A stretch of DNA of 64,000 bases, taken from positions 1 through 64,000 of the forward strand of contig DSBQ01000051.1 of assembly GCA_011045995.1 (NCBI GenBank). Direction: 5' to 3'. The notes below the pieces were generated by a model. It worked only from the letters and a program-made list of their open reading frames with translations. It searched no databases and was not told the DNA's origin. Of this stretch, positions 1 to 64,000 are shown in pieces (position 1 is the stretch's first letter; each line of letters starts with the position of its first letter). Both the position numbers and the translations under genes were made by a program. The DNA comes from Methanoculleus sp. GTDB taxonomy: Archaea; Halobacteriota; Methanomicrobia; Methanomicrobiales; Methanomicrobiaceae.

Positions 1-104
1 TGATACGGTGCCGTATCAACGACCTTGCCGTCTTTGACCACGAGGTTGAACGAACATCCCGTCCCACAGTAGGGGCAGGTTGTCTGAACATACTTCATAT
101 CCAT
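1..104 (-). CDS. fdhA: Formate dehydrogenase alpha subunit, N-terminus only (partial)
   Basis: The leftmost bases encode, on the minus strand, about 34 residues starting [19 protein letters not shown]. The CPYCGTGC element supplies Cys residues of the N-terminal [4Fe-4S] cluster of molybdopterin oxidoreductases of the FdhA type. The enzyme oxidises formate to CO2 and passes electrons through FdhB to F420 or the heterodisulfide reductase complex. The start has a GAGGT Shine-Dalgarno motif 6-7 nt upstream (an alternative ATG lies two codons in). The rest is outside the window, so whether the active-site residue is Cys or Sec cannot be seen. The upstream formate channel gene on the same strand supports the call. 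Confidence 0.9.
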
Positions 105-140
105 AATCAATACCTCGAACAAAAATACATCTTAATTTAG

Positions 141-150
141 CTTATATAAC
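141..150 (-). promoter_or_regulatory. Probable TATA box of fdhA
   Basis: On the minus strand this reads GTTATATAAG, a good archaeal TATA element, placed so that transcription would start near 118, about 14 nt before the fdhA start. A second AT-rich element (TTATAA) lies near 160-166. This suggests fdhA can be transcribed separately from the upstream fdhC group. The rest of the 250 nt between fdhA and the next gene is AT-rich and shows no gene. Confidence 0.5.
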
Positions 151-354
151 TCTGCTGGTTATAAAGGACAATAACGGTGGAATAAAGAGTATCCATTCCT
201 TTTTTTTACAATCGCGGTACAATTAGGGATTATTTTACTCCAAGTGAAAAGTAATAGAAATTTGTTTACCTGCCTGAAATATACTGGTGTGTGATAAATA
301 TTCACGGATGAAAATAATTATGAAGGAAGAAGTCGCGCATACCAAAAAAATCTA

Positions 355-711
355 TTAATTTGAGGGACTTGTGGAGCTAAATCTTTTTTCCAGTCTCCAG
401 CCTACCACGATTAGGGTTCCTGCAAACAGAATCTGGACCGCCGGTCCTGTATTGAATTCCCCCCATGGATTAAAGATAATGACGGCAAACACCGGGACCA
501 GAAGTGCAACGATATCCCGCCGTGGTTTGCGAAGGGCCAGTGCTCCGAGGACAAATGCTGCGATCATACAGGCGAATATGCCGGTGTTTGAAAGGATCGG
601 AACACCGGAGAATACTAATCCGAGAATGATTCCGGCAAATGCAATTGCCGGAACAATGATCCAGAGTCGTGGATTATCTGGTGAAAAGGAACGTGTCGTT
701 GTTTGACTCAT
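355..711 (-). CDS. Small multi-spanning membrane protein in the formate locus
   Basis: About 118 residues from MSQTTTRSF. I see four hydrophobic segments (WIIVPAIAFAGIILGLVF, GIFACMIAAFVLGALAL, IVALLVPVFAVIIF, and VQILFAGTLIVVGW), separated by short charged loops, so it is almost entirely membrane embedded. I do not recognise a family. The frame stays open upstream to 804, but the start at 711 has a GTGAT ribosome-binding motif and a normal polar N-terminus before the first helix. It lies between the OB-fold membrane gene and fdhA on the same strand, so it may be co-transcribed with fdhC; a role in formate metabolism is inference from position only. Confidence 0.6.
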   Translation of the reverse strand: MSQTTTRSFSPDNPRLWIIVPAIAFAGIILGLVFSGVPILSNTGIFACMIAAFVLGALALRKPRRDIVALLVPVFAVIIFNPWGEFNTGPAVQILFAGTLIVVGWRLEKRFSSTSPSN

Positions 712-861
712 AGGTATCACGTCGTATGATACAGTAGTTTGGTGGCTACTGTACATTAATTGAGCAGTTTGGGGTACAGGGCTCCAGAGGCAGCCCGAGG
801 ACATAAAAAGCAGTACTATGAAAAAGAATGGGAAAAGTGGTGCAAATAAATTTGCCTGCTG

Positions 862-1374
862 TTAGTTGTTCTTTTTTTCAATGCGAATCTTTCTGATGCG
901 TATCGCATTGACGACCGGGTCGCCGGTTACTACATACCGTTTGATGACCTGACCCAGCACTTCCACGACATCATCCTTGCGGATATCTTCCGACGCTGAC
1001 GTGAACATCTTCACCGATATTTCACCGCTTTTATCGGCTATCAGGAACTGGGGACGGTTCAGTGATTTGAAGAGAACGCGTTCGACCACACCCTCAAGTT
1101 TTACGACGTTTCCGATGTCGGCTGGTTTGATGGTGGAGATGCGGGTCAATTTGGCTTCTGCCTCATAGGACGGAATCAGCTGCTCGTATTCCTTCTGGCT
1201 CATGTAATTCAGCAGAAGGGGGATTACAAAGAGCATGACAAGTATTGGAACAGCCCACAGTATGGTGCCATAATCCCGGCTCAGGATAACATACAGCGAT
1301 AAAAAAAGGGTTAAGGCAACTATCATCGCAATGTGGATGATAGAGACCTGAACCCGGGTACCTTTAATTTTCAT
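862..1374 (-). CDS. Membrane-anchored OB-fold protein, function unknown
   Basis: 170 residues. Two transmembrane segments occupy roughly residues 10-31 and 37-57, followed by a soluble domain of about 110 residues whose beta-rich pattern (VVKLEGVVERV, PQFLIADKSGEISVKMF, DDVVEVLGQVIKRYVV) resembles an OB-fold of the nucleic-acid-binding type. The gene starts 9 nt after the fdhC stop, with GTGAAG as ribosome-binding motif, so the two are probably co-translated. No function is known to me. An OB-fold facing the cytoplasm from the membrane next to a formate channel could bind a nucleotide, another protein or a lipid; this is inference. Confidence 0.7.
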   Translation of the reverse strand: MKIKGTRVQVSIIHIAMIVALTLFLSLYVILSRDYGTILWAVPILVMLFVIPLLLNYMSQKEYEQLIPSYEAEAKLTRISTIKPADIGNVVKLEGVVERVLFKSLNRPQFLIADKSGEISVKMFTSASEDIRKDDVVEVLGQVIKRYVVTGDPVVNAIRIRKIRIEKKNN

Positions 1375-1383
1375 TCTGATTCT

Positions 1384-2253
1384 TCACTGGAGTGCCTGAA
1401 TATCCTTCTTGAATGATATCCAGTAGACTACACCAACAAAGATCATACCGCCGACGATGTTGCCGATCGTGACGAGGATGAGGTTGTTGGTCCACATGGT
1501 GATCCACGTCAGGTTGGCGAGTTTTGCGCCGAAGGTTGCTGCCTGGTCTGCCGACAGGTAGGGCATGGTGAGAAGGCCGGCAGGGATAAAGTACATGTTC
1601 GCGACACAGTGCTCGAATCCGGTGGCGACGAAAGCCATGATCGGGAACCAGATACCGACAATCTTGCCGATTGCATCATCTGCGCAGATACCGAGCAGAA
1701 TTGCAAGGTTGACGAGCCAGTTACAGCAGATGGCCTTGATGAATGAGGACCAGAGAGCTGCCGGGCCAATGTAGCTGACCTTGCCGACTGCAATACTGAC
1801 TGCGGTTACACCGAATGCGGTAGCCGTTCCTGTACCGGATGCGGCGAAGTTCGTGAGGGGTCCAACAGCCATGAAGTAGGCAAAGACAATCGAACCGATG
1901 AGGTTACCGATGTAAACCCATATCCACAGGTTGAGGACACATGCCCAGCTGATTTTGTGCATGAATGCTGCCATGGGGGCAAACATTGCGTCACCGGTGA
2001 AGAGCTCAGCGCCCGTCAAGACGATGATAATAAGTCCCACGGGGAACACTCCACCGAGAATTAACTTTGCAACTCCTGCACCGAGGAGTGGAGCGGCACC
2101 AGTCGAACAGACAGTTGCAAGGGCTGCACCCATTGCGATGTATGCGCCTGCCATGAATCCACGCAGGAGCATGTTCCAGATCGGAAGGGCACACTTTGCC
2201 TTACCCGCGTCTCCGACCTTGGCAATAATTTGTACTGGGGGATGGAATACCAT
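1384..2253 (-). CDS. fdhC: Formate channel/transporter of the FNT family
   Basis: 289 residues, normal length for FdhC. It is a member of the formate/nitrite transporter family: hydrophobic throughout with six predicted helices and FNT-like elements such as LLRGFMAGAYIAMGAAL near residue 28 and NWLVNLAILLG near residue 178. It moves formate across the cytoplasmic membrane to feed formate dehydrogenase. The start has a GAGGTG motif upstream. It is the first gene of a leftward group with the OB-fold gene, a small membrane protein and fdhA. FocA/NirC-type paralogues are possible, but the adjacent fdhA makes formate the likely substrate. Confidence 0.93.
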   Translation of the reverse strand: MVFHPPVQIIAKVGDAGKAKCALPIWNMLLRGFMAGAYIAMGAALATVCSTGAAPLLGAGVAKLILGGVFPVGLIIIVLTGAELFTGDAMFAPMAAFMHKISWACVLNLWIWVYIGNLIGSIVFAYFMAVGPLTNFAASGTGTATAFGVTAVSIAVGKVSYIGPAALWSSFIKAICCNWLVNLAILLGICADDAIGKIVGIWFPIMAFVATGFEHCVANMYFIPAGLLTMPYLSADQAATFGAKLANLTWITMWTNNLILVTIGNIVGGMIFVGVVYWISFKKDIQALQ

Positions 2254-2301
2254 TTTTCATTTCACCTCATTTGGCTTTTAACCACCAAATAACACACAAC
2301 T

Positions 2302-2349
2302 ACCTATACGAGATAGGTGATTTAACGTCATTCGAGAGCTTATTAAAAG
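2302..2349 (-). promoter_or_regulatory. fdhC promoter with palindrome at the predicted start site
   Basis: A minus-strand TATA-like element (CTTTTAATAAG, 2339-2349) is followed by a perfect inverted repeat ACCTAT-N5-ATAGGT at 2302-2318. The palindrome would cover the predicted transcription start near 2318, a usual position for an archaeal repressor operator. The regulator is unknown. Leader length to the fdhC start would be about 65 nt. Confidence 0.4.
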
Positions 2350-2414
2350 TTTTCTAAAAACATCGGGTATTTGAGGGGTTTCTGACGAAGATATAATTCT
2401 GGCATAGGCTTCAA

Positions 2415-2452
2415 GTAAATTAATTGCAATTTACAAATTAAGTAAGTAAATT
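2415..2452. repeat. AT-rich inverted and direct repeats upstream of fdhC
   Basis: The 432-nt gap between fdhC and the carbonic anhydrase gene has no plausible gene. At 2415-2434 it holds the perfect inverted repeat GTAAATT-N6-AATTTAC, and AAGTAAATT recurs as AAGTAAGTAAATT at 2440-2452. These could be binding sites for a regulator acting upstream of the fdhC TATA box, but AT-rich DNA also gives such repeats by chance. Confidence 0.35.
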
Positions 2453-2685
2453 TATTTTGGGTGAAGGAGAAGTGCCCTCACGCATAATCTTATACGATAA
2501 AAAACACGTTTTGCGCTACATGCCCGTATATTGGATAAAGCATCCGTTTACATGGCTTAATCTGGTATTGAGTCATATTTATTGAGATAATTATTCAGGT
2601 ACAGTTTTATTAACAGAATTTTCCCGTTTCCTTCTGCAACCCTTTAGAAGCATCCCGATTAGAAAAATTGGCGGTAAGGGGGGGA

Positions 2686-3270
2686 TCACTCGTTTACGAT
2701 TTCCAGCATGCCGGTACCGAGATCGTAATATATTCCGTGTAATCTGATGCTCCCCGCTTCTTCAGCCGCCCTGACTGCCTGGTAGGTCCGCAGGTTTTTC
2801 AGCTGAAGATGAATGTTCTCAAATTCAATCTCGCGTTTTCTTGCGGCCGGGTCTGTACATTCCCCGGGACCGCCGAATGCCTTGTCCACTTGACATTTGA
2901 CCTCCTCAGCATTCCTGAGCCATGAGGGGATGTATTCTTCATCGCTCTCATGATCGAGCGCCTTCATTGCGCCGCAGTCGGAATGGCCGCAGACAACGAT
3001 ATCTTTGACTTTCAGGTGGTTGACGGCATATTCGATTACCGTGCCGAGATTCACGTCACCCACCGGAACAATGTTTCCGATATTGCGGTGGATAAACATA
3101 TCACCCATTCGTGCGCCGGTAATTCGTTCAGGATCCACTCGTGAGTCAGAACAGGCAATCCAGAGCGATGTGGGACTTTGCCCTGTTGCAAGTTTTGCAT
3201 AATGTTCGGGGTCTTTGCTGAAGTCTTCCTCGATGAATCTTCTGTTTCCTTCTAAAAATCTCTCAACCAT
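2686..3270 (-). CDS. Beta-class carbonic anhydrase
   Basis: 194 residues from MVERFLEGNRRF. The zinc ligands of beta-carbonic anhydrases are visible: Cys40 in CSDSR, with the Asp42/Arg44 dyad, and His96 and Cys99 in CGHSDCGAM. It interconverts CO2 and bicarbonate in the cytoplasm. A GTG two codons earlier is possible, but GAGGTG is placed correctly for the ATG at 3270. Its position beside the formate genes fits a role in handling CO2 made by formate oxidation or used in methanogenesis. A minus-strand TATA element (CATAAAATAC-like) lies at 3313-3322. Confidence 0.93.
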   Translation of the reverse strand: MVERFLEGNRRFIEEDFSKDPEHYAKLATGQSPTSLWIACSDSRVDPERITGARMGDMFIHRNIGNIVPVGDVNLGTVIEYAVNHLKVKDIVVCGHSDCGAMKALDHESDEEYIPSWLRNAEEVKCQVDKAFGGPGECTDPAARKREIEFENIHLQLKNLRTYQAVRAAEEAGSIRLHGIYYDLGTGMLEIVNE

Positions 3271-3312
3271 AATCACACCTCGTTGTTGAATACTATGTTA
3301 CTTGACAAAAAT

Positions 3313-3322
3313 GGTATTTTAT
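3313..3322 (-). promoter_or_regulatory. Probable TATA box of the carbonic anhydrase gene
   Basis: The minus strand reads ATAAAATACC here, about 43-52 nt upstream of the ATG at 3270, which predicts a short leader containing the GAGGTG ribosome-binding motif. It lies in the gap before the DUF4405 gene stop at 3346. Confidence 0.4.
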
Positions 3323-3345
3323 GGTTGTGAATGTGGTCTTATGAG

Positions 3346-3654
3346 TTAATCGACACATTCTCCAGATTTTTTTTGGCTTTTAAATGCATATTTGATGATA
3401 TTTTTTATGAACCCCGCATGAAGGGCCAGATGCACGAGAATCAGGATGGCAAAGGCGTACCCCGTCCATGTGTGCATGTCTATCCACGTCGCTTTGCTAA
3501 GGCCAAGGATCTCGGCAATATAGGCTGGATTTCTCCCCCCTTCGTATCCTCCGCCTCTGTTCATCACATCGATAACGATGCCGCTGACCGTCATTGGCAG
3601 AAAAAATCCGAAGGCGGCAAGGTCCACGAGGGCGTTTTTTTGTATTTTTTTCAT
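3346..3654 (-). CDS. DUF4405-type small membrane protein
   Basis: 102 residues with two to three transmembrane helices. The layout LVDLAAFGFFLPMTVSGI, then WIDMHTWTGYAFAILILVHLALH, matches DUF4405-type proteins, in which spaced histidines in the helices (here in DMHTWTGY and HLALH) resemble the b-type haem ligands of small cytochromes. Haem binding is not shown. It lies between carbonic anhydrase and the copper ATPase on the same strand; no functional tie to either is evident. Confidence 0.7.
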   Translation of the reverse strand: MKKIQKNALVDLAAFGFFLPMTVSGIVIDVMNRGGGYEGGRNPAYIAEILGLSKATWIDMHTWTGYAFAILILVHLALHAGFIKNIIKYAFKSQKKSGECVD

Positions 3655-3702
3655 ATGGGTTCATTCAGGTGGAAGGTACTAATATCTTTTTACCAGGGCG
3701 CC

Positions 3703-6138
3703 TTATCTGCGCGCTCCTGCCTTTCTGGTGATCGCGGGAGGCACATACCGTTTCAGCAGAAGAGAGAGACTGACCACGGTGAATGAACTCAGGGCCATGG
3801 CAAGACCCGCCAGTTCCGGCCTGAAGGTGATGCCATAGAACGGGTAGAGGACCCCTGCTGCAACCGGTACCAGTGCGGTGTTGTAGGCAAATGCCCAGAA
3901 GAGGTTCATGCGGATCTTTCCCATCATCTTGCGCCCGAGCTGGAGCGCTGCTGCAGCATCGAGCGGTTCACTCCTGACAAGGACAATATCCCCGCTCTCG
4001 ATTGCCACGTCCGTGCCGCTGCCGATGGCAATACCAACGTCCGACTGCGCAAGAGCCGGGGCATCGTTGATACCATCGCCAACAAAAACCACGACGCGTC
4101 CCTGTTCCTGTAATCGTGCGATTTCAGCGGATTTTTGTTCCGGGAGTACTTCTGCTATCACCTCTTTGATCCCGATGGCAGCCCCAACGGCACCTGCAGT
4201 ACGGGCATTGTCGCCGGTGATCATGCCAACCCGAATATTCATTGCCGCAAGTTCACTGACCGAAGCAGATGAGGTCTCCTTGATGGTGTCGGAGATGCCA
4301 ATCACACCGGCGACGGCGCCGCCAACGGCAAGGATGATTGCCGTAGCACCGGCCTCTTCATTTTTGCCGAGTGCGTCGTCGACCAGTGCCGGAATGCCGA
4401 CACCCCGTCCTGCAATGAACGGACGGTTGCCAAGAAGAATTTCCTTCTCCCCCGCACGGGCCTCCACCCCACGGCCTCCGGTAGCAGAAAACGCGGTTGT
4501 TTCCACGGGGGTGATGCTGCGCTCTTTGGCCTCCTCAAGGACTGCCCGTGCCAGCGGGTGTTCGGAATGGGCTTCTATTCCCGACGCATAGGCGAGGACG
4601 TCGTCCTCCCCCATCCCGAAGGATGCGATGGCCGAGACCCGTGTTTCTCCTTTTGTCAATGTTCCTGTCTTATCGAAGATCACGTGCGTAACCCTCTCGG
4701 AGAGCTCAAGGGTTTCCGAATTTTTTATGAGGATGCCGAAATCCGCTCCACGACCGACGCCGACGGTGATGGCGGTCGGCGTCGCAAGGCCGAGGGCACA
4801 GGGGCAGGCGACGACGAGGATGGATATGAGAACCGTGAGGGCAAAGAGGAGTGGTGCGTCCAGAAGGAGATACCAGGCCAGAAATGCCAGGATGGCAATC
4901 ATGAGAATGACGGGGATGAACCATGCCACGGCACGGTCCGCATACTTCTGGATGGGAGGTTTTGTTCCCTGCGCCGTTTCGACCATCCTGATGATCTGGG
5001 CGAGGTAGGTGTCTTTTCCGATCTTCGTCGCCTCAAAGGTGAACGAACCGCTGGTGTTGATGGTGCTGCCGATGACGGCATCCCCTACGGATTTACGGAC
5101 CGGCACCGGTTCCCCCGTTATCATGGATTCGTCGATGTAGCTCTCGCCGGCGGAGACGGTCCCGTCGACCGGCACCTTTCCTCCCGGTTTGACGATGATC
5201 TGATCCCCTATATTCAGGTATTCGATGGGAACGTCCTTCTCCACCCCATCCCGGATGACTGTCGCCGTCTTTGCCTGAAGTTCGATGAGGCGTCTGATCG
5301 CATCGGTGGTCCGTCCTTTGGCCCGGGCCTCGAGGTATCTGCCCAGCGTCAGGAATGCTGCGAGCATTACGGCGGTCTCGTAAAAGAGAAATTCCTGTGT
5401 CAGGACCATCTCAAAGGTTCCGAGAACGCTTGAAACGTAGGCCACCCCGATACCCATGGAGTACATGACGTCCATATTGAGCGTGCGGTTTTTGAGGGCC
5501 ACCCATCCCGCCCTGAAAACGGGATAGGCCAGATACAGGAAGAAGGGGGTGGAGACGAGAAACATGAAATACGGCATGGGAATAGGGAGATGTACGTCGA
5601 GGAGCATGATTCCCATCAGGGGAAGCGAGACCGCAAAGCCGATGAGCGTACGGTTTCTCAGGTTACGAAGTTCGGCCGCCCGCATCTTCTCTTCCTGTTC
5701 TTCAGCCGCATCCCCCTCGAACCCGAGATACTGGTATCCCGCCTGTTCTATGACGGATTTCATATCCGGAAGGTGCACCCGTTCGGGGTCGTAGGATACG
5801 ACCGCCCGGTTGGTCGCAAGATTGACCCGGGCGGCGCTTATGCCGTCCAGTGACATCAGGGCATCTTCGACCGCCCGGATACAGGTTGCGCAGTGGATGC
5901 CGCCCAGGCGGATACTGGCGGTCTGCCGGATGACACCGAATCCTGCCCCAGCTACTGCGTCCTCCATCTCTGCCATCGTTACTGCATCCGGGTCGTACAC
6001 CACGACTGCTTTTTCAGTATTCAGGTTCACGGTGGCTTCCCGGACACCTTTGAGGGCGAGAAGGGCTTTTTCGACTGTTGCAACACAGGTTGCGCAGTGC
6101 ATTCCGGCAATTTTCAGTGTCGCCCGCTGTGGTTGCAT
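3703..6138 (-). CDS. copA: Copper-translocating P1B-type ATPase
   Basis: 811 residues from [12 protein letters not shown]. Two N-terminal heavy-metal-associated domains each carry a CxxC (Cys15/Cys18 in GMHCATC; Cys83/Cys86 in GIHCATC). Then come the actuator TGE loop near residue 341, the membrane CPC motif near 445 (P1B-1 type), the phosphorylated Asp489 in DKTGTLT, a SEHPLA motif, the GDGIND hinge, and C-terminal helices with YN and MxxSS elements expected of Cu(I) pumps. It exports Cu(I) at the cost of ATP. A GTG 11 codons upstream is an alternative start. The gene for a single-domain chaperone lies just upstream on the same strand. Confidence 0.95.
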
Positions 6139-6192
6139 GGTACCCCGATCTTCACTCCTTTTATAAATCACTGTCTTCGGACTGGTGTTCTC

Positions 6193-6417
6193 TTACACGC
6201 CGGTGCCGTACCCTGCGGCTTCGACCGCACGCCGAAAATCGTCCATCGAAGCCTCTGAGGGCCGATACCTGACAACTGCCTGTTTTTTTTCGAGACTGAC
6301 CTGGACGCTGAGGGCGCCGTCCACCGATGCGAGCGCTGCCTTCACCGCTGCCACGCATCCCTCACAGGCCATACCGGTGATCGGCAGAAGGATCGTTGTT
6401 TCGTCTTCCTGTGTCAT
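6193..6417 (-). CDS. copZ: Heavy-metal-associated domain copper chaperone
   Basis: 74 residues, a stand-alone HMA domain with the metal site GMACEGC (Cys18 and Cys21) and the usual beta-alpha-beta pattern ending in AVEAAGYGTGV. It should carry Cu(I) in the cytosol and deliver it to the ATPase encoded 54 nt downstream. A GGAGGAA ribosome-binding motif precedes the ATG. A variant tail makes other soft metals possible, but the pairing with a CPC-type ATPase favours copper. Confidence 0.88.
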   Translation of the reverse strand: MTQEDETTILLPITGMACEGCVAAVKAALASVDGALSVQVSLEKKQAVVRYRPSEASMDDFRRAVEAAGYGTGV

Positions 6418-6562
6418 GGTTCCTCCTCTGATGATGGGAAAGAAGGACCTGAACTACATAAATATATGGAGGGGTTTTCCTGTACCTCTCTCCCCCTCTT
6501 CAGCGATGAACTGCCCGAATGAAAATTGTATTATCTGCCTGTGTCCAATATTCCCATAATTC

Positions 6563-7774
6563 ATGAAACTCTCGTCGTGTATCAAGGGGTACCAGATTGA
6601 GACGCACCGGACCGTTTCGCCGGAGGAGACGCTTTGCCGCGTCGAACCGCTGGTTCCCCTTTCGGGCATCACAAGGGTTGCGGATATCACCAGACTTGAC
6701 CGGATTGGCATACCGGTTTTTTCATGTATCCGGCCGGAGGCTGCGACGGGAGCAATATCTGTCTATAACGGGAAGGGGGCAACCCCCGTGGCCGCCCGTG
6801 TCTCTGCCATCATGGAAGGGATAGAGCGGTACTCCGCCGAACCGCTTGACCGGGCGGTGGTCAAAGGGACGTTTGCCGAGCTTTCGGAGGGGTCTTCAGC
6901 GGTCTTTCCCGGTGACCTGATTCTCCCCGCCTATGCCGACCCGGGGGCTTCCCTCGAATGGGTCCGCGGGTATGATATCATGCAGGATGAGGAGGTATTC
7001 GTCCCGACGCATGCGGTTTTTCACCCGGTGGCTCACGGGAGTATCCGCCTGTTCAGGACGAGCACCAACGGGATTGCCTCCGGCAACACTCTTGAAGAGG
7101 CGGTGTTTCATGCACTCTCGGAGGTGGTGGAACGCGATGCATGGTCGCTCGTTGAGGCATCGGGCCGGGCAGGGCCGGTGATAGCGGAGATCGACGATCC
7201 CCGATGCAGCAGAATTCTTGCGGCCTTCGAGTCCGCCGGGGTTGAGGTTCTCGTGCGTGATATCACAAGTGATATCGGGATTCCCACCATTGCTGCAATC
7301 GCCGACGACGTGACACTCAGGGACCCGACCCTCCTCGTCACCGGCATGGGAACGCATACCTGTCCTGAGATTGCAACGCTCCGTGCCCTGACCGAGGTGG
7401 CACAGTCACGTGCGACGCAGATTCACGGTGCACGGGAGGACACGACCGAGGGGGACATGCGCAGGGTGCTGGGATATGACCGCATGAAGCGCCTCAATAA
7501 AAAATGGTTTGCCGCCGATGAGACGATTGCCTTCGGCGATCTCCTCTCCTTCCGGTCGGAGGATTTTATGGACGACATCGCGTTCACCCTCGATCGGCTC
7601 GCGGAGAGGGGGCTTGACCGCTGTATTGTTGTGGATCTCACCCGTGAGGAGATTGGCGTTCCCGTGGTCCGTGTCATCGTGCCGGGGCTGGAGGTCTATG
7701 CCATGGACAATGAACGGGCCGGAGAGAGGTGCAGGCGTGCCCGCCGTGGTTATCTTCCTGGGTCCAAGTCTTGA
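6563..7774 (+). CDS. ycaO: YcaO-domain protein of McrA thioglycine formation (methanogenesis marker 1)
   Basis: 403 residues. A full-length YcaO protein with family elements such as VAARVSAIMEGIERYSAE (about residue 75), FHALSEVVERDAW and ALTEVAQSRATQIHG. In methanogens the YcaO-TfuA pair installs the thioamide of thioglycine on the McrA subunit of methyl-coenzyme M reductase using ATP and sulfide. The following tfuA overlaps by 38 nt. No clear Shine-Dalgarno precedes the ATG. The upstream 145 nt carry an AT-rich CATAAATATA element near 6455-6465 that could serve this gene or the divergent copper genes. Confidence 0.93.
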   Translation: MKLSSCIKGYQIETHRTVSPEETLCRVEPLVPLSGITRVADITRLDRIGIPVFSCIRPEAATGAISVYNGKGATPVAARVSAIMEGIERYSAEPLDRAVVKGTFAELSEGSSAVFPGDLILPAYADPGASLEWVRGYDIMQDEEVFVPTHAVFHPVAHGSIRLFRTSTNGIASGNTLEEAVFHALSEVVERDAWSLVEASGRAGPVIAEIDDPRCSRILAAFESAGVEVLVRDITSDIGIPTIAAIADDVTLRDPTLLVTGMGTHTCPEIATLRALTEVAQSRATQIHGAREDTTEGDMRRVLGYDRMKRLNKKWFAADETIAFGDLLSFRSEDFMDDIAFTLDRLAERGLDRCIVVDLTREEIGVPVVRVIVPGLEVYAMDNERAGERCRRARRGYLPGSKS

Positions 7775-8390
7775 TGCCGGCAGGGCGCGGGCCATCCTCG
7801 GTACGGCGGAGTATCGCCCTCCGGCAAAACGGGGGGATATCCTCCGCGCCGTTGAAGACGGGGCCGACATCATCGGTCTTATCGACGGTGTGTTTTTCCA
7901 GGACTGTTCGGTTGCTCACAAAGAGATTCTGGCAGCCCTGAAGGCAGGGGTGACGGTCGTCGGAGCGTCAAGCATGGGCGCACTCCGGGCATGTGAGATG
8001 GACACCCTCGGGATGATCGGGATCGGGAGGATATACCGGATGTACCGGGATGGCATTCTCATCTCCGATGATGAAGTGGCGCTTGCCTGTGACCCGTTTA
8101 CGGACGATGCGGTATCCGAGGCCATGGTCGATATTCGAATCACCTGCGAAGAGGCACGTGCCAGAGGGGTGATATGCGGCTCCCTGCACGATCTCTTGAT
8201 CAACACCGCGGAAGGGATATATTATCCCGAACGGACCTACCGGAGTGTTATCCGCGGGTGCAGGGAGTCGGCGGACCCGGATGAACTCGACCGGTTTTCC
8301 GCCTGGGTGGAGAGGTCACGCATCCGGCAGAAAGAGGCGGATGCGGTTGAGGCCATTGAATACATCGCAGGGATTGGAGCGAAGGAATAG
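7737..8390 (+). CDS. tfuA: TfuA-related partner of YcaO
   Basis: 217 residues from a GTG start (VPAVVIFLGPSLD), chosen because GAGGTG lies five nt upstream and the protein then begins at the TfuA core. The segment DIIGLIDGVFFQ followed by VVGASSMGALRACEMD is typical of the family. TfuA is thought to help deliver sulfide to YcaO in thioamidation of McrA. It overlaps the end of ycaO by 38 nt in another frame, which suggests translational coupling. The frame is open further upstream, but that part is only the opposite reading of ycaO. Confidence 0.9.
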   Translation: MPAVVIFLGPSLDAGRARAILGTAEYRPPAKRGDILRAVEDGADIIGLIDGVFFQDCSVAHKEILAALKAGVTVVGASSMGALRACEMDTLGMIGIGRIYRMYRDGILISDDEVALACDPFTDDAVSEAMVDIRITCEEARARGVICGSLHDLLINTAEGIYYPERTYRSVIRGCRESADPDELDRFSAWVERSRIRQKEADAVEAIEYIAGIGAKE

Positions 8391-8499
8391 GGACTGCCGG
8401 ATTCACCTCACCCGGTATGGGGGACGCGGGAAAGCTACCTGAAAGCGCCGGCTTCACAGGTAGTGTTCCTGGCACTCCTGCCCGCTGTGCCCTTCATCG

Positions 8500-8513
8500 T
8501 TTTTTTATTATTT
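8500..8513 (+). terminator. T-tract, probable end of the ycaO-tfuA transcript
   Basis: A run of seven T residues (GTTTTTTTATTATTT) about 110 nt after the tfuA stop fits an archaeal T-rich terminator. No other feature is seen in the 195-nt gap before the next gene. Confidence 0.35.
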
Positions 8514-8585
8514 CAGTGGTTCCCGGCTGGGTCATGAAGGGAGAGCTGCAGCATCGGCTGCAAAAAATGTGAGGAGAATCTGCGA

Positions 8586-8954
8586 TCAGTCAATTCCCTT
8601 GCGGGGGAAATTGTCCGGTGAACGCAGGTAGGCATAGGGATTGTTCAAGATCTCATGCGCCCGTTCCAGTTCACGCTGGGCATCCCCTATGGAACTGTCT
8701 GCCCGGGGCCTCATCTCTATCCACTGATTCTCATCCGCGTGCTCCACCATGTCGACTTCGACCTCTGCGAGGTTGATGAACATCTTGATGTTCACATTGC
8801 AGGCGGCAAGATCCTCTTTTATCACATCAGGTGCCGTCTTCAGCTTTTCTTCCACATCATGCTGCATCAACCTGATTTCATCAACGCGGGCCCACGCCTG
8901 TTCGATATATGCATCCTGTGTCTCTTTCATGTGCATGGATTTTGTCGGTGCCAT
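8586..8954 (-). CDS. Hypothetical coiled-coil-like protein between MCR modification genes
   Basis: 122 residues, soluble, acidic and predicted almost wholly helical (AYIEQAWARVDEIRLMQHDVEEKLK... and DAQRELERAHEILNN). No cysteine pair, signal peptide or membrane segment; one Cys in the middle. A GGGAGGAA motif precedes the ATG. I do not recognise a family. It is encoded opposite to its neighbours tfuA and mmp10, so it is not in their operon. The helical, repeat-free pattern suggests a small bundle or adaptor protein. Confidence 0.65.
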   Translation of the reverse strand: MAPTKSMHMKETQDAYIEQAWARVDEIRLMQHDVEEKLKTAPDVIKEDLAACNVNIKMFINLAEVEVDMVEHADENQWIEMRPRADSSIGDAQRELERAHEILNNPYAYLRSPDNFPRKGID

Positions 8955-9122
8955 TCTCGGATTCCTCCCTCGATGCGTCCTCCTTACACGTCAAGGTATA
9001 AATGATCTTCTGCGGCGGACGGATGTGTGGTGGCTGCCAGAGACGATGAAAATGAGGCTTAAATTGAGATGCGGCTGCGGGATCAGAATGTGTGAATCAA
9101 AAGAGCTGCCAAAGAAAAAGAG

Positions 9123-9196
9123 AGCCTCAGGAGGGATTTGAACCCCCGACCTGCTGATTACAAATCAGCCGCTATGCCGGGCTAAGCCACTGAGGC
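9123..9196 (-). tRNA. tRNA-Thr (anticodon TGT)
   Basis: On the minus strand the sequence folds as a complete tRNA. The acceptor GCCTCAG pairs with CTGAGGC, followed by a U discriminator. The anticodon arm is GCTGA-TTTGTAA-TCAGC with anticodon TGT, and the T arm is GGGGG-TTCAAAT-CCCTC. No intron, and no encoded CCA. Confidence 0.95.
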
Positions 9197-9349
9197 GCTC
9201 TTAATTCATTCGCGCTCCTGAGCAAAAAGCTTGGCGTTGAGGCGATGTCCGGAGGCGATCACCCGGGATGGGGGCGGCCGCTATGGGAGCTGTTGAATGG
9301 CGAATTCCAAACTGCTTTATCGGAGCCAATCGAAGAGTGTATCATACTT

Positions 9350-10585
9350 ATGGCGCACCTGACCGTTGATCTCGGAGGCCGGCCCGGCCATGACTGCAGA
9401 GGGTTCTGCCGGTACTGCTACTTCAAAAAAGTGAAAGTAGAGGAGGACCCCGAACCCTTCGGCTGCCGGTACTGCCTGCCGTTTTCCGTCGGGTGCGATT
9501 ACTGCACCGGCTTTGTACGGGAACGGTATGATGGATTTAAAGATCTTCGTGATGTTGCGGATGATGTGCTCGGCAATCTTCAGCTGATCGACGATGATAT
9601 CGAGCGGATTACGATAAGCGGTGGCGGGGACCCGTCCTGTTATCCTGACTTTGCCGATCTCATTGAGCTCCTTGGTGCCATGGAGGTGCCGCTGCATATC
9701 GGGTACACGAGCGGGAAAGGATTCGATGATCCGGCCATCGCCGATCTTCTCGTCGAAAATGGCCTCACAGAGGTCTCGTTTACCATCTTTGCGGCAAATC
9801 CTGAACTGCGCCGGAAGTGGATGGGAGACCCGACGCCTGAGGCGTCCCTGGCGGTTCTTGGCAAACTCTGTGAAAAAATTGACGTCTATGCTGCTGCGGT
9901 GATTCTCCCCGGGGTCAACGATGGAAAAGAACTGGAGACGACCTGTGCCTGGCTTGAAGAGCGGGGGGCGAAGGGCCTCATACTCATGCGGTTTGCCAAC
10001 CGGACGGATCAGGGGCTGATCCTCGGGAATGCACCCATCATCGAGGGTCAGCGGCTGCAGACGGTCAGGGAATTCCAGGAGATGGTGAACGACCTGAACA
10101 GCCGGTACTCTTTGAAGATCAGCGGAACCCCCATGGGCGACCCGACGAACGGGTCTCCCTTTGCCATCCTCGACGAACCCGAACTCATGGAAAAGCTTCC
10201 CCGGGTCAGGAAGAAGGCAAGTCTCATATCGGGGGGTATCGCAGCGCGGTACGTCCAGGACGTCCTCGATACCTGCGGCAACAAATCCTGGGTCCACAGT
10301 GTCAAAAAGGAGATTGCGTGTCTGATAACCCTTGATGATCTAAGGGAGCTCGACTGTTCACAGCTGGAAAAGGTCGTCATCATCCCCGGCAGGGCCTTTG
10401 TGCATGAGCGGCAGGCAGAGGAGGTGCTCTCCGCCGATGGGGTGCAGCGAACGGTCATCCGGGGACCCGGGATGCTCACCGCAGATGCAGAGACCTCGAT
10501 GGGGATGACGAGGGGTCAGGTGCTCCAGATGGAGATGGACGGGTTTGCCGATCTCATCCGTCTCATCAACCAGTACGGGCAATAG
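9350..10585 (+). CDS. mmp10: Mmp10, B12-dependent radical SAM methyltransferase acting on McrA arginine
   Basis: 411 residues from MAHLTVDLGGRPG. The radical SAM motif is CRGFCRYC (Cys16, Cys20, Cys23), followed by four more cysteines in FGCRYC and GCDYC. The rest (TISGGGDPSCYPDF, SGTPMGDPTNGSPF) matches methanogenesis marker protein 10. Mmp10 methylates an arginine of McrA at C5 using SAM and cobalamin. The open frame extends 35 codons upstream, but the chosen ATG gives the family's usual start. It lies 1 kb downstream of ycaO-tfuA, so two McrA-modifying systems sit close together. Confidence 0.93.
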   Translation: MAHLTVDLGGRPGHDCRGFCRYCYFKKVKVEEDPEPFGCRYCLPFSVGCDYCTGFVRERYDGFKDLRDVADDVLGNLQLIDDDIERITISGGGDPSCYPDFADLIELLGAMEVPLHIGYTSGKGFDDPAIADLLVENGLTEVSFTIFAANPELRRKWMGDPTPEASLAVLGKLCEKIDVYAAAVILPGVNDGKELETTCAWLEERGAKGLILMRFANRTDQGLILGNAPIIEGQRLQTVREFQEMVNDLNSRYSLKISGTPMGDPTNGSPFAILDEPELMEKLPRVRKKASLISGGIAARYVQDVLDTCGNKSWVHSVKKEIACLITLDDLRELDCSQLEKVVIIPGRAFVHERQAEEVLSADGVQRTVIRGPGMLTADAETSMGMTRGQVLQMEMDGFADLIRLINQYGQ

Positions 10586-10589
10586 CTCC

Positions 10590-10820
10590 TTACTTCCTTT
10601 TTTGGTAATAGAGATCGGCGCATCGTTCGATCTCATCATGAATATCCTGGTCAACGAGCGTAGTGACTGCCTTTGCGAAGGGGTGGAGGTCGATGGTGCC
10701 CGCAACAAGAGTGCAGACGACATCACCATCCCTGCCGGGATGCACGTCATAAGCCCGTCCGTTTTCGAAGGTGATGAGGAGGCCGTCGTTGGTGTATTCT
10801 ATTCTGGATGATGCGGTCAT
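10590..10820 (-). CDS. Small hypothetical protein
   Basis: 76 residues from MTASSRIEYTNDG, with a GTGAAG motif about 6 nt upstream. The N-terminal half is beta-rich (GLLITFENGRAYDVHPGRDGD) and the C-terminal half helical (FAKAVTTLVDQDIHDEIERCADLYYQKRK). No family recognised. It ends 5 nt from the convergent mmp10 stop. The open frame continues 50 codons upstream, but that part runs under the start of the SRAP gene and looks non-coding. Confidence 0.5.
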   Translation of the reverse strand: MTASSRIEYTNDGLLITFENGRAYDVHPGRDGDVVCTLVAGTIDLHPFAKAVTTLVDQDIHDEIERCADLYYQKRK

Positions 10821-10924
10821 GGTCGTCTTCACAGGTACTGGTTCATCTGCAAGGTACTTGAAGCTCACCGACCCGACATTGAGACGCAGGTTTTTTGATG
10901 GTGAATGGCGCCCAGTGGTATGCC

Positions 10925-11599
10925 ATGTGCATGCGGTATGTCCTGGAGAGGCCGGAGGAGGTTGCGGCACGCTTTTCTGTTGACGGTCCTGTGCCCGTCA
11001 TGACCCCACGGTTCAATATCGCTCCTACACAGGAAGTGCCGATAATCTTGAACGATAACGGAAGGATCCGCTGCGCCATGGCCCGGTGGGGTCTTGTGCC
11101 GTCGTGGAAGCAGATTGCGAAATCCGGGGAATGGCTCTTCAATGCCCGTGCGGAAACGCTCTCTGAAAAACCTGCATTCAAGGGGCTGTTACCCGGATCG
11201 CGGTGTATCTTTCCTGCATCGGGGTTTTTTGAATGGCAGCGCCAGCGCGGCAGGCCCCTTCCCTGTTACCTGTATGTGCGCAACGCGCCCCTCCTCGGGT
11301 GCGCGGGGCTGTACGACTGGTGGACACCGGCAGGGACGAACGAAAAGATACTGACCTGCGTTATGATCACCTGTGATGCGAACACCCTCGTCCGGAAGAT
11401 TCACGGGAGGATGCCGGCCATTCTGGCCAGGCAGCTGGAAGATGCCTGGTTGCGCGGGGAGGAGGGGTATCTTTCTGCATTGGAACCCTACCCTGCCGGA
11501 AAGATGGGGTGCCACCGTGTCAGTGAACGGGTGAATTCTTCCGCAGGTGATGATCCCGGGATGATCCTTCCCATTGAACCGGAGCGTCGCTGGTGGTAA
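10925..11599 (+). CDS. SRAP (HMCES/YedK) family abasic-site-binding protein
   Basis: 224 residues. SRAP proteins form a thiazolidine crosslink between Cys2 and abasic sites in single-stranded DNA, shielding them during replication. Starting at the ATG at 10925 places Cys directly after Met (MCMRYVLERPEEV), as the catalytic mechanism requires. Other signature parts are present: FNIAPTQ, ARWGLVPSW, FNARAETL, CIFPASGFFEWQ (catalytic Glu) and KIHGRMPAIL (catalytic His). Earlier in-frame starts would bury Cys2 and are rejected. The gene is unlinked in function to its neighbours. Confidence 0.93.
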   Translation: MCMRYVLERPEEVAARFSVDGPVPVMTPRFNIAPTQEVPIILNDNGRIRCAMARWGLVPSWKQIAKSGEWLFNARAETLSEKPAFKGLLPGSRCIFPASGFFEWQRQRGRPLPCYLYVRNAPLLGCAGLYDWWTPAGTNEKILTCVMITCDANTLVRKIHGRMPAILARQLEDAWLRGEEGYLSALEPYPAGKMGCHRVSERVNSSAGDDPGMILPIEPERRWW

Positions 11600-11679
11600 G
11601 AACGGGCAGGTGCCGGGCACCTCTCTGGGGCCTTTCATCCCCTGCAAACAATCATATCCTCCTGCACCCATGCCTCTGC

Positions 11680-12610
11680 ATGCCCCGTGAGGCTTCCTAC
11701 GTCAGGCTGTTGCGAAGTGGTGAGCTGCAGGACCGTGCCGACTCGGCCTGCGCTCTCCTCACTGCCTGCCGCCTCTGCCCCCGGGACTGCGGTGCGGACC
11801 GTCGTGGGGGGGAGTACGGGTTTTGCAGGGCGGGAGCAGTCACTGAACTGTCTGGGTATGGTCCGCATTTTGGTGAAGAGCCTCCTCTTGTCGGGAGAAA
11901 CGGTTCAGGGACGGTTTTCTTCTCGCACTGTACGATGCGCTTACGTCTTCTGCCAGAACTACCGGACAAGCCAGCTGGCAGAGGGCGGGCCCGTTGATGC
12001 GCCGGCCCTTGCGCAGATATTTCTCCGGCTTCAGGAGGCGGGAGTCCATAATATCAACCTCGTCTCCCCGACCCACTATGTCCCGCAGATACTGGAAGGT
12101 CTCGTATATGCTGCAAATGGCGGGCTTACCATTCCGCTGGTCTATAACACCGGCGGGGTATGACAGTGTCGCCACGCTTGGCCTCCTGGAAGGGGTGGTG
12201 GACATCTACATGCCGGATGCGAAGTTCGGTGATGAGGCGACGGCCCGAAGACTGGCCGGCACCCCCGACTACCCTGCCCGCATGAAGGAGGCGATACGCG
12301 AGATGCACCGGCAGGTCGGAGATCTCAGGGTGGATGCAGACGGCATTGCAGAGCGGGGCCTGCTGGTCCGTCACCTGGTGCTTCCCGTGGGCCATGCGGG
12401 AAGCAGGGAAATATTTCGTTTTCTTGCACGGGAAGTCTCCCCGGATACGTATGTGAACGTCATGGAGCAGTACCGGCCTGAATGGAAGGCATGCCAACGG
12501 ATGATGCTCCCGAACTCTGCAGGAGAATCACAAAAAAAGAATACGAAGACGCGATCATGATGGCCAGGCAGGCCGGTCTTACCCGTGGTATAGGGCTGGA
12601 AGGGAGGTAA
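11680..12610 (+). pseudogene. Decayed radical SAM protein of the PflX-like (COG1313) type
   Basis: Three consecutive frames together spell one PflX-like protein of about 305 residues. Segment 1 (11680 to about 11932) has CRLCPRDCGADR and ends GTVFFSHCTMR. Segment 2 (about 11934-12150) has VFCQNYRTSQL and LVSPTHYVPQI. Segment 3 (about 12155-12490) has YDSVATLGLLEGVVDIYMPD. A last frame change gives DAPELCRRITKKEYEDAI through the stop at 12610. The first shift also destroys the middle Cys of the CX3CX2C radical SAM motif (expected TGC reads TTAC). The second is an extra G in a GGGG run. With three shifts and a lost catalytic residue this is a pseudogene rather than a single sequencing error. 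Confidence 0.85.
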
Positions 12611-12646
12611 TGCCGGGGTGGATAACACCGGACGTTCCCCTGGAGT

Positions 12647-13042
12647 TCATTCTCCTTCGGTTTCGTGGATCTCTGAAATACGGTTGAAAATTGCGAGCAT
12701 ATATCCCCTGTGTATGAGGTCGGCAATTTCTCCCGGCATCAACCTATCGATGCGGACATGTACGGTAAGAATGCGCCGCAGTGACTGCGTATCTGCCAGT
12801 GTAAGCAGTGACGGCTGTTCAAAATATGCCGTCGCCTCGTCCGTCCACCCCTGCCAGTGGCTGTTGATGAGCCAGTTATTGGTATAGAGGATGCGCAGGA
12901 AGGTTTCGATGGGGGGGCAGCTCCCCGTCTCCCGTATTTCCTTCTCATAGCCCCTGAGAAACGAAGTGCCGTCCAGGATGGTCCGGTACCCAAGAATCGC
13001 CTCGAAATTTTCCCTTGTGGGGGTTTCATATTCCAGATTCAT
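12647..13042 (-). CDS. DUF6508-like protein
   Basis: 131 residues, soluble. The central stretch (FLRILYTNNWLINSHWQGWTDEATAYFEQP) and the C-terminal LTVHVRIDRLMPGEIADLIHRGYMLAIFNRI resemble the DUF6508 family, small proteins of unknown function found scattered in bacteria and archaea and often in mobile or stress-related settings. It stands alone, convergent with the decayed radical SAM gene. Family assignment is by memory of the pattern, not a search. Confidence 0.6.
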   Translation of the reverse strand: MNLEYETPTRENFEAILGYRTILDGTSFLRGYEKEIRETGSCPPIETFLRILYTNNWLINSHWQGWTDEATAYFEQPSLLTLADTQSLRRILTVHVRIDRLMPGEIADLIHRGYMLAIFNRISEIHETEGE

Positions 13043-13280
13043 GTATCAGATATCCTGTGTTTGTATTCTGCTTTGAAAAGTCTTTGGAGAGAGACAAATG
13101 CCGCATCGCGCTGCAATTTTAAGGAATATTTTGCGGATGATATACTATTGCATTCAATGGGAAAATGCAATAAACAGGTCTTGCGCTTCATCCCAGCATC
13201 GCCGCCTTCTGAGCGACGGGGGGGAGAGCCGGGCGGAAAGGATTATTGAAGAAAAGAGGAAGTACCCTATGTGATGGGAT

Positions 13281-13487
13281 ATGGGTGGGCAGAACGTAAT
13301 TATTGCACTTGGTGCAGTAGTTCTTGCAGGACTGCTGTTCATTGTTGGGTCAGCATTTGTGGGGAACTATGACTACCAGCTCATGGGAGCAGATCAGCTC
13401 TTCTCATGGGGGACAATGTACCTGGTAAGCGGCCTTCTCATAGTGGTCGTAATTTTTCTGGTAATCTTCGTGAACAAACGAAGATAA
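13281..13487 (+). CDS. Small two-helix membrane protein
   Basis: 68 residues, MGGQNVIIALG start. Two hydrophobic helices (about residues 6-27 and 43-64) flank a short polar loop; the C-terminus is basic (NKRR), so both ends are probably cytoplasmic. No family recognised. It ends 115 nt before tRNA-Met and has no close operon partner; a possible membrane stress or accessory subunit protein, but this is not supported further. Confidence 0.55.
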   Translation: MGGQNVIIALGAVVLAGLLFIVGSAFVGNYDYQLMGADQLFSWGTMYLVSGLLIVVVIFLVIFVNKRR

Positions 13488-13602
13488 TTGGACTGAACAA
13501 CGGGTTATGGCATTCGCTCAGTTCGTTGGATCTGTCCGGATGTGATGGAACGGGGCGGACCTCGCGAATCAAGAATTGTTGAAAAACGTTGCCATGGAAA
13601 AG

Positions 13603-13713
13603 TGCTGTCGGTGGGATCCGAACCCACGGCCTCCAGATATCCCAGACTAAAGCGCCCCGAAATGTGCTCAAACCCTATGAGTCTGGCGCCCTAACCAACT
13701 AGGCCACGACAGC
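13603..13713 (-). tRNA. Elongator tRNA-Met (anticodon CAT) with an intron of about 37 nt
   Basis: Minus strand. The acceptor GCTGTCG pairs with CGACAGC, with discriminator A. The D arm is GCCT-N9-GGGC and the T arm GTGGG-TTCGGAT-CCCAC. The anticodon stem CCAGA pairs with TCTGG across an insertion after position 37; the spliced loop is CTCATAA with anticodon CAT. The intron (about 13641-13677) carries AGTCTGG, which can pair with the CCAGACT of the 5' exon and so compete with the mature anticodon stem, as in bulge-helix-bulge precursors. The splicing endonuclease gene is not in the window, but the ligase RtcB is. Confidence 0.85.
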
Positions 13714-13967
13714 ATACAAGTGGTATGTATGTCCGTGCTTCTGCAGCATGCTGCAGACCTCGTGTGCATCGCACACAAGTGCATAACAAGAACGCCGGAT
13801 TCGCTATTAAAGCTTCTCATATGGAAATCCGGACGTTTGCGTGCTAAAAAAATGGACCCGTACCATGTCGGGGATGTGTCAGTGGGGGAGCGGGGTGCCG
13901 CAAATAGCCCTGGTCGCAACATCAGGGGTGTGATGTGCAGAACAGTCCTGAAAAAAGAAGATGATAA
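13714..13967. other. Intergenic region of 254 nt without a recognisable gene
   Basis: This gap separates tRNA-Met from pycA, both leftward. It should hold the tRNA promoter (an AT-rich CATACATACC-like stretch on the minus strand lies just upstream of the tRNA) and the pycA terminator. Short open frames here have no ribosome-binding motif or family resemblance. Confidence 0.4.
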
Positions 13968-15461
13968 TTACTGGTTTTCGTTCTGCTGCTTATTATGCGC
14001 GGCGATATAGACATTGACGGCGGTTGCGATTGCTGCGGCCTCCTTGCCGTGGTGCAGGGAATGTGCGAGCGTCTGCATCCGGGTCTCCTCCTCGTGGAGA
14101 TAGCGCGCAAGGTTCGCCTTGACATGTTCTTCCTGCAGGAAATGGGTATGGGTGTTCCCTTCAATGAAGTGCCGGTTGTTCATGATGGCATGATGCAGGG
14201 GAAGGGTTGTCCGTACGCCGATGATCACATATTCATAGATTGCACGCCGCATACGTTCGATGGCTTCCCTGCGGTCGATGCCCCACCCGCAGAGTTTTGA
14301 GATCATGGAGTCGTACATGGGGGGAATCGTGTATCCCATGTGGATGCCTGAATCCACACGGATACCCGGTCCGCCCGGGGAGCGGTACCTGACAATCTTG
14401 CCGGGGTCGGCCTGGAAATCGTTCAGGGGGTCTTCCGCATTTATCCGGCACTCTATCGCATGACCGTTGAGGCGGATATCCTCCTGGGCGAACGGGATCT
14501 TTTTCCCAACGGCAATCGCCAGCTGCTGGCGCACCAGGTCGATGCCGGTCACCATCTCGGTGACGGTATGTTCCACCTGGAGCCGGGTGTTCATCTCCAT
14601 GAAATAATACTCCCCGTCGGCATAGAGAAATTCCACCGTGCCGGCGTTGTAGTAGCCGGAAACCTCTGCCACCTTCAGCGCCGATGCTGCCATGCGTTCA
14701 CGGAGCTCCTCGGTCATGATTGGGCAGGGTGCCTCCTCGACAAGTTTCTGGTGCCGCCGCTGTATGGAACATTCGCGGTCATACAGGTGTATCCTGTTGC
14801 CGTGGCGGTCGGCAAGGATCTGAAACTCGATATGCCGGGGTTTGACCAGGTATTTCTCGATAAAGACCGTCGAATCACCGAACGCCGAAGCCGCAATGCG
14901 CATCCCCTTCTCGATCGCCTCCTGAAGCCCCGCTTCGTTCTCCACAATCTGCATGCCGATGCCGCCGCCGCCTGCCGAGGCCTTGACGATGACCGGATAG
15001 CCGATCTCTTCTGCGATGGCCTTTGCCTCGTCCTGGGAGGTGACTCCCTCCGGCGTATACGGGAGGACCGGGACTCCGGCATTCTCCATCATATGCTTGG
15101 AAGCAAGCTTCGAACCCATCGTCTCGATGGTCTTCCACGAGGGGCCGATGAACGTAATCCCCTCGTCTTCGCAGAGTTTGGCAAAAACTGCATTCTCCGC
15201 AAGAAATCCGTATCCGGGGTGAATGGCTTCGGCACCGCACATATGGGCGATATCAATGATACGGTGCATGTTCAGGTAACTTTTCAACGGGTGGGCCTCC
15301 CCCACCAAAAAGGCCTCATCGGCGTACTTTGCATGCAGCGAGTTTTTATCCGGTTCGGAAAAGATTGCAACCGTTCCTATATTCATCTCCCTGCATGCCC
15401 GCATAACGCGGATGGCAATTTCGCCGCGGTTGGCGATGAGTACCTTTTCGAAATTGGTCAT
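13968..15461 (-). CDS. pycA: Pyruvate carboxylase subunit A (biotin carboxylase)
   Basis: 497 residues, standard length. It begins with the biotin carboxylase signature KVLIANRGEIAIRVMRAC and has the Gly-rich ATP-grasp loop KASAGGGGIGM, RHIEFQILAD, the catalytic RLQVEHTVTE region, and ECRINAEDP. It carboxylates biotin on PycB using ATP and bicarbonate, the first half-reaction of pyruvate to oxaloacetate conversion, which feeds the reductive branch to 2-oxoglutarate in methanogens. Its ATG overlaps the pycB stop (ATGA), so the two subunits are translationally coupled. Acetyl-CoA carboxylase subunits are similar, but PycB next door decides the name. Confidence 0.95.
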   Translation of the reverse strand: MTNFEKVLIANRGEIAIRVMRACREMNIGTVAIFSEPDKNSLHAKYADEAFLVGEAHPLKSYLNMHRIIDIAHMCGAEAIHPGYGFLAENAVFAKLCEDEGITFIGPSWKTIETMGSKLASKHMMENAGVPVLPYTPEGVTSQDEAKAIAEEIGYPVIVKASAGGGGIGMQIVENEAGLQEAIEKGMRIAASAFGDSTVFIEKYLVKPRHIEFQILADRHGNRIHLYDRECSIQRRHQKLVEEAPCPIMTEELRERMAASALKVAEVSGYYNAGTVEFLYADGEYYFMEMNTRLQVEHTVTEMVTGIDLVRQQLAIAVGKKIPFAQEDIRLNGHAIECRINAEDPLNDFQADPGKIVRYRSPGGPGIRVDSGIHMGYTIPPMYDSMISKLCGWGIDRREAIERMRRAIYEYVIIGVRTTLPLHHAIMNNRHFIEGNTHTHFLQEEHVKANLARYLHEEETRMQTLAHSLHHGKEAAAIATAVNVYIAAHNKQQNENQ

Positions 15462-17194
15462 TCAATCACCAGAAGCACATCCCCGTTCTGGACAGCATCG
15501 CCCACATCAACGAAGATGTCGGTTACCTTGCCGTCGGCAGGAGCCTTGATGGGGTTTTCCATCTTCATTGCTTCAAGGACAATGAGCGTCTCTCCTGTCT
15601 TTACATGGGCGCCGACGCTGGTTTCAATTTTAAGTACCATTCCCTGGATGTTGCTCTTGAGCCCGCCTTCGATGGCAGTCCGCGGGATCTGCTTGGCTCC
15701 CATGGTACCGGTCTGTTCAATGGCGCCGCCGTCAACAGAAATGATTCTGACCGCAAATATCTCCCCGTCGACCTCGACCTCCATTGTTGCAGGCATACCG
15801 CCGGTAGCCGGCGCCGATGTCTCAACCTGTTTGGGGATGACCTCGGTTTTCCGTTCGCCGCGCAGGAAGGAAGGGGCTATGGCCGGATAGAGAATATAGG
15901 TCAGGACGTCCTCTTCCTTATGTACAAGCCCTTCTTTCTCCGCCTCCTTCTTCATCTTTTCATAGGCAGGTTCTAAAAGATCCGCCGGTCTTCCCGTGAA
16001 TGGCTCCTCATCATCGATGATTTTTCTGCGAATGTCATCCGGGATAAGTCCCGGGGGTTTTCCGTACATCCCGTGCACATAGTCGCGGACCTCCTTTGTG
16101 ACATTGGCATAGCGTTCCCCTTCCATCAGGACGTTGAGGACTGCCTGGGTGCCGACAATCTGAGAGGTGGGGGTCACGAGCGGCGGGTACCCAAGATCCT
16201 CGCGCACCCGGGGAATTTCCTGGTGAACCTCATCGAGACGGTGCAGCGCATCCTGTTCCTTGAGCTGGGAGACGAGATTGGAGATCATTCCTCCCGGAAG
16301 CTGGTAGATGAGCACATCGCTGTCCACGCGCTCGGAGATGGGGTTGACCAGGGCATCATATTTTTTCCTTATTTTCAGGCATATATTCCTGACCTTCCTG
16401 AGTTTCATCAGGTCGATGCCGGTATCCCTCTGTGTCCCGACAAGGCTTGCCACAATGCTCTCCGTCGGAGGCTGTGACGTCCCCATGGCAAAGGGCGACA
16501 TTGCCGTATCAAGGATATCCACCCCTGCTTCGATTGCCGCCTGGTAACTCATGGGGGAGATCCCCGAGGTGGAATGCGAGTGCAGGTCAACCGGAATGTC
16601 AATGACCTCTTTGATGCCGGTGATGAGATCCCGGGTCGCTTCCGGCATAATAAGGCCTGCCATGTCCTTGATGCAGATGGAATCACATTCCATTGCGTAG
16701 AGCTCCCGTGCCATCTCAATAAACCCGGCAGTAGAGTGCACCGGGCTTGTGGTATAGCATATTGTCCCCTGGAGGTGTGCACCGATGTCCCTGACGGTCT
16801 CCATTGATTTCTGCATATTTCTGAGATCGTTGAGAGCATCGAAGACACGGAATACGGCAACTCCGTTTCTGCCGGCGGCCTCGACAAATTTTTCAACAAC
16901 ATCATCGGGATAATGGCGGTAGCCAACGAGATTCTGGCCCCTCAGGAGCATCTGTATCGGGGTATGCGGGAGCGCTTCATGGAGGTCACGAAGCCGAAGC
17001 CACGGGTCATCATTGAGATACCGGATGGCACTGTCAAACGTTGCGCCTCCCCACGCCTCAACGGAAAAAAACCCGATGGTATCAATCTCATGGGCCAGCT
17101 CAAGCATATCTTCGGTTCTGAGCCGGGTTGCAATGAGCGACTGATGCGCATCCCTCAGGGTCGTGTCTGTGATCTTTACAGGATTAAAACTCAT
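15458..17194 (-). CDS. pycB: Pyruvate carboxylase subunit B (carboxyltransferase plus biotinyl domain)
   Basis: 578 residues from MSFNPVKITDTTLRDAHQSL. The N-terminal TIM barrel has the metal site TTLRDAHQS and later DLHSHSTSG; a conserved carboxylase linker follows, and the last 70 residues form a biotinyl domain with the biotinylation lysine in EAMKMENP. It moves carboxyl from biotin to pyruvate. A GTGAGG motif supports the ATG at 17194 over a GTG four codons earlier. A minus-strand TATTTATA element at about 17257-17266, overlapping the ecfT stop, may give pycBA its own promoter. The ligase that biotinylates it is probably BirA, 2.6 kb away. Confidence 0.95.
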   Translation of the reverse strand: MSFNPVKITDTTLRDAHQSLIATRLRTEDMLELAHEIDTIGFFSVEAWGGATFDSAIRYLNDDPWLRLRDLHEALPHTPIQMLLRGQNLVGYRHYPDDVVEKFVEAAGRNGVAVFRVFDALNDLRNMQKSMETVRDIGAHLQGTICYTTSPVHSTAGFIEMARELYAMECDSICIKDMAGLIMPEATRDLITGIKEVIDIPVDLHSHSTSGISPMSYQAAIEAGVDILDTAMSPFAMGTSQPPTESIVASLVGTQRDTGIDLMKLRKVRNICLKIRKKYDALVNPISERVDSDVLIYQLPGGMISNLVSQLKEQDALHRLDEVHQEIPRVREDLGYPPLVTPTSQIVGTQAVLNVLMEGERYANVTKEVRDYVHGMYGKPPGLIPDDIRRKIIDDEEPFTGRPADLLEPAYEKMKKEAEKEGLVHKEEDVLTYILYPAIAPSFLRGERKTEVIPKQVETSAPATGGMPATMEVEVDGEIFAVRIISVDGGAIEQTGTMGAKQIPRTAIEGGLKSNIQGMVLKIETSVGAHVKTGETLIVLEAMKMENPIKAPADGKVTDIFVDVGDAVQNGDVLLVIE

Positions 17195-17256
17195 ATTCAA
17201 CCTCACGGAGGGCGGGAAATGGACAGATCAAGCCTCTAATTACTTACCTCCTGAAG

Positions 17257-17898
17257 CTATAAATACCTCACGAAAGTCCCCAAAAGGGCCAAAATAATGA
17301 CAATTGAGCCGATAAAAGCCACAAAATCCTCTTTTCCGTGGTTGAAACGTGGAAGATATGTCCCTCCTGAATGATACCCCCTGACGGCAAGGGTCTTTGC
17401 CTGGCATCCGGCCCTCCTGATCTGTACCATAACTACTGAAACGCCGAGGGGAACCAGCGATCTTACCAGCCCCGTTGTCCCTTTCATGGCAATGGCATGC
17501 CGGGTGAGAATGATGTCGTCTTCTATACGCCCGAGTGATCCGAGTGCCATGTCTGCGGCAAGGCCGATGTCAAATCCCCAGCGGTCTCCAAATGCCCAGA
17601 CGGCAACATCAAAGAGCTCTTCCCCCGCACCGCCGCCGAAGGCCCAGAAGGCAATAAGCATCACCACCGAGAGACGAAGGAGATATCCTGTTCCGTCCCC
17701 ACCGACCAGGGTGGTGAATACCGCGACGAGGGCAAGGGTTCCGAATATGATGACAGCGGTCCTTCGCCCGGGCAGGTTTCGCCTGTCCCGGGCAAAGATG
17801 ACCCACCATACAAAAACCATCGCTGCACCGGTTACTGAAGAAAATGCGGCACATGAGAGGAGAAATGTGCTGGCGATTCTCAGGCGTGCATCCTGCAC
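17257..17898 (-). CDS. ECF transporter T component (biotin uptake, BioN-like)
   Basis: 213 residues from a GTG with GGAGG four nt upstream; it overlaps the end of the upstream ATPase gene by 19 nt. About five hydrophobic segments are visible, plus the cytoplasmic coupling region with the short motifs AMKG and AVRG that stand where ECF T proteins carry their paired Ala-Arg-Gly motifs contacting the two ATPases. It links the BioY substrate-binding subunit to ATP hydrolysis. The longer open frame to 18030 lies inside the ATPase gene and is discounted. Confidence 0.85.
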   Translation of the reverse strand: MQDARLRIASTFLLSCAAFSSVTGAAMVFVWWVIFARDRRNLPGRRTAVIIFGTLALVAVFTTLVGGDGTGYLLRLSVVMLIAFWAFGGGAGEELFDVAVWAFGDRWGFDIGLAADMALGSLGRIEDDIILTRHAIAMKGTTGLVRSLVPLGVSVVMVQIRRAGCQAKTLAVRGYHSGGTYLPRFNHGKEDFVAFIGSIVIILALLGTFVRYL

Positions 17899-18578
17899 AA
17901 GGCCTCCTTCGCATCTTCGAGCGTGATATTGTCCGGCACAACACCGTAGTTGAGCACCTCTTCGATGTACCGGGGAGCACCCTGCCATGAGGGAATAGCC
18001 TCCGGTACCGGTCCAAGCGCATGAAGGCATCCTCCCCTGATCTCCCAGAGGTAATCGACCCGTGGCAGTACTGCCTGTTCATGAGTGAATAACAGCGTGA
18101 TCGGTGGATGATGTGCATGGATTTTGCGGCACATGCGGTGCTTCCACACAGGGTCGAGGGTTGATAACGGCTCGTCAAGGATAAGTAGGTCCCACGTCCC
18201 TGCAAGAATGCAGCTCATGTGAAGGCGTTTGAGTTCTCCGCGTGAGAGGTCGAATGAACGCTCATGTGCTCTCCCCGTCAGTCCGGCCTCCATGCATATT
18301 CTCTCTGGTTCCAGTCCCCACGAACGGATTTCATCGCGTACCAGGTGACCGGTGGTATGGTACTCCGGAAACTGCATTGAGAGGGTGCGCCTGTAAATTC
18401 CGTGGTAGGCAATGTTCCCTGATCCCGGTTTTAGGAGTCCGGCAATTGCCTGTGCAAGGGTGCTCTTTCCGCTCCCCACCCTGCCCGTAATCAGGTGAAT
18501 ACCTTCTGAAAAAATCCCCCGGGCACAAAGGCTCCACTTCTTCCGGGTAAGGATCACCTCTTCAAGTGCGAGCTCCAT
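17880..18578 (-). CDS. ECF transporter ATPase A' (energy-coupling factor)
   Basis: 232 residues. ABC ATPase features in order: Walker A GRVGSGKST, Q-loop in MQFPEY, signature DLSRGELKR, Walker B LLILDEP followed by LSTLD, and switch His in LLFTHEQ. It pairs with the second ATPase to power the ECF transporter. Its start overlaps the upstream ATPase gene by 25 nt and its end overlaps the T gene. This subunit has an intact H-switch, unlike its partner. Confidence 0.9.
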   Translation of the reverse strand: MELALEEVILTRKKWSLCARGIFSEGIHLITGRVGSGKSTLAQAIAGLLKPGSGNIAYHGIYRRTLSMQFPEYHTTGHLVRDEIRSWGLEPERICMEAGLTGRAHERSFDLSRGELKRLHMSCILAGTWDLLILDEPLSTLDPVWKHRMCRKIHAHHPPITLLFTHEQAVLPRVDYLWEIRGGCLHALGPVPEAIPSWQGAPRYIEEVLNYGVVPDNITLEDAKEALCRMHA

Positions 18579-19246
18579 GCTGCAAACCTCCAGAGCGTTG
18601 GATAGAACGGGGTGTCTTCAAGGTTGGGAAATATATCCTCCGGTGATCCAAAATACCGAACCTGTCCTTCTTCCAGGTAGATGAGATTATCCGCCCCTGC
18701 GGCGGTATCCATATTCTGTGTCGACTGGAGCACGTGCATGCAGGAGAGCGAGGGGAGTATCTGCTGAACATCCTCTGCCGTGGAGCGGTCAAGATGGGAG
18801 TCGATTTCATCCAGGACAAGAACCTTTGGGCGTATGGCAAGAGCTGCTGCCAGAACAACGAGCGCCTTTTCGCCCCCGGAAAGTTCCTTGCATCTTGCAT
18901 CCAGTAGATATTCGCACCCGATATCCCTCAGGGCCTGTCCTATTCGAGGTTCGAGTTCTTCATCAGGAAGATGGCGAAACCTGAGTGCGGAGGCGATTTC
19001 ATTTCTGACGGTCCTGAAGATGAGGTTGTCCTCCGGGAATTCCCCGACCCAGCCCACATCTGTTCTGCGCGGTGTCTCGCCATCGATGGTGATCCGGCCC
19101 TGTTCGGGCATCTCGATCCCTGCCAGCAGCGAGAGGAGCGTTGATTTACCACTCCCGTTGGGGCCGATGACGCAGGTATGTCCGGATGGGATGGAGAGGT
19201 CCCGGATGGCAATGGTGCGGAATGCAAGACCGGTGCACACAATCAT
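18554..19246 (-). CDS. ECF transporter ATPase A with altered H-switch
   Basis: 230 residues. Walker A GPNGSGKST, signature ELSGGEKALV, Walker B VLVLDEID and D-loop SHLD are intact, but where ABC ATPases have a switch histidine (THD) this one has TQN in VLQSTQNMD. It therefore probably forms one catalytically weak site in the ATPase dimer, with the other subunit hydrolysing ATP. It overlaps bioY by 4 nt (ATGA type). Its placement straight after bioY marks it as part of the biotin transporter. Confidence 0.9.
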   Translation of the reverse strand: MIVCTGLAFRTIAIRDLSIPSGHTCVIGPNGSGKSTLLSLLAGIEMPEQGRITIDGETPRRTDVGWVGEFPEDNLIFRTVRNEIASALRFRHLPDEELEPRIGQALRDIGCEYLLDARCKELSGGEKALVVLAAALAIRPKVLVLDEIDSHLDRSTAEDVQQILPSLSCMHVLQSTQNMDTAAGADNLIYLEEGQVRYFGSPEDIFPNLEDTPFYPTLWRFAAWSSHLKR

Positions 19247-19752
19247 TGAACACGTTCCCCGATAGAGTAGACCGCAATTCCCTTTAGGAAATCTCCTGCC
19301 AGGAAGGGGACGGCTCCAATCAGCACCGCCTGTGCGATGCTGATCCCGGCCGAGAAGGAAAGCCAGAAAACCCCGAAGGCGTAGATCGTTGCAGTGGCGG
19401 CGACAAGACCCGTGATGCGGAGGATGCGCTTCTTTTGTTCATATGCGAGTCCTGCAATCAGTGCGGCAGGAATAAACCCGATGAGAAACCCTCCCGTCGG
19501 GCCGAGGATGACACCGATGCCGGCAAGTGCATTATGAAAGACCGGGACATTCAGTGCCCCCAGTACAAGGTATAACACGGCGGGGATGGCCGCATACCGT
19601 TTCATGATCACACCTGCAAGGAGGACAAAAAATGTCTGGAGGGTCAGTGGGACCGGGGGAAGGGGAATGGAGATCCACGCTCCCACCGTGATCAGTGCCA
19701 CGAAGGTTGCCGTGAGGGCGACAAGCTGACTTTTTTTCTCATTTCCGTACAT
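19243..19752 (-). CDS. bioY: BioY, biotin-specific substrate-binding subunit of the ECF transporter
   Basis: 169 residues, six hydrophobic segments, with BioY signatures ISIPLPPVPLTLQTFFVLLAG (about residues 28-48) and the glycine-rich GVILGPTGGFLIGF (about 80-93). It binds biotin with high affinity in the membrane. The AGGAGG ribosome-binding motif and the ATG lie inside a BirA-type inverted repeat (19752-19782). Downstream genes encode the two ATPases and the T component in one overlapping operon, while birA is 42 nt upstream on the same strand. Confidence 0.95.
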   Translation of the reverse strand: MYGNEKKSQLVALTATFVALITVGAWISIPLPPVPLTLQTFFVLLAGVIMKRYAAIPAVLYLVLGALNVPVFHNALAGIGVILGPTGGFLIGFIPAALIAGLAYEQKKRILRITGLVAATATIYAFGVFWLSFSAGISIAQAVLIGAVPFLAGDFLKGIAVYSIGERVQ

Positions 19753-19782
19753 GTCAACCTCCTATTATTTTTATGGTTGACA
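19752..19782. promoter_or_regulatory. BirA operator in front of bioY
   Basis: A perfect inverted repeat TGTCAACC-N15-GGTTGACA spans 19752-19782 (arms 19752-19759 and 19775-19782). It agrees in 7 of 9 positions per arm, and in spacer length, with the BirA consensus TTGTAAACC-N14/15-GGTTTACAA known from bacteria and archaea (from memory of comparative work on the biotin regulon). It covers the bioY ribosome-binding motif and start codon, so bound BirA would block transcription elongation or initiation into the transporter genes. Confidence 0.85.
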
Positions 19783-19794
19783 CGAAAAAGGTAA

Positions 19795-20781
19795 TCAGAC
19801 CAGGCTGCAGTCTCCTGAGAATACCCGTTCTATTTTGCCGTTGTCCTTGCGTACAATGAGCGCACCGTATTCATCGATGTCGATGGCCTCCCCTTCGAAG
19901 GCCTTGCGGGGGGTTATAATCTTCACTCTCTTGTCGAGGGTGATCGACAGGCTCTTCCACTCACGGGTGATGGTGAGATATTCCCCGGATTCGATCTCCC
20001 GGTAGCGTGTCTCGAATTCTTTGAGCAGCTGCGCCAGGAACCGCGCCCTGTCGACAGGTCCGCCGCATGCCATGGAGAGGGAGGTGATAGGGGTCTTTAC
20101 CCCTTCGGGAAGCTGGTCCTGTGTGATGTTGGCATCGATGCCGATGCTGAGCAGACAGTAGTTCACCGTTTCCGCCTCTGCGGAGATCTCCTGGAGGACC
20201 CCGGCTACCTTCTGGTTGCCGATGTAGATGTCGTTTGGCCATTTGATGAGTGCGCCGGACCCGCAGAATTTGCGAATGGTCCGTGCTATGGCAATCGAGG
20301 CGGCCATGGTCACCATAAAGACATGGTCTATCGGGATATCAGGACGAAGAATGATGGTACTCCAGATCCCTCCCCGCGGTGAATACCACGCACGCCCGAG
20401 GCGGCCGATGCCCCCTGACTGTTCTTCTGCGATAACCACCGTACCGTGCAGCACGGAGGGATCTGATTTTCTGCAGAGTTCCTTGGCCACCCCTATCGTA
20501 GAAGGGACGCTGTCGGTATACTCGATGGAACGCCCGATCACAGAGGTTTTCAGGTGTTTTTGAATTTCATACGGGAGCAGTCGGTCAGGGGATGCAACCA
20601 GTTCGTACCCCTCTGCTCGTGAAGCGGCGATCTCATACCCGTAGTCACGAAGCTCCTTTACATGCTTCCATACGGCAGATCTGCTGATCTCCAGTTGTTC
20701 GCTGATCTCCTCCCCCGATATGGGAGACGTGGACTGTTCGAGAATTTTTAGTACTCTGAATGCTGCCTCTATCATGGTCAT
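19795..20781 (-). CDS. birA: Bifunctional biotin-protein ligase / biotin operon repressor
   Basis: About 328 residues from MTMIEAAFRVLKIL. Residues 1-65 form a winged helix (GEEISEQLEISRSAVWKHVKELRDYGYEI). The ligase core has the GxGRLGRAW loop (here GGIGRLGRAW, with Ile where the first Arg of GRGR usually is), the biotin-binding IKWPNDIYI and a C-terminal SH3-like domain (GEAIDIDEYGALIV). It makes biotinyl-AMP, biotinylates PycB, and represses biotin genes. A TGATG overlap with the preceding gene suggests coupling. The operator before bioY supports the repressor role. Confidence 0.93.
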   Translation of the reverse strand: MTMIEAAFRVLKILEQSTSPISGEEISEQLEISRSAVWKHVKELRDYGYEIAASRAEGYELVASPDRLLPYEIQKHLKTSVIGRSIEYTDSVPSTIGVAKELCRKSDPSVLHGTVVIAEEQSGGIGRLGRAWYSPRGGIWSTIILRPDIPIDHVFMVTMAASIAIARTIRKFCGSGALIKWPNDIYIGNQKVAGVLQEISAEAETVNYCLLSIGIDANITQDQLPEGVKTPITSLSMACGGPVDRARFLAQLLKEFETRYREIESGEYLTITREWKSLSITLDKRVKIITPRKAFEGEAIDIDEYGALIVRKDNGKIERVFSGDCSLV

Positions 20782-21203
20782 CACTTTTTCGCATCAATGA
20801 GTTCGGTTGGAAGGGGGCATGGATCCCTGCCGCAGACCTGCTTCATGATCATTGACTGATGCTCCATAAGCGTTCCCAGGTCGAATATCCCGGTGATATC
20901 GACCAGACCTACGGCACCTATCACCTCGCCTGCCGAGCCGTGCAGGGGGGCGACAATGACCGGAATTCCCTTATAGGCGCCGGACTCCGGCACATGTTTC
21001 ATCGTCCCGTTCTGTTTCATTGCCGCCTCGAGAACAGGCCCGGTATAATCGGAATCCACGACACGGCCCTCTTCGATCCGGACTCCGTTTTTATTAAGCG
21101 ATCTGGCTGTGATCGGCAGCCTGTTTACCACTTCATGAATGCACATGGCAAAACCGGTCAGGTCATCAGGACCGGAATCTACGGAAAGTATGTATGAACC
21201 CAT
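20781..21203 (-). CDS. DUF2111 family methanogen protein
   Basis: 140 residues from MGSYILSVDSGPDDLTG. The predicted PAS- or profilin-like alpha/beta pattern (IPVIVAPLHGSAGEVIGAVGLVDITG) and the length fit DUF2111, a family found mainly in methanogens and of unknown function. Three cysteines, two in VCGRDPCPLP near the C-terminus. A GAGGT motif precedes the start and its stop overlaps the birA start, so it may be co-transcribed with the biotin genes; a sensor role is only inference from fold. Confidence 0.75.
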   Translation of the reverse strand: MGSYILSVDSGPDDLTGFAMCIHEVVNRLPITARSLNKNGVRIEEGRVVDSDYTGPVLEAAMKQNGTMKHVPESGAYKGIPVIVAPLHGSAGEVIGAVGLVDITGIFDLGTLMEHQSMIMKQVCGRDPCPLPTELIDAKK

Positions 21204-21249
21204 CACGGAAACCTCATGTCAGCTTGGTAAATCTAAAAAGAATGCTGAA

Positions 21250-21828
21250 TTAAAATAAGGTTTCTGTTTCACCAGAGCAAAAACCATTGAGAAATCCGCT
21301 TGAAGGGTATTCGTGCAGGGAGGCAACGAGGAGCGTACCCTCCCCCACTTCGTGGGAAATCATGATAGCACGGTCATCTTTCGTTCTCGCGAGAACCTCC
21401 CCGGAACATTCGCTGAAATATCCGTCACATTCGATGGACGAGAGATCAAAATCGTCCATGATCCGGGCATGGGGGTTGTGGGGGTCAACGACAACCGGGG
21501 TGGAAAAATACTCATTGACGTACGTGACCGGCACCGGCATCCAGTTATAGGCATCCGGTTTGGGCGACATTGCGCCAAAGACCAGGATATTTCCCCCTTT
21601 CATCAGGAATTTCTCAATCCTCGTCGAAGATGCCCTGAGAGCGGGAAGAAGGCTTGTATATGCCAGATTTCCAAAACCGGTCGGGATGATCAATGATACC
21701 ATCCTCCCCCGGTAGTAAGGTGCTGCCATCATATGGGGGGTTATCAGTTCGCACTGTATGCCGCAGTCTTCGATATACCGCTGGAATGGTGTTGCACAGT
21801 CCCATGCAAGGCCTGCTTTTACTATCAT
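21250..21828 (-). CDS. Uncharacterised protein with amidotransferase-like fold pattern
   Basis: 192 residues, soluble. The alternation of strands and helices (MIVKAGLAWDCATPFQRYIEDCGIQ, LIIPTGFGNLAYTSLLPALR, FLMKGGNILVFGAMSP, GEGTLLVASLHEYPSSGFLN) resembles class I glutamine-amidotransferase-like or ThuA-like domains, but no Cys-His-Glu triad can be pointed out. Its ATG overlaps the rtcB stop by 4 nt, so it is in the RtcB/archease operon. Function unknown. Confidence 0.65.
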   Translation of the reverse strand: MIVKAGLAWDCATPFQRYIEDCGIQCELITPHMMAAPYYRGRMVSLIIPTGFGNLAYTSLLPALRASSTRIEKFLMKGGNILVFGAMSPKPDAYNWMPVPVTYVNEYFSTPVVVDPHNPHARIMDDFDLSSIECDGYFSECSGEVLARTKDDRAIMISHEVGEGTLLVASLHEYPSSGFLNGFCSGETETLF

Positions 21829-23258
21829 CCTTTGATTACTCCTTTCGGTTCCAGCCGCGCAACCCGGAGCGAGAGCCCTGCTTCATGAACGACGCGGACC
21901 ACCTCGCTGGAAGATTTGTAGGCATCGGGGGCCTCCTCGGCAATTACCTTGTTGCTGGTGGCCTTTACACTGATGCCCTGCAGCCCAAGCTGGTCGCGAA
22001 TCTCCCCCCCGTCCAGGTGTTTCTTTGCCTGTGAGCGCGAGAGCACCCGCCCGGCCCCGTGGCAGGTACTGCCGAACGTTTTCTCCATTGCTGTTTGCGT
22101 GCCCTTAAGGACAAATGAGGAAGTGCCCATGCTCCCCGGAATGAGGACCGGTTGTCCGATCTCCTCACACCCGGGGGGCAGGTCATGATTACCCGGACCA
22201 AAGGCGCGTGTTGCCCCTTTCCGGTGAACACAGACCTTCTTTTTTTTGCCGTCGATCATATGTTCCTCGAATTTGGCGACATTGTGGGTGACATCGTAGA
22301 TAAGCGGCATCTCATCGTAATCGATGGAAAACTGCTTTGCGAGTACTTCCCTGGTGAAGTGGGTGATCATCTGGCGGTTTGCCCAGGCATAGTTTGCCGC
22401 ACAAGCCATGGCGCTGAAGTATGCCTCTCCTTCCGGACTCGTCAGGGGAGCGCAGGCGAGTTGCGGATCGGGAAGGGAAATGCCGTATTTTTTTGCCGCT
22501 CTTTCAAGGGATGCGATATGATCGGTGCAGATCTGGTGACCCAGTCCGCGTGATCCGCAATGGATCATTACACATACCTGCCCGTCCCTGATGCCGAATG
22601 CATCGGCAGCGACGGGGTCAAATATCTCGGCAACGGTCTGAATTTCCAGGAAATGGTTTCCTGCCCCCAGGGTGCCGCATTGCGGACGTCCGCGTGCGCG
22701 TGCCTTTGCGCTTACATGGGCGGCGTCAGCCCCCTCCAGGGACCCATGCTCCTCGCACCGGGTGATATCGCAGGCCATGCCATACCCCTGGTTCACTGCC
22801 CATGACGCTCCTTCGTTCATCATCACATCCAGGTCCTGATCCGTAAGCTTAAGCGGACTTTTCGTGCCGATTCCGGTCGGGATCTTCGTGAAGAGATGAC
22901 TGAGCAGCGGCTGAATCCTGCCGAGTTCTTCAACGGTCAGTGGTGTCGCAATCAGGCGCACCCCGCAGTTGATATCAAATCCGACACCACCGGGGGATAT
23001 GATCCCTTCCTCCATTCCGAACGCTCCCACACCGCCGATGGGAAATCCGTACCCCCAGTGAATATCCGGCATTGCAAGCGCATATTTCTCTATTCCCGGC
23101 AGCGTGGCCATATTGGCACACTGCTGCAGGGCGCCATGTTCCAGTGTCGGCATAAGCTCTTCAGAGAGGAAAAAGCGTCCGGGTACCCGCATCCCCCGAG
23201 TATACCCGACGGGAATCTCCCACTCAAAGGGCCCTGCCTTTTGTATGCCTTCTATCAT
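21825..23258 (-). CDS. rtcB: RtcB, GTP-dependent RNA ligase
   Basis: 477 residues from MIEGIQKAGPFEWEIP. Characteristic parts are MPDIHWGYGFPIGGV, SPGGVGFDINCGVRL (metal-binding Cys), TLGAGNHFLEIQ, MIHCGSRGLGHQ, VCVHRKGATRAF and PGSMGTSSFVL, with the guanylylated His near the end in GSTCHGAGRVLSR. It joins 2',3'-cyclic phosphate and 5'-OH ends, i.e. tRNA exons after intron removal. A GAGGG motif sits before this ATG; another ATG five codons earlier would overlap the archease gene by 8 nt. Archease, its activator, is immediately upstream. Confidence 0.95.
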   Translation of the reverse strand: MIEGIQKAGPFEWEIPVGYTRGMRVPGRFFLSEELMPTLEHGALQQCANMATLPGIEKYALAMPDIHWGYGFPIGGVGAFGMEEGIISPGGVGFDINCGVRLIATPLTVEELGRIQPLLSHLFTKIPTGIGTKSPLKLTDQDLDVMMNEGASWAVNQGYGMACDITRCEEHGSLEGADAAHVSAKARARGRPQCGTLGAGNHFLEIQTVAEIFDPVAADAFGIRDGQVCVMIHCGSRGLGHQICTDHIASLERAAKKYGISLPDPQLACAPLTSPEGEAYFSAMACAANYAWANRQMITHFTREVLAKQFSIDYDEMPLIYDVTHNVAKFEEHMIDGKKKKVCVHRKGATRAFGPGNHDLPPGCEEIGQPVLIPGSMGTSSFVLKGTQTAMEKTFGSTCHGAGRVLSRSQAKKHLDGGEIRDQLGLQGISVKATSNKVIAEEAPDAYKSSSEVVRVVHEAGLSLRVARLEPKGVIKG

Positions 23259-23265
23259 TCTTCCC

Positions 23266-23679
23266 TCATACATCAAAGAGAATATCCGTCTCATATCCTC
23301 TCTTCGTCTTTTCAATTTTCATTCCTGAGCGCGATATGCCCTTCACCTCAGTTCCTCCGGCATGGTGGGCGGGGTCGTACGGCTCGCCGGACAACCTGGC
23401 CTTAAGGGTCAGTCCATCGATGGTGACATCCGCTGAAGCGTATCCTTCGCATTCCACTTCTGCATAATAGAGAATCTCTGAGAGAAACTCGCCCAGGAGT
23501 GCTTCATGGGAATCAGCCGAAAGGGTAAAGGTCTGGTGGGCATCCCCCGGTTTGCACGAAGGGAACATAATCGAAAACAGGGCGCCGGCCGCTTCACTGA
23601 ACAGGTCTTCGGTCGTTGTTCCCCAGACATGCATCAGAATGTCAGCAGTATGATCGCGTTCAATAAATGGCACCGGCAT
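23266..23679 (-). CDS. Archease, activator of RtcB
   Basis: 137 residues. The start MPVPFIERDHTADILMHVWG carries the conserved Asp of the archease metal site, and the C-terminal KGISRSGMKIEKTKRGYETDILFDV is typical. Archease speeds guanylylation and turnover of RtcB and widens its nucleotide use. The gene is directly upstream of rtcB with an almost touching junction, so the two proteins are made together. Confidence 0.93.
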   Translation of the reverse strand: MPVPFIERDHTADILMHVWGTTTEDLFSEAAGALFSIMFPSCKPGDAHQTFTLSADSHEALLGEFLSEILYYAEVECEGYASADVTIDGLTLKARLSGEPYDPAHHAGGTEVKGISRSGMKIEKTKRGYETDILFDV

Positions 23680-23694
23680 TCCCTTCTCTTCCGG

Positions 23695-23964
23695 TCACAT
23701 GTAGTCACAGTACATCGGTACCATATCCATATCTATCCTGTCCAGATACCGCGCCTGGTACATGGAGACATAGATGATGTTCTCACCTATATATATTTCA
23801 TAATCAGAGGATTTGGGAGGTTTTACTGTTGTGGAAAGAAGAACCGGTCCGCCGCATGATGTGCAGATACGAAAATCCGTATTCCGTTCCCGGACATATG
23901 ATTCGACCTCTTCGGAGACAACAATGCGGTGCCCCGTGGTGGTGTTGTCATTATCGGTGAACAT
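23695..23964 (-). CDS. Small CxxC protein, function unknown
   Basis: 89 residues. A single CTSC motif at residues 34-37 sits in RICTSCGGPVLLSTTVKPPKSSDYEI, like half of a zinc ribbon or a redox pair; a third Cys lies near the C-terminus (MYCDYM). The rest is beta-rich and acidic with many Tyr and Met. It lies 15 nt upstream of archease on the same strand. I do not recognise the family; it could be a small nucleic-acid-binding or metal-handling protein. Confidence 0.6.
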   Translation of the reverse strand: MFTDNDNTTTGHRIVVSEEVESYVRERNTDFRICTSCGGPVLLSTTVKPPKSSDYEIYIGENIIYVSMYQARYLDRIDMDMVPMYCDYM

Positions 23965-24017
23965 CTCTGTAGAATAGTTGATGATATGAATAAAAATAGG
24001 TTATGTTAGAGGGTGCT

Positions 24018-24332
24018 TCAGACGACGCCGACCATCCTTCGGACCAGGTCGGCATATTGATCCTTCAGCTCATAGATGGCCGTCGCATTATCCTTATCTT
24101 TCCTGATGCGGAGAATCCCGATTTTGGATGCGATGGTGCCCACCATCGATGCCACCGACTGAATACTCACGCGAAACTTGGCAGCCAGCAACTCATGAGT
24201 CCGTGCAATGCTCAGCGACTTTGTATTGACAAAGATCGTGAGCAACTCATGGCGGATGCCGTTCTTATCCCGCTTGAGATATGCTTTAAGACGGCTTTCT
24301 ATCTCCTTTTTCAGATCGGCCGCTGATCTCAT
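24018..24332 (-). CDS. DUF2551-like small regulator
   Basis: 104 residues, basic and helical. A winged-helix pattern is visible (LLTIFVNTKSLSIARTHELLAAKFRVSIQSVASMVGTIASKIGILRIRKDKDN), matching DUF2551, a methanogen family thought to be DNA-binding. N-terminal KKEIESRLKAYLKRDKNG is charged. It has its own AT-rich upstream gap of about 200 nt facing secF. The target is unknown. Confidence 0.75.
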   Translation of the reverse strand: MRSAADLKKEIESRLKAYLKRDKNGIRHELLTIFVNTKSLSIARTHELLAAKFRVSIQSVASMVGTIASKIGILRIRKDKDNATAIYELKDQYADLVRRMVGVV

Positions 24333-24504
24333 ACACGCTCATTTATCAGAATGGTATTTAATCATTTCTCATCCCACACGATTTGTCATCTTTTTTTACG
24401 TATCCCGGATACATTGACCCGGGCGCGGCGGCAACCTGACATTTTCACCAGAGTCGTCCCATATGCAGCGGCATGTTCTTTCTTACCGGCACATCCATAC
24501 ACCA

Positions 24505-24515
24505 ACTTTTAATCG
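24505..24515 (+). promoter_or_regulatory. TATA box of secF; probable leaderless transcript
   Basis: The element ACTTTTAATCG is centred about 25 nt before the first secF ATG (24534), and no ribosome-binding motif lies between. This spacing predicts transcription starting at or next to the start codon. The 200-nt gap back to the DUF2551 gene has no other recognisable feature. Confidence 0.45.
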
Positions 24516-24533
24516 AAGCCGTCGCGAATATAT

Positions 24534-25394
24534 ATGCGCATGAAATTAATGAAGTATGACATCAACCGGTACCCGGTAAAGCAGATGGTTGCCTTGCCAC
24601 TGGCGCTGTTGATCGTCTCTCTTCTCTTTCTGGGCTTTAATACCATGATGACCGGTATGCCCGTCGACCCCGGGATTGACTTTGCGGGAGGCGTGGCGGT
24701 CACCATAGCGATGACCGGCGATTCCCCGGAAGATATCCAGGCGAATTTCGCGGACTATCCTCTCAAAAGTATCGGAGAGGGGGTGAGTGGAGGGTACTAC
24801 CTGGTCTTTGAAAACATGCCCGATGACCGGTTCCTCGAACTCTCCAGCCTGATCGATGAGCGGTACCCTGAATCCAAAATAGACCAGATAGGGGAGACAT
24901 TCGGAAAAACCCTGCAGAAGCAGGCCATGTGGGCTCTTCTGTTTTCATTCGCCGGCATGGCAGTGGTAGTCTTTGCCGTCTTCAGATCCTTTGTTCCCTC
25001 CATGGCGGTGGTGCTCTCGGCGCTCTCGGATATTGCCATTACCGCGGCAGTCATGGATGTCGCAGGGATAGCCCTGTCGCTGGGAACGACAGCCGCCCTG
25101 CTGATGCTCATAGGGTATTCTGTTGACAGTGATATCCTGATGACTTCGAGGGTGCTGAAGCGAAAAGGGCGCTTTGATGAAAAGATGCAGGGGGCTTTCA
25201 GAACGGGGTTCACGATGACCTCAACGACCTTATCTGCGGTAGTTATGATGTTCATCGTATCGTGGATAGGCCAGATCGATATCATCCGTGACATCTCAAT
25301 CGTCCTTCTGATAGGCCTGATCATTGACCTGATGAATACCTGGCTCCTGAATGCAGGCATCCTGAAATGGTATGCCGGGGAGGAGAAGAGATGA
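24534..25394 (+). CDS. secF: SecF, protein-export membrane protein
   Basis: 286 residues, six membrane helices. The first periplasmic-type domain follows helix 1 (DPGIDFAGGVAVTIAM). The family motif region is at GYSVDSDILMTSRVLKR and FRTGFTMTSTTLSAVVMM. SecF works with SecD to drive late stages of protein translocation. Start at the first ATG fits the TATA box at 24509; Met4 or Met6 are possible. The stop overlaps secD (ATGA), and archaea normally have secF before secD, as here. Confidence 0.93.
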   Translation: MRMKLMKYDINRYPVKQMVALPLALLIVSLLFLGFNTMMTGMPVDPGIDFAGGVAVTIAMTGDSPEDIQANFADYPLKSIGEGVSGGYYLVFENMPDDRFLELSSLIDERYPESKIDQIGETFGKTLQKQAMWALLFSFAGMAVVVFAVFRSFVPSMAVVLSALSDIAITAAVMDVAGIALSLGTTAALLMLIGYSVDSDILMTSRVLKRKGRFDEKMQGAFRTGFTMTSTTLSAVVMMFIVSWIGQIDIIRDISIVLLIGLIIDLMNTWLLNAGILKWYAGEEKR

Positions 25395-26905
25395 AGCGGA
25401 AAGTAAAGGTACAGGACCGGCCGAAAGAAGAGGAGGCCACACTCACCCGGACACTGAAGGACTGGCGGGTTCTTCTCATGGTTGGGCTGGTGCTCTTCTC
25501 CCTGGTCAGTATCTATGGCATTCCTCCGGGTGCACAGAACGGCCTGACGGGCAATCTTCAGCTGGGTCTTGATCTTGAGGGAGGGTCGTGGATACAGCTC
25601 TCATTCAGGTCAGAGGTGATCCGGTTTGAGACGGATGGGAACCCCGATGCCCTTGTTGCCAACCTTCGCAGTGCCCTCGATGCAGAGGTCCACCTCATCG
25701 AAGAAGACCGGCTGGAAATACGAAAGCCGTTTACCCGTGAGGAACTGGCCCCCGTATTCGAAGAATTCGGTGCGAAGATTGTAACATATGACGAGGGGGT
25801 CTCCAAAGAGACCGCAGATCAGGTCAAGCTTATCCTGGAGGAGAAGGTGAATGGCATCGGCACGAAGGATGCCCGCATCAATACGCTGACCGGGCTGAAC
25901 GGTGTGACGCAGTATATCCGGCTGGAGCTCGCCGGTGTTGATATCACCACTGCACAGGAGATCGTCGGTTCCCAGGGCAAATTCGAGATCAGGATCCAGA
26001 CGACCGGGAATGAGACTGAGCATGTACTGTATGGCGATACCATCACCAGCGTCTCGACGCCCACACGCTATCCCATAGGAAGCGATCTCTGGGGTGTCGG
26101 ATTCACCCTCAATGATGAAGGCGCGGCAGCATTCCGCTCGGCGGCCATCACCTACGGGGCAACCTCTAACCCGGAGGCTCACCCGATCATGATGCTGCTG
26201 GACGATGAAGTGGTTTACAGTGCCAGCCTGAACGCGGACCTTGCCGCCCAGCTGCAGGGAACCCCGGTACGTGAACTTCGTGCCACCACCGGTGCAGGCG
26301 ACGAGGGTCTGGAAGATGCGCGGACGCTGGAGATCCATCTCCGGGCAGGAGCCCTTCCGGTCGATGTAACGATAGCAGGGTCTGGTACGGTTCCGGCAAC
26401 GCTGGGTGATCATTTCAAGATCATGTGTATCATTGCCGCCATCTTTGCCCTCGTCGGTGTCGCGGCCCTGGTCTTCTACTGGTACCGCGAACCTGCCATT
26501 GTGCTGCCGATGATCGGGACGAATATTGCCGAGATCATCATTCTTCTTGGCATTGCCGTCTATATCCAGCAGCTGGACCTTGCAAGTATTGCCGGTTTGA
26601 TAGCAGTGCTGGGCACCGGCATAGATCAACTGGTCATCATCACCGATGAGGTTCTTCATGAAGGGAGGGTGCCCTCGCAGACGCTCTACATGAAGCGGTT
26701 TTCCCGGGCGCTCGGCATTATCATGGTCTCGGCCCTGACAACGATCATTGCGATGCTTCCGCTCGCTCTCATGGACCTTGCAAACCTGAAAGGATTTGCC
26801 ATCATCACCATCCTCGGGGTGATCATCGGTGTCCTGGTGACGCGTCCTGCCTATGGGAAGATCATCATGGCAATTCTTTCCCGCAATCCTGGAGAAAAAT
26901 CCTAA
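25391..26905 (+). CDS. secD: SecD, protein-export membrane protein
   Basis: 504 residues from MKRKVKVQDRPKEEEATL; GGGGAGGAGAAG supports this ATG, which overlaps the secF stop. Helix 1 precedes the large external domain (LQLGLDLEGGSWIQLSF motif, the SecD DLxGG signature), then five helices with GTGIDQLVIITDEVLHEGR and KRFSRALGIIMVSALTTI. It forms the SecDF complex assisting translocation and folding of exported proteins. Confidence 0.93.
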   Translation: MKRKVKVQDRPKEEEATLTRTLKDWRVLLMVGLVLFSLVSIYGIPPGAQNGLTGNLQLGLDLEGGSWIQLSFRSEVIRFETDGNPDALVANLRSALDAEVHLIEEDRLEIRKPFTREELAPVFEEFGAKIVTYDEGVSKETADQVKLILEEKVNGIGTKDARINTLTGLNGVTQYIRLELAGVDITTAQEIVGSQGKFEIRIQTTGNETEHVLYGDTITSVSTPTRYPIGSDLWGVGFTLNDEGAAAFRSAAITYGATSNPEAHPIMMLLDDEVVYSASLNADLAAQLQGTPVRELRATTGAGDEGLEDARTLEIHLRAGALPVDVTIAGSGTVPATLGDHFKIMCIIAAIFALVGVAALVFYWYREPAIVLPMIGTNIAEIIILLGIAVYIQQLDLASIAGLIAVLGTGIDQLVIITDEVLHEGRVPSQTLYMKRFSRALGIIMVSALTTIIAMLPLALMDLANLKGFAIITILGVIIGVLVTRPAYGKIIMAILSRNPGEKS

Positions 26906-26933
26906 AAAATATTGGGGAATTCCTTATCCAAAA

Positions 26934-26941
26934 TACTTATA
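26934..26941 (+). promoter_or_regulatory. TATA box of the thioredoxin gene
   Basis: TACTTATA preceded by a purine-rich BRE (CCAAAA). A start near 26962 gives a 14-nt leader consisting of the GGTGAGG ribosome-binding motif and a short spacer. Confidence 0.5.
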
Positions 26942-26975
26942 CCTCTTTTCGCCGAACAACTGGTGAGGAAAAGAC

Positions 26976-27245
26976 ATGGCAAAACCAGTGCTTATTGATT
27001 TTTACGCTGTCTGGTGCGGTCCGTGCAAGTTGCAGACGCCCGAACTTGAAAAGCTGAAGGAAATGATCGGAGACGCCGTCGAGATACAAAAAATTGATGT
27101 TGATCAGAACATGAAACTTGCGCGCAAGTACGGAATCCAGGTTGTTCCGACCCTTATCATCGAAAAGGATGGCGAAGTCAAGGAGCGCCTTGAAGGTGTT
27201 ACCCCGGCCGAGACACTGAAAAAACTTCTTGAACCCTTACAATAA
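26976..27245 (+). CDS. Thioredoxin-like protein
   Basis: 89 residues, a compact thioredoxin fold with the active site WCGPC at residues 13-17 (FYAVWCGPCK) and the cis-proline in QVVPTLIIEKDG. It reduces protein disulfides in the cytoplasm. The short length is typical of methanogen thioredoxins and glutaredoxin-like proteins. It has its own TATA box and GGTGAGG motif. The glycosylase gene follows in the same direction. Confidence 0.93.
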   Translation: MAKPVLIDFYAVWCGPCKLQTPELEKLKEMIGDAVEIQKIDVDQNMKLARKYGIQVVPTLIIEKDGEVKERLEGVTPAETLKKLLEPLQ

Positions 27246-27261
27246 CTTCATTTTGGCCGAT

Positions 27262-27894
27262 ATGGCATCATTATCTGTACGAAAGGCGAAGGACGTTGTC
27301 AATGAACTTGAGCGCCGGTACGGGAAAATCATCTGGTGGCCCGGAAGTCCCGAGGAAGTGATGATAGGGGCAGTCCTTACCCAGCAGACACGCTGGGAGA
27401 ACGTGGAGAGAGCCCTCGAACAGATGAGGGACAGAAACATCTGTTCTCTCGAAGGACTCACGGCGGCACCCGATACGGTTATCGAAGAGGCGATCAGGTG
27501 TACCGGCTTTTTCCGGGTGAAGACCCAGCGCCTGAAAGCCCTTGCATCCTGTGTGCAGAAGGCGGGCGGGATTGATGCCCTTACGAGGATGGAAACCGGC
27601 ATGCTGCGTGTATTTCTCCTTGGAATCAAAGGAGTCGGTCCGGAGACGGCAGACAGCATGATCTGCTATGGATTTTTACGCCCTGCATTTGTCGTCGATG
27701 CATATACCCGCCGTATCTGTGCATGCGCGGGGATGCAGGAACAGGGAGATGATCTCAAATCCCTTTTCGAGTTGGTTCTTCCTCCCTGCAATGATGTGCA
27801 CCGGCAGTGTCATGCCTGGTTTGTGGAATATGCTAAGGAGATGTGTGCACGCAGGAGGTGCGATGAATGCAGAGTCCGGAATTTGAACGAATAG
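27262..27894 (+). CDS. HhH-GPD DNA glycosylase related to endonuclease III / MagIII
   Basis: 210 residues from MASLSVRKAKDVV. The helix-hairpin-helix is LLGIKGVGPETADSMICYG and the catalytic Asp is in VVDAYTRR. The Lys that makes endonuclease III a lyase (GVGxKTA) is Glu here (GVGPETA), which suggests a monofunctional glycosylase of the alkyl-base type. The C-terminus has cysteines (CNDVHRQC, then CARRRCDEC), but their spacing differs from the usual C-X6-C-X2-C-X5-C iron-sulfur loop, so cluster binding is uncertain. The start has a weak ribosome-binding site and lies 16 nt after thioredoxin. Confidence 0.8.
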   Translation: MASLSVRKAKDVVNELERRYGKIIWWPGSPEEVMIGAVLTQQTRWENVERALEQMRDRNICSLEGLTAAPDTVIEEAIRCTGFFRVKTQRLKALASCVQKAGGIDALTRMETGMLRVFLLGIKGVGPETADSMICYGFLRPAFVVDAYTRRICACAGMQEQGDDLKSLFELVLPPCNDVHRQCHAWFVEYAKEMCARRRCDECRVRNLNE

Positions 27895-28397
27895 GAAAGC
27901 GGCTCATACGGGAAGGCCTGTTGAGCGGCAACTTTGGGAATATGAGTGTAAGGTCTGAAAACGGTTATTTCATCACGGCGGGCGGTTCGTTTCTGGACAA
28001 CCCGGGGGAGCTTGCGTTCGTCTCCACGACGAAAGGGCCCGCGCCGGGAGCATCGAGCGAATACCGTGTGCATCAGAGGATCTATGAAGCAACCGATGGG
28101 ATGGCAATTGTCCATGCACACCCCCCCTTTGCCGTCGCGGCCTCATTTGGCGGCGATGCAGTCGTCCCCATAGATAGTGAAGGCAAAATGTTTCTGCCGT
28201 CCATTCCCGTTGCAGACGGCGAGCCCGGAACCGAAGCGCTTGCAGAGGATGTCGGTGAAAAATCACGGCTATCGCCGGTGGTTATCGCCCGGGGGCACGG
28301 GACGTTCGCGTATGCGCCGTCACTTGAGAAGGCCTATCTCCTGACGGCTATCACCGAGCATGCCGCAAAGGTGCTCTATTACCGGCGTTCGTTTTGA
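27867..28397 (+). CDS. Class II aldolase/adducin family protein (fuculose-phosphate aldolase-like)
   Basis: 176 residues. Zinc-site residues of the family are visible: HAHPP (two His) and a later RGHGTFAYA His, with the acidic residue in SSEYRVHQRIY. GNFGNMSVR near the N-terminus matches the phosphate-binding GN.S.R motif. It may cleave or make a ketose phosphate; in methanogens such proteins have been linked to fuculose-phosphate-like aldol steps, but the substrate here is unknown. It overlaps the glycosylase by 28 nt, with AGGAGGT before its ATG. Confidence 0.85.
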   Translation: MQSPEFERIGKRLIREGLLSGNFGNMSVRSENGYFITAGGSFLDNPGELAFVSTTKGPAPGASSEYRVHQRIYEATDGMAIVHAHPPFAVAASFGGDAVVPIDSEGKMFLPSIPVADGEPGTEALAEDVGEKSRLSPVVIARGHGTFAYAPSLEKAYLLTAITEHAAKVLYYRRSF

Positions 28398-29317
28398 GAA
28401 GGCCCGCTCTGGAGGTTCTGTATTTCACTGCGGAGTTCCTGCTGGTTGGCATAGATGATGTCGCTCAGGATACCAAACATGAAGACCTGGATACCGCCCA
28501 TGATAAGCAGTGCCGTGAGGATCGTCAGCGGGAGGTGCTCAATACCTCTGAACCACTCCCCGACGACATATATGCCGGTGATAAGGCCGATGCATGAAAT
28601 GCATCCCCCGATAAGGCCAAAATAGAAGAGGGGGTTATTTCTCCGGGCGAGCCGGTAGAGGGCCGCTATGATCTTTCCGCCGTCGTGAAACGGGCGGAGT
28701 TTCGTTGCCGTACCCGGCCGGCTGACATATCTCACCGGGACAATCTTTATTTTCTGTTCATTTCGCAGTGATTCAACTGCCATCTCGGTTTCAATCACAA
28801 AACCCGGCTCGGTCAGCCGCATCTCCTGCATTCCTTCGAGAGTGAAGGCGCGATACCCCGAGAGGATATCGCCGAGATGCCGGCCGTGTACAATTCTGAA
28901 CATCTCGTTTATGATGCGGTTGCCGAAGAGGTTGAGGCGGGACAATGCATCCCTGTCGGGTGCAACAAGACGGTTGCCGATCACATGGTCGTACCCTTCA
29001 AAGAGCGGGGTCACCATCGCATCGGCATCTTCGGGAAGATAGGTTCCGTCTCCGTCAAGCATGAGAATATAGGGATCTCTGAAGAGGGCGACGCTTTCAA
29101 TAATTGCCGCACCTTTCCCCTTTCCCTCCTGGATCGTGACCTCGGCACCCGCCGCGCGGGCAACCTCCAGGGTATTGTCCGAACTGTTCCCGTCCATTAT
29201 GAAGACATGGGGGTACCCTCTCTCCATAAATTCCTGCACCAGAATGCCGATGGTCGGTTCCTCGTTCAGGGTCGGGATAAATACACAGACCTGATCACGA
29301 TCTATAGCCATTATCAT
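28379..29317 (-). CDS. AglJ-like polyprenyl-phosphate glycosyltransferase (GT2)
   Basis: 312 residues. A GT-A domain with FIPTLNEEPTIG, FIMDGNSSDNT, metal-binding MLDGDGTYLPED and GDILSGYRAFT covers the first 220 residues; two membrane helices follow (NPLFYFGLIGGCISCIGLITGI and TILTALLIMGGIQVFMFGILSDI). This layout matches AglJ, which loads the first sugar on dolichyl phosphate for N-glycosylation of surface proteins. A minus-strand TATA element lies at about 29347-29358, close enough for a nearly leaderless transcript from the first ATG. The 3' end overlaps the convergent aldolase by 19 nt. Confidence 0.85.
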   Translation of the reverse strand: MIMAIDRDQVCVFIPTLNEEPTIGILVQEFMERGYPHVFIMDGNSSDNTLEVARAAGAEVTIQEGKGKGAAIIESVALFRDPYILMLDGDGTYLPEDADAMVTPLFEGYDHVIGNRLVAPDRDALSRLNLFGNRIINEMFRIVHGRHLGDILSGYRAFTLEGMQEMRLTEPGFVIETEMAVESLRNEQKIKIVPVRYVSRPGTATKLRPFHDGGKIIAALYRLARRNNPLFYFGLIGGCISCIGLITGIYVVGEWFRGIEHLPLTILTALLIMGGIQVFMFGILSDIIYANQQELRSEIQNLQSGPSQNERR

Positions 29318-29385
29318 ATCAGTTTGATATTCTCATTCATAAGACCTTTTATATATCAGGTCCGGAAATCGAGTAAAATTAAGAA

Positions 29386-29754
29386 TTAGTGGTGGTATCC
29401 CTGTTCTTTAAGTGACGTCGATTTTTTTATCGAGCATTCTTCGCACCTGTATTGCGGTTCGGGATCATCTGTCCGGTCATAGTCCTTCGTCCGCACCAGC
29501 CGGTACCCCCGTGCCGTCTTCCCGCAGTCGACACAGGTGATCTGCTCCTTTACTTCCCACTGGGAATCAAGTGCACGGGAAGTAAAAATAAACTGGTCGA
29601 CCCAGAAGAAAATCAGCCCGCCGATAAGATTGGCAACGATGGCTGAGGCCAGCTGCCCCATAGAAACCAGAATAATGCCGACCCCTGCAAGAATAGGGGT
29701 TGATAGTTGCCAGCGCACAAGATAGAGCCCATACCGTTTGAAATTTACCTGCAT
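29386..29754 (-). CDS. GtrA-like membrane protein with C-terminal zinc ribbon
   Basis: 122 residues from MQVNFKRYGLYLVRWQLSTP. Two helices (TPILAGVGIILVSMGQLASAIVAN and NLIGGLIFFWVDQFIF) resemble half of a GtrA domain, a family that helps polyprenyl-linked sugars cross the membrane. After it comes ITCVDCGK (CxxC) and, 30 residues on, YRCEEC (CxxC), a probable zinc ribbon not usual in GtrA proteins. Its place beside the AglJ-like enzyme suggests a role in glycolipid handling. Upstream in-frame codons lack a better start. Confidence 0.65.
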   Translation of the reverse strand: MQVNFKRYGLYLVRWQLSTPILAGVGIILVSMGQLASAIVANLIGGLIFFWVDQFIFTSRALDSQWEVKEQITCVDCGKTARGYRLVRTKDYDRTDDPEPQYRCEECSIKKSTSLKEQGYHH

Positions 29755-29814
29755 CCTGCCACATGATTGCCACTGGTGAATAATGAGGCTATGGATCGAT
29801 GCCACATTTGAAAA

Positions 29815-30315
29815 TCATGCCGTCGCGGTAGCTCTTGAAATGAGAGATCCGTCTTCGGTCATCAAAATATCCACCCGCACGGCATCCCCCGGGTGAATGG
29901 TTCCGTCATTCAGATCGATCCTGAGGGATTCCCGCGGTTCCCAGGTAGCATCCCGTCCTCCCGATCCCTTGAGTGTCTGTACCCCGTAATGGTGCGTCGA
30001 GATGAAATCATGGATATTGAGTGTCCTGATTACACAGGGCACCCGCTCTCCGTCAAGATAAATCTCGGCACAGAGAAGAGCATTGAAAAATGCCTGATCG
30101 CCGTCATTTGTCAGGTAAATTCTGCTTTCATAGCCCGGCGGGCTGCTGCTGATCTGTGTTATTACAAAGATGGCCTGCGGCTCCTCCGGAAGAGTAAACC
30201 CGGGGAAGTGAACCGGGAGTGCCAGAAACAGAAGCAGGGCGAGGATCATCGTAATGACGACAAGGAGAAGCGTCGCCTCTGTCTGTGATACTGCCCGTTC
30301 CTTATAATTATTCAC
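29815..30315 (-). CDS. Type IV pilin-like protein
   Basis: 166 residues. A short basic leader (MNNYKERAVSQTEA) precedes a hydrophobic helix (LLLVVITMILALLLFLAL), as in archaeal type IV pilins processed by a prepilin peptidase (Glu at the fifth position after a likely cleavage is in SQTEA). The remaining 130 residues are beta-rich and outside the cell (AIFVITQISSSPPGYESRIYLTNDGD). It may be part of a pilus or surface complex. The neighbouring AglJ-like gene could glycosylate it, by inference only. Confidence 0.75.
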   Translation of the reverse strand: MNNYKERAVSQTEATLLLVVITMILALLLFLALPVHFPGFTLPEEPQAIFVITQISSSPPGYESRIYLTNDGDQAFFNALLCAEIYLDGERVPCVIRTLNIHDFISTHHYGVQTLKGSGGRDATWEPRESLRIDLNDGTIHPGDAVRVDILMTEDGSLISRATATA

Positions 30316-30376
30316 AGAAAATAAGATTGGATGAAGAATGGTTTATCTTTTCGATCCTCGAGAGTCTGTACAGGGT

Positions 30377-30520
30377 AAAATGGAATTTTCCAAACCTTTA
30401 GGAAGAAAAATGGAATTCATTTTCAGCTCCTGGAGGAAGAAATGGAATCAATTCTTCAAACTCTTTGAAGAAAAAAATGGAATGTTATTCTTCAAACTCT
30501 TTGAAGAAAAAAATGGAATG
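30377..30520 (-). repeat. Tandem array of hairpin plus T-tract units, probably repeated terminators
   Basis: ATGGAAT occurs five times on the plus strand (from 30380, 30410, 30442, 30477 and 30513), spaced 30-36 nt. Between copies lie hairpins: two are perfect 9-bp stems with a CTC loop (30452-30472 and 30488-30508, TTCTTCAAA/TTTGAAGAA), two older copies keep shorter stems with different bases (TTCC/GGAA and CTCC/GGAG). On the minus strand each unit is hairpin, then ATTCCAT and a T-run, which is how a terminator would look for the winged-helix gene just upstream. The start of a further copy (30524-30537) codes the last residues of that gene. Confidence 0.75.
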
Positions 30521-30862
30521 TTATTCTTCAAACTCTTCTATTGCGAGCTGGTAAATCCAGTCGAGGAGATAGGGGCAGGTCTGCACCTCGCATTCTTCCT
30601 CACAGCAGATACAGGGGAGAAGTACCCCTCCCGCGAGGAGAAGTGAGGGGTCGACGGCGGGCTTTTTCGCCTTGATGACGTAGGTTTTTATCCCGTCTTT
30701 TCGATATTCGATACGTTCCACAAGTTCATCGTCCACGAGCTTTTTTACGACCCGTGAGCATTTGCGGCTGTCAATATCAAGGAGTTTCCATAGTTCACTC
30801 TGGAGCACTCCATCAGGGTGTGACTGTATAACCTTGAGGGCTTCTTCTGCGAGTTCAGGCAT
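30521..30862 (-). CDS. Winged-helix protein with C-terminal cysteine cluster
   Basis: 113 residues from MPELAEEALKVIQSHPDG. A winged helix (GVLQSELWKLLDIDSRKCSRVVKKLVDDELVERIEYR) is followed by a Cys-rich tail CICCEEECEVQTC, a likely [4Fe-4S] or zinc site, then LLDWIYQLAIEEFEE. This winged helix plus cysteine layout occurs in redox-sensing regulators, but I do not recognise a named family. Its start lies just after the LSm stop, so the two are co-transcribed. Its last codons come from a repeat unit of the adjacent hairpin array. Confidence 0.75.
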   Translation of the reverse strand: MPELAEEALKVIQSHPDGVLQSELWKLLDIDSRKCSRVVKKLVDDELVERIEYRKDGIKTYVIKAKKPAVDPSLLLAGGVLLPCICCEEECEVQTCPYLLDWIYQLAIEEFEE

Positions 30863-30869
30863 ATGACAT

Positions 30870-31106
30870 TCAGAGTTCCGGTGCAATAGTCAGGATATTG
30901 CTGCCGCGGATAACAACGGTTCCAAGGGTGCGTCCCCGCTGACCGCCAACATACTCCGTGGTCTGGTCCATCTGTACATTCAGGTGTTCGTCCACCGCTA
31001 CCAGGCGCCCCTTCATTATACGCGCATCGTCCTTTATTTCGACAACAATTTGAGAATCTACCAGAGCGAAGACCTTCTTGATCGGGAGAACAATGCTGTT
31101 TACCAT
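30870..31106 (-). CDS. Archaeal Sm-like (LSm) protein
   Basis: 78 residues. The Sm1 motif VVEIKDDARIMKGRLVAVDEHLNVQM and the Sm2 motif GTVVIRGSNILTIAPE are both complete. LSm proteins form RNA-binding rings that bind U-rich RNA and act in tRNA and small RNA processing. A variant wHTH-cluster gene follows immediately downstream. The start MVNSIVLPIKKVF is the only suitable ATG. Confidence 0.93.
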   Translation of the reverse strand: MVNSIVLPIKKVFALVDSQIVVEIKDDARIMKGRLVAVDEHLNVQMDQTTEYVGGQRGRTLGTVVIRGSNILTIAPEL

Positions 31107-31174
31107 CTTCTGTTATGTGGTGCTAAAAGATAATTAAGTTTTTTTCTCTCTTACTTCCCTTTGCCCATGATCGT

Positions 31175-32074
31175 TCAAAGGGATTTCATGCATGAACGGA
31201 CCAAATCGATCATCCGCCTGCTGCCGACATAAATCGGCGTCTTGTGATCCGGCTTTTCCGGCTGGACTTCCAGGAGATTTCGTCTCCCGTCCGTGATAGC
31301 ACCGCCAGCCTGGACTGCGAGAAATCCTATGGGATTTGCTTCGTACACCAGCCTGAGCTTGCCGGACGGTTTCCCGTTCAGTGCGGGGTAGCAGTAGATG
31401 CCGCCATATTTGAGAATCTGATGAAAGTCTGCAACAAACGATCCCGAATACCGTATTTTTCCTCCCATCTGTTCGCACAGGGAGATGAATTCCGAATGAT
31501 CCTGCGGCCAGTCGTTTTTTATCCCCCCGGTACCATAGAGCTTCCCTTCGGGCATGCGGATGTCCTTTTCCATAAGGACATACATCCCGTCCTTGTTCAG
31601 GGCAAACGTACAGACGCCTTCACCCACACTCAGGGTGAGCACCGTCATCGGGCCGTAGAGCAGATAGAGAGCTGCTGCCAGATCCTCCCCTTTTCTCAGG
31701 GCGTTACCTCCGGGGTAAATGCCGATGATCGTGCCAACGGCCAGGTTTACCTGGATAAGTGACGAACCATCGAGCGGGTCCATGACCACGGAATAATCGC
31801 CCATCGCATCCGGAAAGAGAACGACATCTTCCTGTTCTTCCGATGCAATGGCCTTAACAAAACCCGATTCACCCAGGACATGAATGAGGTGACGGTCGGC
31901 CCAGGTGTCCATAGCAGCCTGTTCTTCTCCATATACATTCTCTGTACCGGCATATGACTGATTCTCAATGAACGCTTCACGAATTGGAATTGCCTGGTAG
32001 GCAATCAGTTCGATGAGGTCCCTGAGCAGTTCTTCACACGCAGTACTGTCCAGGTACTGCCGCAGGGTCGTCAT
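31175..32074 (-). CDS. fbp: Class I fructose-1,6-bisphosphatase
   Basis: 299 residues from MTTLRQYLDSTACEE. The metal-site motifs of class I enzymes are present: ASEEQED, VMDPLDGSSLIQVN, and the later FVADFHQ and GKLRLVYEANPIGFLA. It removes the 1-phosphate in gluconeogenesis. Most archaea use a bifunctional aldolase/phosphatase instead, so a class I enzyme is unusual and may have been acquired from bacteria. The frame is open 48 codons upstream, but that part overlaps hsp20 and is not conserved sequence. The gene follows hsp20 by 76 nt on the same strand. Confidence 0.93.
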   Translation of the reverse strand: MTTLRQYLDSTACEELLRDLIELIAYQAIPIREAFIENQSYAGTENVYGEEQAAMDTWADRHLIHVLGESGFVKAIASEEQEDVVLFPDAMGDYSVVMDPLDGSSLIQVNLAVGTIIGIYPGGNALRKGEDLAAALYLLYGPMTVLTLSVGEGVCTFALNKDGMYVLMEKDIRMPEGKLYGTGGIKNDWPQDHSEFISLCEQMGGKIRYSGSFVADFHQILKYGGIYCYPALNGKPSGKLRLVYEANPIGFLAVQAGGAITDGRRNLLEVQPEKPDHKTPIYVGSRRMIDLVRSCMKSL

Positions 32075-32150
32075 GGTAACCCGGTGATCCCGACAGATAA
32101 TCAAACTATCCTTTCGTGTGGTGCCGCAAAAAGAGCATCCCCGGGAACCG

Positions 32151-32600
32151 TCATGGGTTCCCTGTGACGGATGCAGGGGTTCCTGTGATCTTCCGCAATG
32201 AAAATTCAAGAATTCCATTCCGGAACGTGTACCGCAGACTATCCGGATCGACGCCCTCCAGCCGGATGGTCTTTTTAAAAATTCTTTCCGGCGTCTCGGC
32301 TATGAGATGAAGTGCCGAATCGCTGACGGCAAAGCGGATGTCGCCGGGTTCAACCCCCGGAAGTTCAGCGATGATATAACAGGTGTCGGGTGAGTCAAGC
32401 ACCTCTATTCCCGGCTCCGTCAGCTGGCGGCAGAAGGGGGATTGATCCCTGTCTGCCGGTCCGTCTGAGCGTCCCGGACCTGTCAGGGTTATAAAAAAAC
32501 CCTCAGCCGGGATCGCGCCGTTTCTCACCGCCTCCTCGATAAGCTTTCTGATTGCCTCGGTCAGTTCTTTGAAAATGTCGTCCTGTGCGTCTGCTGTCAT
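32151..32600 (-). CDS. Hsp20 family small heat-shock protein
   Basis: 149 residues. The alpha-crystallin domain runs from about residue 67 (GIEVLDSPDTCYIIAELPGVEPGDIRFAVSDSALHLIAE) to the end (YTFRNGILEFSLRK, with the conserved GILE element). The N-terminal 60 residues are a variable arm. It is an ATP-independent holdase. It lies 35 nt downstream of cdc48 on the same strand, so the two protein-quality genes are probably one operon under the palindromic promoter at 35131-35164. Confidence 0.88.
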   Translation of the reverse strand: MTADAQDDIFKELTEAIRKLIEEAVRNGAIPAEGFFITLTGPGRSDGPADRDQSPFCRQLTEPGIEVLDSPDTCYIIAELPGVEPGDIRFAVSDSALHLIAETPERIFKKTIRLEGVDPDSLRYTFRNGILEFSLRKITGTPASVTGNP

Positions 32601-32635
32601 GTCGCTTCTGTGTATGGTGTCTGCTTCTGAAGAGC

Positions 32636-35107
32636 TCAGGTCAGGAGTGCCTCAAGACTCCCCGTCTTCTTCCTGATCTCCTCGAAATCCTTCTGTGCGG
32701 CAAAGGTAGCCTTCCGCAGAGCCTTCTCCCCGGCCTGCACCTCTTCATCATCTTCATGGCCGTAATCGGCCCTGGTAAGTACTGATGCCGCCTTTTCGAG
32801 AATGCTGCGCTCCTCCTCGTTATAGAGGAATGGCCATGCCCGGCGTTCGCTTCTCTCGACCGCCTCGCGATCAAGGGAGGCTTTCACCTTGGTGAGGGCT
32901 TTTTCAAAGTGGGCCCTGGTGACCCGTACATTGGTCAGGGCCTCATTCCATTCATGGGGGTTTTTTCCGGACATCATTGCAATGAACTCGCGCATTGCCC
33001 CGAGTTTTGCCTCCCTTACGAGCGCCTCGATGTCCGCACCGACGTATCCTTCGGTCCTTTCGACCAGGTAATCGACGTTGATGTCCCCGGTAAGAATCTC
33101 CCCGGCATCGCCGAGATAGACATCGAAGATCTTCCTGCGGGCATCGGCATCGGGTGGCGGCACATAGATGACGCGGTCAAACCGGCCCGGCCGCATCATA
33201 GCCTCATCGAGCATGTCCGGGCGGTTGGTTGCACCGAGGATCGTCACATTCGAGAGTTCCTCCAGGCCGTCAAGTTCGGTGAGTATCTGGGACACCACGC
33301 TTTCCGTAACATGGGATGAGCCTTCGTAACTTCCTCTCTTCGGGAGAAGCGAGTCGATTTCATCGAAGAAGATGATCGAGGGTGCCGCCTGGCGGGCCTT
33401 CCGGAAGATGTCCCGTACCCCTTTTTCCGATTCTCCTACCCATTTCGAGAGGAGTTCCGGGCCTTTCACCGAGATAAAGTTGCACTCGCTCTCGTTTGCC
33501 ACCGCCTTTGCAAGGAGGGTCTTGCCGGTGCCCGGAGGGCCGAAGAGAAGTATCCCGGACGGAGGTCTGGTATTGAGCCGTTCAAAGACATCCGGATACT
33601 TCAGCGGCCATTCGACAGCTTCGGTCAGTTCCTTCTTGACCTCTTCGAGACCTCCGACATCTTCCCACGTCACATCGGGGATCTCGACCAGGACCTCCCG
33701 CATCGCCGAAGGCTCGACACTTGAAAGGGCTGCATCAAAGTTCGCCTTGGTCACCCTGAGTTCTTCGATAACCTCAAGAGGGATCTCTTCATCGAGGTTC
33801 AGACCCTGAATACTCTTCCTGAGTGCATGCATCGCCGCCTCCTTGACAAGGAGGGCGATATCAGCCCCGACAAAGCCGTGGGTGCTCCCCGCGTATGGCT
33901 CAAGGAATTTCTTTCGCTTCAGTTCCTCATCACTGCGATCACTCTCCTTACGGCCTTCACGGTCTTCATCGGTAAGCGTGACTTTATCGAGGTCAAGGGG
34001 AACACCGCGGGTGTGGACCTGAAAGATCTCCAGCCTGCCTTTTTTATCCGGAATACCGATCTCGATTTCGCGGTCGAACCGTCCTCCCCGCCGGAGTGCA
34101 GGGTCAATACTGTCAGGCATGTTCGTGGCTGCAATGACGATGACTTCCCCGCGTCCCTTAAGGCCGTCCATCAGCGCAAGCAGCTGGGCGACAATGCGCT
34201 GTTCCACTTCCCCTTTTGTCTCAGCGCGTTTGGGTGCGATGGAGTCGATTTCATCGATGAAGATGATCGTCGGTGCGTTCTCCTGTGCATCCTCGAAGAC
34301 CTCCCTGAGTTTCCCTTCGGATTCCCCGTAGTATTTGCTCATGATCTCGGGGCCTGAGAGGGTAATGAAGTGAGCATCGACTTCATTTGCCACAGCCTTG
34401 GCAATGAGGGTTTTTCCGGTTCCCGGAGGACCGTACAGGAGCACCCCCTTTGGCGGCTCAATCCCCAGCCGTTCGAAGATTTCCGGGTGCCTGAGCGGGA
34501 GTTCGATCATCTCCCTGACCTGGTCGAGTTCGCGGCCCAGACCGCCGATATCCTCATAGTGGACATCCGCAAGTTCCTTCCCCTTTTTCTTGGCCTCTTC
34601 CGGCTTATACACCTCTTCCCTGAGCTCGATCTCGGTATGGGGGGTGACGACCGCAACGCCTTTCGGGGAGAGTTTTGTAATCACGAAGGTAAGCGTTGTC
34701 CCGAGGAGTGCCACCCGAAACTGCTGCCCTTCGACGACTGGGCGGCCGGCAACAAGGCGGGCAAAACTCTGCTCGAACCCGCTGAGACGTACCGGGTGGG
34801 TCGGCTGTATCACAAGTCTTGTCGCTTCTTTGACATCGGCGCGCCTGATTGAGACCTTTTCATCAATGCCGACGCGGGCGTTGCTCCTGATATTACCATC
34901 AATCCGGAGAATTTCCCTCCCCCGGTCTTCTCCAAATCCTGGCCATACAATCGCTGCCGCTTTTTCCCGGCCGTCGATCTCAATAACGTCGCCGCTTCGC
35001 AGGCCAAGAGCGGTCATGACATCGGTTGACAGGCGGGCAATCCCCCTCCCGGCATCTTCATGGGCGGCTTCCTTAACTGTTACTTCAAGTGATGTGGATG
35101 ATGACAT
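32636..35107 (-). CDS. Cdc48/VAT-type AAA+ ATPase
   Basis: 823 residues: N-domain (1-190, double-psi barrel beginning [14 protein letters not shown]), then two AAA modules. D1 has Walker A GPPGTGKT at 226-233 and Walker B IIFIDEID at 281-288; D2 has Walker A at 523-530 and IIFFDEID near 583. A charged insert (about 376-405) in D1 and a C-terminal helical tail are extra. It unfolds proteins, usually for the proteasome. GGAGGTC precedes the ATG. hsp20 follows. Confidence 0.95.
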
Positions 35108-35130
35108 TGATAGCGACCTCCAGGTCTATA

Positions 35131-35164
35131 TTTACCTATAGTAAAGGTTTATCTATATTTATAT
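35131..35164 (-). promoter_or_regulatory. cdc48-hsp20 promoter with palindrome at the start site
   Basis: A minus-strand TATA element (CATATAAATATAG, about 35153-35164) is followed by the palindrome TTTAC-N5-GTAAA at 35131-35145, which would overlap the transcription start. Archaeal heat-shock repressors (HSR1 of Archaeoglobus, with CTAAC-N5-GTTAG; Phr of Pyrococcus) act at such a place on the same gene set, and the N5 spacer is the same as in HSR1 sites (from memory). Confidence 0.5.
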
Positions 35165-35283
35165 GTTTAGATCCAACCACTTATCGGGTCAGACACTGCC
35201 GCATGACTGAAAAGGTAGGTCGAAAAGGTAAATGTGGTGAAGCAGGCCGTGTGGTTACAACTGTTTAAATGAATTAGGATTGT

Positions 35284-35859
35284 TCAATAAACCTTAACAT
35301 GGATGATTTCCCGTTCGGTAACGATATAGTCGAGCCGGTGGTCAAAGGGTTCTGTCGGGATGCGATTGCATTCCTGCACTGAGAACCCCAGGCCGATGGA
35401 GGGGATGTTCGGGTGCTCGGAGAAGAACCGGTCATAGTAGCCTGCCCCGTATCCGATTCTGCTGCCATGCCTGTCGAACCCAATGAGCGGCACGATCGCA
35501 ATATCTATGCTGCCGGCCTCCGCCGGTTCTTCGCACAGCACCGGTTCCGGTACGCCGAAGGTGGAGGGGGTGAGGCATGACGGTGATGGTACATAGGAAA
35601 GGCGAAGGGTCCGTTCTTCTTTTTGTATGATGGGAAGAACCAGTCTCTTCCCCTGACCAATGAGGGAGGAGAGGAGGTCTATCGTCCGGACCTCCGGTTC
35701 TTTTGAAGCGTAGGCCATGACCGTAGTATACGGCCTGACAAGGGTGAGCACCAGCCCGGTAATGGCGCTGCTCATCAGGGAGCGTTCTTCGCCTGACAAT
35801 GCATCCCTGCGTGCCTTGCATTCGCACCGCAGTTGTTCCTTTTCTTCACGGGTTGTCAT
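35284..35859 (-). CDS. 5-formyltetrahydrofolate cyclo-ligase
   Basis: 191 residues. The family's ATP and folate motif GYGAGYYDRFF near residue 140 is intact, with RRDALSGEER at the N-terminus and VPLIGFDRHGSRIGYG before it. It converts 5-formyl-THF to methenyl-THF with ATP. Methanogens mostly use tetrahydromethanopterin, so the natural substrate is uncertain; some lineages do contain folates. It lies 34 nt downstream of aroD on the same strand. Confidence 0.9.
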   Translation of the reverse strand: MTTREEKEQLRCECKARRDALSGEERSLMSSAITGLVLTLVRPYTTVMAYASKEPEVRTIDLLSSLIGQGKRLVLPIIQKEERTLRLSYVPSPSCLTPSTFGVPEPVLCEEPAEAGSIDIAIVPLIGFDRHGSRIGYGAGYYDRFFSEHPNIPSIGLGFSVQECNRIPTEPFDHRLDYIVTEREIIHVKVY

Positions 35860-35893
35860 TAGCAGAACCCTTCCGTCGGCCTGTGCTTACGCA

Positions 35894-36520
35894 TCAGGAC
35901 AGTTCCTCCAAGATGTTTTTCATCGTATCAATATGGTATTGCCCTGGCGCCGTCGGTGTGCCGAAATGGCAGTAGACAAACTCAGAACCGACGAGCGGAG
36001 CAACTGCCCGTGCATATCTGAATCCGTCGCCCATCGCTCCTGTACAGACGGGTTTTGGCGCATCCAGGGTGAAGGCCAGAAGGCACAAAACATCATGATG
36101 GCTGTGGGGTGTCACGATGATCTTGGGGACGTCTCCATAATCCCTGAGCTCTGCTTCAAGGGCGGCAAGGCCCTCCGGACCGGGCGTGTCCGGGAGGTGA
36201 GCAGAAGATATTATGCCGCAGGATCCTAATTTTGTCAGATTGCGCGAGTAGTTGCTGAATTTTCTTTCGACATCAATCCAGGCCGCCGTCCCGCACCAGT
36301 GGCTCATGGCTGCCAGCCATTCCTCAGGTGTACCGTCGAACCGTCCTCCCTCCTCCCTGCTCCTCAGGGTGACAATCAATGGAGGCAACGGCGTCTTTAC
36401 CGCAGCAATATCTTCCGGGGAGATGTCAAAGAGGTCGATGCGCAGCTCAATCAGATCCGCGCCGCACGAGGCGGCCTCCGAAATATCCTCCTTCGAGGTA
36501 AGTGCAACAACCGTTTTCAC
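35894..36520 (-). CDS. aroD: Type I 3-dehydroquinate dehydratase
   Basis: 208 residues from a GTG start with AAGGAAT upstream. The N-terminal ADLIELRIDLF holds the substrate-binding Glu/Arg; IISSAHLPDTPG carries the catalytic His position, and PKIIVTPHSHHDV the Schiff-base Lys. GAMGDGFRYARAVAPLVGS near the C-terminus matches the type I fold. It removes water from 3-dehydroquinate in the shikimate pathway. Other shikimate genes are not in the window. Confidence 0.92.
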   Translation of the reverse strand: MKTVVALTSKEDISEAASCGADLIELRIDLFDISPEDIAAVKTPLPPLIVTLRSREEGGRFDGTPEEWLAAMSHWCGTAAWIDVERKFSNYSRNLTKLGSCGIISSAHLPDTPGPEGLAALEAELRDYGDVPKIIVTPHSHHDVLCLLAFTLDAPKPVCTGAMGDGFRYARAVAPLVGSEFVYCHFGTPTAPGQYHIDTMKNILEELS

Positions 36521-36658
36521 GTGCGATTCCTTCTTCTAACCGTTTCTTTTCTCCTCCAATAAATGATGGTGATGGAGAACATTCGATCATAGGTTCAATT
36601 GAAACTTTGAAGTGATTCCGCCTCCAAGTTATCATAGAAGATTGGTGGTTTTTTGCGA

Positions 36659-37414
36659 GTGAATTTCGGCGGATTTGTTCCGGTAAGTACGGTCGACTGG
36701 CGTGGAAGATCCGTCTGCACGGTATTTCTAAGGGGATGTCCGGTACGGTGCCACTACTGCCATAACCTGGCCCTGCAGTCCGGGCAGGATTTCCGGGATA
36801 CAACAGAAGTGCTCGATATGATCCGTTCATCGAGGATGATCATATCAGGGGTCATCTTTTCGGGCGGTGAGCCTACCCTGCAGAAAGATGCCCTCGTTAC
36901 CCTCGCTGAAGGCTGCAGGGAGATGGGCCTCAAAATCGGAGTACAGACCAACGGGGTATTTCCGGACACCCTGCGTGCCCTGATTGAACGCGGTCTCCTC
37001 GACCTGGTGCACATGGACATCAAGACGCGGTGGGAGCATTATCCGCATCTGTTCCGTGTCGGCCCGGAAGTGACGAACCATGTCCGGGAATCGCTGGGCC
37101 TGTGCATGAAAGCGCATGAGGAGGGGCAGCTGGAGGAATTTCAGGTCGTGGTCACGCTCTTCCCCGGCCGTGAAGACGATGTGTATTACATTGCAAAGGA
37201 AATCGGGGACAACGTTCTTGTGCTCAACCAGGGGGTTGAAGGAACCATTCCACCGCTGCACTTCGCCGACCTGAAAAAAATTGCAGATAAACTCCGTCGG
37301 CCGGTGAAGATACGGACCCGTGAGGATGGAGAAGTTGACTATGTCGACAACCGGATTATCATCGCAGATTCGATAGTACTGACTGATATTCTTCAGGCAC
37401 GGAGAAGGTATTAG
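36659..37414 (+). CDS. NrdG-like radical SAM activating enzyme
   Basis: 251 residues from a GTG (VNFGGFVPVSTVDWRGRS; TTG at 36653 also possible). The radical SAM cysteines are in LRGCPVRCHYC, a CX3CX2C motif, and IFSGGEPTLQ binds SAM. The start sequence, with STVDWRG, is that of the activating protein of anaerobic ribonucleotide reductase in archaea (NrdG2 type). It generates the glycyl radical on NrdD; nrdD is not in the window. It starts a run of seven rightward genes. Confidence 0.88.
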   Translation: MNFGGFVPVSTVDWRGRSVCTVFLRGCPVRCHYCHNLALQSGQDFRDTTEVLDMIRSSRMIISGVIFSGGEPTLQKDALVTLAEGCREMGLKIGVQTNGVFPDTLRALIERGLLDLVHMDIKTRWEHYPHLFRVGPEVTNHVRESLGLCMKAHEEGQLEEFQVVVTLFPGREDDVYYIAKEIGDNVLVLNQGVEGTIPPLHFADLKKIADKLRRPVKIRTREDGEVDYVDNRIIIADSIVLTDILQARRRY

Positions 37415-37448
37415 GAGATATGCACCCGGGTGCAGGGGGAGGTAATAT

Positions 37449-37997
37449 ATGAAAGTGATTGGAGTGGTCGGCCTGCCGGCAACCGGAAAGGGCGAGTTTT
37501 CAAGGATTGCCGGGGAGCTCGGCATACCGGTGGTAGTAATGGGGGACGTGGTCCGCGGGGAAGTCCGGCAGCGGGGTCTCCCGCTGAGCGATGAATCCAT
37601 GGGGCGGATTTCCGGAGAGCTTCGCCAGAAATACGGAAGGGATGCCCTTGCAACCCTGAGCATACCTGCTATTGAGGCTGCAGGGGCGGATATTGTCCTT
37701 GTGGACGGGATCCGGAGTGATGCAGAGGTGGTCCGGTTCAGGGAACACTTCGAGTGTTTCACTCTTGTTGCGGTCGAATCCCCCTTTGATCTCAGGATCG
37801 AGCGTATCCGGAGCCGGGGCCGTGAGGATGACATCGCTACCGAACAGATGCTCACCGCACGGGACGAACGGGAGATCGGATGGGGTCTCGGCGAGGCCAT
37901 CCTCATGGCGGATCATTGCCTCACGAATGATGGCGGGATGAATGAGTATGAAATAAAAGTCCGGTCAGTTCTCCGGAAATTTATGGAAGATGCATGA
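37449..37997 (+). CDS. UPF0200 family P-loop nucleotide kinase-like protein
   Basis: 182 residues. A P-loop GLPATGKGE at residues 8-16, MGDVVRGEVRQRGLPLSD, VDGIRSDAEV and an Arg-rich lid (RIERIRSRGREDD) match the archaeal UPF0200 family, related to adenylate and dephospho-CoA kinases. Substrate not known. A GGGAGGT motif precedes the ATG. The stop overlaps the next start by ATGA. Confidence 0.88.
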   Translation: MKVIGVVGLPATGKGEFSRIAGELGIPVVVMGDVVRGEVRQRGLPLSDESMGRISGELRQKYGRDALATLSIPAIEAAGADIVLVDGIRSDAEVVRFREHFECFTLVAVESPFDLRIERIRSRGREDDIATEQMLTARDEREIGWGLGEAILMADHCLTNDGGMNEYEIKVRSVLRKFMEDA

Positions 37998-38767
37998 CAA
38001 ACAGCGTATATTTTGCCTCCTCCTCGAAGGTATGGTCATCCATTGAATGGGTATACGGGATAGAGGAATGCGGATATGACGGCTGGGAAATTTCAGCCGA
38101 CGGAAATTACCGCATTGAAGAGCCGCTGGCGTTTCGCCGGATATGCGAGGTGATAGATACCACGTCACTGGGAATTTCCGTTCATGCGCCATTTACCGAT
38201 CTCAATATCGGATCGTTGAACTATCCCATTTATCAGGAATCGGTACGGCAGTTGTGCGCCTGTGTGGAAAAGGCCGGTGAGATTACCGACCGGGTCACCA
38301 TCCATCCGGGATACATCTCCCCCCACGGGCGCCTTGTGCCGGAAAATGTATGGGAACTGCATAAGGATGCTCTCAGAGAGATAGGCCGATGCGGTATTGA
38401 AAACGGTGTGCTGGTCTGTCTCGAAAATATGCCTGACATTCCTGATTTTCTCTGCAGGATGCCCGAAGAGCTGTTTGGCATGATCGACGGCGTGGAAGGC
38501 GTCGCGGCAACCATTGACATAGGGCATGCAAACACCGTTGGGAAGGTGGATGCATTTATCGGGTATCTGGGCAGTGCCGGGCATATGCATATTCATGATA
38601 ACCATGGTTCCTCGGATGAGCACCTGGCACTCGGTGCGGGGATCATCGACTGGGAAAAGGTCGGAAACGCTGTTAAGAAGCAGTATGGCGGGATATGCGT
38701 GGTTGAAGGGCGAAACCTTGCGGAGGCTGCACAGAGCCTGGATACGTTCAGGAGGTGGTTCAGATAG
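37994..38767 (+). CDS. TIM-barrel sugar isomerase / AP endonuclease 2-like protein
   Basis: 257 residues. The family pattern of metal ligands is visible: SVHAPFTDLN, TIHPGYISPHG, CLENMPD (Glu), ATIDIGHANT (Asp and His), HIHDNHGSSDEH, and final VVEGR. It belongs to the xylose isomerase-like TIM barrel superfamily; archaeal members are of unknown function and could act on a sugar phosphate or an abasic site. It is coupled to UPF0200 at its start and overlaps RNase Z at its end by 13 nt. Confidence 0.85.
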   Translation: MTNSVYFASSSKVWSSIEWVYGIEECGYDGWEISADGNYRIEEPLAFRRICEVIDTTSLGISVHAPFTDLNIGSLNYPIYQESVRQLCACVEKAGEITDRVTIHPGYISPHGRLVPENVWELHKDALREIGRCGIENGVLVCLENMPDIPDFLCRMPEELFGMIDGVEGVAATIDIGHANTVGKVDAFIGYLGSAGHMHIHDNHGSSDEHLALGAGIIDWEKVGNAVKKQYGGICVVEGRNLAEAAQSLDTFRRWFR

Positions 38768-39702
38768 CCGGAGAAACCCTGTATGTCTACTTTCTCGGCA
38801 CAGCGGGGGCTCTGCCCACGATCAACAGGAATCCGTCCTGTATTATGATTCGCAGGGGTTCGGACACGCTTCTTTTCGACTGCGGTGAAGGTGCACAGCA
38901 GCAGATGATGCGCGCCCGGACCGGATTTACCGTCGATGCGATCTTCATCACCCACTGGCATGCTGATCATTACCTTGGAGTGCCGGGGCTCCTGCAGACG
39001 ATGTCATTCATGGGCCGGACCGAGCCCCTGAAAATGTACGGGCCGCGTTGGATACATGAATTCGTTGAGTATGTCGAAGGGATTTCAAAGAATCCGCTTG
39101 GGTTCGCCCTGCAGCCTTATGAACTATCCGAAGGAATGACGGTCCCCTTTGACGGGTATCATGTACGCGCCTTTGCAAGCAGGCACAACACCCTCGGGCT
39201 GGGGTATATCCTGACGGAGGACGAGCGTCCGGGAAGATTCGACCGCGAGAAGGCAATCAGCCTCGGTGTGCCGCCCGGTCCGCTCTTCGGCTGCCTGCAG
39301 AGGGGTGAGTCCGTCACGATTGAATCCGGTGACGGCCGGACGGAAATTGCTCCCGACCAGATTCTGGGCCCCCCGCGTCCGGGAAGAACGGTGGTGTATA
39401 CCGGCGATACCCGTCCGGATTCACGCGGGTGGGCGCAGTATGCGATGGAGGCCGACCTTCTCATTCATGACGCGACCTATGACGATTCTGAGGCAAAGCG
39501 TGCACGTGACGTCTATCATTCCACCGCCGGTGAGGCGGGGCTCGTCGCGCGAGAGATACAAGCGCACCGTCTTGCCCTCGTTCATATCAGTTCCCGGTAC
39601 ACCGGGACGAAAACCCATATACATGATGCAAAAGAACAGTATGAAGGAGAAGTGATCGCTCCGGATGATCTGGAGATGATCGAAATAACCTACAGGAGTT
39701 AA
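38755..39702 (+). CDS. rnz: RNase Z, tRNA 3'-processing endonuclease
   Basis: About 315 residues. The metallo-beta-lactamase motif is THWHADHYLG, with FLGTAGALPT at the start of the core and VYTGDTRPD and HISSRY later. It cuts 3' trailers from pre-tRNAs. The start is unusual: the only in-frame standard codon is a GTG at 38755 inside GGAGGTG, which also looks like the ribosome-binding motif for a start a few codons downstream (no standard codon is there). The gene overlaps the TIM-barrel gene. Confidence 0.92.
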   Translation: MVQIAGETLYVYFLGTAGALPTINRNPSCIMIRRGSDTLLFDCGEGAQQQMMRARTGFTVDAIFITHWHADHYLGVPGLLQTMSFMGRTEPLKMYGPRWIHEFVEYVEGISKNPLGFALQPYELSEGMTVPFDGYHVRAFASRHNTLGLGYILTEDERPGRFDREKAISLGVPPGPLFGCLQRGESVTIESGDGRTEIAPDQILGPPRPGRTVVYTGDTRPDSRGWAQYAMEADLLIHDATYDDSEAKRARDVYHSTAGEAGLVAREIQAHRLALVHISSRYTGTKTHIHDAKEQYEGEVIAPDDLEMIEITYRS

Positions 39703-39721
39703 ATCAATATGCCCGGGGAAG

Positions 39722-40927
39722 GTGAGGAATGTGCAGGTCCGGATAGGGGGCGTCTCCCGTGCATTCCTTACAGGACTGGCAGCTCTTTTTCTCAGCGCGT
39801 TTGCAGCGAGCGCAGCCGGGATTTACCTTGGATCTGTTTCTGAACTGATCGTCCTTCTCCCCGGGATTATGATCATGGTCCCTCCTTCCATCAATATGAG
39901 GGGGAGCATCTCCGGCGTTCTTGCATCCCGTCTCTCCTCGAGCATGCACCTCGGCGAGTTCGATATGGATTTCTCCGGGGAGGGTGTGCTGGGGTCAAAT
40001 CTCCGGGCCTCCTTTGTCGTAACGGTCATCATTGCATTTGCCCTCGGTCTCATCGCATGGGGGGTGGCTTTGGCATTTGGCATAGAAGGGCTCAATGTCA
40101 TCGACTTTGTTGTAATATCGGTGATTTCCGGTATCCTTTCGGGGGTCATTGTGATGGCAATTACCCTGCTGGTTGCCTATATCAGTTACCGCCACGGTCT
40201 GGACCTTGACATGATAGCATCACCGACGGTGACGACCAGCGGGGATATCATCGCGCTTCCCATGCTTATTCTGACGACGCTTGCGGTTCTCCGGATAAGC
40301 CCTCTTGTCCGGGGAGGGCTCTTTTCGCTCATCATTGTCGGCGCAGCCATCTCGTTCGTCTATGTCATGGCCGGCAACACAAAGGTCCGGGAAATCGGGA
40401 GGGAGATAATTCCTCTCCTCGTTTTTCTCTCCTTCATCGGCACCCTTGCCGGTCTGACGTATACCCTTGATCTGGAACAGCTCGTCGAATTCGGCGTGTT
40501 CCTGATCATCCTCACTCCTTTTACGGGCATGTGCGGGTCAATCGGGGGGATACTTTGTTCCCGCCTGGCAACGGGGATGCACACCGGCGCCATAGAACCT
40601 ACGCTTGTTCCCGAACGAACGGTATTCCTGAAGTTCGGCACGTCCTATGCGTATATCATCATTATCATGCCGCTCATAACCCTGATTGCGTTTGCTTCTG
40701 CGCATCTTCTCGGCCTGGGTTCACCGGATATCGGTTCGCTCTTTCTTGCGGTCGTGCTTGCAGCACTGGTGGTCATGACGCTTGTCAGCATCCTCGCCTA
40801 TGCGACGGCAGGGCTGTCTTTTCGCTATGGGCTCGATCCTGACAATTTCGGGATTCCTGTAATTTCTGCAACCATTGATCTCATCGGGGCGGCAGTTCTG
40901 GTCGGTGTGCTGCATATGCTGGTATAA
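39722..40927 (+). CDS. MgtE-like divalent cation transporter, two membrane domains, no cytoplasmic domains
   Basis: 401 residues, about ten helices. Two copies of an MgtE/SLC41 membrane domain are visible: each has an LLPGIMIMVPPSINMRGSISGVLASRLSSSMH-type stretch (compare FTGMCGSIGGILCSRLATGMH in the second half) and a polar end with ISYRHGLDLD or LSFRYGLDPDN. MgtE's N and CBS gating domains are absent. It probably moves Mg2+ or another divalent cation. GTG starts at 39722 or 39731 are both possible. The next gene encodes a cytosolic PhoU-TrkA-C protein. Confidence 0.85.
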   Translation: MRNVQVRIGGVSRAFLTGLAALFLSAFAASAAGIYLGSVSELIVLLPGIMIMVPPSINMRGSISGVLASRLSSSMHLGEFDMDFSGEGVLGSNLRASFVVTVIIAFALGLIAWGVALAFGIEGLNVIDFVVISVISGILSGVIVMAITLLVAYISYRHGLDLDMIASPTVTTSGDIIALPMLILTTLAVLRISPLVRGGLFSLIIVGAAISFVYVMAGNTKVREIGREIIPLLVFLSFIGTLAGLTYTLDLEQLVEFGVFLIILTPFTGMCGSIGGILCSRLATGMHTGAIEPTLVPERTVFLKFGTSYAYIIIIMPLITLIAFASAHLLGLGSPDIGSLFLAVVLAALVVMTLVSILAYATAGLSFRYGLDPDNFGIPVISATIDLIGAAVLVGVLHMLV

Positions 40928-40981
40928 GCAGAAGCATAATGATAGATACCACCAATTCAATAATATCAGGATTAATCATCT

Positions 40982-42160
40982 ATGACTGAACTAGAGTATC
41001 AGCCGGTCAGTTTTAAGGATGTCCTCATTGAGATGAAGGATATCTCGGAACTCATGGTTGACCTTTCCTATTCTGCCATATTGTTTGAGAGCAGGGAAAT
41101 TGCACAGGAAGTAATTAACCTCGAAGAGAGCATGAACAAGCTTGTCTACCAGGCCAGAATCCAGAGTATTCTCGGCGCCCGGAGAGTGGAAGAAGCGGAA
41201 TCCATGAGCGGCCTTCTGCAGGTATCCGAAGCGGCGGAAAAGATCGCGAATTCCGCATCGGAGATCGCAACCATCATCCTGAAGAACATCAGGTTTCCTG
41301 CCAAACTAAGGCAGGCGCTCCCCGAAGCGGAAGAAGTGACCGTACGGGTTGTGGTTGCGGAGAACTCGGTACTGGACGGGAGGACACTGGGGGAACAGAA
41401 ACTCCAGAGCACCGCCGGGATGAGGGTCATCGCCCTGCGGCGCGGTGTGTCGTGGATCTACAATCCTGACCGTGACACCCGTATCCTTGACGGGGATATC
41501 CTCATTGCAAAGGGTATCGAGAGCGGCATCGCCCCTCTCCATGAGCTTTGCGGTGCAGAGGTGCCGGGGCCGGAAGACCAGCCCGAAGGGGGGGTCGTTA
41601 CCGACCTCGATCGTGCGGTTAAACTGATCGTAAAGATGAAGGATATCTCTGAATTTGCGGTTGGTCTTGCCTACACGTCCCTGCTCTTTAACAACAAGGA
41701 GGTCGCCGATGAAGTGGTCTCGTTGGGTGCGAAGATGGATGATATGCGGTATCAGCTGGATCTCTGGATCCTTGAGGCCTCGCGGAGAATCTCCAATGTT
41801 GAGTATCTTCGGGGGCTTCTCTACATGTCATCATTCGCAGATAATATCACGAATGCAGCGGGTCTTATTGTTGATGTGATTCTCCGCGACATAGAAATAC
41901 CCCCGGTATTCAGGAAGATTGTCCGTGAATCGGATGAAATCATCACGAAGATACAGGTGCATGAGAAGTCTTCGCTTGCTGGAAAGAGCCTGAAGGAAGC
42001 AACCCTCGGCACGGTAACCGGGATGGTGGTACTTGCAATCAAGCATAAATCGAAGTGGAGATACCGGCCCAGAAAGGATGAACGACTTGAGGCCGGAGAT
42101 ATAATTATCGCCAAAGGAAGGCGGGACGGCGAGTGCCGTCTGTACGAACTATCACGGTAA
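40982..42160 (+). CDS. Twin PhoU plus TrkA-C (RCK-C) regulatory protein
   Basis: 392 residues, soluble, with two repeats. Each has a PhoU-like helical bundle (VLIEMKDISELMVDLSYSAILF and LIVKMKDISEFAVGLAYTSLLF) then an RCK-C/TrkA-C domain (VRVVVAENSVLDGRTL ... ILDGDILIAKG and TKIQVHEKSSLAGKSL ... EAGDIIIAKG). RCK-C domains bind ligands and gate ion transporters. It directly follows the MgtE-like transporter, 54 nt away, and both proteins are internally duplicated, so a complex is likely. Confidence 0.88.
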   Translation: MTELEYQPVSFKDVLIEMKDISELMVDLSYSAILFESREIAQEVINLEESMNKLVYQARIQSILGARRVEEAESMSGLLQVSEAAEKIANSASEIATIILKNIRFPAKLRQALPEAEEVTVRVVVAENSVLDGRTLGEQKLQSTAGMRVIALRRGVSWIYNPDRDTRILDGDILIAKGIESGIAPLHELCGAEVPGPEDQPEGGVVTDLDRAVKLIVKMKDISEFAVGLAYTSLLFNNKEVADEVVSLGAKMDDMRYQLDLWILEASRRISNVEYLRGLLYMSSFADNITNAAGLIVDVILRDIEIPPVFRKIVRESDEIITKIQVHEKSSLAGKSLKEATLGTVTGMVVLAIKHKSKWRYRPRKDERLEAGDIIIAKGRRDGECRLYELSR

Positions 42161-42196
42161 TCGATCTGCCGGATATACATAAACGAGCGTGAAGAC

Positions 42197-44035
42197 ATGA
42201 CCGATAATGGTGAAATGATTGTGTACCGACTGGGTACACCGTGCGGACTCAGTGATATTGAGGAGGGAAAAATTTACGAGGCAAAAGTTCAGGGATTTGC
42301 GAATTTCGGAACCTTTGTCTACCTGAATTCCCGGGTCAAAGGGCTGGTCCATAAATCGAACATAAAAACCCGGCATAGTGAAGGAGAGACGGTATTCGTC
42401 AAAGTCCTCTCCATCCGCATCAACGGGAACATTGATCTGCAGGAAGTGGTACCGACAAGGTACCGGCTTGAGACGGTGACGAAGCAACCCTCCAATATCC
42501 GGCTTTCCGAGCTGAAAGACCGGGTCGGGCGTCAGGTGTCCGTAGATGTGGAAGTGGCCCAGATCAAGCAGACCTCCGGTCCGACCATCTTTACCGTGGT
42601 TGATGAGACGGGGACAGAGGACGCCGCCGCCTTCGTTGAGGCCGGCGTCAGGGCCTTCCCGGAGGTGCAGCTCGGGGATATGGTATCGGTATCCGGCGAA
42701 GTCATGATGAGAAACAACCGCCTTCAGATTGAGGTCGGCAACATCTCGGTTCTGGCCGGAGAAGAGCGTGAGGCGGTAGAGAAGAGAATCGAGCGCGCCA
42801 TTGATGAGCGGGCACAACCGGAAGATCTTCCGTTCATGGTGGAAAGTGAGGTGCTCAATCTCCTGAAACCGGAGATGCAGAGGGTCGCAAAGATCATCCG
42901 CAAAGCGATCTTCACCGCCCAGCCGATAATTCTCAGGCACCATGCGGATGCGGACGGAATAACTGCGGCTGTTGCCGTGGAGCGTGCAGTCACAATGCTG
43001 ATCCGGGAGTCCGGCGGCGACCCCGATGCCGAGAGTCATCTGTTTAAACGTGCCCCCTCAAAGGCGCCGTTTTATGAAATTGAGGATGTCACCCGTGACC
43101 TGGATTTTGCACTGAAGGATTTCGTCCGCTATGGGCAGAAACTTCCGCTCATTCTCATGATGGACAACGGGTCGACGGAGGAGGACGAACCCTCGTACCG
43201 CATGGCCAGGATCTATGACATCCCCATTGTTGTTGTGGACCATCACCATCCCGACGAGAGCACGGACGCCTTCCTTGAGGCCCATGTCAACCCATACCAT
43301 GTCGGTGGAGACTTTGGGGTGACGGCGGGGATGCTTGGGGCGGAACTTGCCCGGATGATCTACCCTCCGGTCGAACGTGACATCAGGCATTTTCCTGCGG
43401 TTGCAGCCGTTGGAGACCGGAGTGAGGCGCCTGAACGGCCACGGTATTTGGATCTGGTGGCAGATACGTATTCCGAGGACGAATGCAAGGAGATAGCCCT
43501 TGCCCTTGACTACGAACAGTTCTGGCTGCGGTTCAATGACGGCAGGGAAATTGTAAAAGATATTCTCGGCATCAACCCTGACAAAGAGCGGCACCGGAGG
43601 CTCGTCAAACTACTCGTCTCTGAAGCGAATCTGGCGATTGAGAACCAGCTGAGCGCTTCGATGCCGCACGTTACGGAGCAGGAGCTCCCCAATGGCTCCA
43701 AGCTGTTTACGATTGATGTGGAGATGTATGCCCACCGGTTCACCTTCCCGCCCCCCGGCAAGACATCCGGTGAAGTGCATGATATTCTCTGCAAACGGCA
43801 CGCAGGCTCACCGGTTGTCACACTGGGTCTTGGTCCTGACTTCGTGGTCATCAGGTCACGCGGTGTTATGATGAACATCCCCCTCATGGTCCGGGAACTC
43901 AGGGATGAGGTTATCGGCGGCGGAGTGAACGGCGGAGGTCATCTCGTTGTTGGAAGTATAAAATTCGTCGAAGGAATGCGCGAAAAAGTGATCAAGGAAC
44001 TCATCACAAAGATTGGAGAATTTCCGGCAGAATAA
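42197..44035 (+). CDS. S1-OB-DHH phosphoesterase (archaeal RecJ-like)
   Basis: 612 residues. An S1 domain (residues 20-90, KIYEAKVQGFANFGTFVYL) and an OB-fold (about 100-195) precede the DHH domain with HHADADGITA, MMDNGSTEED and VDHHHPDE, and a C-terminal DHHA1 region ending GGGVNGGGHLVVGS. Archaeal RecJ-like proteins of this layout act as 5'-3' exonucleases or as Cdc45-like GINS partners, or degrade RNA. The DHH metal residues look complete, so it should be active. It follows the PhoU protein by 36 nt. Confidence 0.88.
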   Translation: MTDNGEMIVYRLGTPCGLSDIEEGKIYEAKVQGFANFGTFVYLNSRVKGLVHKSNIKTRHSEGETVFVKVLSIRINGNIDLQEVVPTRYRLETVTKQPSNIRLSELKDRVGRQVSVDVEVAQIKQTSGPTIFTVVDETGTEDAAAFVEAGVRAFPEVQLGDMVSVSGEVMMRNNRLQIEVGNISVLAGEEREAVEKRIERAIDERAQPEDLPFMVESEVLNLLKPEMQRVAKIIRKAIFTAQPIILRHHADADGITAAVAVERAVTMLIRESGGDPDAESHLFKRAPSKAPFYEIEDVTRDLDFALKDFVRYGQKLPLILMMDNGSTEEDEPSYRMARIYDIPIVVVDHHHPDESTDAFLEAHVNPYHVGGDFGVTAGMLGAELARMIYPPVERDIRHFPAVAAVGDRSEAPERPRYLDLVADTYSEDECKEIALALDYEQFWLRFNDGREIVKDILGINPDKERHRRLVKLLVSEANLAIENQLSASMPHVTEQELPNGSKLFTIDVEMYAHRFTFPPPGKTSGEVHDILCKRHAGSPVVTLGLGPDFVVIRSRGVMMNIPLMVRELRDEVIGGGVNGGGHLVVGSIKFVEGMREKVIKELITKIGEFPAE

Positions 44036-44192
44036 ATATTGCTTCAACGATTTTTTTAAATTTCTTTTCGTTTTGTGATAGCATCAATATACCCATTCAG
44101 TACGGAGTACAGGGGGGTAATAACAGTTGGATGTCAAATTACCCCGCATTTGTGCCCCTTTTCCTGAAAAAAAGCCGGATTATTGGGAAACA

Positions 44193-44203
44193 TTTATATT
44201 ATA
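44193..44203 (+). promoter_or_regulatory. TATA box of the DUF7123 gene
   Basis: TTTATATTATA, with a purine-rich stretch upstream, predicts a start near 44224, 18 nt before the ATG. The 206-nt gap after the RecJ-like gene also holds a T-rich run at about 44050-44070 (probable terminator of the rightward block); no gene is seen there. Confidence 0.5.
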
Positions 44204-44241
44204 GTAATCTCTAAATGGGAATTAGTTCCGGAGTGTAAGAA

Positions 44242-44493
44242 ATGAGTCATTCGCCCTCGTTTAACAAAGAATACTCCCCCACTCAGGGTAAAATACTCTA
44301 TTACCTGAAACAGGGTATCCAAATGGGTAAGCATTATTTCAAATCCAAGTACATAGCAAAGGATCTTGGATTATCACCGAAAGAAGTCGGTACGAATCTG
44401 GCAATCCTCTCCGAGATCTGCGAAGAACTCGATATCAGCAGGTGGAGTTATTCAAACAGTACAACCTGGAGAGTGCTTCCAAGAGGTGTGTAA
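44242..44493 (+). CDS. DUF7123-like small winged-helix protein
   Basis: 83 residues. The segment KHYFKSKYIAKDLGLSPKEVGTNLAILSEICEELDISRWSYSNSTTWRVLPRG matches the pattern of DUF7123-type archaeal winged-helix proteins, common in haloarchaea and methanogens, with unknown target. GGAGTG stands 6 nt before the ATG, and a TATA box lies at 44193. It is a single gene unit. Confidence 0.75.
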   Translation: MSHSPSFNKEYSPTQGKILYYLKQGIQMGKHYFKSKYIAKDLGLSPKEVGTNLAILSEICEELDISRWSYSNSTTWRVLPRGV

Positions 44494-44576
44494 CCGCATC
44501 TTTGAACTGATCTCTTATTTGTCTGTGATTAGTGCCCCTTTTACGTATTCCTTTCATTCTGTCTTTGATTCCAAAA

Positions 44577-44586
44577 GCATTAATGC
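44577..44586. promoter_or_regulatory. Palindromic TATA-like element before a small gene
   Basis: GCATTAATGC is a perfect 10-bp palindrome preceded by a BRE-like CCAAAA. Its centre lies about 27 nt before the ATG at 44609, so it may be the TATA box of a leaderless gene. A chance palindrome is also possible. Confidence 0.35.
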
Positions 44587-44608
44587 ATGAAAGGTTTTAC
44601 GTTTTCAT

Positions 44609-44824
44609 ATGAGTGAAAAGGTTTTGGAGTTCATCTCTGAAATTGAATTCGTGGCAAATATCGATCAGAAGAAGGACTGCCTGATGAACCAGGGTACAAA
44701 TTCTGATGCTGCGGCGGTTACCAGTAACAATCCTTATGGCCTCTGGTTTAATATTGACATCCCCAAAGGCCACGGCCTGAAGAGCGGCGACCTTATCCGT
44801 ATCATTGTTGAAAAAGCCGAGTAA
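44609..44824 (+). CDS. Small hypothetical protein
   Basis: 71 residues, MSEKVLEFISEIEFVANIDQKKD... ending LWFNIDIPKGHGLKSGDLIRIIVEKAE. One Cys. The C-terminal half has a beta-hairpin pattern. No ribosome-binding motif; the TATA-like palindrome is placed for a leaderless transcript. I do not recognise the family. Its composition is like its neighbours, which supports it being real. Confidence 0.5.
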   Translation: MSEKVLEFISEIEFVANIDQKKDCLMNQGTNSDAAAVTSNNPYGLWFNIDIPKGHGLKSGDLIRIIVEKAE

Positions 44825-44896
44825 TCCGGTTCTTACCTGCCGGAAAACAGTGCGAGGAACGTTGGCCATTCGGGTCTCATGGAGTATGCAGGAATA

Positions 44897-45517
44897 ATGA
44901 AAAATCCCCGTTTCTATGCGAAATGCCGGCTTCTATGCACCTTTATAGTGGCAGGCATGGTCCTCCTCGGCGTGATGACGGCCGGTTGCATCTCAACGGA
45001 AGAGGAGGTTGACGAGGCTCGTTCGCTTATGGCAAAAGGGGACGTACGCCTTGCTTCGGTGGACTGGAACACGGACCCGCCGGGTATCATCGAGGCAAAA
45101 CTGGTTGCGGCACATATCGACTTTGAGAATGCCTATGCATCTGTAGCCGGTATTTCGCCTGGAAAGGAGGACGAACCGGATGAAGCATATGCGCTGCGGG
45201 AACTGATACAAAGCCGCATCATTCTGGTCTCCGCAGCCCTTGAAATTCAGTCCGCGCTCGGGCATATCATGGATGCACAGGATAATGCCCGGTTGTACCA
45301 GTACGATCTCTGGTACCGGGATATGGCCTGTGCACGAGAGGATCTCAGGTCCGCCCACGGGTACCTGGATGGGGCTGTCTCCTCCCTGAATGACATCACC
45401 ATGGCACGCGTCCCGGTCGCGATGCAGGGCGATATCGCAGCGGCAAAGATCACCTGCGCCAATCTTGATGGCCGTGCCGGCAGGCTTGAAGCGGCAATTG
45501 ACACGTCGCTGGCATAA
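44897..45517 (+). CDS. Putative lipoprotein, helical
   Basis: 206 residues from MKNPRFYAKCRLL (ATG at 44879 possible). A signal region ends in the lipobox VMTAGC, so Cys may be lipid-modified and the rest lies outside the membrane. The mature part is helical with low aromatic content (EEEVDEARSLMAKGDVRLASVD, IQSALGHIMDAQDNARLYQYDLWYRD), like a helical bundle of repeat type. No known family; the AGGA before the second ATG favours it. Confidence 0.6.
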   Translation: MKNPRFYAKCRLLCTFIVAGMVLLGVMTAGCISTEEEVDEARSLMAKGDVRLASVDWNTDPPGIIEAKLVAAHIDFENAYASVAGISPGKEDEPDEAYALRELIQSRIILVSAALEIQSALGHIMDAQDNARLYQYDLWYRDMACAREDLRSAHGYLDGAVSSLNDITMARVPVAMQGDIAAAKITCANLDGRAGRLEAAIDTSLA

Positions 45518-45529
45518 CCGGCCTCCACC

Positions 45530-46204
45530 TCACAGGGCGTTCATGAACTCCCTGATATGCCTGATGTCCGGTTCGATAAGGGCGTCGCCGAACCCGCTCC
45601 GTGTGGTTTCGAGGGAGAATTGGTAGGATTCAGCATGCTGATTGCTGACCAGAAAATAAACGCTCCCTGACCCTTGGAGGTTTTTTGTCACGCCTCCCCC
45701 GTGGGAGATGGCATTGCCGGTAATAATCTCTCCCGATTCGGCATCGACGATTATCCAGTCCAATCGTGTGCTTTGTGGCTGGTTTCGGGCTTCAATCTCT
45801 GCATGGACCCTCCATACGGAGTAGGGAATATGCACAATCTCTGAAAATCCGCTTCTCGTACCGGAAAATTCTGCAAATTGTCGTTCTTCACCATTTTTCC
45901 ATATGATTGGACTTTGCGCATCAGATGCGCCGAAACTATTCATGTCCCGGGGGAAGTCGAGGACGGGGTAGCCTTCTGTTCCGCCGGCGTATATTGAGGC
46001 GAGGTCGTCATTCATATGAATCTGCCAGATGGAGAAAGGTTTCGGGGTGTTTTCTGCTGCCATCGTGATTATCGGAGGTCTGAAGGCAGGGGATTCCTGG
46101 TTGTCGATACATTGAAGAGATGTCCTGATTTCCGGTGCTGCAGAGGCAATGAATAGAAGAATTACCGCTGCCGCCAGAAGAGTAAGGATGTCCGCCCATT
46201 TCAC
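45530..46204 (-). CDS. Membrane-anchored extracellular protein, unknown
   Basis: About 224 residues from a GTG (VKWADILTLLAAAV) with AAAGG upstream; an upstream extension lies under the opposite gene. One N-terminal helix (ILTLLAAAVILLFIASA) anchors a beta-rich external domain (WRVHAEIEARNQPQSTRLDWIIVDAESGEIITGNAISHGGG, SGSVYFLVSNQHAESYQFSLET). It may bind ligands or be a surface protein. Its 3' end is 13 nt from the lipoprotein gene, convergent. No family recognised. Confidence 0.55.
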   Translation of the reverse strand: MKWADILTLLAAAVILLFIASAAPEIRTSLQCIDNQESPAFRPPIITMAAENTPKPFSIWQIHMNDDLASIYAGGTEGYPVLDFPRDMNSFGASDAQSPIIWKNGEERQFAEFSGTRSGFSEIVHIPYSVWRVHAEIEARNQPQSTRLDWIIVDAESGEIITGNAISHGGGVTKNLQGSGSVYFLVSNQHAESYQFSLETTRSGFGDALIEPDIRHIREFMNAL

Positions 46205-46317
46205 ATTGGTACCTTTCTTCGGGGAAAATTTATGCTTTCTCCAGAAATCTGACCCGATGGAGGTAAATTGCGAGAAGGAATGATTAATGGCAATGAACCA
46301 CAACGTTGAATCAATAC

Positions 46318-46560
46318 ATGGATGTTCACCAGTCGCGGACATGGATTATTTTTTATCTGATATCCTTCGTACTCCTTCTGTTCGCTCTCTTTCTGACATC
46401 TGAAGGTGTCCTCCTGGGCTTCGGGTTTATGATGGTGATTGTGGTCGTCGGAGTAAATCTGGCGATTGTCACCCATGAGATGAAGCAGGCCGCCAAAAAA
46501 AAGGTGGTCATGGACAGAATTTCAAAAATCGATCCGGAATCCCCCGATGTGGGGGACTGA
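46318..46560 (+). CDS. Small membrane protein with basic tail
   Basis: 80 residues from MDVHQSRTWIIF; a TTG start 4 codons earlier is possible. Two hydrophobic segments (WIIFYLISFVLLLFALFLTS and VLLGFGFMMVIVVVGVNLAIV) are followed by a charged tail (HEMKQAAKKKVVMDRISKIDPESPDVGD). It is divergent from the preceding membrane-anchored gene. Function unknown. Confidence 0.55.
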   Translation: MDVHQSRTWIIFYLISFVLLLFALFLTSEGVLLGFGFMMVIVVVGVNLAIVTHEMKQAAKKKVVMDRISKIDPESPDVGD

Positions 46561-46591
46561 GAGAAGTAATCGCCCATTCTGATATGCGCAA

Positions 46592-47395
46592 TCAGGCCCT
46601 TTTCCGGTAAATTTTCTGCATCTGATTGACCGGTTCATAGAGGCGCTCGAAATCCCTGCTGAGATATTCGGTCTTGCCAATTACATAATGGCCGCCTGCT
46701 GTCAGGGCGGGTGCAACCATTCGTGCCAGTTCATCCTTCTGGTGTTCGGTGAAATAAATGGTCACATTTCTGCACAGGACCATATCGAGGTGCGATGTTA
46801 CCGGGATGCCGCTCATGAGGTCGTGGCGTGAGAAGCGGACATACCCTCTCAGGTGGGGTTTCACCTCGAATTTACCGTCCGTTCTTTCGGTAAAATGCCT
46901 CCTGACCTGGGCGTTACTCAGGTTTTCCAGTGCCTTTTTGTGATAGACGCCCTCTTTTGCCTTCATGAGGGCTTCCTCGTCGATATCTGAAGCAAATATC
47001 GTAAATTTGAGGTCTTTATTCATGATGGAGGTCTCATGGGCAATGATTGCAACGGTATAGGGCTCTTCGCCGGTGGCACAGCCTGCGCTCCAGATCCGGA
47101 TCGCTTTTTTTCGCCTGCGCAGTTCGGGGATGATATCACGCCGGATGGCATCAAAAACGGGGGGGTCACGCCAGAATTTTGTCACATTGATGGTTAATCC
47201 ATTTTTTAGTGCCTCCTGCTCCGGAGGGTTGCCCCTGAGCAGCAACAGATAGTCCCGGTAGGTATGGACCTCGTTCATCCGCATTCGTGACTGAACCCTC
47301 CTCTTCAGGTAGTCCTCCTTGTAATTTGAAGACTGAATGCCGATGTCCGATTCAATCATCCTGAGGACCGGCCTGAAATCATCTTCAGGTTCCAT
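46592..47395 (-). CDS. cheR: CheR-type chemoreceptor methyltransferase
   Basis: 267 residues from [14 protein letters not shown], with GGTGAT just upstream; earlier starts lie in the MCP gene. The N-terminal helical part has the Arg-rich surface [10 protein letters not shown], followed by [15 protein letters not shown]-like and [17 protein letters not shown] (SAM binding), [18 protein letters not shown], and [11 protein letters not shown]. It methylates Glu residues of the chemoreceptor whose gene overlaps its start by 11 nt, so it is dedicated to that receptor. Confidence 0.92.
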
Positions 47396-50183
47396 ATGAA
47401 TCACCGTTCTCATGGAGCCTGAATGTACGAATCCGGCTGCTGAGTTCCTGTGACATTCCCTCAAGGTCATCTGCAACCCGGCCGATTTCTTCAATTGCGG
47501 CAACGACTTCTCCGGAAAGCGTCACCATCTCCTGGTTACCCTCCATATTATTCGTTGCCAGACGTGCAAAGCGCTCAATGTTTTCCATGAGCCGGGTTGT
47601 CGCCGTCGCCTGGTCCTCCGTTGCATGAGTAATTTCAGTAATGCCATGTGCAGCAGTTTCGACCGAACCGACAATCCTGTTCATTGCAAAAATCACTTCA
47701 TGCACTTTTGCTATACCATCGCTGATTTCATTGTCCGCCTCCTCCATTGAGTGAGCGGTATCATCACTCCCTTTTCTAATGCTTCCGAGCAGGTCACCGA
47801 TGGTCGCCGCCGCCTCTTTCGATTCAGCGGCCAGGTCCCTGATTTCTCCTGCGACAACCGCAAATCCCCTTCCGTGTTCCCCTGCACGTGCGGCTTCGAT
47901 TGCTGCATTGATTGCAAGCAGATTTGTCTGGTCCGCAATCCCGGTGATGATTCTTATGATGCGGTCGATCTGGCGCATCTGCTCATTGAGATGAGTGATC
48001 TCCTGAACACTCTTCTTTGAGATTGCGCCGACGTTTTCCATCCTTGCCGAGGCATCGCCACCAACCCCTGCACCTGTTCTTCCTTCTTCGGCGGTGTGTT
48101 CAGACTGGACCATCACTTCCTGAGAAGTGCTTGCTATCTCCTCGATGGATGCTGAAAGATCTGATATTTCATTGCTGACAGCCTCAATCTCCCTTTCGAG
48201 CTGCATGGTAATTTTGCCGGAATCCTGTGCTCCTCCGGCGATTTTTGTCATGGTACTCCTTATCCCGGTTGCGCTTCCGGCAAGCCTCTCCGATGTCGCC
48301 TCAACCCGATGAACGCTCTCCCCCACCTGGCGCACAACGTCTGCCATCTTATGGACCGAGGTGTTGAAATGCTCCTTCAGTTCATTGAGAGGATCATCCT
48401 TTCCAACCGGCACATGAATGGTGAGGTTGCCCGAGGCAAGTTCTCTGAGCCCGTCGGAAAGTTCTGCTGCACTCTTTCGAAGGTTTTCTGCCTCCTCGCG
48501 CACACGGAGGACCTGCTGGTCGGTATCCGCTTCTTTTTTGCGGATATCCGTGATGTCGTTGTAGACGATCAGGATGTTTTCCAGCTTCCCGGTGCTGTCG
48601 GTGATCGGTATGGCATATTGTTCAAGGGTGAACACTCCCCCCGGAAGCCTGACGGTTATTTCGCCGAATGCACGTGTCGTACGGCGGATGACCTCTGACA
48701 GGTCCTCGCCGTTTTTGGAGAGGACTTTGAAGTCTCGGATATTCATTTTCAGAAGCTTTTGTTCGCTATATCCGCTCATCGCACAGTATGCGGGATTGCT
48801 GAAGGTAATTCGTAAATTCTTGTCGGTACACAGGATGGGAATGGGATGTTCCCGCACCATCGCCTCTGCACGGAATCGGAGGATTTCGTTCTCACGTGCT
48901 TTGCCGGCCATTTCCGCTGCCTCGTTTCTCATCCTGGTGTTATCATTGAACACAATGGCAATCCGGTCAATCTGACCCCTGCCGTCCATCAGGGGAATGG
49001 CGTACTGTTCAAGGATACGGGTTCCGGACGGGAATCTGACGGTGATCTCTCCACGACACATTTTTCTGTCGTTGAGAACGGAGGAGAGCTCCTGACCGGT
49101 ACGGGCGATCACCCGAAAGTCCCTCAGGTTCTTATGAAGGAGCTGCTCCCTGGGTATGCCGCAGAGTCTGGTGTATGCAGAATTTGCATCCCGAATGTGA
49201 AACATACGATCGACAATGACCATCGGAACAGGGTGCTCCTTCATAAGGGCATTGATGCGATTCAGGTCATGGCAAAGATCGTTGATCCTGGTCTTTAACG
49301 GGGCATCCTCTTCTTCAGCGTGGGTTGCACGGGCAGTAAGCAGCTCAATTTCCGATGCATGCTTCCGGCGGGTTTCTGCGATGTTCGACCTGAATTTCGC
49401 CTCTGCCTGTGCCGCAGCCGATTGCAGCTCGCGGGTCCGTTCTTCGGAGCGCGCAAGCTCGGTGCGCAGCAAATAAACGGCTGCCTCAAGCGCTTCCATC
49501 ACCTCGTCGTCGCTCTCGTCAGAGTGCGAAAATCCGGTCACCTTCTCCCGGGGAGTCCGGGATTCTTCAGGCCGGTGTTTTTCCGCCTCCAGCTCTGAAC
49601 GAAGGTGATGATTATCGGTCTGAAGGTTCCGGATCTCTGCATTCAGGTCTTCAAGCGTAGTAAGCGCTCTTTTCTCCAATTCCCGGTTGTGCGCCTCGGA
49701 GCGTGCAAGCTCCATCTCTAACACCTGAACGGCAGCATCGAGCGATTCCATTACTTCGGCATCGGGCGTCCCGGCAGGCGTGCCCCGCAGATGCACGTCA
49801 TTGCAGGACGGTGCATCCTCCCTGCGGATGTTTTCCGCGTTTAGCGCAGCACTCAGGCGATCGATTTCGTGTTCCAATGCCCTGATTTTTTTATCCTGAT
49901 CCTCGGTTCGCCGGAGCGTGGAGGAATATTCCGATGTATATCGGGAAATAAGCCGGGCAATGGCCTGGTTCATGGCCTCCTCGAGTTCGCGGAGTTTTTC
50001 GTCCCGGATTCCTGTCGAAATTTCCTGCTCACTCATGCCTGCATCTTCGCTGCCAAGGGCCCTTATCAACAGGTCAACGTCGCCGTCCCTGTCATCGTCA
50101 GCGGCGACCTCACCCGTCGGTTTCTGCGTTTCGACCCCGGTGAAAAGTGCTCTTCTTCCTGGCCGCACCGTAATGTCCGTCAT
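47385..50183 (-). CDS. Soluble methyl-accepting chemotaxis protein with two PAS domains
   Basis: 932 residues, no membrane helix. Residues 60-300 form a long coiled coil with an internal repeat ([10 protein letters not shown]...ELARSE at 143-171, [10 protein letters not shown]...ELARSE at 227-255). PAS1 spans about 310-425 and PAS2 about 440-550, very alike ([30 protein letters not shown]). A HAMP-like stretch (572-625) leads to the signalling domain, whose tip is [34 protein letters not shown] at 752-785. It should sense an internal signal through PAS. GGAGGATAC precedes the start. Confidence 0.92.
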
Positions 50184-50214
50184 GTATCCTCCGGTGAATT
50201 CACTGTGGCTGCCG

Positions 50215-51060
50215 TCATCTCCATCCTCCGATCACGTTGGTTATCTCTGCGTATTCTTTTGCAGCGGGGCTGTCTTCTGCGCATTCTGAAATTGGTATGC
50301 CTCTCTTCTGTGCTTCAGGGACCATCGGGTCATAGGGTATCGCATATGCCAGGGGGAATTCCTGCTGCATTGCGGCCATGATCTCCTCAAACCGTGTTCT
50401 CTCGAGGTCTGCCGTTCCCGGTATGCCCAGCAGTCGTTTCAGGCCGTCCACCACCTCTCGTGCAGGCGACATCTCCTCGTGCACTATTTTGCCTCTGGTT
50501 ACAATTGCCATGCCGGGAACAACCGTTTTGCCGGTGTATTCACCGATATCTGAAAAAATGGTTCTCAGACTTTCAATGCCCTGGAGCGCAAAGGGCCCCG
50601 TATCCATGGTGACAACCGTATGGTCTGCGGCAACAAGGCCGTTAATGAGAAACTGGCCCATACTCGGCGGGGTATCAACGAGAACTGCATCATATTTTTT
50701 GGCTACTGTTTTTATTGCAGTTTTCAGGAGTGATACGTGATCCTCACGTCCATAGAGGTACGGTTCTGCTCCTGCGAGGTCAAGGGATGCGGGACAGAGA
50801 TCCGGCCCGGTATCCGTTGTAAGAACTGCACTGCTCAGGGAAATTTGTTTGAACCCTTCTGTCCCCGACATGAATACATCATAGATATCACAACCGGCGG
50901 TTCCGGGTTTGACTCCAAGTCCCGATGTTGCATTCGCCTGCGGGTCACAGTCGATAATTAACACTTTTTTGCCGGTTTTATTGAGAAATCCGGCAATATT
51001 CAGACAGGCGGTTGTTTTCCCTGTCCCCCCCTTGTGATGCGCGAATGTGATGACCGGCAT
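50215..51060 (-). CDS. ParA/MinD-like ATPase next to the chemoreceptor
   Basis: 281 residues from [18 protein letters not shown], with deviant Walker [26 protein letters not shown], and [14 protein letters not shown]. It lacks an N-terminal DNA-binding domain, as in small ParA/Soj and PpfA/ParC proteins that place chemoreceptor clusters. A ParB partner is not next to it. It ends 31 nt before the soluble MCP start on the same strand, so an array-positioning role is plausible. Confidence 0.85.
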
Positions 51061-51202
51061 GATCGACCCTGTGTCTCCTGAGTTGCTTATATAAATTTTA
51101 AGCATTCCTCTGAACTAAAATCCTTTGGATTGAGCTGGATTGCCGGATTGTATGGAAAAATATTGGAAATTTTATCTCTTCATCTGACAAATCATCGTAC
51201 AG

Positions 51203-51697
51203 ATGGGGTCCGACAAAATTAAAATCGTCATATTCGGCGCGTATAACGCGGGAAAATCCTCGTTCATCCGCTCGATTGATCCCCAGGCACGCAGTGTCGA
51301 AACACGGACGTCTGATGATTCCACCACGGTGGCTCTTGACTTTGGGAGGGTACGCATCGGGGAGAAAAAAGTATATCTCTTCGGCACCCCCGGGCAGGAG
51401 CGGTTTGAATTTGTCCGGCAGATTCTTTCCCGGGGGATGCACGGAGCAATCGTTATTGTGGATGTAACCCGCGAACTGGACGATATGACCCGTTCACTCT
51501 GTGAAGCGCTCGCCAGCAGGAATCTTCCCTATGCGGTGTTTCTGAACAAATGTGATCAGGCACATGCATCCCCCGACAATTTCATGGAGATTTCCTCCGT
51601 AACGTATTCTTCAAGGATGTCGGCCATGACCGGTGAAAACTCCCTGGAATCACTGCGGGGATTTGTCGAGGAATACTTTACCACGATCTCTTGCTGA
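51203..51697 (+). CDS. Ras-like small GTPase (MglA/COG2229-like)
   Basis: 164 residues. G1 is GAYNAGKSS, G3 is FGTPGQERF, G4 is NKCD and G5 is SAM. The Thr of the G2 region is in SDDSTTVALDFGRV. It resembles the archaeal and bacterial small GTPase group related to the SRP receptor beta subunit and MglA. Such GTPases organise polarity or protein positions. It is divergent from the ParA gene and shares a 140-nt promoter region with it. No roadblock partner is seen nearby. Confidence 0.85.
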   Translation: MGSDKIKIVIFGAYNAGKSSFIRSIDPQARSVETRTSDDSTTVALDFGRVRIGEKKVYLFGTPGQERFEFVRQILSRGMHGAIVIVDVTRELDDMTRSLCEALASRNLPYAVFLNKCDQAHASPDNFMEISSVTYSSRMSAMTGENSLESLRGFVEEYFTTISC

Positions 51698-51742
51698 TGC
51701 AAAACAAATACTATAACATTATCCTCGGTTTACATACTTTTC

Positions 51743-52096
51743 ATGTCCCGTACTTTCGCGGTATATGGAATCTTCATTGCAATTCTCGCCATCGCTCTCT
51801 GCGCGGGGTGCCTGACATATTCGATTCATGATGCGACCTATGACGGGGATGGAATATCGGTTCAGGTGAGATACAACGGGGAGACGACGGATAAGGCGAT
51901 GCAGGTTACCATCTATAATCTCTCCGGATTCCGGCAGGTGAGGATGGATAAAATCATCCAGCCGGTAACGCTTGAGCCGGGTGAAAATACCGTCACCTTC
52001 CCCGTAGAGCTCGAACCCGGGAACTATCGTCTGCATATCTATATTACAAAAGATGGTGAACGAATTTCAAGTGTCATCAGGGATATCGAGGTCTGA
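51743..52096 (+). CDS. Small lipoprotein with beta-sandwich domain
   Basis: 117 residues. Signal peptide MSRTFAVYGIFIAILAIAL ends in a lipobox with Cys (LCAGC), predicting lipid attachment at the outer face. The mature part (about 95 residues) is beta-rich, like an Ig-type fold (GISVQVRYNGETTDKAMQVTIYNLSG, LEPGENTVTFPVELEPGNYRLHIYITKDG). Ends 2 nt before the adenine deaminase start, but the functions are unlikely to be linked. Confidence 0.6.
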   Translation: MSRTFAVYGIFIAILAIALCAGCLTYSIHDATYDGDGISVQVRYNGETTDKAMQVTIYNLSGFRQVRMDKIIQPVTLEPGENTVTFPVELEPGNYRLHIYITKDGERISSVIRDIEV

Positions 52097-52098
52097 GA

Positions 52099-53784
52099 AT
52101 GCGATCTCTCATCAACACCGCTCTCGGACAAGAGGCGGGCGACATCTTTTTTACCAATGCGACTCTGTTCAATCCCTTCTCCTGTGAGTGGGAGGAGAAT
52201 GTCTCCTTTGTAGTAAAGGACGGATATATTGCCGGATTCGGGGATTACTCCGCGGGCTCGACGGTCAGTCTGCACGCAAAGAAAATTATTCCTGGTCTCA
52301 TTGACGGGCATGTTCACATCGAAAGTTCCCTCCTTACTCCGGTTGAATATGGGAGAGCGGTCCTCCCGCGGGGCACGACGACCGTTATCGCCGACCCGCA
52401 CGAGATTGCCAATGTTGCGGGTACGGACGGCATCAGGTACATGCTGGGTGAACGCCTCCACACGCCTCTGGATATTTTGTATATGCTTCCGTCCTGCGTT
52501 CCCGCGACCCCTCTGGAGACTGCGGGAGCAGAACTGGGTGCCGCGGAGCTTGCTCCATTTGTAGGCAAAGAGGGAATTATCGGCCTCGCGGAGATGATGG
52601 ATGTGCCCGGTGTCCTCTCCGGCGATGATGAGGTCTGGAAGAAAATTGGGCTGTGTCCGCTGGTCGACGGGCATTGCCCGCAGCAGAGCGGCCCTTCCCT
52701 CTGTGCCTATATTCTCTCCGGTATCCAGAGTGATCACGAGTGCACCGGGCATGAAGAGGCCCTTGAAAAGCTCCGGCGCGGGATGTATGTGATGATTCGC
52801 GAAGGCTCAACCGAGCGAAACCTCATCTCCCTGCTCCCTCTTCTTTCCGCCTGCCGCATCTCCAGGGTGATGTTTGCAACGGATGACCGGCATGCGGATA
52901 TGCTCGTTTCTGAGGGTCATATCGATGACTGCATTCGAAAGGCAATTGAAGGGGGGGCCGAACCCGACCTGGTCTACCGGATGGCCACCCTCTCCGCTGC
53001 AGAACGGTTCCGGCTTGACGACCGGGGTGCTCTCGCTCCCGGAAGGCTTGCGGATTTCTGCATCATCGATGATATCGACGGGTTCAGGGTCACTGCCACC
53101 TACAAGCGCGGGGTGCGCTGGAGTGACCCGGGATATTGCCGGCGCCCCCCCCTTGAAAGACCGTTCCGGTGTTCCCTGCCGGGCAGCACGGATATTACCA
53201 TTCCCGGTTCGGGTCCTGCACGAATCATCGAAATCGTCAAGGGGCAGATTCTCACCCGTGCTGGAGTTGAGGATGTGCAGGGAAGCCGCATTCCCCACCG
53301 TTCCAAAGATCTCCTGAAAGTCGTCGTCTGCGACCGCTATCGCGGGGCGGGCTGCGGCGTCGGCATTGTCCGTGGACTGGGCCTGAAAAAAGGGGCGATT
53401 GCCTCGAGTGTCTCTCATGATTCCCACAACATCGTAGCTGCGGGCGCCGACGATCGGTCACTGCTGACAGCAATTCATGCGGTGGCGGAGAAAAGTGGGG
53501 GAATGGCAGTGGCAGAGGCGGACGAGGTGGCAATGCTGCCTTTGGAATGCGGCGGGCTGATGTCCGTCCTTCCCTATGAAGAGGTGGCATCAAGGGTGTC
53601 TGCGCTTGAGGGCCGGGCCCGTTCCCTGGGAGCCATCGAACACCCGTTCATGTACCTCTCCTTTTTGTCTCTTACGGTAATTCCCGAACTGAGGATAACA
53701 AACCGGGGCCTTTTTGACGGGGGCGCTTTCTGTGATGTTCCCCTGTTCATGACACCGGATGGGAAAAGGCCACGCGATTCCTAG
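52099..53784 (+). CDS. ade: Adenine deaminase
   Basis: 561 residues, normal length. Metal-site motifs of the amidohydrolase family: PGLIDGHVHIESS, TTTVIADPHEIAN, PLVDGHCPQ, FATDDRHADML; the C-terminal half has GIVRGLGLKKGAIASSVSHDSHNI, the part specific to adenine deaminase. It converts adenine to hypoxanthine for purine salvage. It ends with a 4-nt overlap with the convergent DUF1624 gene. Confidence 0.95.
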   Translation: MRSLINTALGQEAGDIFFTNATLFNPFSCEWEENVSFVVKDGYIAGFGDYSAGSTVSLHAKKIIPGLIDGHVHIESSLLTPVEYGRAVLPRGTTTVIADPHEIANVAGTDGIRYMLGERLHTPLDILYMLPSCVPATPLETAGAELGAAELAPFVGKEGIIGLAEMMDVPGVLSGDDEVWKKIGLCPLVDGHCPQQSGPSLCAYILSGIQSDHECTGHEEALEKLRRGMYVMIREGSTERNLISLLPLLSACRISRVMFATDDRHADMLVSEGHIDDCIRKAIEGGAEPDLVYRMATLSAAERFRLDDRGALAPGRLADFCIIDDIDGFRVTATYKRGVRWSDPGYCRRPPLERPFRCSLPGSTDITIPGSGPARIIEIVKGQILTRAGVEDVQGSRIPHRSKDLLKVVVCDRYRGAGCGVGIVRGLGLKKGAIASSVSHDSHNIVAAGADDRSLLTAIHAVAEKSGGMAVAEADEVAMLPLECGGLMSVLPYEEVASRVSALEGRARSLGAIEHPFMYLSFLSLTVIPELRITNRGLFDGGAFCDVPLFMTPDGKRPRDS

Positions 53785-54563
53785 AATATTGCGGAGGGGT
53801 CTATCAGGCCGGTTGCCATGAGAAGGCCTACGATCACCGGCTGATGCACCAGATAGATCAGCAGGGAATATCTCCCGGCAAATGAGAGAAGGCCGGTGAG
53901 GGGGCCGGGGTGGATTTCCAGGGGGAGGAGAGGCTTTCCCCCCGGATAGAGTATCGCGCCTGCGCCAAGTCCGACGAGTACCAGGCCGAACCAGGGAATA
54001 AGGGGCTCATAGTCGATGGAATAAAACGAAGCCGGGTGAAGACCGAGCCACGCAAGCCATATCGGTCCGCTGATTCCCATAAGCCTGATTCCCGCAAGCA
54101 GAAGAGCCAGTAAAAATATCGAGTATCCAATGCAGATATTGGCCTTCCCAAACCGGAAAAAGAGGGGGGCGAGAATTATCGATGTCCCGATAAGATGGAG
54201 AATGCCGAAGATGATGAAACCGTCACCGATGATGAGGTAGGTGGCGATGGTAATGCCCGCCCCGATGAGAAGGAGAAATCCTCCCCTCATCAGGTATTTT
54301 CTCCACAGATCCCGTCCGGTGATCCCGTGCGCCATCGCCCGGTCCTTTGATATTGATAGTGAAAGGCCCACCAGAAAGACGAAGAGTGATGCGCAGGAGA
54401 TGGCAAATATGCGCCAGAATCCCTTTGAGACTTCAATATCCATGACCCCGAGGTAGTTGAGATCATAGATCCCGTGGAAGGTGACCATCATCAGGATGGC
54501 GATGCCCCGGGCAATATCAATCTCAGGATACCTGCCCTGTGGGCTATGAAAAAAATACCTCAT
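53781..54563 (-). CDS. DUF1624 membrane protein
   Basis: 260 residues, about eight helices. The N-terminal PEIDIARGIAILMMVTFHGIYDLNYLG and RGGFLLLIGAGITIATYL match the DUF1624 group, related to heparan-alpha-glucosaminide N-acetyltransferase-like membrane acyltransferases. Conserved His in TFHGIYD and VHQPV could be catalytic. Substrate unknown. Single gene on this strand between adenine deaminase and the marker 8 gene. Confidence 0.85.
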   Translation of the reverse strand: MRYFFHSPQGRYPEIDIARGIAILMMVTFHGIYDLNYLGVMDIEVSKGFWRIFAISCASLFVFLVGLSLSISKDRAMAHGITGRDLWRKYLMRGGFLLLIGAGITIATYLIIGDGFIIFGILHLIGTSIILAPLFFRFGKANICIGYSIFLLALLLAGIRLMGISGPIWLAWLGLHPASFYSIDYEPLIPWFGLVLVGLGAGAILYPGGKPLLPLEIHPGPLTGLLSFAGRYSLLIYLVHQPVIVGLLMATGLIDPSAIF

Positions 54564-54633
54564 CTGTCATCCCCGGGGAAAAGTGCCCGATTGTTGTTTA
54601 TTATTATGGGAAATGACGATATTGAATATAACG

Positions 54634-55491
54634 ATGGCATCCGATGGTGAGCATATTATTGAAGCGGCAGGGAAGGCACGGGTCGTCATCCGTGAAGGGA
54701 ACGTCGTATCGGTTGAGCGGGGTGTTCTTTGCGCATGCCCTCTGGCGGCACGCTTTGCAACACCGGTGACGTCCTTTTCCGAGGATGAAATACGTGCGAA
54801 CATTGAAGGGCGCATCAGTTCGTTCGGGATGTGCACGCGAAAGCGCGAGGTGCTGTCCGACGATGATTTTGTACTTTTTGGTGCGTCTGAACTTCTCAGT
54901 GCCGCAGTGAGAGGGGGGATACTGGACTGTGCCGTACTTGCCTGTGATGGGGCAGGAACGGTGATTACGCCCGTTTCCCGGATGATCCAGGGCATTGGCG
55001 GGAAGATGTCCGGCCTGGTGGCAACGACCCCTCTCGAGGAGGTCATCGAACGAATCGAAGCACACGGGGGCTATGCCGTCACCCCGGAGAACGGAGCGAT
55101 TGACATGCATGCGGGGGTCAGGCAGGCGTATGCGAGGGGATATCGCCATGTTGCGGTGACGACCGCCAGCGCACAGGAAGCAAAATGTCTGCGGGATGCC
55201 TTCCCCGGTGTCCTGATAACGGCGGTTCACACCACCGGGGTGACCGACGTTGATGCGAAGCTGCTGGCCGATAATTGCGACCTGATCTTTCCCTGTGCAT
55301 CATCGGGCCTCAGAAGGATCGCCGGACCACGCGCACTGGCACAGGGGGGGACCTCAGTCCCCGTCTATGCAATGACATCACAGGGAAAAGCGGTCATCCT
55401 TGAAAAAATACGGCAATCCGGACAGCAGGTAGTGATAAAAGGCGCCCCCCTCCCTTTTGAAGGGGGGAATGGGCCGTCTCCCCTTGTCTGA
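54634..55491 (+). CDS. Methanogenesis marker protein 8 (DUF2099)
   Basis: 285 residues from MASDGEHIIEAAGKARVVIREG, where the family begins. It has cysteines in GVLCACPL and GMCTRKRE, and LACDGAGTVITP, DMHAGVRQAYARGYRHVAVTTA and TSQGKAVILEKI, which fit marker protein 8, found in almost all methanogens and of unknown function. Open frame upstream to 54583 contains two more ATGs. A TATA-like TTTATTATTA at about 54597 suits a leaderless start near 54634. Confidence 0.88.
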   Translation: MASDGEHIIEAAGKARVVIREGNVVSVERGVLCACPLAARFATPVTSFSEDEIRANIEGRISSFGMCTRKREVLSDDDFVLFGASELLSAAVRGGILDCAVLACDGAGTVITPVSRMIQGIGGKMSGLVATTPLEEVIERIEAHGGYAVTPENGAIDMHAGVRQAYARGYRHVAVTTASAQEAKCLRDAFPGVLITAVHTTGVTDVDAKLLADNCDLIFPCASSGLRRIAGPRALAQGGTSVPVYAMTSQGKAVILEKIRQSGQQVVIKGAPLPFEGGNGPSPLV

Positions 55492-56181
55492 TCAATCCAG
55501 ACCGAAGATCGCCCTGATTTCGTCGAATGAGCTGATGGTATAATGCGCGACGATCTGGGGATAGGGGATCCCTATCCAGTCCCCGTACTTCGCATAGATG
55601 GTTTTCATACCAAGGGCGTTTCCGGGTTCGATCTCCCTTTTCGGGCTGTCGCCGATGACCCAGCTGACCTCCGGTGTCTCACCGAGATGGTCGAGTGCAG
55701 TGAGAAATGTTTCAGGATTCGGCTTTCTCTTTCCCGATATGTCCGGAGTGACCACCGTATCGAAGTACTGCCGGAGGCCAATTGCCTGCATCCGCATCTC
55801 AGCCTGCATACTCTCCGCATCGGTTACGATGGCCAGCTTCACTCCCTTTGAATGGAGTGCCCTGATCGTCTCTTCCACCCCCGGGTAGAGCCGCAGGGAC
55901 GCGACCTTCTCCTCGTCGTAGGCGGTGCATGCCTCATGGTAGAGGCTCTCTGTAAAGGCACCCTGGTCCAGCAGATAATCACGGATGTTGTAGTGATGCT
56001 CAAACCCATGGGTACCGTTCAGGAAATATCTGAACAGATCTGCTCCGTCTCCGACCCCTGCCAGTTCGGTAACCTTCGCGCATGCCGCATTTTTGGCATG
56101 GAAAAAGTCGTAGAGCGTATTATCCATGTCAAAAAGCATGCATGGCGGGAGTGGTTGCGGAGTTTCTTCTCTGCTCTCCAT
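55492..56181 (-). CDS. HAD-superfamily hydrolase, pyrimidine 5'-nucleotidase-like
   Basis: 229 residues from MESREETPQPLPPCMLFDMDNTLYD, with GAGGG upstream. Catalytic Asp pair in FDMDNTLYD, Thr in AIVTDAES, Lys in GKRKPNP, and Asp in WVIGDSP. The cap is helical, similar to SDT1/YjjG nucleotidases. Likely dephosphorylates a small phosphate ester. The 3' end abuts the marker 8 stop. Its substrate is not predictable from sequence. Confidence 0.88.
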   Translation of the reverse strand: MESREETPQPLPPCMLFDMDNTLYDFFHAKNAACAKVTELAGVGDGADLFRYFLNGTHGFEHHYNIRDYLLDQGAFTESLYHEACTAYDEEKVASLRLYPGVEETIRALHSKGVKLAIVTDAESMQAEMRMQAIGLRQYFDTVVTPDISGKRKPNPETFLTALDHLGETPEVSWVIGDSPKREIEPGNALGMKTIYAKYGDWIGIPYPQIVAHYTISSFDEIRAIFGLD

Positions 56182-56231
56182 ATATAAGGCCCTCTTTTGC
56201 ATACCTGTTGAATGTAGTAACGCTTAATGGC

Positions 56232-56780
56232 ATGCCTGAAGACAAGAGAGGAAAGATTATCGTTCTTCGGAGCATCTGTCGGTTTATGGGATCGATTGTT
56301 CATTCGCCCCGTTCTTTGCTTCTCCTTGCAGGATGCGTCCTCTGTACGAACGCTGCAGGAATACTGGGGTCCCTGGTTACTCAGACGGGTCCGGGATCCT
56401 GGTATGCAGACGAACTCATAAAGCCATGGTTTGTACCTCCGGGCATCGCCTTTCCCATCGTCTGGACCATCCTGTATGTTCTGATGGGAGTCGCCCTGTT
56501 CCTGGTTCTCAGGAAAGGGCTTGATGAACCAGGTGTCTCAATGGCTGCAGGCGTCTTCGGTGTGCAGCTGATCCTGAATATTGCCTGGTCGTTTGCATTT
56601 TTCGGTCTGCAGAGCCCGTTCGCCGGATTCTTGGTGATCCTCGCCTTGTGGTGCGCAATAGCTGCCTCGATATGGTATTTTTATCGCATCGACAAGGCCG
56701 CCGCCTACCTCCTGGTCCCCTATATTGCATGGGTCTCATTTGCCGCTCTTATCAACGCAACAGTGCTGTACATCAATTAG
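56232..56780 (+). CDS. TspO/MBR family tryptophan-rich sensory protein
   Basis: 182 residues (ATG at 56286 would give 164, closer to the usual length). Five helices. The conserved GPGSWYADELIKPWFVPPGIAFPIVWTILYVLMGVALFLV and NIAWSFAFFGLQSPFAGF identify TspO. It binds tetrapyrroles and may protect against oxidative stress; in archaea the ligand is unknown. It lies opposite to the HAD gene with a 50-nt divergent gap. Confidence 0.9.
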   Translation: MPEDKRGKIIVLRSICRFMGSIVHSPRSLLLLAGCVLCTNAAGILGSLVTQTGPGSWYADELIKPWFVPPGIAFPIVWTILYVLMGVALFLVLRKGLDEPGVSMAAGVFGVQLILNIAWSFAFFGLQSPFAGFLVILALWCAIAASIWYFYRIDKAAAYLLVPYIAWVSFAALINATVLYIN

Positions 56781-56891
56781 ATACCTCAAGGGAAGCAGGA
56801 AGATATTCATGAAAGGATAGCTTCAAATGCTTCCGTTCACCATTCTTCACTAGGGACCTTCCCGGAGTCCATAGCAGGCGCTGAATCTTAA

Positions 56892-58901
56892 ATGGCTGGA
56901 GAAAAGGAAAAAAGGGGAGAGAGTCGCCGCACGTTCTACCCTCTTCCTGCCGGAGGCACAGTACCGGATGCCATAGCTTCCTTAACAGGGACACCTATGT
57001 TTGTCATAGACCACGAAGGCGTAATCCAGTATGCCAACCAGGCATGTATGGATTCCTTCGGGCTGAAATCCCACTCGTTGGATTCGTGCACCCACATCTC
57101 CGATATCCTGCATGAGGATGACCTGCTCAGGGTGCTCCGCTATCATACCCTGCGCAGGGATATGCATTCGGTCGTGCCTGACCGGTATGTAGCAAGGATG
57201 CTTGATGCTGATGGCAGGTATCCCGAATATCTCCTGCAGGTTACCTACATGCCCGAGCGCGGACAGACACTCATATCTGCGATGAAGGTGGCGGGCATTG
57301 AGGCGGCGAATATCCTTCCCCCCGCGAGTGGGGATGAAGAATACAAACGCTATCTCGAAAGCCTTCCCGATGGCGTCATCGTCATCCGTGACGATCAGAT
57401 ATCCTATATGAATGCTGCAGCAGGTCTGATGATGAGGTCAGACCCCGAACAGGAGGCGGGCCTCTCACGAATTCTTGATTTGAAGGATCATGAGTTTCTT
57501 TCTCTCATCTCCGATCATAAAAAACCAGGCTCCAGACATTCGGCATCGGTTAGCAGCTTTGAGGACGTTCTCATTACCTCCGAGGGAAAAGAAAAGAATG
57601 TGGAGATCCTGTCGGTGCCGGTCTCATTCGGAGGGAAACAGTGCACAGAACTGATTATTCGTGATATCAGCCGGCAGAAGCGGGCCCAGGAAGATATCCA
57701 TGCCCGGAATAAGCAGCTTCAGACCATTAACGAACTGATCAGGGCAGCCAATTCAGTGGATACCCTTGAAGGGATGCTCGAGGAGATGATTGAGCGGGTG
57801 GCCACCAGTATGCAATTTGATCTCGGATGGGTCTATCTTCGCAACCCCGAGGCAAAATATGCCCGTCTCATAGCCCCCCTGGGAGTGCCTCAGCCCTTCA
57901 TCGAACGGCATGGGCGGCAGAACACTCGCGATTTTCCCTATAATCTCGTATTTTTTGCGACGCAACCGCATTATGTGGAGAACCTCCGCGGCCGTTCCCC
58001 CGGCCCGATTGATACCAAAATTCTGGAAGATCTCGATGCTCTCTGTTATGCCGGGATCCCGCTTATTGCCGACTCGGTGGTTGTCGGCGGCCTCTTTATC
58101 GGCCGGAGGGACAGGTGGTCGTTTGCCACCTACGAAAAAGAGACGCTTGAGCTTCTCGGACGGGAAATCGGCGGTTCTGTTCTCAGGGCAATGCTCCAGG
58201 AACGGCTTGAGGATGCGTACAATGATGCCAGTCTCTATCTTGACATCATGCTGCATGACATCAAAAATGCCAATGCAGCGATTCTGGGATATTCCCGTCA
58301 TCTCCGGGAGATCTATCACCCCGAGGGGGTGCAGTATGCCGACAAAGTCCTCTGGCACACCCACCACATCACCGACATCCTCAATAACGTGACCACCATA
58401 CGCCGGATAACGGAAGTGCCGGGGGAGATGACTCCCATGCATCTTGATGCGCTTATCGGGGCGGAAATATCGCAGTATCCTGATGCAAGCATCAGTTTCA
58501 GGAAGACCGGGTGCTATGTCTGGGCAGATGGCCTCCTCTCCGATGTATTTGCAAACCTCATCAGAAACAGCATTAAATACGGAGGGCCGGGTGTGAGTAT
58601 CTGGATCTACGGGGAGGAGTCGGATCATGAAATAACCCTCACCGTCGAGGATAACGGGCCGGGAATTCCCGATGAAAAAAAGTCGCGGATATTTTCGTAT
58701 TTCCAGGAAAACATGAATGAATCCGGGGGACGCGGCCTGGGCCTGCATATTACCCGCCTCCTTGTCCGCCGATATGGGGGAAAAATCCGCCCCGATGATC
58801 GTATCTACGGAAAGCCGGATGAAGGCCTTGCGATTCGATTTACCCTTCAGACCTATGAGGAGGCTGAAGCGGTGGGACCCAACGATTCCTCGCTGTCCTG
58901 A
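56892..58901 (+). CDS. Cytosolic sensor histidine kinase (PAS-PAS-GAF-HisKA-HATPase)
   Basis: 669 residues, no membrane helix. PAS1 about 24-135, PAS2 about 150-262, GAF about 285-435. The phosphoacceptor is His455 in LDIMLHDIKNANAAILGYS. ATP-binding boxes are N (FANLIRNSIKYG, about 555), G1 (VEDNGPGIPD) and G2 (GGRGLGLHIT). No receiver domain or partner regulator is adjacent. It probably senses an internal signal. The Asn-rich motif DIKNAN after the His is typical of methanogen kinases. Confidence 0.92.
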   Translation: MAGEKEKRGESRRTFYPLPAGGTVPDAIASLTGTPMFVIDHEGVIQYANQACMDSFGLKSHSLDSCTHISDILHEDDLLRVLRYHTLRRDMHSVVPDRYVARMLDADGRYPEYLLQVTYMPERGQTLISAMKVAGIEAANILPPASGDEEYKRYLESLPDGVIVIRDDQISYMNAAAGLMMRSDPEQEAGLSRILDLKDHEFLSLISDHKKPGSRHSASVSSFEDVLITSEGKEKNVEILSVPVSFGGKQCTELIIRDISRQKRAQEDIHARNKQLQTINELIRAANSVDTLEGMLEEMIERVATSMQFDLGWVYLRNPEAKYARLIAPLGVPQPFIERHGRQNTRDFPYNLVFFATQPHYVENLRGRSPGPIDTKILEDLDALCYAGIPLIADSVVVGGLFIGRRDRWSFATYEKETLELLGREIGGSVLRAMLQERLEDAYNDASLYLDIMLHDIKNANAAILGYSRHLREIYHPEGVQYADKVLWHTHHITDILNNVTTIRRITEVPGEMTPMHLDALIGAEISQYPDASISFRKTGCYVWADGLLSDVFANLIRNSIKYGGPGVSIWIYGEESDHEITLTVEDNGPGIPDEKKSRIFSYFQENMNESGGRGLGLHITRLLVRRYGGKIRPDDRIYGKPDEGLAIRFTLQTYEEAEAVGPNDSSLS

Positions 58902-59023
58902 TGCGACATCGGGATATGGTGAAAACGTCGGTATCTACGGCAAACGATCATCCGCGGCCCTCACCTTCGGAGCGACGGATGCACCACGAAAGACCTTTAG
59001 GTATCGCTAAAAATAATGAAAAA

Positions 59024-59108
59024 TGCGGGAGGAGCGATTCGAACGCTCGGACTCCTACGAGACTAGGCCCTCAACCTAGCGCCTTTGACCTGGCTCGGCA
59101 ACCCCCGC
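59024..59108 (-). tRNA. tRNA-Leu (anticodon GAG)
   Basis: Minus strand; acceptor GCGGGGG pairs with CTCCCGC with one G-U pair, discriminator A. Anticodon arm CTAGG-TTGAGGG-CCTAG gives anticodon GAG. A long variable arm (class II) precedes the T arm GAGCG-TTCGAAT-CGCTC. No intron and no encoded CCA. Confidence 0.93.
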
Positions 59109-59320
59109 ACACAAAATGCAAGATTTCTGCGTAGGTGAACAGGCATCCGGTCAACCCGTCTGCGTTGTCCTGTTACCCTATATACAATGTGCTTGCCAGA
59201 GAAATATGTTTTCATTTTGCTGCGCCCTCATTTAAAAAACCCCGTTGTGCCATGCCTTCTGCCGGCAGCAGCGAAGGTATCTGATGTATTTTTATGGTCT
59301 CGAGCGTATATGTTTCTTCG
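59109..59320. other. Intergenic region of 212 nt, no gene
   Basis: Holds the tRNA-Leu promoter (a minus-strand TATA-like stretch with CCCTATATACAATG on the plus strand at about 59175-59188) and the upstream region of the ACT gene. No reading frame with a family match is seen. Confidence 0.4.
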
Positions 59321-59821
59321 ATGTGGGCAACAATTCTCGAGCAGTTCAGTGATTCGCCTTCCCAGTCGCAGGTAGTCAGGTTTCTCCTTGAAAACGGATT
59401 GGGCATCAATGAACGGGGAAGGGTCACGGTGAACGGCATTGAGGTTCCCGCAACCCATCTGTCCAAGGCGATCGGTACCGACCGGAGGGTTGTTGACGCA
59501 ACGGTCAAACGTATCCTTTCCATGCTAGGATTCAGGGATATATTCCTGAATATGCGGGCAACACCGGACCTGTCAAAAGTAGCGGAGTCCCTGGGCCTTG
59601 CGGTCATCACGATCCTGCCGAAAGATGCCGGACAGAAAGGCATTGTCGGTGCCGCAGTGGCGGTGCTGACCAGTCATGATATCTCTATACGGCAGATATT
59701 TGTGACCGACCCCCATCTCTCTGAGGACCCGAAACTTGTAATCATTGTCGAAGACCAGATGCCGTCTTCCGTCTATAAGGAGCTCCGTGATCTCGATCAG
59801 GTCCGAAAACTCATACTTTGA
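59321..59821 (+). CDS. ACT-domain regulator with N-terminal winged helix
   Basis: 166 residues from MWATILEQFSDSPSQSQV. The N-terminus is a winged helix (VRFLLENGLGINERGRVTVNGIEVPATHLSKAIGTDRRVVDATVKRILSM); the C-terminal ACT domain has GIVGAAVAVLTSHDISIRQIFVTDPHL. It resembles the archaeal regulator of amino acid metabolism group with an ACT ligand-binding domain. A single gene, ending directly at the HD gene stop on the other strand. Confidence 0.82.
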   Translation: MWATILEQFSDSPSQSQVVRFLLENGLGINERGRVTVNGIEVPATHLSKAIGTDRRVVDATVKRILSMLGFRDIFLNMRATPDLSKVAESLGLAVITILPKDAGQKGIVGAAVAVLTSHDISIRQIFVTDPHLSEDPKLVIIVEDQMPSSVYKELRDLDQVRKLIL

Positions 59822-60325
59822 TTACCGCGTCCTATAGGGTTCGATTTCCTCTGCGAGGGCAACCATTCTTTTTTTGATGGTATCGGGAAGACCGTTGGAG
59901 TACCGGAGCCGTTCTTCCAGGGAGATCTCGTCCGTTCCACGAATGAGATTGTCGGCATGCGCAACAATCTTTTCTTCCAGGGTTGAAGGGACACAATTGA
60001 TTTCCCTGAGTCCTTCTCCGAGGCATTCTTCCGCCGTCAGTCCGGCTCCGATATGACATTCGACGATACGTGCGATATCCTCGGGGATGCCCATCTCCCT
60101 GCACATTTTTGCACCAATTTGCCCATGCTCAAGGCCATGGGTGCGCGCGCGCCCGATATCGTGCAGCATTGCACCCCATTCAACCAGTTCTCTGTCTGCA
60201 CCTGAGTTCTCGCAAAACTGCTGTGCAAGACGACATACGGCCATGCAGTGAGCGATGACATCATCGCTGCATCCGGCGATGCGGAGAAAAAAAACGGGAG
60301 GGGCCGGGGATTTCGGTAGATTCAC
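59822..60325 (-). CDS. HD-domain protein, archaeal conserved
   Basis: 167 residues, start GTG overlapping the TFE stop (GTGA). His and Asp of the HD motif are in DVIAHCMAVCRLAQQ, EWGAMLHDIGRARTHGLEHGQIGA, and IVAHADNLIRG. It is a metal-dependent phosphohydrolase of the type found as a single-domain archaeal protein (TIGR00295-like). Its place in the TFE/Trm56 operon suggests an RNA- or nucleotide-related function. Confidence 0.85.
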   Translation of the reverse strand: MNLPKSPAPPVFFLRIAGCSDDVIAHCMAVCRLAQQFCENSGADRELVEWGAMLHDIGRARTHGLEHGQIGAKMCREMGIPEDIARIVECHIGAGLTAEECLGEGLREINCVPSTLEEKIVAHADNLIRGTDEISLEERLRYSNGLPDTIKKRMVALAEEIEPYRTR

Positions 60326-60840
60326 GCCTTTCCCAATGAGGCCTTCATATGTTCAACACGCCGTTTCAGTGCCAGCAGTATAAGTTCGTTGTCGAAGTGG
60401 TCCATGGGGGTTTCGCAGGAACAGGTAAACTCCCGCGTGATTGCTTCATCAAAGGTGTAGACAATCCCGCAGTTCTTGCAGATATAAAAGTCGTTCTCAT
60501 CTTCATACCGCTCGCGGGCCTGCAGTTTTTCCAGCACCTCTTCCATATCTTCGGTGATTGCATCATCAATGCGATCCATCCTGAGTTTCCACTTGTAGGT
60601 GAGCCAGCCGGTCTCCTGGTTTTTCTCCCTCCGGTATTCAGCGAGGCGTTTACCATACAGGGTATAGAGGGTATTACGCACCGTGTTGAGGTTGATTCCT
60701 GTCTCCGCGGCAAGTTCTTCATCCGTCTTTTCGACGTCGAATCCGAAGTCCTCTACCAGTTGAAGGCCTGCTTCTCCTATCATGCGCATGAGATATGCAC
60801 GAACAGCCTCGTTTTGTATTGCCTCTTCCGCCGTTACCAT
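60322..60840 (-). CDS. tfe: Transcription factor E (TFE alpha)
   Basis: 172 residues. The N-terminal extended winged helix (EAVRAYLMRMIGEAGLQLVEDFGFDVEKTDEELAAETGINLNTVRNTLYTLYGKRLAEYRREKN) and the C-terminal zinc ribbon (YICKNCGIVYTFDEAITREFTCSCETPMDHFDN) identify TFE alpha. The second zinc pair is C-x-C rather than C-x2-C. It helps RNA polymerase open promoters. It overlaps the ATP-grasp gene start by 7 nt and the HD gene by 4 nt. Confidence 0.93.
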   Translation of the reverse strand: MVTAEEAIQNEAVRAYLMRMIGEAGLQLVEDFGFDVEKTDEELAAETGINLNTVRNTLYTLYGKRLAEYRREKNQETGWLTYKWKLRMDRIDDAITEDMEEVLEKLQARERYEDENDFYICKNCGIVYTFDEAITREFTCSCETPMDHFDNELILLALKRRVEHMKASLGKA

Positions 60841-61916
60841 CTGCTCATATATTCACGTACTTCTGTAATAGTCTTATCCAAGAGGCCGAGAGCCTCGTCC
60901 CGTGAAGACCCTCTCCCATAGATGCTGATCACCGCCCCTCCTTCTTCGATCTCCGTTCCCTTCCAGGGAATGTCGGCGACCGCCGGTGCCAGCCATTTTA
61001 GATCATCCTTTGCGGTCAGGTCGCGGTCGGCAAAGAGAATTTTCCGGGCAACGCAGCGAACCGGCGAAGGACGCACCGGAGGCACATGTCCCCTGCATGC
61101 CCCGAGGTGCAGCTCAAACATGCTTCTGTCGAGAGACTCCTCGACGATGTCGAGTGTCGCCTGGAATCTCGGGTTAATCTCGATGGCATAGATCTCATCA
61201 GATGCGATGAAATCCACTCCGACGGAGCCGATGCATCCGCTGGCTGTTACCACCTGTTCTGCAAGGTCTGCGAGCTGGCTCTGCTTTTCCGTTTCATACG
61301 GGGTAAGGGCACCTGCAAATCCAAAGGCGCGATCCCCTGTCCCTCCGCGCATGAACTGTTCGTTTACCGAAACAGCGCGTGCAGTTATGCCATTGGATAT
61401 ACAGGAAACACTGCATGGCGTCCCCTCTATCGGCGTCTGCCTGATTGAGGGTTCATCCGGCCAGAGGTCATGCCAGGCCTGTTCTTCTGCATCATTTCGC
61501 ACCAGGGCGTTTCTCCATCCCCCTGCACCGCTCAGAGGTTTTATGAATGCAGGATATGTCCCGGCCTCCAGAATTTTTGGGGCCGGGATGCCCGTTTCAT
61601 GGAAAAAATCCTGTATCCTTGATTTATCGAGAAACTGTGCAGCGATGGAGGAGGGAGTCCCGCAGAACCTGGGATCTTCCGTAATGGTTTCCGCTCCCGA
61701 TGCGGCGATGATGAGATCGATGGTGAATTTTTTACAGTAATCCTCAATGAGAATGGGGATCTCATCGAGCTCTTCAAAGAGGGACCATTTTTTTGCATAC
61801 CATGTCAGGTCCTGATCGCAGAAATGGTCGATGGCATAGACCTCATACCCTGCCTTCCATGCGGACTGGACAATATGGCGGGTCGCAAATCCGGCGATAA
61901 GGACGCTTCCTTTCAA
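60834..61916 (-). CDS. ATP-grasp carboligase-like protein (COG2232-like)
   Basis: About 360 residues from a TTG ([14 protein letters not shown]) that overlaps the trm56 stop (TTGA) and has GAGG before it; an ATG at 61937 is the alternative. ATP-grasp parts: [54 protein letters not shown]. It ligates a carboxyl group to an amine or similar, with substrate unknown. It lies in an overlapping operon with Trm56 and TFE. Confidence 0.82.
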
Positions 61917-62437
61917 TCCTCGAACCTCTTCCCGCATGCGGTGGGTATGATCTTCATCTGCGCATCCGGATATTCCCGATTGAGTTCTGCGCCTTCGAAG
62001 ATGTGGTCAAGAATCAGGGCGAGGCTTGAGATCTCCGAGTGGGGCTGTGTGGTGACCGATATGTTGTAGTCCGAGAGCGCATAAATGTCCGAAGGAACTT
62101 TTTCAGCACCGACAACGATGAGAACCCTGCCGGCGGCTTTTATCTCAGCTTCCACATCCGTCATGCGCAGGCCATACATGGTCAGGTGGACAACAATGCC
62201 GCCAGCTTCTTTCCATTCGTGGATGCATTTGCGCCATGAGACATTATTCTCAACAAAGAAGTCCCCGCCCCACCGTTCTGCCACATCTTCGATGGATGTT
62301 TTCACTCCCAGATCATCGGCCGCAAGAAACATCCCTTTGCATCCCAGGGCCCGTGCAGTGAGGCCTACATGGGTGGTAACTCTCTGGTCGCGCTCGGGCC
62401 GGTGACCCAAACGGAGTACTGCGACCTCTTCAGGCAT
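61913..62437 (-). CDS. aTrm56, tRNA cytidine-56 2'-O-methyltransferase
   Basis: 174 residues from [29 protein letters not shown]. The start sequence and [29 protein letters not shown] and [12 protein letters not shown] identify the archaeal Trm56 SPOUT methyltransferase, which modifies C56 of the tRNA T loop. GGGGAT stands upstream; an ATG three codons earlier is possible. It overlaps the wHTH stop and its own stop overlaps the ATP-grasp start. Confidence 0.93.
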
Positions 62438-62729
62438 CCGATTCATCCCCGTGATGTTTGACTTTTATTACACCGTTTTCCATTACAAAAGGAGAATTTT
62501 TCATCGTATGGGCTATTTTGCATGAGAACAACATTTCCTGAAGCGAAAGCAGTCGCACGCCCTCCGGGGTCCTTCGAAGGAGGTGGCTCTTTTCCATTCG
62601 TTCCAATGAGGCCGCAACAGTCTCATCCGGCATTCCCGAAACGCTGACCAGCTGCTCGGTCGTTATCCCCGGGGCCGCCTGAATGATATGGTACAGTGTC
62701 CAGTCTGTTTCCTCTTCTCGCACGCTCAT
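62430..62729 (-). CDS. Small winged-helix protein
   Basis: 99 residues. The helix-turn-helix region ([54 protein letters not shown]) is MarR-like; a short tail follows with a Cys. It is the first gene of the leftward operon that has Trm56, ATP-grasp, TFE and HD proteins, so it may regulate it. No family name can be given. Confidence 0.7.
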
Positions 62730-62830
62730 GAATTTGCGCTGAAAGCAGGATATAGTTTTTTACCTGCCCGTACCAACACAAAAGGAGTGACGCGCCCTGA
62801 CACATCAATGCATCAGGAGGAGTGCCTCAT

Positions 62831-63223
62831 ATGATGGATTACTATGAGCTGGCACAGCTTGCCGACAAGATACTCGAGATTGCAGATGATGAACTGCCCG
62901 CCCTTGCAGATATTCTGGACGAACTCGACCCGGAGGTCCGGGAAGAATTGATATTCTCGGATTTTTTGAACGCCTATCAGGTATTTTACTACTTTTTCCG
63001 GGAAGAGCCGGATATTCTCCTCGATGAACGGCTCAGCCTTCTTCCCGCAAGTGCGGTCCGAAAGGGAGTCCTTGCAGAGGAGCGTGATCTTCTGGAGCTC
63101 ATCTTCATTGCTCAGGATGATGTGCCGGAGATGCTGGTCACCGATGGTGAAGAAATTCTGCAGAGGTTTGCCGGCCCCCGTGCCTATCGTGAAGCGGTGC
63201 AGTGGGCCGATGAGCAGGCGTGA
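62831..63223 (+). CDS. Hypothetical acidic helical protein
   Basis: 130 residues from MMDYYELAQLADKILEIADDELPALADILDELDPEVREELIF. Strongly acidic and leucine-rich, predicted all helical; no signal peptide and no cysteines. AGGAGG stands upstream. It is divergent from the wHTH operon and convergent with UPF0280. I do not recognise a family; the pattern suggests a helical-repeat or adaptor protein. Confidence 0.65.
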   Translation: MMDYYELAQLADKILEIADDELPALADILDELDPEVREELIFSDFLNAYQVFYYFFREEPDILLDERLSLLPASAVRKGVLAEERDLLELIFIAQDDVPEMLVTDGEEILQRFAGPRAYREAVQWADEQA

Positions 63224-63232
63224 CAACTCCCC

Positions 63233-63940
63233 TTAATGCCCTGCCGTGATGAGAGAGAGATCCACGTTTGCTGCAGCAATCTCCGGGAGGTCACCCCAGC
63301 GGTGGATCTCCTCCCCGTGGACGATGAAAACTCCCTGGACTTCGTCCGGGTTGAGGCGGGAGAAGATATTGGTGTCTCCGGTGCCTGCGATATTGCATAG
63401 TGCGGTTGCCCACGCATCCGCAAGGGATACATTGCGTGAAAAGACCGTGACCGCATCCGCAGTTCCAAAGGAAACTGAGGGTCCGACAGTCGCAGATGAC
63501 GTACAGATACCAAGGATCTCTTCCTGCGGGGGAAGCAGGAATGCAAGTTTTCCTGAAAGGGGCGATGTTCCGGCATACAGCCCGATTCTCACCGGTCTGT
63601 CGGCAACGACTGCGATATCCCCTCCGTTATCGACAATCCCGAACTCTGCGCCTGCTTCCTCCATTGCTTCGACCCCCGCCCAGGCAATGGTTCCTGCAAC
63701 CGCGGCCATCGGGCCGACCCCTGCGCTCTTCGCCGCATCTGCCATCCGCCCGGCGACCAATGAACCGGCAGGTGCAGGGTAGGGTTCATAGGTCACTGCA
63801 AAGAAGGGATCGGTTGCGATGATCGCTTCAATTTCTGTGCGTGCCGAGATCATCGCATCCTTTGCTGCTTCGATATATTCCTGCCGTTCTGCAAGAATGG
63901 TGGTAATCGTTGTCCGGTACTGGAAATGCTCGCGAATCAT
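63233..63940 (-). CDS. UPF0280 family protein (ApbE-like, linked to homocysteine synthesis)
   Basis: 235 residues. Contains AGVGPMAAVAGTIAWAGVEAMEEAGAEFGIVDNGGDIAVVADRP and SSATVGPSVSFGTADAVTVFSRN, the UPF0280/COG2122 signature, distantly like ApbE. In Methanosarcina a COG2122 protein is part of the homocysteine synthesis route with COG1900 and a NIL/ferredoxin protein (from memory). Its ATG overlaps the stop of the ferredoxin-domain gene (ATGA), which fits that set. Confidence 0.88.
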   Translation of the reverse strand: MIREHFQYRTTITTILAERQEYIEAAKDAMISARTEIEAIIATDPFFAVTYEPYPAPAGSLVAGRMADAAKSAGVGPMAAVAGTIAWAGVEAMEEAGAEFGIVDNGGDIAVVADRPVRIGLYAGTSPLSGKLAFLLPPQEEILGICTSSATVGPSVSFGTADAVTVFSRNVSLADAWATALCNIAGTGDTNIFSRLNPDEVQGVFIVHGEEIHRWGDLPEIAAANVDLSLITAGH

Positions 63941-64000
63941 TGGAGGAGGGAGAGCGCGTTATGTGGACAGGCGATGACGCATTTCCCGCAGAGAATGCAT
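63937..64000 (-). CDS. 4Fe-4S ferredoxin-domain protein, C-terminus only (partial)
   Basis: The last 20 codons read CILCGKCVIACPHNALSLLQ then TGA at 63937. The CX2CX2CX3CP pattern is a [4Fe-4S] ferredoxin motif. The start is outside the window. Coupled by ATGA to UPF0280. A NIL-ferredoxin protein of homocysteine synthesis is a reasonable guess, but the rest is not seen. Confidence 0.8.
   Translation of the reverse strand, partial: CILCGKCVIACPHNALSLLQ

Follow-up and report, generated by a model that had tools for sequence, protein, structure and literature searches.

The window, a stretch of 64,000 nucleotides from Methanoculleus sp., contains two neighbouring genes on the same strand, separated by 54 nt. 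The first (39722..40927, + strand) is an open reading frame of 401 aa with a GTG start that encodes a twin SLC41/MgtE-like membrane protein, MG, and the second (40982..42160, + strand; an open reading frame of 392 aa) encodes a twin PhoU+TrkA_C soluble protein, PTC, which is proposed here as a regulatory subunit. MG-A and MG-B denote the membrane halves, and PTC-A and PTC-B the soluble PhoU+TrkA_C units. The pair is flanked upstream by a gene for a metallo-beta-lactamase-fold, RNase Z-like protein (38755-39702) and downstream by one for an S1 + OB + DHH protein that is RecJ-like (42197-44035).

Three parts can be distinguished within MG, all on the + strand: the MG-A half (39722..40318), delimited by alignment of the halves, conservation and the tree of halves; a linker membrane helix at about residues 194-217 (40301..40372), placed by the AlphaFold helix 194-217 and by comparison of fused with split forms; and the MG-B half (40373..40924), delimited by conservation and by a profile alignment to Thermus MgtE. 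Two PF01769 (MgtE) stretches, detected with an E-value of 2e-30 and 106 bits against a curated cut-off of 27.6, are the only Pfam content of the window MG, from which CBS and MgtE_N are absent. The halves are 27% identical (E 2e-11), which identifies them as a genuine internal repeat. An earlier note on this DNA had described the transporter as two MgtE membrane halves lacking the N and CBS domains, and this description holds, with exact coordinates. The bare twin domain is nothing unusual; double-motif MgtE proteins without CBS domains are a known SLC41-like form, found in archaea and metazoa (review, PMC9276622). A truncated canonical MgtE that lost its domains in this genome is ruled out, since orthologues across archaea have the same layout. 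Orthologues of both genes are intact throughout the order, and MG is the sole MgtE-type protein of the assembly, which is 82% complete.

The terminal aspartates of the D2 motifs are conserved, D175 of MG-A at 99% and D386 of MG-B at 100%. The MG-A of the window deviates from the motifs elsewhere, as its D2 starts with LD rather than PD and its D1 reads GS rather than GN. In a profile search (hmmsearch), MG matches Thermus MgtE with an E-value of about 1e-4, and D386 of MG-B aligns to an aspartate of that protein, placed as D432 by its distance from the C-terminus, which we take to be the selectivity (pore) aspartate. Among the top Foldseek matches listed, only the soluble part is represented, so that the relation of MG to MgtE rests on sequence.

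Like SLC41 and the archaeal double-domain MgtE proteins, MG has two MgtE membrane domains without CBS or N domain, and, as in SLC41, the D1 (PX6GN-like) and D2 (P(D/A)X4PX6D) motifs occur twice, with the pore aspartates retained. Archaeal MG differs from SLC41 in that the halves are separate genes in many archaea and in that a PhoU+TrkA_C partner is near-universal, none having been found described for SLC41. The membrane domain of canonical bacterial MgtE (Thermus 2ZY9/2YVX, 4U9N) is homologous and has the same pore aspartate, but that protein forms a homodimer and carries MgtE_N and CBS in cis, whereas the two halves of MG have diverged into A and B.

The soluble partner protein

PTC has the domain order PhoU-TrkA_C-PhoU-TrkA_C (Pfam; TrkA_C twice, E 2e-25, and PhoU twice, E 4e-13), with TrkA_C but no RCK_N (Rossmann) domain found in the Pfam search. 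Its units, PTC-A (40982..41566, + strand) and PTC-B (41606..42157, + strand; delimited by alignment of the halves and by the tree), are 38% identical (E 1e-43) and likewise form a genuine internal repeat, which bears out the earlier description of the second gene as a soluble tandem duplicate of PhoU and RCK-C. PTC-A matches PH0236 of Pyrococcus horikoshii over residues 3-191 (E 9e-44), and the model of the window PTC superposes on the PH0236 structure 1vct over 186 columns with an rmsd of 1.9 Å and a TM-score of 0.89 by target length. Judged by this match and by the predicted fold, PTC-A is a member of the PH0236 family. The structures of PH0236 (1VCT, 2BKN, 2BKO, 2BKP) had no function assigned at deposition, the PDB title of 1vct being 'putative potassium channel related protein'. 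Whereas PTC-A of the window is part of a longer protein, PTC of Thermococci is encoded by two tandem genes, and PH0236 corresponds to one of the two.

After PH0236, the best structural matches to PTC are MthK, KtrA/KtrC, KhtT and GsuK. In sequence and modelled fold, PTC belongs to the RCK_C/PhoU type, which gates transporters in trans. An analogy is offered by TrkH-TrkA, KtrB-KtrA, KhtU-KhtT and MthK, in which a soluble RCK_C subunit or ring gates the membrane protein, although PTC has PhoU where RCK_N stands in these RCK-gated K+ systems and pairs with a Mg2+-type transporter. With PhoU of phosphate signalling, PTC shares a three-helix PhoU bundle per unit and conserved acidic helix positions, but each PTC unit has a single bundle where PhoU has two, this bundle is fused to TrkA_C, and PTC is associated with MG and not with a phosphate ABC transporter.

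From the perspective of ligand binding, conserved acidic positions are found in PTC-A at E23 (89%), D27 (100%), E48 (96%) and position 94 (99%), while in PTC-B positions 249, 253, 287 and 291 are acidic in 89-96%, the window having G249 and N291. The metal-binding bundle of PhoU is presumably marked by E(D)XXXD-type acidic pairs on its helices, and the conserved acidic PhoU positions of PTC plausibly form a putative divalent-metal site, weaker in the PTC-B of the window. As for nucleotides, D167, R169 and N175 of Staphylococcus KtrA contact c-di-AMP (PMC5508000). The equivalents of these residues in a HMMER alignment to 4xtt are K, Q and R in PTC-A and T, G and V in PTC-B, and PTC as a c-di-AMP receptor of the SaKtrA type is ruled out because the signature residues are missing.

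Co-occurrence and gene arrangement across archaea

The survey of twin MG and PTC covered 492 genomes belonging to four phylum-level groups of archaea, and the counts are given as both / MG only / PTC only / neither. The total is 339/5/2/146 (phi 0.97, not corrected for shared ancestry), with 131/2/1/23 in the 157 genomes of Halobacteriota, 89/2/0/3 in the 94 of Thermococci with Methanofastidiosa, 50/1/1/99 in the 151 of Thermoproteota and 69/0/0/21 in the 90 of Methanobacteriota. The figures for Thermoproteota follow a recheck of four apparent MG-only genomes, two of which carry a diverged PTC beside MG and one of which has both genes decayed. The earlier note had named frequent occurrence of one gene without the other as grounds for rejecting the pairing, and this is not what the survey shows; across it, MG stands alone in five genomes and PTC in two, and six of these seven are fragmented draft assemblies. 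Among 60 relatives from the same order, strong matches to MG and to PTC are found in the same 47 genomes, and 13 lack both. The two genes are unlinked in four of the 47 (G029, G034, G047, G052), yet both are retained, as they also are in G033, where they lie about 3 kb apart. The Fisher values of the co-occurrence are likewise uncorrected for ancestry, and the weight of the co-occurrence lies in the repeated joint absence, in the sparse pattern of Thermoproteota and in the unlinked pairs.

PTC was also found in none of the 19 genomes (3 + 14 + 2) of the survey whose only MgtE is single-domain. Two single-domain MgtE proteins were scanned and consist of MgtE_N+CBS+MgtE (L173) and CBS+MgtE (L174), the remaining ones being classed by ORF length and score. 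As individual cases, MG is interrupted by stops and the adjoining PTC truncated at locus L214 of Thermoproteota G320, an instance of joint decay, and a Bathyarchaeota MAG (G217, locus L148) carries four twin MG copies, with 8 MgtE domain matches.

Gene neighbourhood was compared at 80 PTC loci of distant archaea (Thermococci, Thermoplasmata, Bathyarchaeota, Methanobacteria, Methanosarcina and others). MG lies within the flanks of 55 of these loci and the direct neighbours of the window pair, RNase Z and the DHH protein, near none (0/80); a chance neighbourhood of MG and PTC is ruled out, as other neighbours are not retained. For 20 of the other 25 loci the genomes were searched, and 16 of them carry a twin MG elsewhere; it is missing from three searched MAGs (G198, G202, G207), and G203 has a single-domain MgtE only. 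Where the genes are linked, they may be arranged MG-first, PTC-first, divergently, convergently or with an overlap of 33 bp, and no natural MG-PTC fusion was seen. The adjacency on which the earlier note relied is thus recovered at those 55 distant loci, but it does not extend to several groups, in which the pairs are unlinked.

PTC as a proposed regulator of MG

A functional partnership of MG and PTC is strongly supported by the patterns described above. Our preferred reading, to which we give a probability of about 0.72, is that the pair constitutes a two-component archaeal transport system for Mg2+ (divalent cations) in which PTC controls the SLC41-type MG. PTC is most likely a cytosolic subunit dedicated to the regulation of MG in trans, in the role that MgtE's own N and CBS domains have. 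Gating of a membrane partner in trans is established for RCK_C proteins (TrkH-TrkA, Ktr, KhtT, MthK), and canonical MgtE is gated by its own Mg2+-sensing domains (N, CBS); it is because of the former, and because MG is without the latter, that PTC is read as a regulator in trans. The logic of Mg2+ homeostasis would, by analogy, be common to canonical MgtE and the pair, although PTC has no homology to the MgtE N or CBS domains. The earlier suggestion that PTC replaces the missing domains would fit both its lack from the genomes with single-domain MgtE only and the CBS domains of the two scanned proteins. What we infer in this reading is that the two proteins bind directly and that PTC gates MG, as well as the identity of the ligand and of the transported ion and the direction in which that ion moves.

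According to the mechanism proposed, MG would be an SLC41-type pseudo-dimer of two MgtE-like five-helix halves co-oriented by the linker helix, with one cation path lined by one aspartate from each half. As MG has no sensing domain of its own, control would pass to the soluble PhoU+TrkA_C protein, whose two units, whether fused, encoded separately or formed by repetition of one, probably dock pseudo-symmetrically on the cytosolic face of MG. Binding of a ligand to PTC might then close or open MG, much as canonical MgtE is controlled by its N and CBS domains; our first guess for this ligand would be a divalent metal bound by the acidic bundle of PhoU, and the second a nucleotide at the TrkA_C pair. 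In AlphaFold read-through pseudo-complexes the domains were well modelled, but the two proteins were not docked with confidence (pTM 0.55 for the window and 0.61 for Methanobacteriaceae L165); these models are linker-forced and built on shallow, mostly unpaired alignments, and constitute weak evidence either way. Of the earlier proposal that the second protein is the gating subunit of the first, the partnership is upheld by the survey counts, whereas binding and gating remain a proposal.

An alternative is that PTC acts in the same pathway of magnesium or ion homeostasis without binding MG, for instance as a soluble metal or nucleotide sensor with another target, or as a chaperone or buffer that binds metal. 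The conserved acidic positions on its PhoU-type bundle, the lack of docking in the pseudo-complexes and the unlinked genes of several lineages are consistent with such a role, but it appears unlikely in view of the overlapping genes, of linkage in several orientations and of the fact that PTC goes with the one transporter type that has no regulatory domains in cis, but does not go with single-domain MgtE. A regulator of a potassium channel or transporter, whose tie to MG would be an inherited neighbourhood, is what the TrkA_C domain, the matches to MthK, KtrA/KtrC, KhtT and GsuK and the title of 1vct might suggest. Against it stand the absence of RCK_N from PTC, a co-occurrence that persists when the genes are unlinked and through joint losses, and the other window neighbours, which are not retained, and we consider it very improbable. 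Hardly credible is a co-occurrence due to common descent of an old operon alone, without functional tie. The tree distances of MG and PTC do correlate (rho 0.65), as those of any co-inherited genes would; shared ancestry confounds this value, and we do not count it as proof. The lack of both genes from 146 genomes spread over the four groups, the joint decay in G320, the several layouts of linkage and the neighbouring genes for RNase Z and the DHH protein, which are not comparably retained, all argue for more than co-inheritance.

Both the bare twin transporter and, as a theme, trans sensing subunits were already known; what is new, and strongly supported, is PTC as the partner of MG. In the open-access literature, neither a published description of PTC as an MG partner or of the pair, nor experiments on binding or transport by MG or PTC, were found. 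If the regulatory reading is true, it would give a function both to an archaeal protein family that is widespread and uncharacterised and to PH0236, the partner's relative with a crystal structure but without function, and one Mg2+ transporter family would use either cis regulators (N/CBS) or an unrelated trans regulator. Regulation of the SLC41 type and its count of 10 or 11 helices are open questions (PMC12941325, PMC13022745), and the archaeal pair offers a system that is tractable, thermostable in some cases, and comes with a named partner.

Halves, fusions and membrane topology

All four fusion states of MG and PTC exist: four separate genes (L128, L141, L172, L223), split MG with fused PTC (Methanosarcina, haloarchaea), fused MG with split PTC (Thermococcus, Bathyarchaeota), and both fused, as in the window. 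Methanobacteriota have one PTC, A-type in the tree, with a twin MG. In the tree of halves, MG-A (89 sequences) and MG-B (100 sequences) part without error (support 0.875), and PTC-A and PTC-B part (support 0.60) save for five fast-evolving Thermoproteota twins (L216, L218, L220, L224, L227), whose B units fall among the A units. Mapped on the respective trees, the fusion state switches a single time in MG and five times in PTC. According to these trees and state changes, A and B are paralogues of ancient origin in both proteins, and fusion took place later, in separate events. The 'matching duplication' invoked by the earlier note is thus by itself weak evidence for pairing, and the single PTC unit beside a twin MG in Methanobacteriota does not match.

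A 2+2 composition, MG-A and MG-B with PTC-A and PTC-B, is suggested outside Methanobacteriota, in which a PTC-A homodimer would be needed. A broader version, in which an archaea-wide 2+2 system gates the archaeal relatives of human SLC41, with the acidic bundles of PhoU sensing cytosolic Mg2+ or another divalent metal and the TrkA_C pair a second signal, and in which the ancestor of eukaryotic SLC41 had such a separate regulator and lost or replaced it, is possible but doubtful. At several methanobacteriotal loci (L121, L139, L142, L152, L155, L157, L158, L162, L164, L165, L167, L168) the single PTC-A gene precedes the twin MG, and many of these MG proteins have an extended N-terminus, possibly in place of PTC-B.

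The AlphaFold model of MG contains 11 long helices, read as 5+1+5. Split MG-A and MG-B have five helices each, the C-terminus lying 17 residues (median) past the D2 aspartate, as measured in 58 cases for split MG-A. Of 96 fused forms, 99% have an extra hydrophobic segment separating the two halves, a segment that is absent from the split homologues; a sixth helix belonging to split MG-A is ruled out, as that protein stops after helix 5. Sequence comparison and model support a same-orientation 5+1+5 topology, in which the linker helix would bring the chain back across the membrane and leave both halves co-oriented, as in the MgtE homodimer. In human SLC41A1, 10 versus 11 membrane helices are disputed (PMC12941325). 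The topology of MG bears on this dispute, since halves that are naturally split as 5+5 or fused as 5+1+5 favour the 11-helix, same-orientation arrangement.

The junction between the halves also varies in detail. Among L042-L046 and L033-L041, some groups have MG-B beginning in frame immediately behind the MG-A stop codon, and in Methanosarcina-like genomes split MG-A and MG-B are joined by an ATGA-type overlap. In G029 (L073, 1764-2969), a single in-frame TGA lies between twin MG halves that are fused in sister genomes, which reflects either a recent re-splitting or a sequencing error.
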